Below, in pieces: positions 1 to 37,051 of a stretch of 37,051 nucleotides of DNA. Under the pieces are notes generated by a model. That model was given only the letters and a program-made list of their open reading frames with translations, did no database searches and was not told the origin of the DNA. The stretch is from Oscillospiraceae bacterium. Lineage in GTDB: Bacteria; Bacillota; Clostridia; Oscillospirales; Ruminococcaceae. The stretch covers positions 1 to 37,051 of the forward strand of contig JAFLUF010000013.1 in the NCBI GenBank assembly GCA_022508925.1. The letters run 5' to 3'. Each line of letters begins with the position of its first letter. Positions within the stretch are counted from its first letter, which is position 1. The translations under genes and the position numbers were made by a program.

Positions 1-496
1 AGTTATTGCTTGAAGCAAGCATTTCCTGCATATCGGCGGTAGCCATTCCGTATTTGCTCTCGAGGTCCGTTCCGCACATATAGACCATAAGAGTTACAAC
101 ATCTCGGCTTCCTCCCAATATCTGCGTTCTTTTATCACGAGAGCCTGCCGCGACGTTATTGTTTATATCTCCGCCCGAACTTATACCGACGCTGTCATAA
201 GGCTCGGTCGGAATGCTGCCGAGAAGATTGCCGCATGAACCGTTATTGGACAGCAGCACAAAAATAATGATGATAATAGCAAGAATTCCGCCTGTGCCTC
301 CGCCGACCGCGGCTCTTTTTACGCCGCCTCCGCCGGAGGACACGGGTCTTCCCGAATTGCCCGAACTACCCGAAGAAGCTCCGTAGTCCTTCGAGCCGAC
401 TCTGCCGGTGCCGAGTCCGCTGCCGCGGCGGTTTACGCCTTTGCTTTCACCGCTTACGTTTTTATCACGGGAATGAGGTCTGTTTTTGTTGTCCAT
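1..496 (-). CDS. Clostripain-like (peptidase C11 family) protein, 5' part only
   Basis: The gene starts at an ATG (494-496) behind the ribosome site GGAGG and runs off the left edge of the window, giving about 165 residues with no stop. The first 60 or so residues are hydrophilic and Gly/Ser/Arg/Lys rich. A single membrane segment follows (ILAIIIIIFVLL, about residues 74-85), then a short linker, then VTLMVYMCGTDLESKYG and a run of Ala, Met and Glu residues. That block matches the start of the C11 (clostripain/gingipain-fold) domain as I recall it. The catalytic His and Cys lie outside the window, so activity cannot be judged. The protein is likely anchored in the membrane with the protease domain outside. 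It is divergent from feoB and has its own promoter. The fold call is fairly secure; substrate unknown. Confidence 0.75.
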   Translation of the reverse strand, partial: MDNKNRPHSRDKNVSGESKGVNRRGSGLGTGRVGSKDYGASSGSSGNSGRPVSSGGGGVKRAAVGGGTGGILAIIIIIFVLLSNNGSCGNLLGSIPTEPYDSVGISSGGDINNNVAAGSRDKRTQILGGSRDVVTLMVYMCGTDLESKYGMATADMQEMLASSNN

Positions 497-533
497 AATT
501 ACCTCCAACTGCTGTTATGATCCGATTTGTTTT

Positions 534-562
534 ATTATACAAGTTTTTGCGGTATTTGTCAA
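534..562 (-). promoter_or_regulatory. Sigma-A type promoter of the C11 protease gene
   Basis: Read on the minus strand, TTGACA (557-562) and TATAAT (534-539) are both perfect and separated by 17 bases. It lies 38 bases upstream of the ATG at 496. Confidence 0.75.
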
Positions 563-603
563 GTAATGATATTTATTATCCAAAAATGTTTTGTTAAAAA
601 CAC

Positions 604-632
604 TTGACAAAAGATCAAAATGAATGTATAAT
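604..632 (+). promoter_or_regulatory. Sigma-A type promoter of feoB
   Basis: TTGACA (604-609) and TATAAT (627-632) are perfect consensus hexamers with a 17-base spacer. The expected transcript start is near 639, leaving a leader of about 40 bases before the feoB ATG. Confidence 0.85.
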
Positions 633-646
633 ATTATTGCATATAA

Positions 647-665
647 TTAGCTAAGACTAACTGCA
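647..665. promoter_or_regulatory. Possible DtxR/IdeR-family metal-responsive operator
   Basis: TTAGCTAAGACTAACTGCA agrees with the recalled DtxR consensus TTAGGTTAGCCTAACCTAA at 13 of 19 positions by hand count, including TTAG and CTAAC. It sits just downstream of the expected start site and touches the ribosome site AAGGAG (665-670), a position where a bound repressor would block expression. Regulation by iron is an inference. Confidence 0.4.
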
Positions 666-677
666 AGGAGAAACTGT

Positions 678-3026
678 ATGACATTAAAAGAGCTTGGTGT
701 CGGGAAAAGCGGCGTTATCATAAAAACAGGCGGTGAGGGGTCTTTAAGACAGCATTTTCTGGATATGGGAGTGATACCCGGAACGGAGATTACCCTGGTC
801 AAATTCGCGCCTATGGGAGACCCCGCCGAGTTTCGTATACACGACTACGAGCTTACTCTCAGACTTGCGGACGCGGAAAAAATCCTTATAGAACCGCTTG
901 AAACAGAAAAAAAACCTCCAATCGTCTCAAACGAGGCAAAACGCAAAAAAGCTCATCCCGGCTTGGGAGAGGGCGGAAAATATCATGTTAAGGCGGACGA
1001 AAACCCTCTTCCCAAGGGTACTGTGCTGACTTTTGCCTTAGCGGGAAATCAGAACTGCGGAAAAACAACGCTGTTTAACCAGCTTACGGGTTCTAACCGT
1101 CACGTCGGAAATTTCCCCGGAGTTACTGTTGACAGAAAGGACGGCGTGATAAAAAAACACCCCGACACGCTTGTGACCGACCTTCCGGGAATATACTCGA
1201 TGTCTCCGTATACAAGTGAGGAGATCGTAACGCGTGAGTTTATCATAAATGACAAACCGAAGGGTATCATCAATATTGTCGACGCGACAAACATCGAGCG
1301 CAATCTTTATCTTACTATGCAGCTTATGGAGCTTGATGTTCCGATGGTTCTGGCACTCAATATGATGGATGAGATGCGGGAAAACGGCGGAGCGATACTG
1401 ATAAACGAGCTTGAGGATAGATTGGGCATACCCGTTGTTCCGATATCCGCGGCAAAGAACGAAGGCATTGGAGAACTTATAAACCACGCGCTTCACGTCG
1501 CGAGATATCAGGAGCGCCCCGGCAGGATCGACTTTTGCGACAAGAACGACAACGGCGGCGCGGTCCACCGCTGTCTGCACGGAATAATGGAGCTTATCGA
1601 GGATCACGCGATAGCGGCTGGTATTCCTCTGAGATTTGCCGCAAACAAAATCGTTGAGGGCGACAAGCTGATCGAAAACGCGCTTGATCTTAGTCAGAAC
1701 GAAAAAGAAATGATCGAGCATATAGTTTGTCAGATGGAGGAAGAAAGAGGACTCGACCGAAGCGCGGCAATTGCGGATATGCGGTTTACCTTCATTAAGA
1801 GACTTGTAAAGGCCTCGGTTGTGAAGCCGCATGAAAGCCGGGAGCGAGAGCGAAGCAAGAAAATCGACAAGATACTTACGGGCAAATACACCGCTATCCC
1901 TTCGTTCATACTTATCATGTCGGCGATCTTTTTCCTTACCTTTAATGTGATCGGCGCGTTTTTGCAGGACTGGCTCGAAGTTGGGATAGAAGCGCTTTCG
2001 GAGCTTACGGACAAAGCCCTTACCTCAATGAATGTAAACGCCGTGCTTCACTCGCTGGTTATTGACGGAGTGTTTGCGGGTGTGGGAAGTATGCTAAGCT
2101 TTTTGCCGCTGATAGTGGTGCTGTTCTTCTTTTTGTCACTGCTTGAGGACAGCGGTTATATGGCGAGAGTCGCGTTTGTAATGGATAAGCTGCTGAGGAA
2201 GATCGGACTTTCCGGAAGAAGCATTGTGCCTATGCTGATAGGCTTCGGCTGTACGGTGCCCGGGATAATGGCGTCGAGAACCCTTCCATCCGAGCGCGAC
2301 AGAAAAATGACGGTAATGCTCACACCGTTTATGAGTTGCTCGGCAAAGCTGCCGATATACAGTTTTTTCGCGGCGGCGTTCTTTCCCGACTTTTCGTGGC
2401 TGGTTATGATAGCGCTGTATTTCGGCGGCATACTTACGGGAATAATCGTGGCGTTAATTTCACGGAAAACCGCTTTTCGCGGAGAGGCTGTGCCGTTTGT
2501 AATGGAACTTCCGAACTACAGAATGCCGGGAGCGAAAAATGTCGCAATGCTTTTGTGGGACAAAGCAAAAGATTTTTTACAGCGCGCGTTTACGGTGATT
2601 TTTATCGCGACTATCGTGATCTGGTTTTTTGAGAATTTCAACTACAAGTTCACATTGGTAGAATCCTCTCAGGAAAGTATGCTTGCGGGAATAGCGGGCT
2701 TTATCGCTCCTATCTTCAAACCGCTCGGTTTTGGAGACTGGAGGATATGCACGTCGCTTATCGCCGGATTTATGGCAAAGGAGAGCGTTGTGTCGTCGGT
2801 TTCGGTGCTGTTTGGAAATACAGAGGCGCTCACCGCCCTGCTTTCCGCGGTGGACACAGCCGCGCTTTTAACTTTCTGTCTGCTTTATACGCCCTGCGTC
2901 GCGGCAATATCCTCCGTAAGGCGCGAGCTCGGCGGAAAATGGGCGGCGGGAGTTGTTATCGGGCAATGCGCTGTCGCGTGGGTAATGGCGTTTATTGTGA
3001 GAATGGTTGGATATCTGGTTACATAA
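678..3026 (+). CDS. feoB: Ferrous iron transporter FeoB with N-terminal FeoA domain
   Basis: This is a 782-residue inner-membrane Fe(II) uptake protein. Residues 1-75 form a FeoA (SH3-like) domain fused to FeoB instead of being a separate gene. The G domain follows a charged linker: G1 GNQNCGKTTLFN (123-134), switch Thr150, G3 DLPG (168-171), G4 NMMD (228-231) and G5 SAA (257-259). The C-terminal half holds the membrane core with the paired gate regions, including GFGCTVPGIMASRTLP and the later FMAKESVVSSVSVLF. The family usually has Pro where this protein has Gln125 in G1. Length is normal for a FeoA-FeoB fusion. The start is set by AAGGAG seven bases before the ATG. No separate feoA or feoC is adjacent. 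A strong promoter and possible DtxR-type box precede it, and a structured element follows the stop by 42 bases. Confidence 0.97.
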   Translation: MTLKELGVGKSGVIIKTGGEGSLRQHFLDMGVIPGTEITLVKFAPMGDPAEFRIHDYELTLRLADAEKILIEPLETEKKPPIVSNEAKRKKAHPGLGEGGKYHVKADENPLPKGTVLTFALAGNQNCGKTTLFNQLTGSNRHVGNFPGVTVDRKDGVIKKHPDTLVTDLPGIYSMSPYTSEEIVTREFIINDKPKGIINIVDATNIERNLYLTMQLMELDVPMVLALNMMDEMRENGGAILINELEDRLGIPVVPISAAKNEGIGELINHALHVARYQERPGRIDFCDKNDNGGAVHRCLHGIMELIEDHAIAAGIPLRFAANKIVEGDKLIENALDLSQNEKEMIEHIVCQMEEERGLDRSAAIADMRFTFIKRLVKASVVKPHESRERERSKKIDKILTGKYTAIPSFILIMSAIFFLTFNVIGAFLQDWLEVGIEALSELTDKALTSMNVNAVLHSLVIDGVFAGVGSMLSFLPLIVVLFFFLSLLEDSGYMARVAFVMDKLLRKIGLSGRSIVPMLIGFGCTVPGIMASRTLPSERDRKMTVMLTPFMSCSAKLPIYSFFAAAFFPDFSWLVMIALYFGGILTGIIVALISRKTAFRGEAVPFVMELPNYRMPGAKNVAMLLWDKAKDFLQRAFTVIFIATIVIWFFENFNYKFTLVESSQESMLAGIAGFIAPIFKPLGFGDWRICTSLIAGFMAKESVVSSVSVLFGNTEALTALLSAVDTAALLTFCLLYTPCVAAISSVRRELGGKWAAGVVIGQCAVAWVMAFIVRMVGYLVT

Positions 3027-3068
3027 CAACAGACGAGCCGAGAAAAGATCCAATTGAACAGTAAAAAA

Positions 3069-3182
3069 CCCCGCTCGAAGGCGAGCCGCCTTTTGCAATA
3101 CGTCTCACGCGTGAAACGTTGTCAAAGGTTGTGACTCGAATCGTGCGATACTTCTATATCGCACGCACCCTAATGAGCGGGG
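3069..3182 (+). repeat. Structured repeated element, copy A
   Basis: It shares an 89-base ungapped core with a second element at 20892-21015 (75 of 89 identical by hand count, AAGGCGAGCC to CGCACGC). The outer stem is CCCCGCTC (3069-3076) with GAGCGGGG (3175-3182). Inside are hairpins AAGGCG/CGCCTT (3078-3092), CGT/ACG around a CTC loop, and GTGCGATA/TATCGCAC (3143-3164). The stretch GAAACGTTGTCAAAGG is unchanged between copies. It lies between the convergent genes feoB and a BspA-like gene. On the minus strand the outer stem is followed by TTTTTT, so this copy may also end transcription of the BspA-like gene. I do not recognise it as a known RNA family. Confidence 0.7.
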
Positions 3183-3189
3183 CTGAATT

Positions 3190-4617
3190 TTAACCATACA
3201 GTTTTAGCCATTCGTCAAGCGTATAGGTCTTGCCTTTATACGTTATGCTCGTAAGACCTATACAGCCCTCAAAAACATAATTACTGACTGAGGTCACACT
3301 GTCGGGAATCGTTATGCTTTGAAGGCTTATGCAATTGGCAAACGCACCGGAATCAATAGAGGTAACGCCGTTACCGATTTTTACTCTCGCAAGGCTTGTG
3401 CAGTCACAGAAAGCATGATATTTGATTTTGGTCACGCTGTCAGGAATTGTAATACTTTTAAGACTGTGGCATTCAAGAAACGCCATAGCACCTATCGTTT
3501 TCACACCGTCCGGAACAGCAACCTCTACCGCATTGTACAGACAGTCTGCGACCTCATAATCAACAATATATAATCCGTTTTCGTCATAAGGGTATTTATT
3601 GTAATCATATATGACATTTTCTATCTCACTTAAAGGAAATTCTTTTTGCTTATAATATATGCTTTCAAGACATACGCAATATTTGAAAACATCGTGGTCA
3701 AGCGTTTTAACACTGTCGCCGAGATATACGCTTGTAAGAGACATACAGTTTTGAAAGGCGCCGTATCCGATCATTGTAACGCCGTTACCTATTTTTGCGC
3801 TCGTAAGGCTTATACAATTTTGAAACGCGCCGTATCCTATCTCGGTAACACTGTCCGGAACATCTATGCTTGTAAGACTTTTGCAGTTATAAAAAGCATT
3901 ATCACCGATATATTTCACGCCGTTTCCGATTTTAGCGCTGATGAGACTTTCGCAATTATAAAATGCGCCCTCGTCAATATAAGCAACACTATCGGGTATG
4001 GTAATATCTATAAGATCTGAGCATTCGCTGAAAGAAAACCCGCCTATGTAGGTCACACTTTCAGGGATAGTTATACGCGTAAGGCTTTTACAACCGCTGA
4101 ATGCTCCGTCGATTGAGGTAACGTTATTTCCAAGATATACGCCCGCGAGATTTGTACAGCCATTGAAAGCGCCATTGCGAAGCTCGGTCACGCTGTCGGG
4201 AATAGTAATGCTTGTAAGGCTTGTGCAATCATTGAAAGCATAATCCCCTATCATAGTCACGCTGTCGGGAATTGTTACGCTTGTCAACTTGTCACAGCAG
4301 TTAAACGCAAAATCGCCTATCGAGGTTACGCCGTCGGGAATGACAACCTGTTTGATATCTTTATAATAACAGCCGATTACCTTATTATTCTCGATACTCA
4401 GTCCGTAGTTGAACGGAGAGGCATCGGAATCGCCATAAGAGCTGCTTTGCAAATCGTCATAGGAATTTGAGCTGTCATAAGAATTGCTGTGGGAATTATC
4501 GAAGCTGTCAGAATCATTCCACAGGGAATCAAGCCATCTTGAAAAACTGCTGCATCCGCAAAGCATAACTGCCGTTAACACAGTAAGCGCCGCCGCGCCA
4601 ATTTTTCTTAGTCTCAC
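3190..4617 (-). CDS. BspA-like leucine-rich repeat lipoprotein (475 aa)
   Basis: The protein starts at a GTG (4615-4617) with GGAGG seven bases upstream. It has a signal sequence with lipobox LCGC (Cys at about 22), then a Ser/Asp/Tyr-rich spacer to about residue 65. The remainder is a run of about 23-residue repeats of the treponemal/BspA class, with consensus LTSITIPDSVTxIGxxAF then xxC. The repeats are interrupted near residues 315-355 by a non-repeat insert rich in Tyr and Asp. Such lipoproteins sit on the outer face of the membrane and typically bind surfaces, host proteins or polymers; the ligand here is unknown. It ends with a tail containing YKGKTYTLDEWLKLYG, close to the tail of the second BspA-like protein (7119-9143). 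It is convergent with feoB. Confidence 0.88.
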   Translation of the reverse strand: MRLRKIGAAALTVLTAVMLCGCSSFSRWLDSLWNDSDSFDNSHSNSYDSSNSYDDLQSSSYGDSDASPFNYGLSIENNKVIGCYYKDIKQVVIPDGVTSIGDFAFNCCDKLTSVTIPDSVTMIGDYAFNDCTSLTSITIPDSVTELRNGAFNGCTNLAGVYLGNNVTSIDGAFSGCKSLTRITIPESVTYIGGFSFSECSDLIDITIPDSVAYIDEGAFYNCESLISAKIGNGVKYIGDNAFYNCKSLTSIDVPDSVTEIGYGAFQNCISLTSAKIGNGVTMIGYGAFQNCMSLTSVYLGDSVKTLDHDVFKYCVCLESIYYKQKEFPLSEIENVIYDYNKYPYDENGLYIVDYEVADCLYNAVEVAVPDGVKTIGAMAFLECHSLKSITIPDSVTKIKYHAFCDCTSLARVKIGNGVTSIDSGAFANCISLQSITIPDSVTSVSNYVFEGCIGLTSITYKGKTYTLDEWLKLYG

Positions 4618-4656
4618 ACCATCGCCTCCAATATAATATCCGGCATTTCCACAATC

Positions 4657-4686
4657 ATTTTACCATAAAAAGACGGTGTCAGACAA
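4657..4686 (-). promoter_or_regulatory. Possible promoter of the smaller BspA-like gene
   Basis: On the minus strand TTGTCT (4681-4686) and TAAAAT (4657-4662) are spaced by 18 bases, about 40 bases before the GTG start. The match is only moderate. Confidence 0.4.
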
Positions 4687-4811
4687 TCGGCTTAATAACT
4701 AAAAATATATTTAATCATACGAAAATCATATATGATATGCACAAAAACATCTTGCGGGACTTTGGAATGTCGTATGAAATTAATGTATAAAAAATTTTAT
4801 ATAATTATATA

Positions 4812-4840
4812 TTGACGAAAGATTAAAAAAATTGTATAAT
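4812..4840 (+). promoter_or_regulatory. Sigma-A type promoter of the kinase-hydrogenase operon
   Basis: TTGACG (4812-4817) and TATAAT (4835-4840) with a 17-base spacer. A TTG codon at 4832 in frame with the next gene lies inside this promoter and so cannot be its start. Confidence 0.8.
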
Positions 4841-4867
4841 AAGAAAAATAAATCAAGGGGGTCGGTT

Positions 4868-5611
4868 ATGGGAAGCAATGAAAACATCATCGCGGAAAGA
4901 CAAACGAAAACCGTTTACCGCGAGGGGGACAAATGCATAAAAGGCTTTGGCAGCGGATTTACAAAGTCGGATGTGCTTAACGAGGCGCTCAGCCAATCGA
5001 GAGTTGAGGAAACGGGACTGAGAATACCGAAAATTCTTGACGTTACCGAGATAAACGGACAGTGGTCCATTGTTTCGGAGTTTATCGAGGGCAAAACGCT
5101 TTCGGCGCTTATGAAGGAGTTTCCCGAAAAGCGCGAGGAGCATATCAATTTACTGACAGATCTTCAAATCGAGGTACACTCTAAAAACAATAATATGCTT
5201 ATCAAGCTGAGAGACAAGCTCCACCGAGAGATATGCAGCTCGGAGATAGAAGCGACAACGCGCTTTGACCTTCACGCGAGACTTGAAGGAATGCCGAAGC
5301 ATGACAAGATATGCCACGGGGATTTCTGTCCGTCAAACATTATAATCACCGAGGACGGAACGCCGTACATAGTGGACTGGTCTCAGGTGTCCCAGGGAAA
5401 TGCCTCGGGCGACGCGGCATGGAGTTATCTCACTATTTATATGTCGTGGGGCGAAGAGGCAGCGGAGCGCTATCTTGAGCTGTTCTGTGAAAAGGGCGGG
5501 ATAGATAAACGGTATGTTCAGAGGTGGATGCCGATAATCGCGGCGGCGCGGCTTTCGCTTGAAAAACCCGAAGAACATGATTTCCTGTTTAAATGGGCTA
5601 ATGTTGTTTGA
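4868..5611 (+). CDS. APH-fold (aminoglycoside phosphotransferase / choline kinase family) kinase
   Basis: This 247-residue protein has the protein-kinase-like phosphotransferase fold. The catalytic loop is HGDFCPSN (150-157), with Asp152 as likely base and Asn157 as metal ligand. The metal-binding Asp170 follows in VDWS. The N-lobe is short, with EFIEG near residue 71 marking the hinge. The start is ATG 4868 because AAGGGGG lies just upstream and earlier in-frame codons fall in the promoter. The family includes antibiotic kinases, choline kinases and many small-metabolite kinases. Sequence alone does not give the substrate, and resistance should not be assumed. The next gene, a [FeFe] hydrogenase, starts 21 bases downstream with no terminator between, so the two are probably co-transcribed. 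Confidence 0.8.
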   Translation: MGSNENIIAERQTKTVYREGDKCIKGFGSGFTKSDVLNEALSQSRVEETGLRIPKILDVTEINGQWSIVSEFIEGKTLSALMKEFPEKREEHINLLTDLQIEVHSKNNNMLIKLRDKLHREICSSEIEATTRFDLHARLEGMPKHDKICHGDFCPSNIIITEDGTPYIVDWSQVSQGNASGDAAWSYLTIYMSWGEEAAERYLELFCEKGGIDKRYVQRWMPIIAAARLSLEKPEEHDFLFKWANVV

Positions 5612-5632
5612 TCAGTTTAATGAGGATTTAAT

Positions 5633-7072
5633 ATGAAAAGATTTGATACCAAGGTCCAGTACCTTAAATACAAGGTTTTGAGAGAAGTCGCGCATCAGGC
5701 ATGGCAAGGCACATTATATGAAAATCTGCTGGATATACCGAAAATAATCGTGCCGACCAATACTCCGACAATGCGCTGTTGCGTTTACAAGGAGAGAGCT
5801 ATACTTGCCGAGCGTGTTAAAATCGCTACCGGCGGCAGAAAAGAAAATCCTAATGTTATCGAGGTCATAGATACCGCGTGCGACGAGTGTCCCGTGGGCG
5901 GATTTGAAGTTACAAACGCGTGCAGAGGCTGTCTTGCTCATCACTGTGAGGACGCGTGCAGATTCGGGGCTATCTCGTTCAATCAAAACCACGAGGCACA
6001 GATAGACAAGACAAAATGTAAGGAGTGCGGAGCCTGCGCTAAGGTCTGCCCGTACACCGCCATTGTCAGCAGAAAGCGCCCGTGTCAGAGCGCCTGCAAA
6101 GTAAAGGCGATAACAATGGACGAAAACCGTTCGGCGGAGATAGACAACTCGAAGTGTATTTCCTGCGGAGCGTGTGTTTATATGTGTCCTTTCGGGGCGA
6201 TAATGGACAAATCGTACATAATCAACGTTGTGGATATGCTGAAAAAGAGCGGGGAGCGCGGCGACAGGGTCTATGCGGTAATTGCTCCCGCGTTTGTCAG
6301 TCAGTTCGGCTATGTAAAGCCGGGACAGGTCGTCGCGGGACTTACCGCGCTTGGATTCCACTCGGTCGTTGAGGTAGCGCTCGGGGCGGATATCGTTGCA
6401 CAGTCCGAATCCGCGGAGCTTGCGGAAAAGGGATTTCTGACAAGCTCGTGCTGCCCTGCGTTTGTAGGCTTTATCCACCATGAATTTCCGGATATGGTCG
6501 GTATGATATCGCACAATCCCTCCCCTATGGCGGCTATCGCGAGGTTTATCAAGAAATCGGACGACAAGGCAAAGGTCGTGTTTATAGGTCCGTGCACGGC
6601 GAAGAAAACAGAAGCGCAGAGAGAAGACGTAAAGCCGTATGTTGACGCGGTAATGACCTTTGAGGAGCTTCAGGCGCTGTTTGACAGCCGCGATGATCTT
6701 GATATAACCACACTTGAGGAGGAACCTCTCGACGGCGCGTCGTATTACGGAAGGATATTGGCGAGAAGCGGCGGTCTTACTGCGGCTGTTGAAGAGGCTG
6801 TAAAGGAACAGAATCTCGATATAGAGCTTAAGCCAAGCGTCTGCAACGGAATCGAAGAATGCAAGGTTGCTCTTCTGAAGAAAAGCAAGAATATGCTTGA
6901 CGCCAATTTTATCGAGGGTATGGCTTGCATAGGCGGCTGTATAGGCGGCGCGGGCTGTGTTACTCACGGAGAGAAAAACAAGGCGGAAATCGACAAGTTC
7001 GGAAAAGAGGCTCAGGAGCAGACAATTCTCGGAGCGCTTTCCAATCTTGAAAAGCAGGAACAGACCGTGTAA
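5633..7072 (+). CDS. Group B [FeFe] hydrogenase with N-terminal 4Fe-4S domains
   Basis: This 479-residue cytosolic iron-sulfur protein interconverts protons and H2, probably with ferredoxin as partner. The N-terminal half carries Cys-rich cluster sites: CDECP (83-87), CRGC with CEDAC (97-109), a CKECGACAKVCP motif (129-140), another CQSAC (151-155) and CISCGACVYMCP (175-186). The H-cluster motifs are TSSCCPAF (270-277), IGPCTAKK (318-325) and EGMACIGGCIGGAGC (428-442). The doubled Cys in the first motif and the overall form fit the group B class (B1/B3), not the better studied group A enzymes. Neither HydE, HydF nor HydG maturases are in the window, so they must be elsewhere. It is the last gene of the operon, followed by a clear terminator. 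Confidence 0.9.
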   Translation: MKRFDTKVQYLKYKVLREVAHQAWQGTLYENLLDIPKIIVPTNTPTMRCCVYKERAILAERVKIATGGRKENPNVIEVIDTACDECPVGGFEVTNACRGCLAHHCEDACRFGAISFNQNHEAQIDKTKCKECGACAKVCPYTAIVSRKRPCQSACKVKAITMDENRSAEIDNSKCISCGACVYMCPFGAIMDKSYIINVVDMLKKSGERGDRVYAVIAPAFVSQFGYVKPGQVVAGLTALGFHSVVEVALGADIVAQSESAELAEKGFLTSSCCPAFVGFIHHEFPDMVGMISHNPSPMAAIARFIKKSDDKAKVVFIGPCTAKKTEAQREDVKPYVDAVMTFEELQALFDSRDDLDITTLEEEPLDGASYYGRILARSGGLTAAVEEAVKEQNLDIELKPSVCNGIEECKVALLKKSKNMLDANFIEGMACIGGCIGGAGCVTHGEKNKAEIDKFGKEAQEQTILGALSNLEKQEQTV

Positions 7073-7088
7073 AACATTACAGTAATTA

Positions 7089-7120
7089 CCCCCCACTCAT
7101 ATAAGTGGGGGTCAATTTTT
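7089..7120 (+). terminator. Intrinsic terminator after the hydrogenase
   Basis: CCCCCACT pairs with AGTGGGGG around a CATATA loop, followed by TCAATTTTT. It lies 16 bases past the hydrogenase stop. Confidence 0.85.
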
Positions 7121-9143
7121 AATTTCCGTTTATTGCTTTATATAAGTCGTCAATGTGCTTATAGTCGTAGGTTTTGCCTTTGTAGGAAGCAGTGAGGTTC
7201 TGACATTTATTGAAAGCCCAGAGACCTATTTTGGTTACGCTTTCGGGGATCTCCACATTTGTAAGGCTTTGGCAGTTTTCAAATGCGCTAATGCCAATAG
7301 AAACAACACCGTTCGGAATATTTACGTTTGTTAGACTTTTGCAATTGAAAAATGTCGTTTCGCCTATTGCGGTCAGACTGTCCGGGAGTGTAACGATTGT
7401 AAGACCTTCGCAGTTTTCAAACGCGCTGTCGCCCACCGAGATAACGCCGTCCGGCAGCGTTATACCTGTAAGGCTCGTACAGCCTTCAAACGCCTGAACG
7501 CCTATCTTAACAAGACTATCGGGAAATTCAACGCTTTTAAGTCCCGTACAGCCTTGGAAAGCTCCCTCGCCGATACGGGCAACGCTGTCGGGAATAACTA
7601 TACTCTCAAGGCTTTCGCAATTATTGAAAAATTCAAGTCCTATCTCTTCAATACCATTGGGCAGCGTAGCATTTTTCAGTTTTTCACAGCCGAAGAAAAC
7701 TTGCTCTCCAAGCTCTGTCACACTATCGGGAATCGTTACGCTCGCAAGGCTCCTGCACCCACCGAAAGCGCCTTTGCCGATCTCGGTAACACTGTTGGGG
7801 ATAGTTATGTCCGAAAGCTTTTCACAGTAAATAAAAGCTTTTTCACCAATTGAAGTAACGCTGTCGGGAATGGTTATGCTTGTGAGGTCCGAGCAGTTGT
7901 CGAAAGCCCGGTTTCCTATTGAAGTAACGCCATCGGAAACCGTTACGCTTTTCAGATTTTCGCAGTAATAGAAAGCGCTGTCTCCGATAGCGGCAACGCC
8001 GTCCGGAATAACCACCGTTTCAGCATCGTACAGACAGTCAATAACCGTGTTATCGACAATACACAAGCCGTTTTCGTCATAAGAATAATTTACGGCAAAA
8101 TATATATCGTCTTTAGAGTATTCTTTCTGCCTGTAGTATATGCTCTCAAGATTATCGCAGTTAATGGAAGTAACCGTGCCAAATTCGGTGACAATGGTCC
8201 AACTGCTCTTCCTGCTTTTGTTCCAGCCGAAGGCATCTTCACCTATTGAGGTCACGCTGTCGGGAATTGTTACGCCCGTAAGACTTTCGCAAGACAAAAA
8301 AGCCTGGCTGCCAATATGGTTCAAGCTGTCGGGAAGCGTAATGCCCGGAAGACTTTTGCAGCCTTGGAAAGCGCTGCTATGAATACTGATTACGCTGTCC
8401 GGAAGCGTAACGCTTGTCAGACCCATGCAGTTAGCAAAAGCATAGTAGCCGATCTCTGTCACACCGTATGGGATATCTATGCTTGTAATGCTTTTACATC
8501 CGTAAAAAGCAGATTCGCCTATCTTCGTCACGCCGTCGGGTATATTTATGCTTGTCAGGCTTGTACAGCCGTTGAAAGCTCTGCCGCCAATCTCCGTCAC
8601 GCCGTCGGGAATATTTACGCTTTTAAGGCTTGTACAGCCGTTAAAAGCGGAACCGCCAATCTCTGTCACACTGTCGGGAATTTTTATGCTTTCAAGGCTT
8701 TCGCAGCCGTCGAAAGCGTGATTGCCGATTTTAGTCACGCCGTCGGGAATTGTAATACTTGTCAGGTTATTACAGGCGTAAAAGGCATTGTCGCCGATCT
8801 CCGTAACGGTGTCAGGGATAGTTACGCTCTTAATATTGGAAACGTGTTCAAATGTGACCGCATATGTGTTATCGGAAACCTCCGTCGTAACCATCTCTTT
8901 TTTGTCAATATTAAAAGTGTCGTATAATTTAACTACCGGCTTTCCGTCCAGCTCTTTCGGTATCACAATTTTTTCGCTGTCGCCGAGGTATTTTGTAATC
9001 GCCACTCCGCCGTCGGTTTCCTCGTACTCATAAAGTTCTTCGTCTTTAACGCCGAATACATTTATGCCGTTTTTTTCGCAGCCGCAAAGCGTGACAGCAA
9101 GAGCCGCCGCGGTGATTGACGCGAAAACTGTCCTTAATTTCAT
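7119..9143 (-). CDS. BspA-like leucine-rich repeat lipoprotein (674 aa)
   Basis: The chosen start is the ATG at 9141-9143, which has AAGGAGGA eight bases upstream and places the lipobox LCGC (MKLRTVFASITAAALAVTLC) correctly. An in-frame TTG 57 bases further upstream lacks these. After the lipid-anchored Cys comes a short domain of about 90 residues without repeats, then a long array of about 23-residue BspA-type repeats (consensus IPDSVTxIGxxAFxxC). The array is broken twice: by an insert with a Trp/Ser-rich stretch (SSWTIVTEFG) and by a Tyr/Asp-rich block resembling the insert in the smaller paralogue. It ends with YKGKTYDYKHIDDLYK. It is a likely surface adhesin or polymer-binding protein of unknown ligand. 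A strong promoter with a palindromic spacer lies upstream, and it has no operon partner. Confidence 0.88.
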   Translation of the reverse strand: MKLRTVFASITAAALAVTLCGCEKNGINVFGVKDEELYEYEETDGGVAITKYLGDSEKIVIPKELDGKPVVKLYDTFNIDKKEMVTTEVSDNTYAVTFEHVSNIKSVTIPDTVTEIGDNAFYACNNLTSITIPDGVTKIGNHAFDGCESLESIKIPDSVTEIGGSAFNGCTSLKSVNIPDGVTEIGGRAFNGCTSLTSINIPDGVTKIGESAFYGCKSITSIDIPYGVTEIGYYAFANCMGLTSVTLPDSVISIHSSAFQGCKSLPGITLPDSLNHIGSQAFLSCESLTGVTIPDSVTSIGEDAFGWNKSRKSSWTIVTEFGTVTSINCDNLESIYYRQKEYSKDDIYFAVNYSYDENGLCIVDNTVIDCLYDAETVVIPDGVAAIGDSAFYYCENLKSVTVSDGVTSIGNRAFDNCSDLTSITIPDSVTSIGEKAFIYCEKLSDITIPNSVTEIGKGAFGGCRSLASVTIPDSVTELGEQVFFGCEKLKNATLPNGIEEIGLEFFNNCESLESIVIPDSVARIGEGAFQGCTGLKSVEFPDSLVKIGVQAFEGCTSLTGITLPDGVISVGDSAFENCEGLTIVTLPDSLTAIGETTFFNCKSLTNVNIPNGVVSIGISAFENCQSLTNVEIPESVTKIGLWAFNKCQNLTASYKGKTYDYKHIDDLYKAINGN

Positions 9144-9256
9144 AAAATTGTCCTCCTTATGTAATAGAACGTAAACTGAAATTTTACAGCGCATTTTCAA
9201 ATTTATTTGGTCTGTATTACCTCCTCAGTTAATCGAAACACAACTGCTTGTTTTTT

Positions 9257-9285
9257 ATTATACATAATACGGCGTATTATTTCAA
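9257..9285 (-). promoter_or_regulatory. Promoter of the larger BspA-like gene
   Basis: On the minus strand TTGAAA (9280-9285) and TATAAT (9257-9262) are spaced by 17 bases. The leader to the ATG is about 105 bases and contains a second GGAGG at about 9220-9224 that precedes no clear start codon. Confidence 0.75.
9264..9280. promoter_or_regulatory. Palindromic operator candidate in the promoter spacer
   Basis: ATAATACG-G-CGTATTAT is a perfect 17-base inverted repeat around a central base. It fills the spacer between the -35 and -10 boxes. Its position and symmetry fit a dimeric repressor site. The regulator is not identifiable here. Confidence 0.55.
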
Positions 9286-9329
9286 GTACAGCGCGCATTT
9301 TGCGAATTTATTTGTGCAATTTGTACAAC

Positions 9330-9359
9330 AAAAAGAACCGCTCTGCAAAGAGCGGTTCT
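9330..9359 (-). terminator. Intrinsic terminator after the hemolysin III gene
   Basis: On the minus strand AGAACCGCTCT and AGAGCGGTTCT form an 11-bp stem with a TTGC loop, followed by TTTTGTTG. It lies eight bases past the stop of the hemolysin III gene. Confidence 0.85.
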
Positions 9360-9367
9360 GAATCAAT

Positions 9368-10054
9368 TTACATAACGTAAAACAAAATGCAGAAGAAATG
9401 AAGCAGACTTCCGACAACTACAAACAAATGGAATACCGAATGCATATACGCGTGCTTTTTACCTGCGCCGTAAATAACCGCGCCTATCGTGTAGGAAACG
9501 CCGCCCGTAAGCAAAAACACAAGTCCGCCTATTCCTATCGAAGCGAGAACGATGTTTATCGTAAACACAATGCACCAGCCGAGTCCGAGATACAAAAGCA
9601 TTGACACGACCTTAAACTTTTTCATGTCTATGGCGTTTAATACAATTCCCGCCGCGGCAAGTCCCCACTGTATCCCGAAATATACCCAGCCGAGCGCCGT
9701 GTTTGCCTCGCGTATGGTGCAAAGCGTAAACGGCGTGTAGGTTCCCGCTATAAGCAGATAGATCGCACAATGGTCGAGTATCCTGAAAACCTTTTTGGCT
9801 TTCAGCTCGGGCTTTAGTCCGTGATAGATGCTTGACATACAGTAGAGAATTATCATCATTCCGCCGTAGATCGCGCCGCTTATCACTCCGTAAACGTTTG
9901 CGTGAAGCGCCGCCATGATTACGCAGAGCGTTGTGGCGGTTATTCCGAGAGCGCCGCCGACAATGTGCGAGGTCATATTGAATATTTCCTCGCCTCTTGT
10001 GTAATTCGGAAGCTCTATTCTGCTGAGCCGTTCGGTTCTGCTGTGGTTTGACAT
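9368..10054 (-). CDS. Hemolysin III / PAQR-family integral membrane protein
   Basis: This 228-residue protein has about seven membrane segments. Signature residues are TSHIVGG near the first segment, SSIYHGL, LDHCAIYLLIAGTYTPF in the middle, and HSVFHLFVVVGSLLHF near the end. These place the conserved Ser, Asp and His residues that bind zinc in PAQR proteins. The chosen start is the ATG at 10052-10054, with AGGTG six bases upstream; a GTG nine bases earlier has no spacing for a ribosome site. Bacterial members are often annotated as hemolysins, but a hydrolase-type or lipid-related membrane role is as likely. It starts 37 bases after the preceding gene stops and probably shares the cellulase operon transcript. 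Confidence 0.85.
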   Translation of the reverse strand: MSNHSRTERLSRIELPNYTRGEEIFNMTSHIVGGALGITATTLCVIMAALHANVYGVISGAIYGGMMIILYCMSSIYHGLKPELKAKKVFRILDHCAIYLLIAGTYTPFTLCTIREANTALGWVYFGIQWGLAAAGIVLNAIDMKKFKVVSMLLYLGLGWCIVFTINIVLASIGIGGLVFLLTGGVSYTIGAVIYGAGKKHAYMHSVFHLFVVVGSLLHFFCILFYVM

Positions 10055-10091
10055 TTTTATCACCTTTTCTTTTGTCTTAACTTTTAACGGT

Positions 10092-11249
10092 TTATACCCT
10101 CTTGTTAAATCCCGACACTATTTCACCGGCGTCGTTATAGCGGCTTTTGTCGCGGATATCGTCGTCGTCCGTCATAAGGTCTTCTACACGTTTATTCGCG
10201 ATGATCTCGGTACTGCGCTTTGACGAAGTTTTCTGGGGACGCGCGACTTCGTCCGTATCATCATTTTTTTCACTTTCATCGTTTTTATTCATTGCGTTTC
10301 GCATATAAGCGCTCTTTTGGATCTGCGGAACGGAGGTCTGCGCGAAAAACGCGTCGTCTGCCGAATCGCTTTTGGTTGTAATTAAGGATTCTGCTTTTTT
10401 CTCAGAAGGACTTGCCTTAAGTTCCGATTCGCTAATCTTCGCCAGCCTCACCGTTTCCGAAGAAACAGTATCACGGCGCATCGTGCCGGCGTTTTTCGGC
10501 TTAACTTCGGATTTTTCACCTGTCTTATCCGTAAGAGGTATAATGGGTGTGTTCCGCTTTTCGGAAGCCTTTTCGGATCTGGCTTGTCTTGCGGTGTAGG
10601 TAAACAACACGTCGTTTGCCGTGGAAGCGGGCTTTACAGCCGCCGTGCGTGAATAAGTCCCTTTCCCTTCGGCGTTTACGGAGATCCCGCGCTCGGAATA
10701 ACGCGGCTCGGACGCTTTGTTCTTTACCTGCGGAACGACCTCCGGCAGCGGTCTTCTGAGCGCCGCGGCACGGATAATATCATAAACGACCAGAAGCAGA
10801 CACGGAATAACAGCAAGCACAAATACCCCGATCGGTGATTTTATAAAGCCGATAAGTCTTCCCAAAAACTCACTGCAATAATCCGCTTTGCCTATCAGGC
10901 TGCTTTCGGAAATAACAACGTCTTTATTATTCTCCAGCACTGTCATCTGGTAAACTCCGTCAAGCACCTCATAGCCTTTTCCGTAGCCGAGCGAAAGTCC
11001 GTCATCTTTTTTATACAATACAAGCCTTCCCTCGTCTACCTCATACGGCGCGCATGGATTTACAATTACCGCGCTTCCCTTTGGCGCGGTTGTTATGTCC
11101 TCCTGTTCTACGACATAAACGTTTGCGCCGAAAATATTTACGGTTTCCTCAGAAGAGAATGCCAAAGAAACAAAAATCAGTACAATGCACAGAACAAGCA
11201 TTATTCCGCACAAAACATATCCTGTTATCCGCGCGATCTTATTTCCCAA
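10092..11249 (-). CDS. Signal-peptidase-like (S26B fold) membrane protein lacking the catalytic Ser motif
   Basis: With the TTG at 11247-11249 as start (AGGGGAG eight bases upstream), the protein has 385 residues and does not overlap the preceding cellulase gene. An ATG at 11343-11345 would add 32 residues but overlap that gene by 62 bases. It has a first membrane segment (IMLVLCIVLIFVSLAF), then an external stretch with NIFGANVYVVE and a block where S26B enzymes have SM-P and H-R active-site motifs. Here those positions read EQEDI and GYGKGYEV. Then comes LIGKADYCSEFLGRLIGFI and a second membrane segment (IGVFVLAVIPCLLLVVYDII), the usual end of SipW/archaeal-type signal peptidases. A charged tail of about 210 residues follows. 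It is probably not a peptidase. The fold call is by pattern and moderately secure. Confidence 0.6.
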   Translation of the reverse strand: MGNKIARITGYVLCGIMLVLCIVLIFVSLAFSSEETVNIFGANVYVVEQEDITTAPKGSAVIVNPCAPYEVDEGRLVLYKKDDGLSLGYGKGYEVLDGVYQMTVLENNKDVVISESSLIGKADYCSEFLGRLIGFIKSPIGVFVLAVIPCLLLVVYDIIRAAALRRPLPEVVPQVKNKASEPRYSERGISVNAEGKGTYSRTAAVKPASTANDVLFTYTARQARSEKASEKRNTPIIPLTDKTGEKSEVKPKNAGTMRRDTVSSETVRLAKISESELKASPSEKKAESLITTKSDSADDAFFAQTSVPQIQKSAYMRNAMNKNDESEKNDDTDEVARPQKTSSKRSTEIIANKRVEDLMTDDDDIRDKSRYNDAGEIVSGFNKRV

Positions 11250-11283
11250 ATTATCAACTCCCCTGTTTTTATGAATATTCGGT

Positions 11284-13089
11284 TTATAAACCCTTGGCGC
11301 TTGTGAGAGTGATCCCGTTTTCTCCGAGCGGTATGGCGTGGTCAAGACCGACGAATTTACCGCCCTCCTGCCAGAGGACTTCTTTTACAAACCCATACTT
11401 TTCGGTATCCCACGTCTTGAAATCGTCAAGAACAAGTCCGCCCGTATCTCCCGAATTCGCGTTGAAACACCAGAACGTGTGATTTAAATGATATGTTTTT
11501 ATGAGCTGTCTCATACAGGTCATCCACTTTAAGTTCGGGTCGCGCATAAAGCCTCCCCACTCGCCTATCAGCAACGGCGCGGTGTTATCCTCGTAGATGT
11601 AGAACCAGTTGTCGTGCCAACAGTCCTTCATAAGGCTGTCATAATCATAACCGTTCTGAAACCACGGCTGTTCGTAAACGGTAGGTCCGTAATCGTGCGG
11701 AGAATAAACAAGCTTATTCTGATACTGACCTAAATTTACGGGATAATCCTTAACTCCGCGGAGATTTCCGCCCCACCAGTTAAAATAATAATCCTTTTCA
11801 TCGGCAGAATGGTAGTCCATATTCGACGAGTTTATCGGGAATATCTCCGTTCCCTCTACCATTATCAGCAGATTGGGGTTTTTCGCCAGGATACGTTTCG
11901 CGGCAGTTTCGGCGGTGTATTTCCAGTTGTTTACGTCGGTGGAATTGTTCCAGATCGCCTTATTAGTTTCAAACGGCTTTCCGTGCGGCTCGTTTTTTAT
12001 GTCGATGGCGATTATCGTGTCATTATCCTTATATCTCTCGGCTATCCACTCGAGCGCACGGTAATAATCCTCCACGGAAACATTCGACGTATACCAGAGA
12101 TTTACGTTATGACCCGAAGCGTCGGTCTCGGCAGAGTGAATGTCGGGCATTACTTTCATGCCGTTCTGTTCGGCGAGCTTAAGGAAATAATCGAATATCT
12201 GCAGGCTGTTCATATCGTTAAGCTCGGTGTTATAGGCGTTATTATAGTTCGCGCGCGGATATTCTCCCGCCGCCCACTGATTTATAAGCTGTGCGGAGAT
12301 CGGCACGCGTATGAGATTAAAGCCGTGGTCGGCAATAGACTTTACCGTGGGAGCAAGCTGGCTGTTCCAGAGTCCGTCAAAGGTATTCGTGCCGGTATTG
12401 TATCCGAACCAATTCACGCCTGTTATCCATACCTCTTTGCCGTCTTTATCGAGTATCCTGCGTCCGTCGGTATGAAGCCAGTCATCGCCCTGTTTAGCCT
12501 CGGGGACTCTTTCCAGAAGCTCTGCTATCGTTCCGGAAACATTCTCATTGGGTATTTGGTCGTTGTTCTGCCCACCCGACGGGCTTGAAGGACCCGAACT
12601 GTTATGAGTTCCGCTCGCTGTTCCGCCCGACGGAGAAAAATCCGAGGGACTGCTGAAGTTAAAGCCCGCGGTTATCGAGCCGTTCTGCGGTATGACAGAG
12701 TTCGAATCGGAGGTTACGGTCACTGTCGTTCCGTTTACCGAAAACGAAGCCCCCCAGCCGGTCGTAATGCTGAATCCGCTCGGTACGGTAAAGCTCGCGC
12801 TCCAACCGCTTACTTCGCCGCCGCTGTTCTTTACAACTATCTCCACTGTTCCGCAGTAATTGCTGCCCTCGTTCCAAGAGGCGCTCTTTTTTAGCTCTAA
12901 AGTAAGCGTATTCTGAGTTGGATCCGACGATGAATTTTCATCGGACAAATTCCCGCTGTCTGTACCGTCAGTTGATGAATAATAACCGTTTCCGCCGGGA
13001 TCACGGCTATATTCCGAACGCGTACAGCCCGCCGCCAGCAAAACCGTGGTCAGGATAAGCGCGCCGGCTCTTATGACTTTTTTACTCAT
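11284..13089 (-). CDS. CBM2-GH5 cellulase lipoprotein
   Basis: This is a 601-residue predicted lipoprotein (lipobox LAAGC) likely held on the cell surface. After a Ser/Asp/Gly linker, residues about 60-155 form a carbohydrate-binding module of the CBM2 type (SASWNEGSNYCGTVEI, then SGWSASF and GWGASFSVNG). A Gly/Ser/Pro linker leads to the GH5 barrel from about residue 195. Catalytic features are the acid/base Glu in DIKNEPHG and the nucleophile Glu in LLIGEWGGF, with GFNLIRVPIS and HDYG also typical. The opening VNWFGYNTG points to a GH5_1-like enzyme, so cellulose or mixed-linkage glucan is the probable substrate. No dockerin is seen, so it is not a cellulosome component. The start has AAGGTG upstream. 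Confidence 0.92.
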   Translation of the reverse strand: MSKKVIRAGALILTTVLLAAGCTRSEYSRDPGGNGYYSSTDGTDSGNLSDENSSSDPTQNTLTLELKKSASWNEGSNYCGTVEIVVKNSGGEVSGWSASFTVPSGFSITTGWGASFSVNGTTVTVTSDSNSVIPQNGSITAGFNFSSPSDFSPSGGTASGTHNSSGPSSPSGGQNNDQIPNENVSGTIAELLERVPEAKQGDDWLHTDGRRILDKDGKEVWITGVNWFGYNTGTNTFDGLWNSQLAPTVKSIADHGFNLIRVPISAQLINQWAAGEYPRANYNNAYNTELNDMNSLQIFDYFLKLAEQNGMKVMPDIHSAETDASGHNVNLWYTSNVSVEDYYRALEWIAERYKDNDTIIAIDIKNEPHGKPFETNKAIWNNSTDVNNWKYTAETAAKRILAKNPNLLIMVEGTEIFPINSSNMDYHSADEKDYYFNWWGGNLRGVKDYPVNLGQYQNKLVYSPHDYGPTVYEQPWFQNGYDYDSLMKDCWHDNWFYIYEDNTAPLLIGEWGGFMRDPNLKWMTCMRQLIKTYHLNHTFWCFNANSGDTGGLVLDDFKTWDTEKYGFVKEVLWQEGGKFVGLDHAIPLGENGITLTSAKGL

Positions 13090-13122
13090 ACTGTCACCTT
13101 TTTAATTCAGCTATATTATAAT

Positions 13123-13152
13123 ATTATAACACAAAACATCTGCCTTTGTCAA
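13123..13152 (-). promoter_or_regulatory. Promoter of the CBM2-GH5 cellulase operon
   Basis: On the minus strand TTGACA (13147-13152) and TATAAT (13123-13128) are spaced by 18 bases; a second TATAAT lies at 13115-13120. It opens the transcript for the cellulase, the signal-peptidase-like gene and the hemolysin III gene. Confidence 0.65.
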
Positions 13153-13161
13153 TATAAATAA

Positions 13162-14028
13162 TCAGACTGTCGTTTCTTGTTTGTTTTCAGTATTTTTTGA
13201 AACGGCGGCACTTTTCATGGTATAGCTTTCCACTCCCGAGACCGTCTCTCCGTCTACCTGAAGCGGCGTCGGACGGTCGAATCTGACCTCTACGTCATAT
13301 CCCTCGATAGTTTCAAACATATCGGTGTATTTTATATGCTCGCCATTGAAAATGGACGAAAACCGCGTCAATGTCTTTATTCTTCCGGCGGTGTGCCATA
13401 TCGCTACGGTAATTTTCCGCTCGGGATTAAGTCTGTCCTGATTGGGAGTTACACACATTCCGCCGCCGTAGTATCTGCCGTTCATTGTAGGCGCGAGCCA
13501 GACCTTTTTATACTCGTACTTCTTTCCGTCAACGGTTATAACGGCGTTTGCGGGCTTGAAATTGAACAAAACGCCTTTTATTGCTATCGCCGTGTAGTTT
13601 ACGGGCTTATCGGATTTAGCACGCAGGATATCGCCCTGTTCGCAGCAATATCCGTCAACTCCGTAACCTATGCCGTTGAGGACTTTGTAGGTCTTCCCTT
13701 TAATCTGCGCGACGGGCAGGTCTTTTATGTAGGGATTGAGCAGGATAAGCCCGTCTTTTCCGATATCGCGCAGGAAATCGTTTCCCGTACCCGCGGGAAA
13801 ATAATATATCTCTTTGTCGTCGGGAATTTCATCCACGCTGTTTATAAGACGGCTTATCGTTCCGTCTCCGCCGCACAGAACGATTTTCTCTTCCGATTTG
13901 AGTATTTCGCTGTACGGAGTCTCGCGGACGTCCTTAAATTCGAGCTTTTCATCGGTAAGCTCCTTTATCTTCTCGGCGTATTCAAGCCCTTTTTTGTTTG
14001 CGGCAAGCGGATTGTAATAAACTATCAT
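13162..14028 (-). CDS. Diacylglycerol-kinase-like lipid kinase (DagK/YegS family)
   Basis: This 288-residue protein shows the DAGK catalytic fold. VYYNPLAANKKG opens the nucleotide-binding domain. CGGDGTISRLIN (near residues 51-62) is the family GGDGT motif, and PAGTGNDFLRD (near 78-88) is the second nucleotide loop. The C-terminal beta-sandwich ends with PLQVDGE, where the family normally has its phosphate-binding region. It would phosphorylate diacylglycerol or a related lipid using ATP at the membrane face. Its ATG overlaps the stop of the upstream PlsC gene by the sequence ATGA, so the two are translationally coupled. Together they suggest recycling of diacylglycerol, or synthesis of phosphatidic acid, by one operon. 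The exact lipid is not determinable from sequence. Confidence 0.88.
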   Translation of the reverse strand: MIVYYNPLAANKKGLEYAEKIKELTDEKLEFKDVRETPYSEILKSEEKIVLCGGDGTISRLINSVDEIPDDKEIYYFPAGTGNDFLRDIGKDGLILLNPYIKDLPVAQIKGKTYKVLNGIGYGVDGYCCEQGDILRAKSDKPVNYTAIAIKGVLFNFKPANAVITVDGKKYEYKKVWLAPTMNGRYYGGGMCVTPNQDRLNPERKITVAIWHTAGRIKTLTRFSSIFNGEHIKYTDMFETIEGYDVEVRFDRPTPLQVDGETVSGVESYTMKSAAVSKNTENKQETTV

Positions 14029-14819
14029 TTTTTATTCTCCTCAATATATTTTTTTATTTTTCCGTGTATCTCTTCCGAAAGCTCGACAGACTTTCTGCCG
14101 GCCGGGTCGATAACGTCTATAATATCAAAACGCACCTCGGTGCTTTCCAAAGGAAAGCGCTTATGGACCTCGTCTGTTCCTATAATTGCCGAAACGACTA
14201 TCGGACAGCCCGTGTCGATCGCGATCTTAAAGCATCCCGCCTGAAATTTCTGTAACTGACCGTCCTTGCTTCGGTGTCCCTCGGGATAAACGCCTACCGA
14301 CATAACGCCGCGGTTTATATAGTCCTCCGCGACATCTACCGCGTGTCTGTCGCTTTTCGTGCTTTTTCTTCCTATCGGTATATAACAGCAGCGCGTTATC
14401 ATGCCTCTTACTATCGGAATTGTAAAAAGCTGTTCTTTTGCGATAAACGATATCCTTCTCGGTCTTAACACAAGACTCTGGACCATATTGTCAAGCTGTG
14501 ACAGATGGTTTGACACAAGCAGGAACGGTTTATCCGGAAGCTTTTCAAGACCGCTCGTTCTGATCTTCGCCCGCGCCCCTCCGCAGACAAACGCATACGC
14601 GAGGTTAAGATTCCAAAGATAAAACGCCGACGGCTTGCCGTAATATTTTCCTTTTGGAACGATTGCCGAAAGGAATGCAAAAAACAGCCACAACAACACC
14701 GCAAATATAAACGCAAAGCCTGAAAACATCGCCAACAGCATCCAGAAATTTCCGATCATAAATGACAGCGCAACTGAGCATATCAAGCTCAGGATCAAAA
14801 TAAACAAAATCGGGTGCAT
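14025..14819 (-). CDS. plsC: 1-acyl-glycerol-3-phosphate acyltransferase (PlsC family)
   Basis: This 264-residue membrane-bound acyltransferase adds the second acyl chain to lysophosphatidic acid. Two N-terminal membrane segments (to about residue 53) precede the catalytic domain. Motif I is NHLSQLD (the NHxxxxD box). Motif III is YPEGHRSKDG, with His where most members have Thr. PIVVSAIIGTD is the final conserved block. The gene lies between the GH5_4 cellulase (23 bases upstream) and the lipid kinase (overlap ATGA), so it is probably transcribed with both. Its product, phosphatidic acid, is also the product of DAG phosphorylation by its neighbour. Assignment as PlsC is by family; paralogues act on other acyl acceptors. 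Confidence 0.85.
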   Translation of the reverse strand: MHPILFILILSLICSVALSFMIGNFWMLLAMFSGFAFIFAVLLWLFFAFLSAIVPKGKYYGKPSAFYLWNLNLAYAFVCGGARAKIRTSGLEKLPDKPFLLVSNHLSQLDNMVQSLVLRPRRISFIAKEQLFTIPIVRGMITRCCYIPIGRKSTKSDRHAVDVAEDYINRGVMSVGVYPEGHRSKDGQLQKFQAGCFKIAIDTGCPIVVSAIIGTDEVHKRFPLESTEVRFDIIDVIDPAGRKSVELSEEIHGKIKKYIEENKK

Positions 14820-14841
14820 GAATATCCTCTTTCTGTGAGAT

Positions 14842-16113
14842 TCAGGAATTATCTATTAGCGCAGATACAATACTTTCATATCTCCAGGTGTTTGAAGCGC
14901 GGTCAAGAAGTCCGAAGTTTTCGCCGTCCGACTCAAACGCGTTGTTATCCCACCAGAAGCATGTTATCCTGTGCTCACGGGCAGCTTTTACATAATACTC
15001 GGCAAACTCGGTCCTTGCGCTGAGATTTCCGTTTTTGTCACGCGCTCCGAACTCGTCGATTATCACTGCCGTCCCCTTTGAGATAAACTTAGTGTAAAGA
15101 TTATCCATAAACACAGTTACGCCGTCGGTGTCATTCTTATTTGATGCCGACCAATAATTTGTTCCGTTTTCGTTAAGCGCGAAATCATAAGGAACATACG
15201 CGTGGACGGATACTATTATGCGGTTTCGGTTTTGTGAAACGGGGTCAGTCGGAAGAACATATCCGTCGTTGAGCGCGCCGTCGGACGAAGCGTCATACCC
15301 CGGGCACATGAGATAGCGCGTCGTGTTGTTTCCTCCCGAAGCGCGTACAGTGTCGACAAATACCTGATTTAACTCATTTATGCATGAGATAGCCTCCTTA
15401 CAGTCATTGCTGTAAGGATCTATCCACCACTCGTTGTTATGTCCGACAAGCCTCGGCTCGTTCAGGCTTTCAAAAAGCAATTTGTGGCTGTAATTTTTAA
15501 ACCGCTCGGAAAGCTGCTTCCATATCTCCGAAACGTATTTTTTTGACTGCTCAAGATACTGATTGCTCGGATACATAAACTGCTGGCTGTTGTCATGATG
15601 AATATTGATGATAACGTACATATCGCGGCTTAAGCACCAGTCAACGACCTGTGCCACCCTTTCAAGCCATTTATCGCTTATTTTGTAGTTTCCGTCAACA
15701 TGATTATGCCATGATACCGGTATCCTGACCGCGTTAAAGCCCGTGTCCTTAAGCAGCTGGATATGTTCTTCGCGAGTCATTTCACCGTTCCATCCGCTTT
15801 CATACTGCATCTCGTCAGTAAGCCATGTGCAGTCGGAGGCATCGAATGTATTGCCGAGATTCCAGCCGATCTTCATATCCTCAACCATTTCAAACACAGA
15901 CAAATCGTCAACAACGTCTTCTATGGGCAAATGACCGCTGTCCTGACCGTCGTCAGATGAGCCGCTGTCCGAAGAGCTGTCGTCAGGCGACGTGCTGTAA
16001 GATGAGCTGTATGTTCCGCCGTATTTTCCGTATCCGTCACGCTTGCAGGCTGTCGCGGACAGAACTACCGCAACGCAAAGCATAACGCCGGTCACTTTTT
16101 TGATAAGTTTCAC
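14842..16113 (-). CDS. GH5 subfamily 4-like endoglucanase lipoprotein
   Basis: The preferred start is the GTG at 16111-16113, because GGGGTG lies six bases upstream and this places the signal sequence directly (MKLIKKVTGVMLCVAVVLS, then the lipobox ATAC). A GTG nine bases earlier is in frame but has no ribosome site. After a Ser/Asp-rich linker the GH5 barrel begins with IGWNLGNTFDA, the hallmark of subfamily 4. Other conserved blocks are GFNAVRIPVSWHNH, the acid/base Glu in FESLNEPR, SVHAYVPYDF, and the nucleophile Glu in IIDEFGARD. The barrel ends near the C-terminus, and no carbohydrate-binding module or dockerin is present. The likely substrates are cellulose, xyloglucan or beta-glucan. 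It is the second lipid-anchored GH5 in this block. Confidence 0.92.
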   Translation of the reverse strand: MKLIKKVTGVMLCVAVVLSATACKRDGYGKYGGTYSSSYSTSPDDSSSDSGSSDDGQDSGHLPIEDVVDDLSVFEMVEDMKIGWNLGNTFDASDCTWLTDEMQYESGWNGEMTREEHIQLLKDTGFNAVRIPVSWHNHVDGNYKISDKWLERVAQVVDWCLSRDMYVIINIHHDNSQQFMYPSNQYLEQSKKYVSEIWKQLSERFKNYSHKLLFESLNEPRLVGHNNEWWIDPYSNDCKEAISCINELNQVFVDTVRASGGNNTTRYLMCPGYDASSDGALNDGYVLPTDPVSQNRNRIIVSVHAYVPYDFALNENGTNYWSASNKNDTDGVTVFMDNLYTKFISKGTAVIIDEFGARDKNGNLSARTEFAEYYVKAAREHRITCFWWDNNAFESDGENFGLLDRASNTWRYESIVSALIDNS

Positions 16114-16149
16114 CAGACACACCCCAATATAAATTTATTCTATGTATAC

Positions 16150-16178
16150 ATTATACATCATTAATGTTTTTTTTTCAA
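16150..16178 (-). promoter_or_regulatory. Promoter of the GH5_4 cellulase gene
   Basis: On the minus strand TTGAAA (16173-16178) and TATAAT (16150-16155) with a 17-base spacer. The rest of the gap up to 16343 is AT-rich and holds no other feature I can support. Confidence 0.7.
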
Positions 16179-16343
16179 TATGATATGGTTATTTTTTTAA
16201 TACAGTTTTTAACTTAATCAGAAACAATTCCCTTTAATATTTTTCTGCGGGCTGAAAATAATAATACCGCAAAGGCAAAAAGCATTTTTTCCGCTTTTTT
16301 ATGTCAGGTCTTTGCAGTAATCATTTTATCAAGGAGAATAACT

Positions 16344-16520
16344 ATGTCTAACAAACAGTCTAAAGCTAACCTCGAAAGCCTTAAGAAGCAGGCAGCCAAC
16401 GAAGTAGGCGTAAACCTCGGCAATGGCTACAACGGCGACATCACCGCGAGACAGGCAGGTTCTGTAGGCGGCATGATGGTTAAGAAGATGGTTGAGAGCT
16501 ACGAGAAGGGCGCAAAGTAA
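16344..16520 (+). CDS. Alpha/beta-type small acid-soluble spore protein
   Basis: This 58-residue gene begins at an ATG with AAGGAG eight bases upstream. The protein reads LKKQAANEVGVNLG, then GYNGDITARQAGSVGG and MMVKKMVESYE. These are the two conserved blocks of alpha/beta-type SASPs, including the EVG region cleaved by the GPR protease at germination. Such proteins coat DNA in the forespore and protect it from heat and UV. It is direct evidence for a spore-forming lineage. The length is typical, slightly short at the N-terminus. It stands alone between divergent and convergent neighbours and is followed by a terminator. A forespore (sigma G) promoter is expected, but I could not place one with confidence. 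Confidence 0.92.
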   Translation: MSNKQSKANLESLKKQAANEVGVNLGNGYNGDITARQAGSVGGMMVKKMVESYEKGAK

Positions 16521-16548
16521 TTTTACGCCGACTCTCGAATGATCTGAA

Positions 16549-16576
16549 AATCCCTCGGGCAGCAGTCCGGGGGATT
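16549..16576. terminator. Terminator between the spore protein gene and apbE
   Basis: AATCCCTCGG pairs with CCGGGGGATT (one T-G pair) around a GCAGCAGT loop. On the plus strand it is followed by GTATTATTCTATT. On the minus strand it directly follows the apbE stop and is trailed by TTTTCAG, so it may serve both genes. Confidence 0.7.
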
Positions 16577-16579
16577 GTA

Positions 16580-17581
16580 TTATTCTATTATTTTCAGGGC
16601 AGATCCCGAGCTTTCATCAAGCGTAAAGCTTTGGTAAATTCCGCTCGTAACATACACCGTGTTATTCTTGGTAACAAAAACCGCTTCAAAATCGCGGTTA
16701 TCACGCCAATATTGCTCGGCTTTTTCACAGCCCATCACAAAAAGCGCTGTGGAAAGCGCGTCGCAAAGAGTTCCGTCGTTTGCTATCACAGTTACGGAAA
16801 GCAGGTCGTTATCAACCGGAAATCCTGTTGCGGGGTCGATTATGTGTCCGTACACCGTGTCGTTCTCAATAAAATAACGCTGATAATTGCCCGAAGTTAC
16901 AGCGGCACAGTCAGTTAAGGACAATATCCCGACATAGCCCTCACCGAGCGGGTCCGCAACGCCGATATTCCACGGAGTTCCGTCGGGTCTGTTTCCAACG
17001 AGCCGGATATTACCGCCAAGATTTATCAATGCCGATTTAACACCGCTTTCGCGGAGTATTTTCGCGCATTCCTCGCTTGCGTACCCCTTGGCGACAGCGC
17101 CTAAATCAAGCATAACACCGTCGGCAAGCGATATCGAACCGCCGTTTACGGTGACCTTATCAGCTCCCACATTTTCCAGCAATTCCGACAGTCTTTGCGG
17201 ATCCGGTACGCGATAATTTCCTGTCGTAAAGCCCCACTCGAGCAGTATAGGGTAAATTGTGGGGTTAAGCGCGCCTCCCGTTTTTTCCGACATTTCAAGC
17301 GAATAGCATATCAAATTGAGGGTATCGGGGCTAATATTTACGGAAAGTCCGTTATTTATCGCGAAAATCTCGCTGTTTTTATCGGTAACGGAAAGCCTGT
17401 CTTCAAGCTCAAGCACGCGGTCTTTCGCCTGCTCTGCCGCTTGGGAGTTTTCTCCGTATGCGTCGATGCTCATAAACGTATCCATTGCGTAAAAGCTAAG
17501 CGTTGTTTTATGGTCTTTATTCGAACAGGAAGTGATACACAGGCAGATAATCATCAGTAAAATGGGAAAAAATCGTTTCAC
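16580..17581 (-). CDS. apbE: FAD:protein FMN transferase (ApbE) lipoprotein
   Basis: This 333-residue lipoprotein (lipobox ITSC, Cys19) attaches FMN to Thr residues of exported flavoproteins, such as subunits of the Rnf/Nqr complexes, on the outer membrane face. Motifs in order are FYAMDTFMSIDAYG near the N-terminus, LDLGAVAKGYASE, INLGGNIRLVGNRPDG, HIIDPATGFPV and CDALSTALFVMG with the metal-binding Asp. The length is normal for the family. The start GTG at 17579-17581 has GGAG seven bases upstream. No flavoprotein target (rnf, nqr or an FMN-binding domain gene) is in this window, so it works on substrates encoded elsewhere. It has its own promoter, back to back with the ribosomal protein promoter. 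Confidence 0.93.
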   Translation of the reverse strand: MKRFFPILLMIICLCITSCSNKDHKTTLSFYAMDTFMSIDAYGENSQAAEQAKDRVLELEDRLSVTDKNSEIFAINNGLSVNISPDTLNLICYSLEMSEKTGGALNPTIYPILLEWGFTTGNYRVPDPQRLSELLENVGADKVTVNGGSISLADGVMLDLGAVAKGYASEECAKILRESGVKSALINLGGNIRLVGNRPDGTPWNIGVADPLGEGYVGILSLTDCAAVTSGNYQRYFIENDTVYGHIIDPATGFPVDNDLLSVTVIANDGTLCDALSTALFVMGCEKAEQYWRDNRDFEAVFVTKNNTVYVTSGIYQSFTLDESSGSALKIIE

Positions 17582-17614
17582 GAGAACGCTCCAAAATTTA
17601 ATATTCTTCGGTTA

Positions 17615-17643
17615 ATGATATCATATTTCAAAAAATTTGTCAA
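17615..17643 (-). promoter_or_regulatory. Promoter of apbE
   Basis: On the minus strand TTGACA (17638-17643) and TATCAT (17615-17620) with a 17-base spacer, 33 bases before the GTG start. Confidence 0.7.
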
Positions 17644-17660
17644 TAATTTTTCAAAACCCC

Positions 17661-17689
17661 TTGACAAATTTTCTATGCTGTGTTATAAT
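17661..17689 (+). promoter_or_regulatory. Strong extended promoter of rplJ-rplL
   Basis: TTGACA (17661-17666) and TATAAT (17684-17689) with a 17-base spacer, plus the extended -10 element TG at 17681-17682. Expected start of transcription is about 17696. Confidence 0.85.
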
Positions 17690-17696
17690 TATCATG

Positions 17697-17880
17697 CTGT
17701 TCTAAAGACAGCAGGTTGACTTCGGCTTGTGCCGCGGTCTATAATGCGGTTTCGCGCCTGCCGAAGAATGGGGATATGTATATTAGTGCCGGGATACTTG
17801 CAGAGTGTCGGCGGCGGTTAATAGAAATTGTTCTCTCTTCTTGTCCAAAGACAGGAAGATTTTCTTTTTTTGACAGCAAA
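17697..17880 (+). ncRNA. Ribosomal protein L10 leader RNA
   Basis: About 200 bases separate the promoter from the rplJ start, and they fold strongly: GCAGG and CTTCGG in the first third pair with CCTGC and CCGAAG about 40 bases later (near 17710-17766), enclosing smaller hairpins. A terminator-type hairpin closes the leader. In Firmicutes this position carries the L10 leader, bound by L10 or the L10-(L12)4 complex to shut down its own operon. The assignment rests on position and foldability, not on a covariance-model score. Although this stretch can be read in frame with rplJ, it is not protein-coding. Confidence 0.75.
17836..17871 (+). terminator. Attenuator terminator inside the L10 leader
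   Basis: TCTTCTTGTC pairs with GACAGGAAGA (one T-G pair) and is followed by TTTTCTTTTTTT, a classic intrinsic terminator 33 bases before the rplJ start. It suggests control by premature termination. Confidence 0.75.
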
Positions 17881-17904
17881 AATTCTACAGAAGGAGTGAA
17901 TTTA

Positions 17905-18414
17905 ATGCCAAGTCAAATCGTTCTCTCTAAAAAGCAGGAGTTTGTAAACGAGCTGGCGGATAAGCTTAAAAACTCGGTTTGCGGCGTACTGTTCGATTAC
18001 AAGGGTATTACCGTCGAGGACGACACAAAGCTCAGAAAAGAGCTTCGCGAGAGCGGAGTGGACTACTTTGTAGTTAAAAACACACTGCTTAAGCGCGCGT
18101 GTGAGAAGGTCGGTCTTGAGGGGCTTGACGCCGCTCTCGAGGGCACGACGGCGATCGCGCTTTCAACCGACGACATTATAGCGGGTCCGAGGATTCTCAA
18201 CAAAAAGGTTGAGGACTCCAAGGGTCAGTTTGCTATAAAGCTCGGCTTTGTAGAGGGCAAGGTTATTTCCAAGGAAGAGGTTATTGCATACGCAAAGCTT
18301 CCGTCGAAGGAAACTCTGCTTTCTCAGCTTGTATTTATGCTGCAGTCGCCTATGCAGCGTCTTGCTATCGCTATCAGCGAGATCGAGAAGAAACAGGGCG
18401 GAGAATCCGCCTGA
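17905..18414 (+). CDS. rplJ: 50S ribosomal protein L10
   Basis: L10 forms the base of the ribosomal stalk and holds the L7/L12 dimers. The 169-residue protein begins MPSQIVLSKKQEFVNELA, with AAGGAG nine bases before the ATG at 17905. Conserved regions include the N-terminal rRNA-binding domain (VLFDYKGITVEDDTKLRKEL and YFVVKNTLLKRA) and the C-terminal L12-binding helix (SPMQRLAIAISEIEKKQ). An in-frame reading that extends 63 codons upstream runs through the leader and attenuator and should not be taken as protein. rplL follows after 56 bases. The usual upstream partners rplK-rplA are not here, so this stalk pair has its own unit. Confidence 0.97.
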   Translation: MPSQIVLSKKQEFVNELADKLKNSVCGVLFDYKGITVEDDTKLRKELRESGVDYFVVKNTLLKRACEKVGLEGLDAALEGTTAIALSTDDIIAGPRILNKKVEDSKGQFAIKLGFVEGKVISKEEVIAYAKLPSKETLLSQLVFMLQSPMQRLAIAISEIEKKQGGESA

Positions 18415-18470
18415 TCGCGATAATCGCGGCAATTTAATGAAATCAAACATAATTATGGAGGTAAATTGAA

Positions 18471-18848
18471 ATGGCTTCTGAAAAGATCACAAAAATTATT
18501 GACGAAGTAAAAGAGCTTTCCGTTCTTGAGCTTAACGAGCTTGTAAAGGCTCTCGAAGAGGAATTCGGCGTAAGCGCCGCTGCTGTTGCTGCTGCTCCCG
18601 CTGCGGGCGGAGCTGCTCCCGCTGCCGCTGATGAGAAAACCGACTTTGATGTTGTTCTTACTTCCTTCGGCGACGCTAAGATGGCTGTTATCAAGGCTGT
18701 TAAGGATATCTGCGGTCTCGGACTCAAGGAGGCTAAGGAGCTGGTTGAGGCTGCTCCCAAGGCTATCAAGGAAGGCGTTGCAAAGGCTGAGGCTGAAGAG
18801 CTTAAGGCTAAGCTTGAAGAAGCAGGCGCTAAGGTTGAGCTTAAGTAA
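18471..18848 (+). CDS. rplL: 50S ribosomal protein L7/L12
   Basis: This 125-residue protein forms the mobile stalk dimers that recruit translation GTPases. Residues 1-35 are the N-terminal dimerisation and L10-binding domain ([19 protein letters not shown]). An Ala/Pro/Gly-rich hinge follows (residues 36-53). The C-terminal factor-binding domain contains [18 protein letters not shown] and [15 protein letters not shown]. Length and composition are standard. The ribosome site GGAGG stands eight bases before the ATG. A strong terminator ends the transcript. Confidence 0.98.
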
Positions 18849-18868
18849 TTTACTTTGCTTTATTCACG

Positions 18869-18898
18869 AAAAACCGCTCTCTCTGGAGAGCGGTTTTT
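18869..18898. terminator. Bidirectional terminator between rplL and pdaA
   Basis: AAAAACCGCTCTC pairs with GAGAGCGGTTTTT around a TCTG loop. The stem has an A-run on the left and a T-run on the right, so it can stop the convergent transcripts from both sides. Confidence 0.85.
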
Positions 18899-18906
18899 TG
18901 CTATAA

Positions 18907-19665
18907 TTACATGGGCGTTATCAGATAGCCGCTGTTTTTCCAGAAATCTATCACATCGCCAAGAATGTTGGTGTTGGTTTCCGATACCGCGTGGAGAAGA
19001 TAAACGGCGCCGTTGTGTGTTTTGGATGTTATTTTTTCAAACGCGTAAGCTTCATCGGGTTGTTTGTTCGTAAGCCAGTCCTCATATGCGAAACTCCACA
19101 AAACCGTCGTATAACCCATATCCTTTGCCGCGGCAAGGACTCTTTCCGAAAATTCACCCTTTGGCGGGCGCATTACATACATCTCATAGCCGAAATTGTC
19201 GCTGACATACGCGTGAAGTCTTGAAAGCTCCTCATATATCTCCTCTTCTGTGCATTCTGCCAGCGACGGGTGGCTGTATGTGTGATTTCCTACGGTATGA
19301 CCCTCGTCTATCATCCGTCGAACAAGTTCGGGGTTTTTCTCGGCGTAATCGTAGGTTATGAAAAACACTGCCTTTACATTCTTATCGGCAAGTGTATCAA
19401 GTATCCGGGCCGTACATCCGTTTTCATACCCTTCGTCAAAGGTAAGCCACAACCGCTTGTTTTCGGCTTCTCCGATAAAAAGCGCGCCCATATCGCCGTA
19501 TTGGTTCTGCGCCTGAACAGCTCCGAGAGGACGGTTTTCCGAGTCGGTCTCAACGCCCATTCCATACGCGACTTTCTTATCGGAAAGCGCGGTCTGTTCT
19601 GCTTTAGCCGAGGCTGTTAGAAGTAAAAACGAGGCAAAAATCGCCGCTTTAATGATTTTCTTCAT
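18907..19665 (-). CDS. pdaA: PdaA-type polysaccharide deacetylase
   Basis: This is a 252-residue secreted or membrane-tethered NodB-fold deacetylase. It begins MKKIIKAAIFASFLLLTASAKA, a signal sequence, with AGGTG six bases before the ATG at 19663-19665. Motif 1 is LTFDEGYENG, the TFDEG variant typical of PdaA instead of TFDDG. The zinc site is HTVGNHTYSHPS. RPPKGEFSERV and LLHAVS follow. PdaA-type enzymes act on N-acetylmuramic acid side chains to allow muramic delta-lactam formation in the spore cortex, which germination enzymes recognise. The spore protein gene 2.4 kb away supports that role. It could instead be a vegetative paralogue. Convergent with rplL. Confidence 0.85.
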   Translation of the reverse strand: MKKIIKAAIFASFLLLTASAKAEQTALSDKKVAYGMGVETDSENRPLGAVQAQNQYGDMGALFIGEAENKRLWLTFDEGYENGCTARILDTLADKNVKAVFFITYDYAEKNPELVRRMIDEGHTVGNHTYSHPSLAECTEEEIYEELSRLHAYVSDNFGYEMYVMRPPKGEFSERVLAAAKDMGYTTVLWSFAYEDWLTNKQPDEAYAFEKITSKTHNGAVYLLHAVSETNTNILGDVIDFWKNSGYLITPM

Positions 19666-19784
19666 GCCTTTCACCTCTCTTTCAGGTTTATTTTGTTCAG
19701 TTTTGTATGATTTATTTTATTGCGTTTACGGAAATTATAGCTGTACAAAAAAGAAAAATATTTCAAAATTAATGACTAAACTAC

Positions 19785-19813
19785 TTGAATATTTTGTGTA
19801 AATATGTTACAAT
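19785..19813 (+). promoter_or_regulatory. Promoter of the DHH phosphoesterase gene
   Basis: TTGAAT (19785-19790) and TACAAT (19808-19813) with a 17-base spacer, 64 bases before the ATG. Confidence 0.6.
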
Positions 19814-19877
19814 GAGAGTGATATGTAGTGCAGGTGCGAGAATCTGCGCTGCAACATACGGATTTAAGGAGAAAATT

Positions 19878-20876
19878 ATGACGCAGGAATTGACTGAACT
19901 TATATCTGTTTTAAAAGGCCATCGCGTTTATATACAAACTCATAATTTCCCCGACCCTGACGCAATCGCAAGCGCCTACGGACTTCAGGTGCTGCTTGAG
20001 CATTTCGGAATCATTACCATTATCTGCCATCACGGAGTTGTTGAGCGCGCGGCGACAATGAACATGGTAGCCGAATTTAAGATAGACATGACTACGGACA
20101 ACGATCTGTTCTATATGTCCGAAGATGATTATATCGTAAATGTTGACAGTCAGAAAGGAAACGCGAATATCCGCGACCTTATCGGAAACGAAGTTGCGGT
20201 TATTGATCACCACCCTATCTTCACCAACATAGACGAGTATAAGTTTAAGGATATTCGCATGGTGGGAAGCTGTTCTACTATTATCGCGGACTACTTCCGG
20301 CAAAACGAGATCGAAATTCCCGAGTCTGTCGCAACCGCGCTTTTATACGGTCTGAAATGCGATACTCACAATTTTACGCGCGGCGTTAAGGATCTTGATG
20401 TGGAGATCTACACTTATCTTTTCCCGTACGCAAATCATCAGCTAATACGCCGTTTTCAGTCGGGCGAGATATTGCTTAAAGAAGTCGGCGACTTGGCAGA
20501 CAGTCTGAACAGGGTCGAAATAGTGGACGGAGTTGCGTTTGCTTATCTTGATTTCTCCTGTCAGGACGCTTTTATCGCGACAGTTTCGGACTTTCTCATG
20601 CAGGTAGACGTTGTCTTTTTCTCAGTCGTATTCGACCACAGAAACGGCGGCTTTAAGTTTTCCGTACGCTCGGAATTTGAAGAGCTCGACGCGGGAAGGA
20701 TCATTTCGGAAGTGCTTGACGGTATAGGCTCCGGCGGCGGGCATGAATCCATGGCGGGAGGATATGTTTCGGAGGACAAGCTCAGCAAGATAAGCACAAA
20801 TTACATTAAAACTATCCAGGAACTGTTTTTGAAAAACATAAAGTCCAAGCTTAAGACGGAGACCTCCGACAATTGA
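19878..20876 (+). CDS. DHH/DHHA1 family phosphoesterase (NrnA-like)
   Basis: The 332-residue protein starts at ATG 19878, seven bases after AAGGAG; in-frame codons upstream fall in the promoter. Metal-binding motifs are QTHNFPDPDAIAS (residues 20-32), Asp90 in NVDSQKG, the DHH triad at 110-112 (VIDHHP), and the Asp in LKCDTHNF. The C-terminal DHHA1 domain carries GGGHESMAGGYV, the substrate-binding glycine motif. Such proteins degrade nano-RNAs, pAp or cyclic dinucleotide products in the cytosol. HNFPDPD replaces the commoner HxNPDxD. The gene has its own promoter and is followed 16 bases later by the second structured element. Exact substrate (oligoribonucleotides, pAp, pGpG) is not determinable from sequence. 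Confidence 0.88.
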   Translation: MTQELTELISVLKGHRVYIQTHNFPDPDAIASAYGLQVLLEHFGIITIICHHGVVERAATMNMVAEFKIDMTTDNDLFYMSEDDYIVNVDSQKGNANIRDLIGNEVAVIDHHPIFTNIDEYKFKDIRMVGSCSTIIADYFRQNEIEIPESVATALLYGLKCDTHNFTRGVKDLDVEIYTYLFPYANHQLIRRFQSGEILLKEVGDLADSLNRVEIVDGVAFAYLDFSCQDAFIATVSDFLMQVDVVFFSVVFDHRNGGFKFSVRSEFEELDAGRIISEVLDGIGSGGGHESMAGGYVSEDKLSKISTNYIKTIQELFLKNIKSKLKTETSDN

Positions 20877-20891
20877 CAGTATTTTAGAATT

Positions 20892-21015
20892 AAAACGTAT
20901 TGCCAAAGGCGAGCCGCCTTTGGCAATATGTCTCACATATGAAACGTTGTCAAAGGTCGCTGCTTGAATTGTGCGATACTTCCGTACCGCACGCTCCTTA
21001 AACTGAGCACGTTTT
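20892..21015 (+). repeat. Structured repeated element, copy B
   Basis: It shares the 89-base core with the element at 3069-3182. The outer stem is AAAACGT (20892-20898) with ACGTTTT (21009-21015), unlike copy A in sequence but in the same place. The first hairpin is much longer here: 14 bp, from TATTGCCAAAGGCG (20898-20911) to CGCCTTTGGCAATA (20915-20928), with an AGC loop. The next small hairpin is TATGT/ACATA around a CTC loop, where copy A has a shorter CGT/ACG. The third hairpin GTGCGATAC/GTACCGCAC has a single mismatch. It lies between the DHH phosphoesterase stop and the promoter of the radical SAM gene. Confidence 0.7.
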
Positions 21016-21043
21016 GACCTTGATCAACATATCTGACTGCCGA

Positions 21044-21072
21044 TTGACAAAAATTACAAGATGTGCTATAAT
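21044..21072 (+). promoter_or_regulatory. Promoter of the radical SAM-ruv operon
   Basis: TTGACA (21044-21049) and TATAAT (21067-21072) with a 17-base spacer, plus the extended -10 TG at 21064-21065. It overlaps a potential ATG at 21061, ruling that out as the gene start. Confidence 0.8.
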
Positions 21073-21108
21073 TTAAGTACAAGATATATTATATGCGGGG
21101 AATTTGAA

Positions 21109-21726
21109 ATGACGGTTTTCTACAGGTTTGACGGGAAAATGTATATAAACATAACAAACGGCTGTCCGTGCGACTGTGTTTTCTGTATAAGACAAAACGG
21201 AGACAGCATAACTCAAAACGACAGCCTGTGGCTTGAGCATGAGCCTGATATTAACGAAATAAAAGCCGCGTTTGAAGCTTTTGATAAAACAGGGATAAAC
21301 GAGGCAGTCTTCTGCGGTTACGGAGAGCCTACGGTCAGAGCGGAAATGCTTCTGAAGACCGCGGAATATATAAAGCAAAATTCCGATATGAAAATAAGGC
21401 TCAACACAAACGGGCTTGTACGCCTAATACACGGCGGATTTGACATAAGCCGCTTTAAGGGACTTATTGACAGCGTTTCTATCAGTCTCAACGCGCCGAA
21501 TGCCAAGCGCTACAACGAGGTCACTCGTCCGTCGTTCGGAGAAAGAGCGTTTGATGAGATGCTCAATTTCGCTGAAGAAATGAAGGGCTTGGGTATTGAA
21601 ACGGGCTTTACGGTGGTAGACGTTATTTCAGAGGACGAGATCTCCGAATGTCATAAGTTGTGCGAAAAACTCGGCATTCCCCTTCGCGTAAGGCATTATG
21701 TAACAGACAACGAGAGCTATACATGA
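21109..21726 (+). CDS. Radical SAM protein (TatD-associated type)
   Basis: This 205-residue protein begins MTVFYRFDGKMYINITNGC. The radical SAM cluster site is CPCDCVFC, in which the spacing C-x3-C-x2-C fits the canonical motif. FCGYGEPTVR supplies the SAM-binding GxxxP-type segment, and RLNTNG and SISLNAP follow as in small radical SAM enzymes. The start at 21109 was chosen because an ATG 48 bases upstream lies in the promoter. It resembles a family I recall as associated with TatD nucleases, yet no TatD gene lies nearby. It is the first gene of the ruv operon and its stop overlaps the ruvC start (ATGA). Substrate unknown. Confidence 0.8.
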   Translation: MTVFYRFDGKMYINITNGCPCDCVFCIRQNGDSITQNDSLWLEHEPDINEIKAAFEAFDKTGINEAVFCGYGEPTVRAEMLLKTAEYIKQNSDMKIRLNTNGLVRLIHGGFDISRFKGLIDSVSISLNAPNAKRYNEVTRPSFGERAFDEMLNFAEEMKGLGIETGFTVVDVISEDEISECHKLCEKLGIPLRVRHYVTDNESYT

Positions 21727-22232
21727 TGAGAATTTTAGGAATTGACCCGGGTTATGCCATTGTCGGATACGGCGTGGTGGATTTTGACAACGTAAGGTTT
21801 AAGACCGTAAACTACGGAGCGATAACTACAAGCCCCGACACACCGTTTGACAAGAGACTCTGCGAAATTTTCGACGATATGAACACGCTTCTGGAGAAAT
21901 TTTCGCCCGACTGTATGAGTGTTGAAAAGCTGTTTTTCAACACCAATACAACTACCGCTATTGACGTTGCGGAAGCGAGAGGAGTTATACTGCTTGCGGC
22001 GGCGAGAAAAAACATACCGATCTTTGAGTATACGCCGCTTCAGGTAAAGGTCGCGGTCACGGGCTACGGGCGAGCGGAAAAGCATCAGATGCAGGAAATG
22101 ACCAAAAACATTCTTCATCTTGAGAGTGTACCAAAGCCCGACGATACAGCCGACGCGCTGGCTATCGCTATCTGTCACGGACATACGGGAGGCTCGAAGC
22201 TCTCAACGATAATGAGAAACAACAAGGAGTAA
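21723..22232 (+). CDS. ruvC: Holliday junction endonuclease RuvC
   Basis: The 169-residue nuclease cuts four-way DNA junctions together with the RuvAB motor. Catalytic residues are visible as Asp8 in ILGIDPGYA, Glu in SVEKLFF, and the paired Asp residues near the end in PDDTADALAIAICH. The FFNTNTTTAIDVAEARG segment is conserved. The start ATG at 21723 overlaps the upstream stop as ATGA; an ATG three bases later is equally possible. The ribosome site is weak, in keeping with coupled translation. RuvA follows after three bases. Confidence 0.96.
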   Translation: MMRILGIDPGYAIVGYGVVDFDNVRFKTVNYGAITTSPDTPFDKRLCEIFDDMNTLLEKFSPDCMSVEKLFFNTNTTTAIDVAEARGVILLAAARKNIPIFEYTPLQVKVAVTGYGRAEKHQMQEMTKNILHLESVPKPDDTADALAIAICHGHTGGSKLSTIMRNNKE

Positions 22233-22235
22233 GAT

Positions 22236-22829
22236 ATGATCTACAGTGTGCGCGGAAAGCTTGCGGCTATGGAGCCGGGACTTGCGGTCGTGGAATGCGC
22301 GGGAGTGGGCTATGCATGCAGAACGTCCTCCAATACGCTTTCGCAGATACGGGACAAAAGCGAGGTGTTTTTGTATACCTATCTGCACATAACCGAAAAC
22401 GCGGTCGATTTGTTCGGCTTTGCGGACAGCTCGGAGCTTTCATGCTTTAAACAGCTTATCTCCGTGTCGGGTGTGGGACCGAAAGCCGCGCTTTCAATTC
22501 TCTCGGACATTACGCCGTCAAAGCTTGCGCTTTGTATTGCAACGGGAGACAGCAAGACGCTTACGAGGTCGCCGGGTATCGGCAATAAAATTGCCCAGAA
22601 AATAGTATTTGAGCTTAAAGACAAGATCGCGAAGGAACAGCACTTCTCCTCTGCCGAGCTTCAGAATGTTCCTCAGTTGGGCGGGAATAACGCGTCTGAG
22701 GCAATGGAGGCTCTGGCGGTTTTAGGATTCGCGCCCGCACAGATAAACTCGGCGCTTATGGGAGCGGACCACAACGCTTCGGTCGAGGAGCTTATCAAAT
22801 TCGGACTGAAAAATCTCGCGTCGGGATAA
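22236..22829 (+). CDS. ruvA: Holliday junction DNA helicase subunit RuvA
   Basis: The 197-residue protein forms the tetrameric plate that holds the junction open. The N-terminal OB-fold starts MIYSVRGKLAAMEPGLAVVE. Two helix-hairpin-helix motifs follow: LISVSGVGPKAALSIL and SPGIGNKIAQKIVFELK. The C-terminal domain (ASEAMEALAVLGFAPAQIN) contacts RuvB. Length is normal. GGAG stands just before the ATG. Its partner ruvB is not immediately next but separated by a TPR gene. Confidence 0.97.
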   Translation: MIYSVRGKLAAMEPGLAVVECAGVGYACRTSSNTLSQIRDKSEVFLYTYLHITENAVDLFGFADSSELSCFKQLISVSGVGPKAALSILSDITPSKLALCIATGDSKTLTRSPGIGNKIAQKIVFELKDKIAKEQHFSSAELQNVPQLGGNNASEAMEALAVLGFAPAQINSALMGADHNASVEELIKFGLKNLASG

Positions 22830-22878
22830 AACGTATAATCTCAGTTCAAATATTCGTAATCGGAAAGGAGGATTTCCT

Positions 22879-23787
22879 TTGAACAACAAAAATAATCATA
22901 TCAACATTCATTTAGCATCAGCGTTTATGGGTTTTCTGCTTGGAGTTTCGGCAATCACGGCTCTTTCCGGAAACAAAGACCCTGACGGAGTAATATCGTT
23001 GGTTTTTGCTCTGGCAGTAGCGGTATCGGGCTTTTTTTACATTGTCATCATAGTTTTAAAGGAGTTTCTTCTTCCCTACTTAAATCGACGGAGGGCGGCG
23101 ATAAAGGCGCTCGGAAAGGACGGAATAAGGATCCTGCGCCACGACAAGACCGCAAGACTGGCTTATAAGGGTATCTATAATCTTATCAAGGGCGACTATC
23201 CCGACGCGGAGGACTATCTCCAACAGGCTCTGGCAAACTCGGAGGTAAGACAAAACCGGAAATTCTGCATTGAATGGTTAGTAAAGCTTTATGAGATAAC
23301 GGAAAACAACTCCAGGCTCATGTGGTGCTTCAGAAAAGCGGCGGAGTACTCGCCAGACGACGCTGAAGCGCAGTCAAGGCTCGGTCACGCGTATTTTGCC
23401 GAAGGAAATCTCGATAAGGCGAAGTATTTTTTCGAGCAGGCGCTGAGATACGACGCGAACAACGGCTATTCTTATTACAATCTCGTTAAAATTTTCCTCG
23501 TGCGCAAAGACTACGAAAAAGCCCTCGAAACGCTTAAAAACCTGATGAGGATAAACGAAAACCACCCGCTTGCTCATGCGGAATACGCGAATTATTACGC
23601 TATGCGCGGAGAGCGCGAAAACGCGCTTGAAGAATGCAAAAAGGCACAGCTTTGCGGATATAAGGATCCCGACGAGCTTAACCGCCGGATAAACGCGATG
23701 CTGAACTTTGAGGAAACGAAATTCGGCAAAGAGGATCTGCCTTCGCTTTATTACAAAAAGGCTGAAGCCAACAGCGACAAACAATAA
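22879..23787 (+). CDS. TPR-repeat membrane protein between ruvA and ruvB
   Basis: This 302-residue protein starts at a TTG (22879-22881) preceded by AAAGGAGG with seven bases of spacing. Two N-terminal membrane segments are seen: [17 protein letters not shown] (about 14-30) and a longer one at about 39-63. The rest is cytoplasmic or external TPR helix pairs, with signatures such as [20 protein letters not shown] and [23 protein letters not shown] arrays usually scaffold protein complexes. The gene sits in the ruv operon, 49 bases after ruvA and 17 before ruvB, with no terminator. A role in recombination is not implied by sequence alone. Confidence 0.8.
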
Positions 23788-23804
23788 GTCAAACAGGTGA
23801 GAAA

Positions 23805-24857
23805 ATGCTTGAAATGTCAAATGACGAGTTCGATCTCAGCGAGCGCGTTGTCGAACCGAGAGCCGTTGAAACAGACAGCGACACGGAGCTTACGCTCCGT
23901 CCGAAATCACTGGCGGAATATATCGGTCAGGACAAGGTAAAGGACAATATGTCGGTATATATCGAAGCGGCTAAAAAGCGCGGAGAATGCCTTGACCACG
24001 TGCTTTTGTACGGTCCTCCGGGGCTTGGAAAAACCACGCTTTCATGCATAATCGCAAACGAGATGGGCGTTAATATACGCATTACCTCCGGTCCGGCCAT
24101 AGAAAAGGCGGGAGACTTAGCGGCGCTGCTTACAAATTTACAGCCGAACGATGTGCTGTTTATTGACGAGATTCACCGGCTTTCTCGGCAGGTCGAGGAA
24201 GTCCTCTACCCCGCTATGGAGGACTACGCGCTTGATATAGTAATGGGAAACGGTCCCGCGGCTCGTTCAATAAGAATTGATCTGCCTCATTTTACGCTTA
24301 TAGGGGCAACTACGCGTTCGGGTCAGCTTTCAGCGCCGCTGAGAGACAGGTTCGGCGTTGTTCAGAGACTCGAGCTGTATACCCCCGAGCAGCTTTGCGA
24401 TATTGTTCAGCGCTCGGCGGTAATTTTGGGCATTCCGTGTATGAAGGACGGAGCGCTTGAGATCGCGCGTCGTTCAAGAGGAACTCCGCGTATCGCCAAC
24501 CGTCTGTTAAAACGCGTCCGCGACTTTGCGGAAGTAATAGGTGACGGAAAGATCACGCGGGAAATAGCGGATACGGCGCTTAAAAAATTAGAGGTTGACG
24601 GGCTGGGACTTGACAGTCTTGACAGAAATTTCCTCGAAATGATAATAAAAGGCTACAACGGAGGCCCCGTGGGTCTTTCTACATTGGCCTCGGCGCTTAA
24701 CGAAGAAGCGGTCACTCTCGAGGACGTATGCGAGCCGTATCTTATGCAGCTCGGGTTTGTGGCGAAGACTCCGCGAGGGAGGGTCGCGACCGCCCTTGCT
24801 TATAAGCATCTTGGAATTGCGTATAATGACGCTCAGCAGACATTGGACGATTTGTAA
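23805..24857 (+). CDS. ruvB: Holliday junction branch migration ATPase RuvB
   Basis: The 350-residue AAA+ motor drives branch migration at RuvA-bound junctions. The N-terminal block [18 protein letters not shown] is characteristic. Walker A is [11 protein letters not shown], Walker B is [10 protein letters not shown], and sensor 1 is [19 protein letters not shown], which includes the arginine finger region. The C-terminal winged helix ends [16 protein letters not shown]. The length is typical. The start ATG at 23805 has AGGTGA upstream, and a second Met lies three codons in. DprA follows after 35 bases. Confidence 0.97.
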
Positions 24858-24892
24858 TACAGCGGGGTGATCTTACGAAAAGCTCCAAAGAG

Positions 24893-25786
24893 GTGTGGAT
24901 ATGGCTGCTGCTTGTAATGCAGCCATACAACCGCAGGACTGTTGAAATTCTCGAGCATTTTGACTATAACGCCGAAAAAGCCGCCGCGGCAATCCGCGAC
25001 GGCAAGGTTTTATTGTCCGATGAGGAAAAGCTTCGTGCTAAGAATATCCGAAACGGCACTGTAAGAGAAGTCATAAAACAGTGTTATGACAACGGAATAA
25101 GAATAATAACACTTGACGACGATGAATATCCCGCGCTTCTGAAAAACATCGACAACCCGCCTATCGTGCTGTTCTGCGCGGGAAATCTCAAAAATCTTGA
25201 CGGAACGCTTTCGGTTTCGGCGGTCGGCACAAGAAATCCTTCAAGCTATGGGATATCTGTCACAAAGCATATTATTGCTCCGCTTGTAAAAGTCGGCGCG
25301 GTTATTGTAAGCGGGCTTGCGGTAGGAATTGACGCGCAGGCGCACATATCCTGCGTAGAAAACGGCGGACGCACTGTCGGAGTTTTAGGCTGCGGAATAT
25401 TAGTGGACTACCCTGCCCAAAACGCTCAGCTCAAACGGGAAATAGTTCAGAACGGCGGCGCGGTAATAAGCGAGCTGCTTCCGTTTGCAAACACATTTCC
25501 CGAGTATTATCAGTATCGAAACCGAATTATTTCGGGCTTGTCTCTCGCTACGCTTGTTATTGAGGCAGGCGAAAAAAGCGGAGCGCTTATCACCGCGAAT
25601 CATGCCTGCGAGCAAGGCAGAGAGGTGTTTTTCGTTCCGCCGCACAATATTTTGTCGTCCCGCTTTATGGGAGTCGCATCTCTCGGAAGAGACGGCGCCG
25701 TTCCTGTTTACAGCTATCTTGACATTCTTTACACGCTGTTTAATACGGCTGATCTGGACAAGTTTATAAAACGCGGGCTGACGTAG
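24893..25786 (+). CDS. dprA: DNA-processing protein DprA (Smf), short form
   Basis: DprA binds incoming single-stranded DNA during transformation and loads RecA. The Rossmann core is clear: VSAVGTRNPSSYG, VSGLAVGIDAQAH, GVLGCGILVDYPAQN and PEYYQYRNRIISGLS. The N-terminal helical region is present in part (WIWLLLVMQPYNRRTV). The protein ends soon after the core, at residue 297, so the C-terminal winged-helix domain found in many DprA proteins is absent. The GTG at 24893 is the only standard start in frame after the ruvB stop, and it lacks a well-placed ribosome site. The ribosome-site-like GGGGTGA at 24864-24870 suggests translation may begin slightly upstream at a non-standard codon. Confidence 0.88.
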   Translation: MWIWLLLVMQPYNRRTVEILEHFDYNAEKAAAAIRDGKVLLSDEEKLRAKNIRNGTVREVIKQCYDNGIRIITLDDDEYPALLKNIDNPPIVLFCAGNLKNLDGTLSVSAVGTRNPSSYGISVTKHIIAPLVKVGAVIVSGLAVGIDAQAHISCVENGGRTVGVLGCGILVDYPAQNAQLKREIVQNGGAVISELLPFANTFPEYYQYRNRIISGLSLATLVIEAGEKSGALITANHACEQGREVFFVPPHNILSSRFMGVASLGRDGAVPVYSYLDILYTLFNTADLDKFIKRGLT

Positions 25787-25792
25787 TTCATT

Positions 25793-26227
25793 TCAACAGC
25801 TAACTTTTCGGATCATATCCTTTAGCTGTTCATCGTTAAAATAATCGTACCCAACGGCAAACAAACCTTCCGCCAGGATATCCAGAACATTCTTATAGTT
25901 ATTTTCATCAAATACAGCTTTCTTAGCATAACGCGCCATTGTATCAATAAGCTGATATTTAAGTCCGGAGGTCTCGGGCTTAAGCTCGTCCAGATCATAA
26001 TCGAAGGTTTTTCCGCAGGGGTTCTGACAGGTGCTGCAATCGGGTACAGCCCTTTGCTTTGCCGAACGGACGGCTTCAATATCCCCCGAAGTCGGCGCGG
26101 CTATTGCTTTTAATCCGCGGATAACAGAATTAAGCGCGGAAAAATCGGAATTTGTTTCATCGAGACTTCTCGCAAGCCCGACCAGCGCTCCTATAAGCTC
26201 TTTTTGCATAGCTGTGTAGTTTTCCAT
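25793..26227 (-). CDS. Small Cys-motif protein paired with a ferredoxin (unknown function)
   Basis: I do not firmly recognise this 144-residue protein. It is helical and has one Cys cluster, DCSTCQNPCGKTFDYDLDEL (about residues 63-82), with spacing C-x2-C-x3-C, then a long helical C-terminal region. The CxxCxxxCGK arrangement is reminiscent of the N-terminus of hybrid-cluster (hydroxylamine reductase) proteins, but the rest of such an enzyme is missing. An iron-sulfur or metal site is likely. The gene follows the ferredoxin-like gene after four bases and so is very probably co-transcribed and functionally linked. It converges on dprA with only six bases between stops. Function unknown. Confidence 0.7.
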   Translation of the reverse strand: MENYTAMQKELIGALVGLARSLDETNSDFSALNSVIRGLKAIAAPTSGDIEAVRSAKQRAVPDCSTCQNPCGKTFDYDLDELKPETSGLKYQLIDTMARYAKKAVFDENNYKNVLDILAEGLFAVGYDYFNDEQLKDMIRKVSC

Positions 26228-26231
26228 GGCA

Positions 26232-26852
26232 TTATTCCTTCTGTATGATCTTTCCGTCGGTTGAAATTACCGTAACCGCTACGGGAAGCGTTTTACCGCT
26301 CATAAACACAGCTTTTTTCAGCGCAAGCTCCAGACCTCTGCAGCAAGGGACTTCCATTCTGACAACGGTGATCTCCTTTATATCGTTATTTTTGATAATA
26401 AGTGCGAGCTTTTCGGAATAATCAACAGCGTCAAGCTTGGGACAGCCGACAAGAACGATATGCTCATTTATAAATTCCCCATATATATTCGCATACTTAA
26501 ACGCCGTGCAATCCGCGGCAACAAGCAGTCTTGCGCCGTTATAATATGGCGCTGTCTCCGGCATGAGCTTTATCTGAACAGGAAACTGCGAAAACGTGCT
26601 GTTTGAGACAACTCTTTGTTGCTTATGGAGCTGTACGGCTTCTTCGTTATAGGCTGCCGCTTCCCTCTCCTCAAAGCTGATGGCGCCCGCGGGGCATGCC
26701 GGCAGGCAATCTCCGAAGCCGTCGCAATAATCGTCGCGCGTAAGTCTTGCCTTTCCGTCTATGATATCAATAGCTCCCTCGTGGCAGGCTTCTTTGCAAA
26801 GTCCGCAGCCATTGCATTTTTCTTCGTCAATATGAATAATTCTTCTTACCAT
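26232..26852 (-). CDS. 4Fe-4S ferredoxin-like protein with a C-terminal Cys domain
   Basis: This 206-residue protein has a bacterial ferredoxin module at residues 1-60. The first cluster motif is CNGCGLCKEAC. The second is CDGFGDCLPACP, where the second Cys is replaced by Phe, so only three cluster ligands are visible and a 3Fe-4S or degenerate site is possible. A separate C-terminal domain (about 85-206) contains AADCTAF, VGCPKLDAVDYSEKL and RMEVPCCRGLELAL, conserved Cys-containing blocks seen in many anaerobe proteins. The overall family is common in anaerobic Firmicutes, but I know no proven role. It probably carries electrons or senses redox state. It is divergent from nrdD and leads a two-gene operon. 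Confidence 0.8.
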   Translation of the reverse strand: MVRRIIHIDEEKCNGCGLCKEACHEGAIDIIDGKARLTRDDYCDGFGDCLPACPAGAISFEEREAAAYNEEAVQLHKQQRVVSNSTFSQFPVQIKLMPETAPYYNGARLLVAADCTAFKYANIYGEFINEHIVLVGCPKLDAVDYSEKLALIIKNNDIKEITVVRMEVPCCRGLELALKKAVFMSGKTLPVAVTVISTDGKIIQKE

Positions 26853-26963
26853 TTTTTACCTCTTTATGTATCTGATTTTTCGCTCCGTCATAATACAATT
26901 GTACAATATTTCCTTATAAAAATCAAGAGAAAAAATTTTCATAAATATATTTTGAAAAATATA

Positions 26964-26992
26964 TTGACAAATACATACAAATACTATATAAT
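26964..26992 (+). promoter_or_regulatory. Sigma-A type promoter of nrdD
   Basis: TTGACA (26964-26969) and TATAAT (26987-26992) with a 17-base spacer, 88 bases before the ATG. Confidence 0.8.
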
Positions 26993-26996
26993 AAGC
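26981..26996. promoter_or_regulatory. Upstream NrdR-box candidate overlapping the -10
   Basis: ATACTATATAATAAGC agrees with the recalled NrdR consensus ACACwATATATwGTGT at 11 of 16 positions, nine of the first ten. It overlaps the -10 box and lies exactly 31 bases from the second box, the spacing expected of paired NrdR boxes. Confidence 0.5.
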
Positions 26997-27011
26997 ATAT
27001 GCACGATTTTT

Positions 27012-27027
27012 CTACAAGATATTGTGT
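27012..27027. promoter_or_regulatory. Downstream NrdR-box candidate
   Basis: CTACAAGATATTGTGT agrees with the recalled NrdR consensus at 13 of 16 positions by hand count, with the whole right half intact. It lies about 13 bases past the expected transcript start of nrdD. Confidence 0.6.
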
Positions 27028-27080
27028 CAAAACATCAGACTTAAAACCTTGAAGTGGTCTGTCAAAGGAGATTATCGGTA

Positions 27081-29336
27081 ATGGCAATGATAACAATGAT
27101 CAAAAAGCGCGACGGACGCGAGGCGCCGTTTAACATTGAGAAGATCGCAAGGGCTATCTATAAGGCAGCGCAGTCAGTAGGCGGACGCGATTATCAGGAG
27201 GCAATGGAGCTTGCGGACAAGGTCTGCCAACAGCTTTCGGAAAGCATTATCGGCCGTAATCCCTCCGTTGAGGAAGTACAGGATATGGTGGAAAAGGTAC
27301 TTATCGAAACGGGTCATGCAAAGACCGCAAAGGCGTTTATTCTTTACCGCGCGGAACGTACAAGGGCGCGCGATATGAATACACAACTGATGAAGACCTA
27401 TGAGAACCTTACCTTTAAATCGGCGGGCGATTTTGACCTGAAGCGTGAAAACGCCAATATCGACGGCGATACGGCTATGGGTACGATGCTTAAGTACGGA
27501 AGCGAAGGCGCAAAGCAGTTCAACGAGCTGTATGTTCTTGACGCGGCGCATTCCGAAGCGCATATCAGCGGCGATATCCACATTCACGATCTGGATTTTC
27601 TGACGCTTACGACTACCTGCTGTCAGATAGACCTGCAAAAGCTGTTTCACAACGGATTTTCCACGGGACACGGTTTTCTGCGTGAACCGAATGATATTTC
27701 AAGCTACGCGGCGCTTGCGTGTATTGCCATTCAATCCAACCAGAACGACCAGCACGGCGGTCAGAGCGTGCCGAATTTTGACTACGCGATGGCTGACGGC
27801 GTAAGAAAGACTTTCCGCAGACTTTATACCGCGAATCTTGCCAAGGGAATAATGTATACCTACGGCGGGGATTATAAGGAGATTGTTGAAAAGCTCAAGG
27901 ACACCGCAAAGAAGATCCTTGATGAGACGGGGCTTTACCCCAGACTTAAAAACAACGACGACTACAAATCCAAGGAATGGGAACTGATAGCCTCCGAGTA
28001 CGGCGATCAATTTTCGGCGCTTCAAGATGACGCGGAGTGGCTTGCGGAAATGGAAACCGACAGAGCGACATTTCAGGCAATGGAGGCTCTTGTCCACAAC
28101 CTTAATACCATGAACTCCCGCGCGGGCGCGCAGAATCCGTTTTCGTCCATAAACTATGGCACGGACACTTCGCCCGAGGGCAGAATGATAACGAAAAACG
28201 TTCTGCTTGCCGAGGAGGAGGGTCTCGGAAACGGCGAGACGCCCATTTTCCCTATCCATATCTTCAAGGTAAAAGAGGGCATAAACTTCAACGAGGGCGA
28301 GCCGAACTACGATCTGTTCAAGCTTGCCATACGCGTTTCGGCAAAGAGAATGTTCCCCAACTTCAGCTTTATCGACGCACCGTTCAATCTTCAGTACTAC
28401 AAAGAGGGCGACTGCAATACCGAGATCGCCTACATGGGCTGCAGAACAAGAGTAATCGGAAACAATCACGACAAGTCTCGCGAGATAGTTACCGGACGCG
28501 GAAATCTGTCGTTTACCACTATCAATCTGCCGAGACTCGGAATAGAGGCGCGCGGAGATATAAACAGGTTTTACAAAAACCTCGACGATATGATGGATAT
28601 GGTATTTGACCAGCTTTATAAAAGGCTTTCCATACAGTCCAAAAAGCGCGTCAAAAACTATCCGTTCCTTATGGGACAGGGTGTCTGGATAGACAGCGAG
28701 ACCCTTTCGGAAACCGACGAGGTCGGCGAAGTCTTAAAGCACGGAAGCCTTTCCACGGGATTTATCGGGCTTGCGGAGACGCTTGTGGCGCTTACGGGAA
28801 AACATCACGGCGAAAGCGAAGAGTCGCAGAAGCTCGGACTTGAGATAATAACGCATATGCGCGAAAAAGCCGACAGAAAGAGCAAGGAAACCGGACTTAA
28901 CTTTACGCTTCTCGCTACGCCCGCTGAGGGCCTTTCGGGACGCTTTATCGCGATCGACAAAAAGCGATACGGCATAATTCCGGGAATTACAGACAAGGAT
29001 TTTTATACAAACTCGTTCCATGTTCCGGTTTATTACAATACCAGCGCGTTTAAGAAGATAAGGCTCGAGGCTCCATATCACGCGCTTACAAACGGCGGAC
29101 ACATAAGCTATGTCGAGCTTGACGGAGACCCGCTGAAAAACCTTGATGCGTTTGAAAAGGTCGTAAGCTTTATGAAGGAACAGGGCATCGGCTACGGAGC
29201 GATAAATCACCCTATCGACCGCGACCCGTGCTGCGGATTTACGGGAATTATCGACGACGAATGCCCGAACTGCCACCGCAAGGACAGCGAGGTAGTTATA
29301 GACCGAGTTGAACGTCCGAAAAGATTTATGCTTTGA
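27081..29336 (+). CDS. nrdD: Anaerobic (class III) ribonucleotide reductase NrdD, lacking the glycyl-radical end
   Basis: The 751-residue enzyme makes deoxyribonucleotides without oxygen. The start ATG at 27081 has AAAGGAG about ten bases upstream. Residues 1-90 form an ATP-cone allosteric domain (MITMIKKRDGREAPFNIEKI). The barrel carries typical blocks such as TTCCQIDLQKLFHNGF, HGGQSVPNFDYAMADG and FPNFSFIDAPFN. The zinc-site Cys residues are present near the end in DPCCGFTGIIDDECPNC. The protein then stops after IDRVERPKRFML, at the point where relatives continue with the R-x-x-GYL glycyl-radical motif and about 20-30 more residues. No such motif is in any frame downstream. Without the radical Gly it should be inactive alone, unless a separate protein supplies it. 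nrdG follows. Confidence 0.85.
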   Translation: MAMITMIKKRDGREAPFNIEKIARAIYKAAQSVGGRDYQEAMELADKVCQQLSESIIGRNPSVEEVQDMVEKVLIETGHAKTAKAFILYRAERTRARDMNTQLMKTYENLTFKSAGDFDLKRENANIDGDTAMGTMLKYGSEGAKQFNELYVLDAAHSEAHISGDIHIHDLDFLTLTTTCCQIDLQKLFHNGFSTGHGFLREPNDISSYAALACIAIQSNQNDQHGGQSVPNFDYAMADGVRKTFRRLYTANLAKGIMYTYGGDYKEIVEKLKDTAKKILDETGLYPRLKNNDDYKSKEWELIASEYGDQFSALQDDAEWLAEMETDRATFQAMEALVHNLNTMNSRAGAQNPFSSINYGTDTSPEGRMITKNVLLAEEEGLGNGETPIFPIHIFKVKEGINFNEGEPNYDLFKLAIRVSAKRMFPNFSFIDAPFNLQYYKEGDCNTEIAYMGCRTRVIGNNHDKSREIVTGRGNLSFTTINLPRLGIEARGDINRFYKNLDDMMDMVFDQLYKRLSIQSKKRVKNYPFLMGQGVWIDSETLSETDEVGEVLKHGSLSTGFIGLAETLVALTGKHHGESEESQKLGLEIITHMREKADRKSKETGLNFTLLATPAEGLSGRFIAIDKKRYGIIPGITDKDFYTNSFHVPVYYNTSAFKKIRLEAPYHALTNGGHISYVELDGDPLKNLDAFEKVVSFMKEQGIGYGAINHPIDRDPCCGFTGIIDDECPNCHRKDSEVVIDRVERPKRFML

Positions 29337-29355
29337 TTTGTGTAATTTTAAAAGC

Positions 29356-29389
29356 TTTAAGGCAATGCCGTACGCGGTGTTGCCTTAAA
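29356..29389 (+). other. Hairpin in the nrdD-nrdG gap
   Basis: TTTAAGGCAA (29356-29365) pairs with TTGCCTTAAA (29380-29389), with an inner CCG/CGG pair around TACG. It is not followed by a strong T-run, so it is more likely a processing or attenuation structure than a terminator. The same gap holds a smaller TATTCC/GGAATA hairpin just ahead of the nrdG ribosome site. Confidence 0.6.
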
Positions 29390-29454
29390 TGCCGTTTTAC
29401 CGCGTGAATCGGTTTTCGCGGATATTCCGTTTGTGGGAATAATGCGGAGGAATT

Positions 29455-29958
29455 ATGGAAATAAGAATTGCTGGAACGGTAAGCGAGTCGATCGTAGACG
29501 GTCCCGGGATAAGGTACGTTGTGTTTACTCAGGGCTGTCCGCATAGGTGTGAGGGCTGTCAGAATCCCGAAACACACGATTTTTCCGGAGGAAAGACCGT
29601 TGACACAGATGAGCTTTATACAAGATGTGTTGATGACCCGCTTCATGACGGCGTTACGTTTTCGGGCGGAGAACCGTTTTGTCAGGCAGAGGCTTTATAC
29701 GAGCTTGGAGCGAAGCTGAAAAAGCACGGACTTCATCTTATGTGCTACAGCGGATGGACGTTTGAGGAGCTGCTGAAAAAAGCTGAAGACGAGGAGTTCG
29801 TCAAAAAGCTCTTGTCTATCACGGATATTTTAGCTGACGGTAAATTTATGCCGGAAAAGCGCTCGCTTTCACTTAAATTCAGGGGCAGTGAGAATCAGAG
29901 GCTTATTGACGTACAGCATAGCCTGAAAAAAGGCTGTGCCGTGCTTGAAGATTTATAG
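29455..29958 (+). CDS. nrdG: Anaerobic ribonucleotide reductase activating enzyme NrdG
   Basis: This 167-residue radical SAM activase generates the glycyl radical on NrdD, using S-adenosylmethionine and a 4Fe-4S cluster. The cluster motif is CPHRCEGC (C-x3-C-x2-C) within VVFTQGCPHRCEGCQNP. The SAM-binding glycines appear in VTFSGGEPF, and GWTFEELL and ILADGKF are typical of NrdG. The N-terminal SESIVDGPGIRY is the standard opening. Length is normal and all key residues are present. The start has GGAGG four bases upstream. It lies 118 bases after the truncated nrdD, a wider gap than usual for this pair. Confidence 0.95.
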   Translation: MEIRIAGTVSESIVDGPGIRYVVFTQGCPHRCEGCQNPETHDFSGGKTVDTDELYTRCVDDPLHDGVTFSGGEPFCQAEALYELGAKLKKHGLHLMCYSGWTFEELLKKAEDEEFVKKLLSITDILADGKFMPEKRSLSLKFRGSENQRLIDVQHSLKKGCAVLEDL

Positions 29959-29971
29959 ATTCGGGGTAAAT

Positions 29972-31567
29972 GTGAAAAGAATATTTTGCGGAATTTTAGC
30001 GGTTTTTCTTTCATTGACCGCTCTTACAATAAGCGGTTGTTCGAATGACGGACTTGACGCTATTCTCAGGATGGATATTTCGGAAAATCCGAAAACCCTT
30101 GACCCACAGCAGGCAGACGACTCAAACTCGACACAGATCGTGCTGAATGTGTTTATGGGTCTTATGAGGTACGCGGCGGACGGCTCGATAGAGTGCGGCG
30201 TGGCGGAGAGTTATACAAAATCCGACGACGAACTGACGTATACCTTTAAGCTCAGAGAAGACGTTTTCTGGACGAGCTGCGGCGGCTTTGAAGCGCAGTG
30301 TACAGCAAAGGACTTTGTTTACGGCTTCAGAAGGCTGTTTTCAAAAAGCACAAAAGCTCCTCGCGCGAGCGAATATTTCTGTGTGAAATATTCGCAGGAG
30401 CTTTACGACGGTAAGATCGTAAACGATAATTTTTTCGGAGTTAAGGCGTTAGGCGATTTTGAACTTGAGATCGAGCTGAGCTATGCCAATCCGCGCTTTT
30501 TACAGCTTTTGTGCGAGGCGCCCGCAATGCCCTGTAACGAAGAGTTTTTCACCGGCGCCAGAGGGAAATACGGACTTTCCGCGGAATGTACCGCCTCTAA
30601 CGGCGCGTTTTATGTAAGGACCTGGAATTTCGACCCTTATGCCTCAACGGACGTAAACTATGTTATTCTTTCGAGAAACTCCAAAAACGCCGACGTGTAC
30701 GGGGTCTGTCCTTCGTCCGTAAGATTTTTTATCGAGGACGAGGAGGATTTCATCGGAGATTTTCTCAGCGGCGAGACTAACATCATCGCTGTGTCGAACG
30801 AAGACAGAGCGAAAATCTCGGGAAATTTCAACTGCGATGAATTTTCAAGCATAACCGTGGGACTTACCTTCAATGAAAAACATCCTCTTTTTGAGAGCCT
30901 TGATCTCAGAAAGGCTTTGGCACTGGCAATTCCGCGTGACAGAATCATGCAGGCGCTTAAGGATTTTGAAACCGCGGAAGGAATCATTCCGAAAAGAACA
31001 AGCCTTTTAGGGGAAAATTACCGCGAGAATGCCGGTCTGTGTAAGATCGCCGATTATAACGCCGATGAAGCAGCGGCGTATTTCAGGCTTGCCAAAAACG
31101 ATATAGACAGCACACTTTTGCGCGGCGTAAGGATAATTACCAAAAGCGAGGACGCGCATACCGCGGCTCAGTATATAACTCAGGAATGGCAGTTGCTCGG
31201 ATTATACTGTCAGATAGAGAAACTGTCCGAAAGCGAATTTAACAAACGGATAGCGTCCGGGGATTATGAGATAGCGGTAACAGAGCTTACGGGCGGATAC
31301 GACAGTCCCGCGGCATATCTCGAGCAGCTCTCTACTGTGTTTTTGCAGGCAGACACGAATATAGACGCGCTTCTCAATTCTGCTTTTCTCGCGGAAAACG
31401 ACGGCTTTTCCATATATCTCGCGGCAGAGCAGATATTTATAAACAACGTTGCTTTCATTCCGCTTTACTACAAAAATGAATATTTCTTTACGGACAAGGA
31501 CATCTATGATGTGATCTACAATCCGTTTACTAAAACAATTGATTTTTCGTATGGAAAGATGAAATAA
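29972..31567 (+). CDS. Peptide/oligopeptide ABC transporter solute-binding lipoprotein (OppA/SBP family 5)
   Basis: The preferred start is the GTG at 29972-29974, with CGGGG just upstream; it gives a 531-residue protein with a clean signal sequence and lipobox (ISGC). An in-frame start 36 bases earlier overlaps nrdG. Conserved family blocks are PKTLDPQQADDSNSTQI, YTFKLREDVFW and KDFVYGFRRLF, typical of the two-lobed peptide binders. The C-terminal half contains ESLDLRKALALAIPRD, the usual SBP family 5 signature. It is anchored outside the cell and hands substrate to a permease. No permease or ATPase genes follow, so it is an orphan here. The ligand (peptide, nickel or sugar) is not determinable. 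A terminator ends it. Confidence 0.87.
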   Translation: MKRIFCGILAVFLSLTALTISGCSNDGLDAILRMDISENPKTLDPQQADDSNSTQIVLNVFMGLMRYAADGSIECGVAESYTKSDDELTYTFKLREDVFWTSCGGFEAQCTAKDFVYGFRRLFSKSTKAPRASEYFCVKYSQELYDGKIVNDNFFGVKALGDFELEIELSYANPRFLQLLCEAPAMPCNEEFFTGARGKYGLSAECTASNGAFYVRTWNFDPYASTDVNYVILSRNSKNADVYGVCPSSVRFFIEDEEDFIGDFLSGETNIIAVSNEDRAKISGNFNCDEFSSITVGLTFNEKHPLFESLDLRKALALAIPRDRIMQALKDFETAEGIIPKRTSLLGENYRENAGLCKIADYNADEAAAYFRLAKNDIDSTLLRGVRIITKSEDAHTAAQYITQEWQLLGLYCQIEKLSESEFNKRIASGDYEIAVTELTGGYDSPAAYLEQLSTVFLQADTNIDALLNSAFLAENDGFSIYLAAEQIFINNVAFIPLYYKNEYFFTDKDIYDVIYNPFTKTIDFSYGKMK

Positions 31568-31572
31568 CAACA

Positions 31573-31608
31573 AAACGCGCTCTCCGATTTATCGCCGGGA
31601 GCGCGTTT
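31573..31608 (+). terminator. Hairpin terminator after the solute-binding protein gene
   Basis: AAACGCGCTC (31573-31582) pairs with GAGCGCGTTT (31599-31608), followed by AGTTTG. It lies six bases after the stop. Confidence 0.7.
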
Positions 31609-31622
31609 AGTTTGCTTGCGGA

Positions 31623-31735
31623 CCTTTAAAAACTCACTAAAACTTTTTATGGGGAGAAACCTTTCTGTAGAAAGGTTAGGGTTATGCGCCGAAGGCGCAT
31701 AACCCGCCCATAACCCATTTTCCAAAGACTTTTTG
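31623..31735 (-). repeat. Hairpin-rich intergenic element after mfd
   Basis: Two strong hairpins stand side by side: AACCTTTC/GAAAGGTT (31658-31677) and GGGTTATGCGCC/GGCGCATAACCC (31679-31705, 12-bp stem, three-base loop). They are framed by CTTTTTATGG and CTTTTTGTAT. The layout resembles short intergenic repeats I associate with gut Clostridia genomes. It follows the mfd stop on the minus strand and lies between convergent genes. A second copy is not evident in this window, so the repeat status is an inference. Confidence 0.5.
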
Positions 31736-31754
31736 TATTCTCCTCTATTACTTC

Positions 31755-34700
31755 TTATATGCCGCACATCGCCGAAACGGTCTGCTTTATCAGCTCAAGC
31801 GATGAGAGGCTTTTATCGGGAAGCACGGTAAAGCGCGGCTTTCCTACCGTTTCAACACGCATCTTATTTTTCAGTACGGCTCCCGCCGCGGCAAGTCTGT
31901 CGGGTTCAATTTTTGTGAGATAGAACGTAAGCTCCTCCCCTGCCTGAGTTATCTCGCTGATACCGCACTCGGCTGCGAGATTTCGGAGCCGCGCGACTTC
32001 GATAAGTCCCACAACGCTTTCGGGAGGTTCGCCGAATCGGTCGATAAGCTCGTCGGTAATGTCAAGAGCGTCGTCATCTGTTTTTACACGCGCAATCTTT
32101 CTGTAACAGTCCACACGCTGAGCCTGATTAGAAATATAATCCTCGGGAATAAACGCGTTTATCCGAACATCTACAAGACACTCGGCTTTGTGAACGTTTT
32201 TCTCTCCGCGTTCCTCTCGAACAGCCTCGTCAAGAAGCTGCAAATACATATCATAACCGATGTTGGTCAGATGTCCGCTTTGTGAGGAGCCGAGGATATT
32301 TCCCGCTCCGCGTATCTCAAGGTCTCGAAGCGCGATTCTGAAACCGCTTCCGAACTGTGTAAACTCTCGAATCGCCTCAAGACGGCGGTGCGAAATTTCC
32401 GTGAGTATCTTTCCCGGCTTATAGGTGAAATAAGCGTAGGCGCGCTTGTTGGTTCGTCCGACGCGTCCTCTGAGCTGGTGGAGCTGAGCCAGACCCATAT
32501 AGTCCGCGTCCTCGATGATAAGCGTGTTTACGTTTGGCACGTCAACTCCCGTTTCAATGATAGTCGTGCAAACAAGCACATCTATCTCGCCGTTTAGCAG
32601 TCTGCGCCAGACCTCGAGCAGATCGTTTTCGGGCATTCTGCCGTGAGCAACGCCTATTTTAGCGTCCGGAAGCATCGCCTGAAGCTTATCCGCGCAGCCG
32701 TAGATGCTTTCAATTCGGTTATGGATATAATATACCTGTCCGCCGCGTCGAAGCTCCTTTTGTATTGCCGAGGAAATAACTCCCATATCGTGCTCGATGA
32801 CATAGCTCGAAACGGGCTGTCTGTCCTGAGGCGGCTCGTCAAGCACGCTCATATCGCGGATACCGCTCATCGCCATATTGAGCGTGCGCGGAATGGGCGT
32901 TGCTGAAAGAGAAAGAATATCAACCCCCGTAAAGCTCTCCTTGAATTTATCCTTATGCGCGACACCGAAGCGCTGTTCCTCATCAATAATGACAAGCCCT
33001 AAATCTTTGAATTGTACGTCATTCTGAACTATCCTGTGCGTTCCTATCACAAAATCAATTCTTCCCGAGGCTAAGCCCTTTAATATTTCCTTTTGCTCCT
33101 TGGGCGATTTATACCGGGACAAAACCGCGATATTCACCGGAAAGCCCTCCATACGCGCCGAGGCGGTCTGAAAATGCTGCCAAGCGAGAACAGTTGTAGG
33201 AGCAAGCAGCGCGCACTGCTTTCCGCCCTCAATGCACTTAAACGCCGCTCTCAGAGCTACCTCGGTCTTTCCAAAGCCCACGTCTCCGCACAAAAGCCTT
33301 TCCATCGGCTGTTCGCGCTGCATATCTAATTTTATCTCGTCTATACAGCGAAGTTGGGAGTTTGTTTCGATATACGGAAAATGCTGTTCAAAATCGTCCT
33401 GCATCTCGTCATCATCGGGAAAGGCATAGCCCTTGCACTTCATTCTCGCGGAATATAGCGCGATAAGTTCCGCCGCCATTTCCTTTACGGCGGCTTTCGC
33501 TTTTGCCTTGGATTTCTGCCACTGCTCGCCGCCGAGCTTGTTGAGCTTCACGCCCGAATTATCGCCCGAACCGATATAACGCGAAACGAGGTCGAGCTGT
33601 GTAACGGGAACGTGCAGAACGTCGCTTCCCGCGTACTTTATGCGTATATAATCCTTTGAAACGCCGCCCGCGTCCACCTTGTGAACACCGTCGAAAACGC
33701 CTATCCCGTGCGCGTAATGAACGACCAGATCGCCCACGGAAATATCCTCAAGCGAGCGTATCTCCTCGCCTTTTTTCTTTTTCGGCAATTTTCGCCTTTG
33801 CGCGTGTACGGGCGTATGCGTAAGCACGGCGATATTTCCGTACTCAAAACCCGCGGAGAGAGTTCCTTCCGCAACTATGATCTTTTTCGGGATAACGCTC
33901 CCGGGATCATCGTAAAAATCCGCGTCAAAACCGTCCTCTTTTAAATCGGCAGCGAGATTCTGCGCGCCCTTTTTGGTTCCCGCAAAGATAAAACAGCACT
34001 TTTTTCCGTCAAGATAATGCTTCAATTCATCTTCAAGTATTTTGTATTCGCCGCCCCACGGAGAGATCTGAACAGCGTTTACGGCGTTTACAGAAATACC
34101 GAGCTCCAAGCCTCCGCCGCTTAAAAAGCTGTCGAAATAAACACTCGCCTTTGATTTTAAAAGATCGGTGAATTCGCTTTTGGTAAGCATATATCGGTCC
34201 AAGCCCTTGCATATCTTACCCTCGTCAACAAGTATCTTCAGGTCTTCGGCGTGCTGAAGCGACGCGGAACGAAAGCTCTCGCGCACCGCGCTGTTTTCGC
34301 ACACAAAAACGCTTTTCGCGTAATCGAACACAGTTTCCTCTTCGGCATAGCAAAGCGGAAAATATTTATCGGGACTGAGCAATCCCACACCGCCGCGAAG
34401 ACGGCTTATATCGTTTTCGAGATTTTTCCTGACCTCCGGCGCGTTTTTTGAGCGCAGTTTTTTCATAAGCGTTTCGATTTTTTCGGCTAACTGTTCGTTA
34501 CTGTCAAAAAGCGTTTCCTTTGCGGGAGAAACTTCAACGCTTTCGAGAGAATTTGTGCGGCGCTGAGTATCTACCTCAAACTCGCACAGGCTGTCTATCT
34601 CGTCTCCGAAAAACTCAATTCTGTACGGCATTTTACTGCTCGGAGAAAAAACGTCCACAATGCCGCCGCGCACCGAAAACTGACCGCTTCCCTCTATCTG

Positions 34701-35204
34701 GTCGCACTTTGAATACCCCGCCGCGATAAGCCGTGAGACAAGCTCGTTCTTCTCTATCTCGTCACCCGAAGCGATGGTTGTAGTACGATTTTTCAGTTCG
34801 TCCCGCGGAATTGTAAGCTGTGCCGCGGCAGACGCGGAGCACACCGCCGCAAGGCATTTTCCGCCAAGCATAGCCGAAAGAGTTTCAATACGCTTATGCT
34901 CATACTCGAGCGAGACCGCGTCGGCACCGTTGATGTTCAGATCTTTTTCCGGATATAAATACGCCGCGTTTTCTCCGAGCAGCATATTTATATCGGAAAG
35001 CAGCTTTACCGCGTCGCTCTCGCTCTCCGTAATTATCAGCGCGGGAAGCTTATCCGTGCGCTTTAACAGCGCCGACAAAAACATTGCCTTATGGATATGC
35101 GAAACGCCCGTGACAAGCGCGGGCAGAGGATTATCAGATTGCAGATATTTCAACAGCCGCGTAATATCATTATTTTGCTCTGCGGCATTTAAAAAGAAAT
35201 TCAT
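31755..35204 (-). CDS. mfd: Transcription-repair coupling factor Mfd
   Basis: The 1149-residue ATPase removes RNA polymerase stalled at DNA damage and recruits UvrA. The N-terminal third resembles UvrB (SGQFSVRGGIVDVFSPS). The RNA-polymerase-interacting CarD-like domain is SVGDLVVHYAHGIGVFDG followed by LHVPVTQLDLVSRYIG. The motor has Walker A CGDVGFGKTEVALRA, the DEEQ box (VIIDEEQRFGVAHKDK), and SATPIPRTLNMAMSG. The RecG-related block VGRTNKRAYAYF and the C-terminal D7 domain complete it. Length is normal. It lies 12 bases behind pth and is probably co-transcribed with it. Confidence 0.97.
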   Translation of the reverse strand: MNFFLNAAEQNNDITRLLKYLQSDNPLPALVTGVSHIHKAMFLSALLKRTDKLPALIITESESDAVKLLSDINMLLGENAAYLYPEKDLNINGADAVSLEYEHKRIETLSAMLGGKCLAAVCSASAAAQLTIPRDELKNRTTTIASGDEIEKNELVSRLIAAGYSKCDQIEGSGQFSVRGGIVDVFSPSSKMPYRIEFFGDEIDSLCEFEVDTQRRTNSLESVEVSPAKETLFDSNEQLAEKIETLMKKLRSKNAPEVRKNLENDISRLRGGVGLLSPDKYFPLCYAEEETVFDYAKSVFVCENSAVRESFRSASLQHAEDLKILVDEGKICKGLDRYMLTKSEFTDLLKSKASVYFDSFLSGGGLELGISVNAVNAVQISPWGGEYKILEDELKHYLDGKKCCFIFAGTKKGAQNLAADLKEDGFDADFYDDPGSVIPKKIIVAEGTLSAGFEYGNIAVLTHTPVHAQRRKLPKKKKGEEIRSLEDISVGDLVVHYAHGIGVFDGVHKVDAGGVSKDYIRIKYAGSDVLHVPVTQLDLVSRYIGSGDNSGVKLNKLGGEQWQKSKAKAKAAVKEMAAELIALYSARMKCKGYAFPDDDEMQDDFEQHFPYIETNSQLRCIDEIKLDMQREQPMERLLCGDVGFGKTEVALRAAFKCIEGGKQCALLAPTTVLAWQHFQTASARMEGFPVNIAVLSRYKSPKEQKEILKGLASGRIDFVIGTHRIVQNDVQFKDLGLVIIDEEQRFGVAHKDKFKESFTGVDILSLSATPIPRTLNMAMSGIRDMSVLDEPPQDRQPVSSYVIEHDMGVISSAIQKELRRGGQVYYIHNRIESIYGCADKLQAMLPDAKIGVAHGRMPENDLLEVWRRLLNGEIDVLVCTTIIETGVDVPNVNTLIIEDADYMGLAQLHQLRGRVGRTNKRAYAYFTYKPGKILTEISHRRLEAIREFTQFGSGFRIALRDLEIRGAGNILGSSQSGHLTNIGYDMYLQLLDEAVREERGEKNVHKAECLVDVRINAFIPEDYISNQAQRVDCYRKIARVKTDDDALDITDELIDRFGEPPESVVGLIEVARLRNLAAECGISEITQAGEELTFYLTKIEPDRLAAAGAVLKNKMRVETVGKPRFTVLPDKSLSSLELIKQTVSAMCGI

Positions 35205-35216
35205 ATGACCTCTTAT

Positions 35217-35843
35217 TCAGGAATTATATTTGTTCATCGCGTCGTTTATCTTTCCGTTTACCATAAGCTCAATAGAAGAAACGGCGTTGTCAAAGCACTT
35301 TTCGATTACTTCCTTATCCTCTTTCTTAAAATGCCCCAAGACCCAGTCGGCTAAATTATAATCGGGGTGGGGCTTTGCGCCCACGCCCATTTTTATCCGC
35401 GGAAACTCGTCGCTTCCCGAAAGATATATTATGCTTTTTACTCCGTTATGACCGCCGTCGCTTCCCTTTCGGCGGATACGAAGATGTCCCGGCTCGAGCG
35501 AAATGTCATCGAACACTATTATCACACGCTCGGGCGGTATCTTGTAAAACTGCATTGCCTCAACGACCGCTTCTCCGCTGTTGTTCATATACGTCGAGGG
35601 CTTCATTATAAGACAGCGTTTTCCCGAAATCACCGCGTCGCAGGTAAGCGACTTAAACTTTATTTTTTTACAATTCAGCTTGTATTTCTCGCACAGAGTG
35701 TCTATCGTCATAAAGCCGATGTTATGGCGGGTGTTTTCATACTCCGTTCCGGGATTACCAAGTCCGCAGATGATGTATTCCACCGCGCCCTGAGGTTCTT
35801 GCTTTTCACTTTCAAGCTTTTTGAAAATATCGAAAACAGACAT
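35217..35843 (-). CDS. pth: Peptidyl-tRNA hydrolase
   Basis: The 208-residue enzyme frees tRNA from stalled peptidyl-tRNA. Catalytic and binding blocks are all present: ICGLGNPGTEYENTRHNIGF with the catalytic His, MKPSTYMNNSGEAV, VIIVFDDISLEPG with the essential Asp, RRKGSDGGHNGVKSI, and FPRIKMGVGAKPH. The first 21 residues (MSVFDIFKKLESEKQEPQGAV) are a small extension not usual in the family. The start is kept because GAGGATC precedes the ATG. A terminator lies upstream, separating it from the anti-sigma gene, so pth-mfd form their own unit. Confidence 0.96.
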   Translation of the reverse strand: MSVFDIFKKLESEKQEPQGAVEYIICGLGNPGTEYENTRHNIGFMTIDTLCEKYKLNCKKIKFKSLTCDAVISGKRCLIMKPSTYMNNSGEAVVEAMQFYKIPPERVIIVFDDISLEPGHLRIRRKGSDGGHNGVKSIIYLSGSDEFPRIKMGVGAKPHPDYNLADWVLGHFKKEDKEVIEKCFDNAVSSIELMVNGKINDAMNKYNS

Positions 35844-35892
35844 TTTATCTGATCCTCTTCATATCTTTTAATTTCCAAACAAACGCACCAAA

Positions 35893-35919
35893 ACCGTCCG
35901 CAAAAAATTCGCGGACGGT
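35893..35919 (-). terminator. Terminator after the anti-sigma gene
   Basis: ACCGTCCGC and GCGGACGGT form a 9-bp stem; on the minus strand the hairpin is followed by TTTGGTG, a short T-run. Confidence 0.6.
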
Positions 35920-35965
35920 GTATTACTATGATATTTTAGCACAATTTTACGGTTTTGTCAAGTGA

Positions 35966-36670
35966 TTATTTTTCGACCATATTCTCTGCGATCTCAAGAA
36001 GCTCTTCAACAGACAGTAATCCGTTAACAACATGGATATAATCGCCGCTGTCCCAGACTACCACATCCATAGCCTCTTCAGCGGATATCGCATAGCCCTT
36101 GCAGCCCTTGATCTCAACGGGAGTCACAATATATTCTTCCATGATAGGATCAACAAAGAAGTTTTTGGTACACTGATGTATACCGATAAGCGCGCCCTTT
36201 TCTCCGAATTTATTGACGCGTTCCGTTGAGATGTAGTAGTTTACAAAAAACCTGCCTTCGTCAACGCCTTCGCCTACAGAGGTATTCCAAAGCGTAAAAT
36301 CTTCCGGCACATTATCCTCGTAGATGATCTTTTCAATAGTCTTCGGAGCGCTTTCTATGTTTTTCACAAGCATTATATAATATTCACCAAAATATTTATC
36401 ATTTTCCTTTATGAAATCAAAACCATTGTAGTGATAAATGACCGCCGCTGCCGCCGCCGCTCCCGTTACCACCGCCAGCGTAGCGATCACCGCGGCTACA
36501 AGTACTCTGCGCTTCAGCGGGAGTTTACGCTCGGTTTTCGTCAATCCGTCGGGATACAGCACCGCGTTTACGGCACGGCGGTGACGGCGACTGAAACGGT
36601 GCGCGGGAGCGTTTGCGGGGAGCGCGTATTCCTCCGCGCATATATCCTCCAGCACGTTCTTCAATGTCAT
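35966..36670 (-). CDS. Probable membrane anti-sigma factor (DUF4367-like)
   Basis: The 234-residue protein begins at the ATG at 36668-36670, with GGAGG eight bases upstream; a longer in-frame start would overlap the sigma gene. Residues 1-53 are cytosolic and basic, with LKRRVL before the membrane. One membrane segment lies at about 55-80 (VLVAAVIATLAVVTGAAAAA). The remaining 150 residues are outside and resemble the DUF4367 domain (repeated acidic and aromatic stretches such as EDVVVWDSGDYIHVV). Such proteins usually bind and hold a partner ECF sigma factor. It starts four bases after the sigma gene stops, supporting the pairing. Signal sensed: unknown. Confidence 0.7.
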   Translation of the reverse strand: MTLKNVLEDICAEEYALPANAPAHRFSRRHRRAVNAVLYPDGLTKTERKLPLKRRVLVAAVIATLAVVTGAAAAAAVIYHYNGFDFIKENDKYFGEYYIMLVKNIESAPKTIEKIIYEDNVPEDFTLWNTSVGEGVDEGRFFVNYYISTERVNKFGEKGALIGIHQCTKNFFVDPIMEEYIVTPVEIKGCKGYAISAEEAMDVVVWDSGDYIHVVNGLLSVEELLEIAENMVEK

Positions 36671-36674
36671 AAGA

Positions 36675-37051
36675 TCAACCTCCATTCAGATATTTCCGTA
36701 TCGTCTTATATGCGTTGGAAACGCGCTTTCGGGCGGTCGGCTCGGAGACGTTCATTGCATTGGCGATCTCGGCGGTCGTCATCCCGTGGACTATCTTCAG
36801 GATAATCGCCTGCCGCTGTACCTCGGGCATTTTCATGATAAACGCGCGAAGCTCGCCGGCGGAGATATTCCCCAAAGTCACATCCTCAACAGAAAGCGAA
36901 TTATCCTCGACAGTATCGGGCAGTTCGGCAGACTTCGCGCTCTGTGAAAGAATGTCGTTTACCGCGTTTCCTGTAACAATGACCGCGTAGGACATCCTTT
37001 TGTGAACGGGCAGCGCGAAAAAACCTTCGGGGTATTTCGATATACGCAAAA
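36675..37051 (-). CDS. ECF-type RNA polymerase sigma factor, 3' part
   Basis: The gene enters from the right edge, so the first part (sigma region 2.1-2.3) is outside the window. The visible 125 residues show the end of region 2 (HKRMSYAVIVTGNAVNDILSQ) and a full region 4, with LRAFIMKMPEVQRQAIILK, then the helix-turn-helix HGMTTAEIANAMNVSEPTARKRVSNAY. Any Met near the window edge is a TTG read as a start and should not be trusted. The gene is followed directly by a membrane anti-sigma gene. The regulated genes cannot be read from here. Confidence 0.8.
   Translation of the reverse strand, partial: LRISKYPEGFFALPVHKRMSYAVIVTGNAVNDILSQSAKSAELPDTVEDNSLSVEDVTLGNISAGELRAFIMKMPEVQRQAIILKIVHGMTTAEIANAMNVSEPTARKRVSNAYKTIRKYLNGG

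What the first reader, a model, noticed from the sequence alone, without database searches (positions are those of the whole stretch)
20892..21015. A structured element occurs twice, 18 kb apart
Two intergenic stretches (3069-3182 and 20892-21015) share an 89-base core without gaps, 75 identical by hand count. Many of the changes fall in proposed helices and keep or improve pairing: the small CTC-loop hairpin reads TAC-GT/AC-GCG in copy A and TAT-GT/AC-ATA in copy B. The block GAAACGTTGTCAAAGG is unchanged and unpaired, as a binding site or loop would be. I do not recognise it as a named RNA, riboswitch, tRNA, SRP RNA or group I intron. Both lie after a gene stop and on the same strand as that gene.
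Basis: partly seen in the sequence, partly recalled or inferred. Interest (0 to 1): 0.8.

Follow-up and report, generated by a model that had tools for sequence, protein, structure and literature searches.

The report
Mobile hairpin DNA inside terminator loops
The two repeated stretches are copies of a small jumping DNA hairpin, found dozens of times in this bacterium's genome and often sitting inside the loop of a gene-end stop signal; it is probably not a specific working RNA, but its choice of landing place is unusual.

Summary
They are not a pair: the home genome (G000) has about 36 matching places, and sister species G011 holds a partly different set. The unit is about 94 bp, AAGG...CCTT, usually followed by AA. 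Half to two thirds of the copies sit in the loop of a locus-specific, terminator-like hairpin: self-complementary flanks at <=-16.1 kcal/mol in 29 of 58 copies, against 392 of 6000 random intergenic AA sites. In 7 of 8 filled/empty site pairs the empty site folds as a hairpin with AA in its loop. Orientation to genes is mixed and wobble pairs show no overall strand preference. So this is a small non-autonomous mobile hairpin (MITE/REPIN-like), not a strand-specific regulatory RNA. The block called unpaired is the 3' arm of the long hairpin. The mobilising enzyme was not found: three transposase families (Y1, DDE_Tnp_1_6, IS110) are absent from G000 and not associated with carriers. Rfam and ten literature searches gave no name.

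The parts
3078..3171 (+). Copy A of the mobile hairpin element (94 bp, AAGGCG...CACCCT), followed by AA 3172-3173
   Evidence: shared with relative G011 (L117, 92/95 identical)
3069..3076 (+). Left arm CCCCGCTC of the terminator-like hairpin that holds copy A (A-run before it)
   Evidence: fold; flank duplex tests (L007)
3175..3182 (+). Right arm GAGCGGGG of the same hairpin (short T-run a few bases after it)
3143..3164 (+). Second hairpin of copy A, GTGCGATA/TATCGCAC (helices 5-6)
20906..20999 (+). Copy B of the mobile hairpin element (94 bp, AAGGCG...GCTCCTT), followed by AA 21000-21001
   Evidence: present in G011 (L088, 88/96), absent from the syntenic site in G012
20892..20898 (+). What is left of the left terminator arm of copy B (AAAACGT; AAAACGTGCTT in G011)
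21009..21015 (+). Right terminator arm of copy B (ACGTTTT; AAGCACGTTTT in G011)
20895..20931 (+). Near-perfect 17-bp inverted repeat ACGTATTGCCAAAGGCG-AGC-CGCCTTTGGCAATATGT; its left arm replaces the terminator arm seen in G011 (probable template-switch correction of a quasi-palindrome)
   Evidence: (I1); flank duplex -9.8 here against -18.7 in G011

Best explanation
The element is a short (~94 bp) non-autonomous mobile DNA hairpin of Oscillospiraceae and related Clostridia. Its two ends (AAGGCGWGCC... and ...GCGTGC-like, CTCCTT) form short terminal inverted repeats. Together with a long inner hairpin and a second hairpin they can fold single-stranded DNA or RNA into a clover. A recombinase supplied in trans (not identified) recognises the ends and joins the element next to an AA dinucleotide, preferentially where the target is itself a hairpin, often the loop of an intrinsic terminator. 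This leaves AA on both sides: a 2-bp duplication, or equivalently a 94-bp element inserted 5' of AA. The element's own 5' AA can serve as a target, giving head-to-tail arrays with a period of 93-95 bp. The insert folds on itself, so the terminator stem can still form, which makes the site tolerable to the host. Shown: many copies, presence/absence between sister species, AA junctions within 1-3 bases, nesting in hairpins, array period. Inferred: a trans-acting enzyme, recognition of hairpin DNA rather than selection alone, and continued terminator function.
For: About 36 places in G000. blastn matches in 13 of 43 and end pattern in 15 of 43 genus genomes, 16 by either. Named records with the exact end pattern: 57 stretches, all MAGs titled Oscillospiraceae, Ruminococcaceae, Ruminiclostridium, Ruminococcus or uncultured Clostridia. 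Nesting: own-flank duplex mean -16.0 against -8.8 kcal/mol for mismatched flanks, 0 of 20,000 permutations as low, n=58 (orthologous copies of G000 and G011 both count, and a few neighbours of tandem units slipped through the filter); G000 alone -15.5 against -8.35, n=25, tandem units included. At <=-16.1 kcal/mol 29 of 58 copies against 392 of 6000 random intergenic AA sites; at <=-14, 37 of 58 against 598 of 6000. Filled/empty pairs: L016, L008, L026, L002, L013 filled in G000 and empty in G011; L124, L140, L128 filled in G011 and empty in G000; the aligner's single gap is 92-95 bp where it gave one (L016, L002, L124, L140, L128). Seven of these eight empty sites fold as a hairpin of -12 to -22.5 kcal/mol with AA in the loop; L128's does not. 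Copy B is absent from the syntenic G012 site, a plain terminator-like hairpin. At one intergenic spot G000 and G011 hold copies in opposite orientation and only 81/95 alike (L003, L123), pointing to two insertions. Stem probability with the element 0.92 (+ strand) and 0.81 (- strand), against 0.92 and 0.82 with a GAAA loop, 29 copies.
Against: No transposase with matching ends was found; the end-orphans that I looked at were short or fragmentary copies. 20 of 58 copies have flank pairing weaker than -11.5 kcal/mol (L024, L136, L129, L252, L065 and others), and L128 is an insertion without a hairpin. One to three bases next to the junction often differ between filled and empty sites, so the AA duplication is read with some ambiguity. 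Gain rather than loss is supported by outgroup G012 only at two sites shared by G000 and G011 (copy B, L136); for sites that differ between G000 and G011 the G012 comparisons were mostly not clean. The stem-probability test used copies chosen for strong stems, and shuffled inserts did almost as well (0.88 and 0.78).
Confidence: 0.75

Rival explanations
1. A functional structured RNA (3' UTR or terminator-associated regulatory or processing element) kept by selection at many genes.
For: Stable fold beyond shuffles (z -4.5 to -6.2 over both copies and strands); 84.4% of cells paired and more both-side changes than shuffles; position next to gene ends.
Against: Orientation is mixed: 11 (+,+), 17 (-,-), 18 convergent, 8 divergent of 54 classified. 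No overall GU-over-AC preference. Tandem arrays, presence/absence between sister species, and middle hairpins that differ by type while the ends stay recognisable.
Confidence: 0.1
2. A REPIN-type system: end-conserved hairpin doublets mobilised by a single-copy Y1 (RAYT) transposase.
For: Similar anatomy to REPINs as described in PMC3116915 (passages): conserved ends, spacer conserved in length and in capacity to form a hairpin with compensatory changes, a clover fold, tandem arrays.
Against: No Y1_Tnp match in G000, nor in G012, G013 or G028; present in 9 of 43 genomes, 2 of 16 carriers and 7 of 27 non-carriers, p=0.45. No GTAG head in the consensus (by eye).
Confidence: 0.12
3. A MITE of an IS1182/IS1272-like DDE transposon that targets terminator hairpins.
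For: IS1272/TnSha1 inserts into inverted repeats, several of them confirmed terminators, without primary sequence specificity (PMC4923244, PMC5678879, passages). The element has short terminal inverted repeats.
Against: DDE_Tnp_1_6 is absent from the five richest carriers G000, G011, G012, G013, G028 (12 of 43 genomes, 5 of 16 carriers, 7 of 27 non-carriers, p=0.74). IS1272 deletes or replaces the hairpin, while here both arms are kept with AA on either side.
Confidence: 0.08
4. Spread without a dedicated transposase, by replication template switching and recombination between hairpins.
For: Copy B shows a probable quasi-palindrome conversion; arrays can grow by slippage.
Against: Near full-length insertions at sequence-unrelated loci seem to need an integration reaction.
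Confidence: 0.05

Closest known systems
REPINs (REP doublets forming hairpins) with RAYT transposases
   Same: Short, intergenic, conserved ends with a variable but self-pairing middle, tandem arrays, alternative clover fold (PMC3116915, passages); similar size (recalled)
   Different: No Y1 transposase found in G000 or in 14 of 16 carriers; no GTAG head (by eye); here the landing site is often a terminator loop
IS1272 / TnSha1 (IS1182 family)
   Same: Target chosen by hairpin structure, often a transcription terminator (PMC4923244 and PMC5678879, passages)
   Different: IS1272 is 1,934 bp with its own transposase and replaces or partly deletes the hairpin with no duplication; here a 94-bp element sits in the loop, both arms stay, AA on both sides
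SPRITE, RUP and BOX repeats of Streptococcus pneumoniae
   Same: Short interspersed foldable repeats, often near gene ends and inserted into one another (PMC3049150, PMC10969869, passages)
   Different: SPRITE itself looks like a terminator; here the host's own hairpin surrounds the element; hosts differ. Sequences were not compared

Membership tests
MITE (miniature inverted-repeat transposable element) | Short, non-coding, many dispersed copies | tested here: met
   ~94 bp, about 36 places in G000; 9 of 63 copies overlap a predicted ORF of at least 100 codons, not examined further
MITE (miniature inverted-repeat transposable element) | Terminal inverted repeats | tested here: met
   AAGG/CCTT ends pair in 89.8% of cells (helix 1); extended to GCGTGC/GCACGC in G028-type copies (by eye). 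Short and imperfect
MITE (miniature inverted-repeat transposable element) | Target-site duplication and presence/absence polymorphism | tested here: met
   AA on both sides in filled sites, once in empty sites; 8 pairs, with 1-3 nt ambiguity
MITE (miniature inverted-repeat transposable element) | Ends match an autonomous element of the same or a related genome | tested here: inconclusive
   No long element with these ends among the end hits inspected; only fetched stretches were looked at
REPIN/RAYT | Y1 tyrosine transposase (RAYT) in the genome | tested here: not met
   PF01797: none in G000; 2 of 16 carriers
REPIN/RAYT | Conserved ends, variable self-pairing spacer | tested here: met
   (by eye)
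IS1182/IS1272 derivative | IS1182-type DDE transposase in carriers | tested here: not met
   PF13751: 5 of 16 carriers, none of the five richest
IS1182/IS1272 derivative | Targets terminator hairpins | tested here: met
   that the hairpins terminate transcription was not tested
IS110/IS1111 derivative | DEDD transposase in carriers | tested here: not met
   PF01548: 7 of 43 genomes, 4 of 16 carriers, none of the five richest (p=0.39)
Known Rfam RNA family | Match at gathering score | tested here: not met
   Window: 0 matches. 20 related loci: only a cobalamin riboswitch beside the copy in L269

The most novel reading that the evidence does not exclude
A minimal mobile element whose address is a DNA structure: an unknown recombinase inserts a self-folding hairpin at AA in the loops of host terminator hairpins, so the element colonises stop signals without breaking them and can use its own AA end as the next landing pad. 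The enzyme would be of a kind not tested here, not Y1, IS1182-type DDE or IS110-type.
Probability: 0.3. Interest if true: 0.7.

Novelty: new variant of a known kind. Interest (0 to 1): 0.5.

Why it matters
Small hairpin repeats in bacteria are usually catalogued by sequence; why they land where they do is seldom clear. Here many insertions share one structural address, a hairpin loop with AA, and the original hairpin can be read from a sister genome. That gives a natural data set for structure-guided integration and for how mobile DNA avoids harming its host. It also warns that conserved, foldable intergenic repeats can imitate functional RNAs.

Tried and rejected
Functional RNA: rejected as main reading. 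RNAalifold on the first alignment A1 (26 rows) gave no compensatory pairs; covariation appeared with 81 distinct rows and is modest: 13 pairs with both-side changes against 10.3 shuffled, 47 of 500 shuffles as high. tRNA genes were not searched for. Rfam with permissive thresholds on copy B gave only hits below gathering score, mostly microRNA models, also Qrr and ssNA-helicase.

Phage, plasmid or viral vehicle: no match (one copy by blastn; end pattern). Autonomous parent: in the RE-only records L204 and L248 I saw no ORF that I recognised as a transposase (not searched against a library); LE or RE orphans were short copies or fragments. Transposase families PF01797, PF13751 and PF01548: no association with carriers. 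Other families were not searched.

Replication-strand bias as a hint of single-strand insertion: 24 opposite and 19 same by local GC skew over 43 copies, p=0.54; where skew exceeds 0.03, 20 against 9. Inconclusive.

Filled/empty comparisons without a clean answer: L014, L015, L024, L149, L006, L147 from G000; L125, L126, L130-L133, L138 from G011; and most G012 pairs (part of the output was cut). L009, L144 and L146 gave no usable G011 match. L022 in G011 is a partial copy rather than empty.

Literature: ten searches. None of the listings, several of them empty, described this element; six papers were opened as passages only, none read whole.

Family-level distribution: the end pattern was found in 6 of 396 genomes, 3 of 126 genera. 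One of the three genera rests on a single one-mismatch hit (G178) without a recognisable element, and three control hits occurred in the same search.

Full report
WHAT IS THERE. The two stretches are real and were described accurately: 3078-3173 and 20906-21001 align without gaps at 80/96, and the best 89-base window has 75 identities.

IT IS A DISPERSED REPEAT. blastn of copy B against the home genome (G000, 2.18 Mb, 136 contigs, 89.85% complete) gives 42 matches at E<=1e-3; six of them are other-strand matches at a place already counted or in copy B's own flank, which leaves 36 places. Some lie head to tail at 93-95 bp: four units on contig C60, two on C72, two and more on C85; C54 and C13 are interrupted by N. 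A sequence-only profile over 74 chosen loci (mostly G000 and G011, some G012, G013 and named records) finds 93 matches, 81 distinct. In the genus, 13 of 43 genomes match by blastn and 15 of 43 by a conserved 22-base end pattern, with no hit of the reversed control. In a sample of the family the pattern occurs in 6 of 396 genomes and 3 of 126 genera, with three control hits; one of the three genera rests on one weak hit. The exact pattern in the named genome collection hits 57 stretches, all MAGs titled Oscillospiraceae, Ruminiclostridium, Ruminococcus, Ruminococcaceae or uncultured Clostridia, several from ruminant gut samples. No hit in phages or plasmids (one copy, blastn) or viral contigs (end pattern).

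ANATOMY. The unit runs AAGGCGAGCCGCCTTTGGCAATACGT ... ACGTTGTCAAAGG ... GCTCGAATCGTGCGATACTTCTATATCGCACGCTCCTT and is usually followed by AA. 65 of 70 distinct long copies start with AAGG, and 50 of 70 end with the TAA form by a simple motif check. It can fold as outer AAGG/CCTT, then CGAGC/GCTCG, a long inner hairpin, and a GTGCGATA hairpin; or with a small hairpin AAGGCG-AGC-CGCCTT at the very end. On 81 distinct rows 84.4% of cells pair (83.1% in shuffles, 31-45% when slid); cells with changes on both sides number 58 (32.5 in shuffles); pairs with such a change 13 (10.3; 47 of 500 shuffles as high). So hairpins are favoured, but the covariation is modest, and these shuffles do not allow for relatedness. 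G-U cells number 180 and A-C cells (G-U on the other strand) 239; the long hairpin leans one way and the second hairpin the other. There is no overall sign that one strand is the functional one.

VARIANTS. In other members of the genus both ends are recognisable (TTARGG..GTGCGATATAGAAGTAT and GCCAAAGGCGGCWCGCCTT), while the middle hairpin differs by type (read by eye); one type has a unit of 101-103 bp in arrays (L205, L212). In a second genus (g78: G119, G208, G274) the middle resembles a terminator hairpin with a T-run in several loci. Conserved ends around a changing hairpin is what one expects if a recombinase reads the ends.

THE ADDRESS. The flanks of each copy were tested for pairing with each other. 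In G000, 25 copies with tandem units included: mean duplex energy -15.5 kcal/mol, against -8.35 for mismatched flanks. Over 58 copies from G000, G011, G012 and G013, after a simple filter against tandem neighbours that let a few through: -16.0 against -8.8; none of 20,000 permutations as low; 29 of 58 at or below the 5% point of -16.1 and 18 of 58 at or below the 1% point of -20.5; 37 of 58 at or below -14; 20 of 58 weaker than -11.5. Copies shared by G000 and G011 are counted twice there. Against 6000 random intergenic AA sites from 20 stretches of G000 and the window, the cut-offs -16.1, -20.5 and -14 are reached by 6.5%, 2.8% and 10.0%. Many arms carry A- and T-runs typical of intrinsic terminators (my reading; no termination data). 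A few copies lie just upstream of an apparent ribosome-binding site (L065, L118, L136, L250).

EMPTY SITES. G011 is mostly 90-96% identical to G000 in the long matches. Copy B is in G011 but not in G012, where the same two genes flank a plain hairpin AAAAACACCCC-TCGG-GGGTGTTTTT. For 15 G000 copies without a partner among the fetched G011 copies, and 15 G011 copies likewise, I searched flanks in the other genome and in G012. Eight pairs are clean enough to read: filled in G000 and empty in G011, L016, L008, L026, L002, L013; filled in G011 and empty in G000, L124, L140, L128, with L135 a further likely case. The rest gave no usable match or a muddled alignment. Example: empty TTTACCCCCGAC-AA-ATTCGGGGGTAAA; filled TTTACCCCCGAT-AA-[GGCG..TTCCTT]-AA-CTCGGGGGTAA. 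Folded alone, seven of the eight empty sites form a hairpin of -12.2 to -22.5 kcal/mol whose loop of 5-7 bases contains the AA; L128's does not. One to three bases beside the junction often differ, so the 2-bp duplication is the best reading rather than a proven one. G012 also lacks the element at the L136 site that G000 and G011 share, which supports gain in that lineage. Nine orthologous pairs of copies are 92-100% identical between G000 and G011, while the best paralogues within G000 reach 78-93%: most copies are old, and movement went on around the time of the split. At one further spot (L003, L123) the two species have copies in the same intergenic place but in opposite orientation, in different hairpin arms and only 81/95 alike, as two separate insertions would look.

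NEIGHBOURHOOD. Relative to flanking open reading frames, 54 classified copies (not all independent) are 18 convergent, 17 with both genes opposite, 11 with both genes along, 8 divergent; 9 more overlap a predicted ORF. Copy A lies between convergent frames. Thus 'same strand as the upstream gene' is a coincidence of two copies.

HOW IT MOST LIKELY WORKS. Inferred: an enzyme acting in trans binds the two ends and joins the element next to AA in hairpin DNA. Because the element begins with AA, it is itself a target, which explains arrays with a shared AA. The insert folds on itself, so the terminator stem is predicted about as likely with it (0.92 and 0.81 for the two strands) as with a GAAA loop (0.92 and 0.82); shuffled inserts are only slightly worse (0.88 and 0.78), 29 copies chosen for strong stems. 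Selection against harm may add to the pattern, but an about eight-fold enrichment for self-pairing flanks over random intergenic AA sites, and the empty sites, argue that structure is part of the target.

WHO MOVES IT. Unknown. Y1_Tnp, DDE_Tnp_1_6 and DEDD_Tnp_IS110 occur in 9, 12 and 7 of 43 genus genomes, and in 2, 5 and 4 of the 16 genomes that carry the repeat or 23 (Fisher p 0.45, 0.74, 0.39); none is in G000, G012, G013 or G028. Other families were not searched, and about 10% of G000 is missing. Orphan ends led only to short copies or fragments in what I fetched. Local GC skew shows no clear orientation bias (24 to 19; 20 to 9 where skew is strong).

COPY B DETAIL. In G000 the left terminator arm of copy B has become ACGTATTGCCAAAGGCG, the complement of the family's CGCCTTTGGCAATACGT, where G011 keeps ACGTGCTTTGAAAAGGCG. 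A one-step template switch in a hairpin explains this better than several independent changes. The flank pairing of copy B is accordingly weak, -9.8 against -18.7 in G011.

COMPARISON. Anatomy and dynamics resemble REPINs (PMC3116915, passages) but the defining Y1 transposase is missing. The address resembles IS1272/TnSha1, which attacks inverted repeats and terminators by structure (PMC4923244, PMC5678879, passages) but removes the hairpin and carries its own transposase. Pneumococcal SPRITE repeats look like terminators themselves (PMC3049150, passages). Ten literature searches gave no description of this element, within an open-licence library only.

VERDICT. Observation confirmed; the RNA reading is not supported; a mobile hairpin repeat with an unusual structural address is. 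New variant of a known kind.

Noticed in passing
G011 L137:1325-1419; G000 L197, L201; G012 L190, L194, L198, L200, L202: A second dispersed hairpin repeat of about 82 bp (TTATGCTATAATTGCCCGATACGCACGCAGCAAACC..GGTTTGCGGATGTGCGAGGGCATTG..TATAATAAAA), in about 20 places each of G000 and G012; TATAAT-like boxes at both ends.
   Followed up: partly
window 20895-20931: The left terminator arm of copy B was rewritten into a near-perfect palindrome with the element, compared with G011; looks like quasi-palindrome template switching.
   Followed up: yes
L003 1503-1597 (G000) and L123 1491-1585 (G011): The same intergenic spot holds copies in opposite orientation, with different hairpin arms and 81/95 identity: a possible insertion hot spot.
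   Followed up: partly
G000 C108 (L147 around 1467): A terminator-like hairpin whose loop holds only about 17 bases of the element's end (TAAAGCGAGCCGCCTTT), perhaps a deletion remnant.
   Followed up: no
L267, L270, L271, L272 (genus g78): Relatives whose middle hairpin is terminator-like with a T-run, next to the conserved end; suggests that the middle can be exchanged for or evolve into a terminator.
   Followed up: no
L269:1519-1704: A cobalamin riboswitch (RF00174, 49.4 bits) lies about 125 bases downstream of an element copy.
   Followed up: no
window 3190-4617 and 7119-9200: Two genes on the - strand with 69-base repeats encoding 23-residue leucine-rich units; BspA-like by eye, not tested.
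   Followed up: no
L065, L118, L136, L250: Some copies end shortly before an apparent ribosome-binding site rather than in a terminator, so they would lie in a 5' untranslated region.
   Followed up: no
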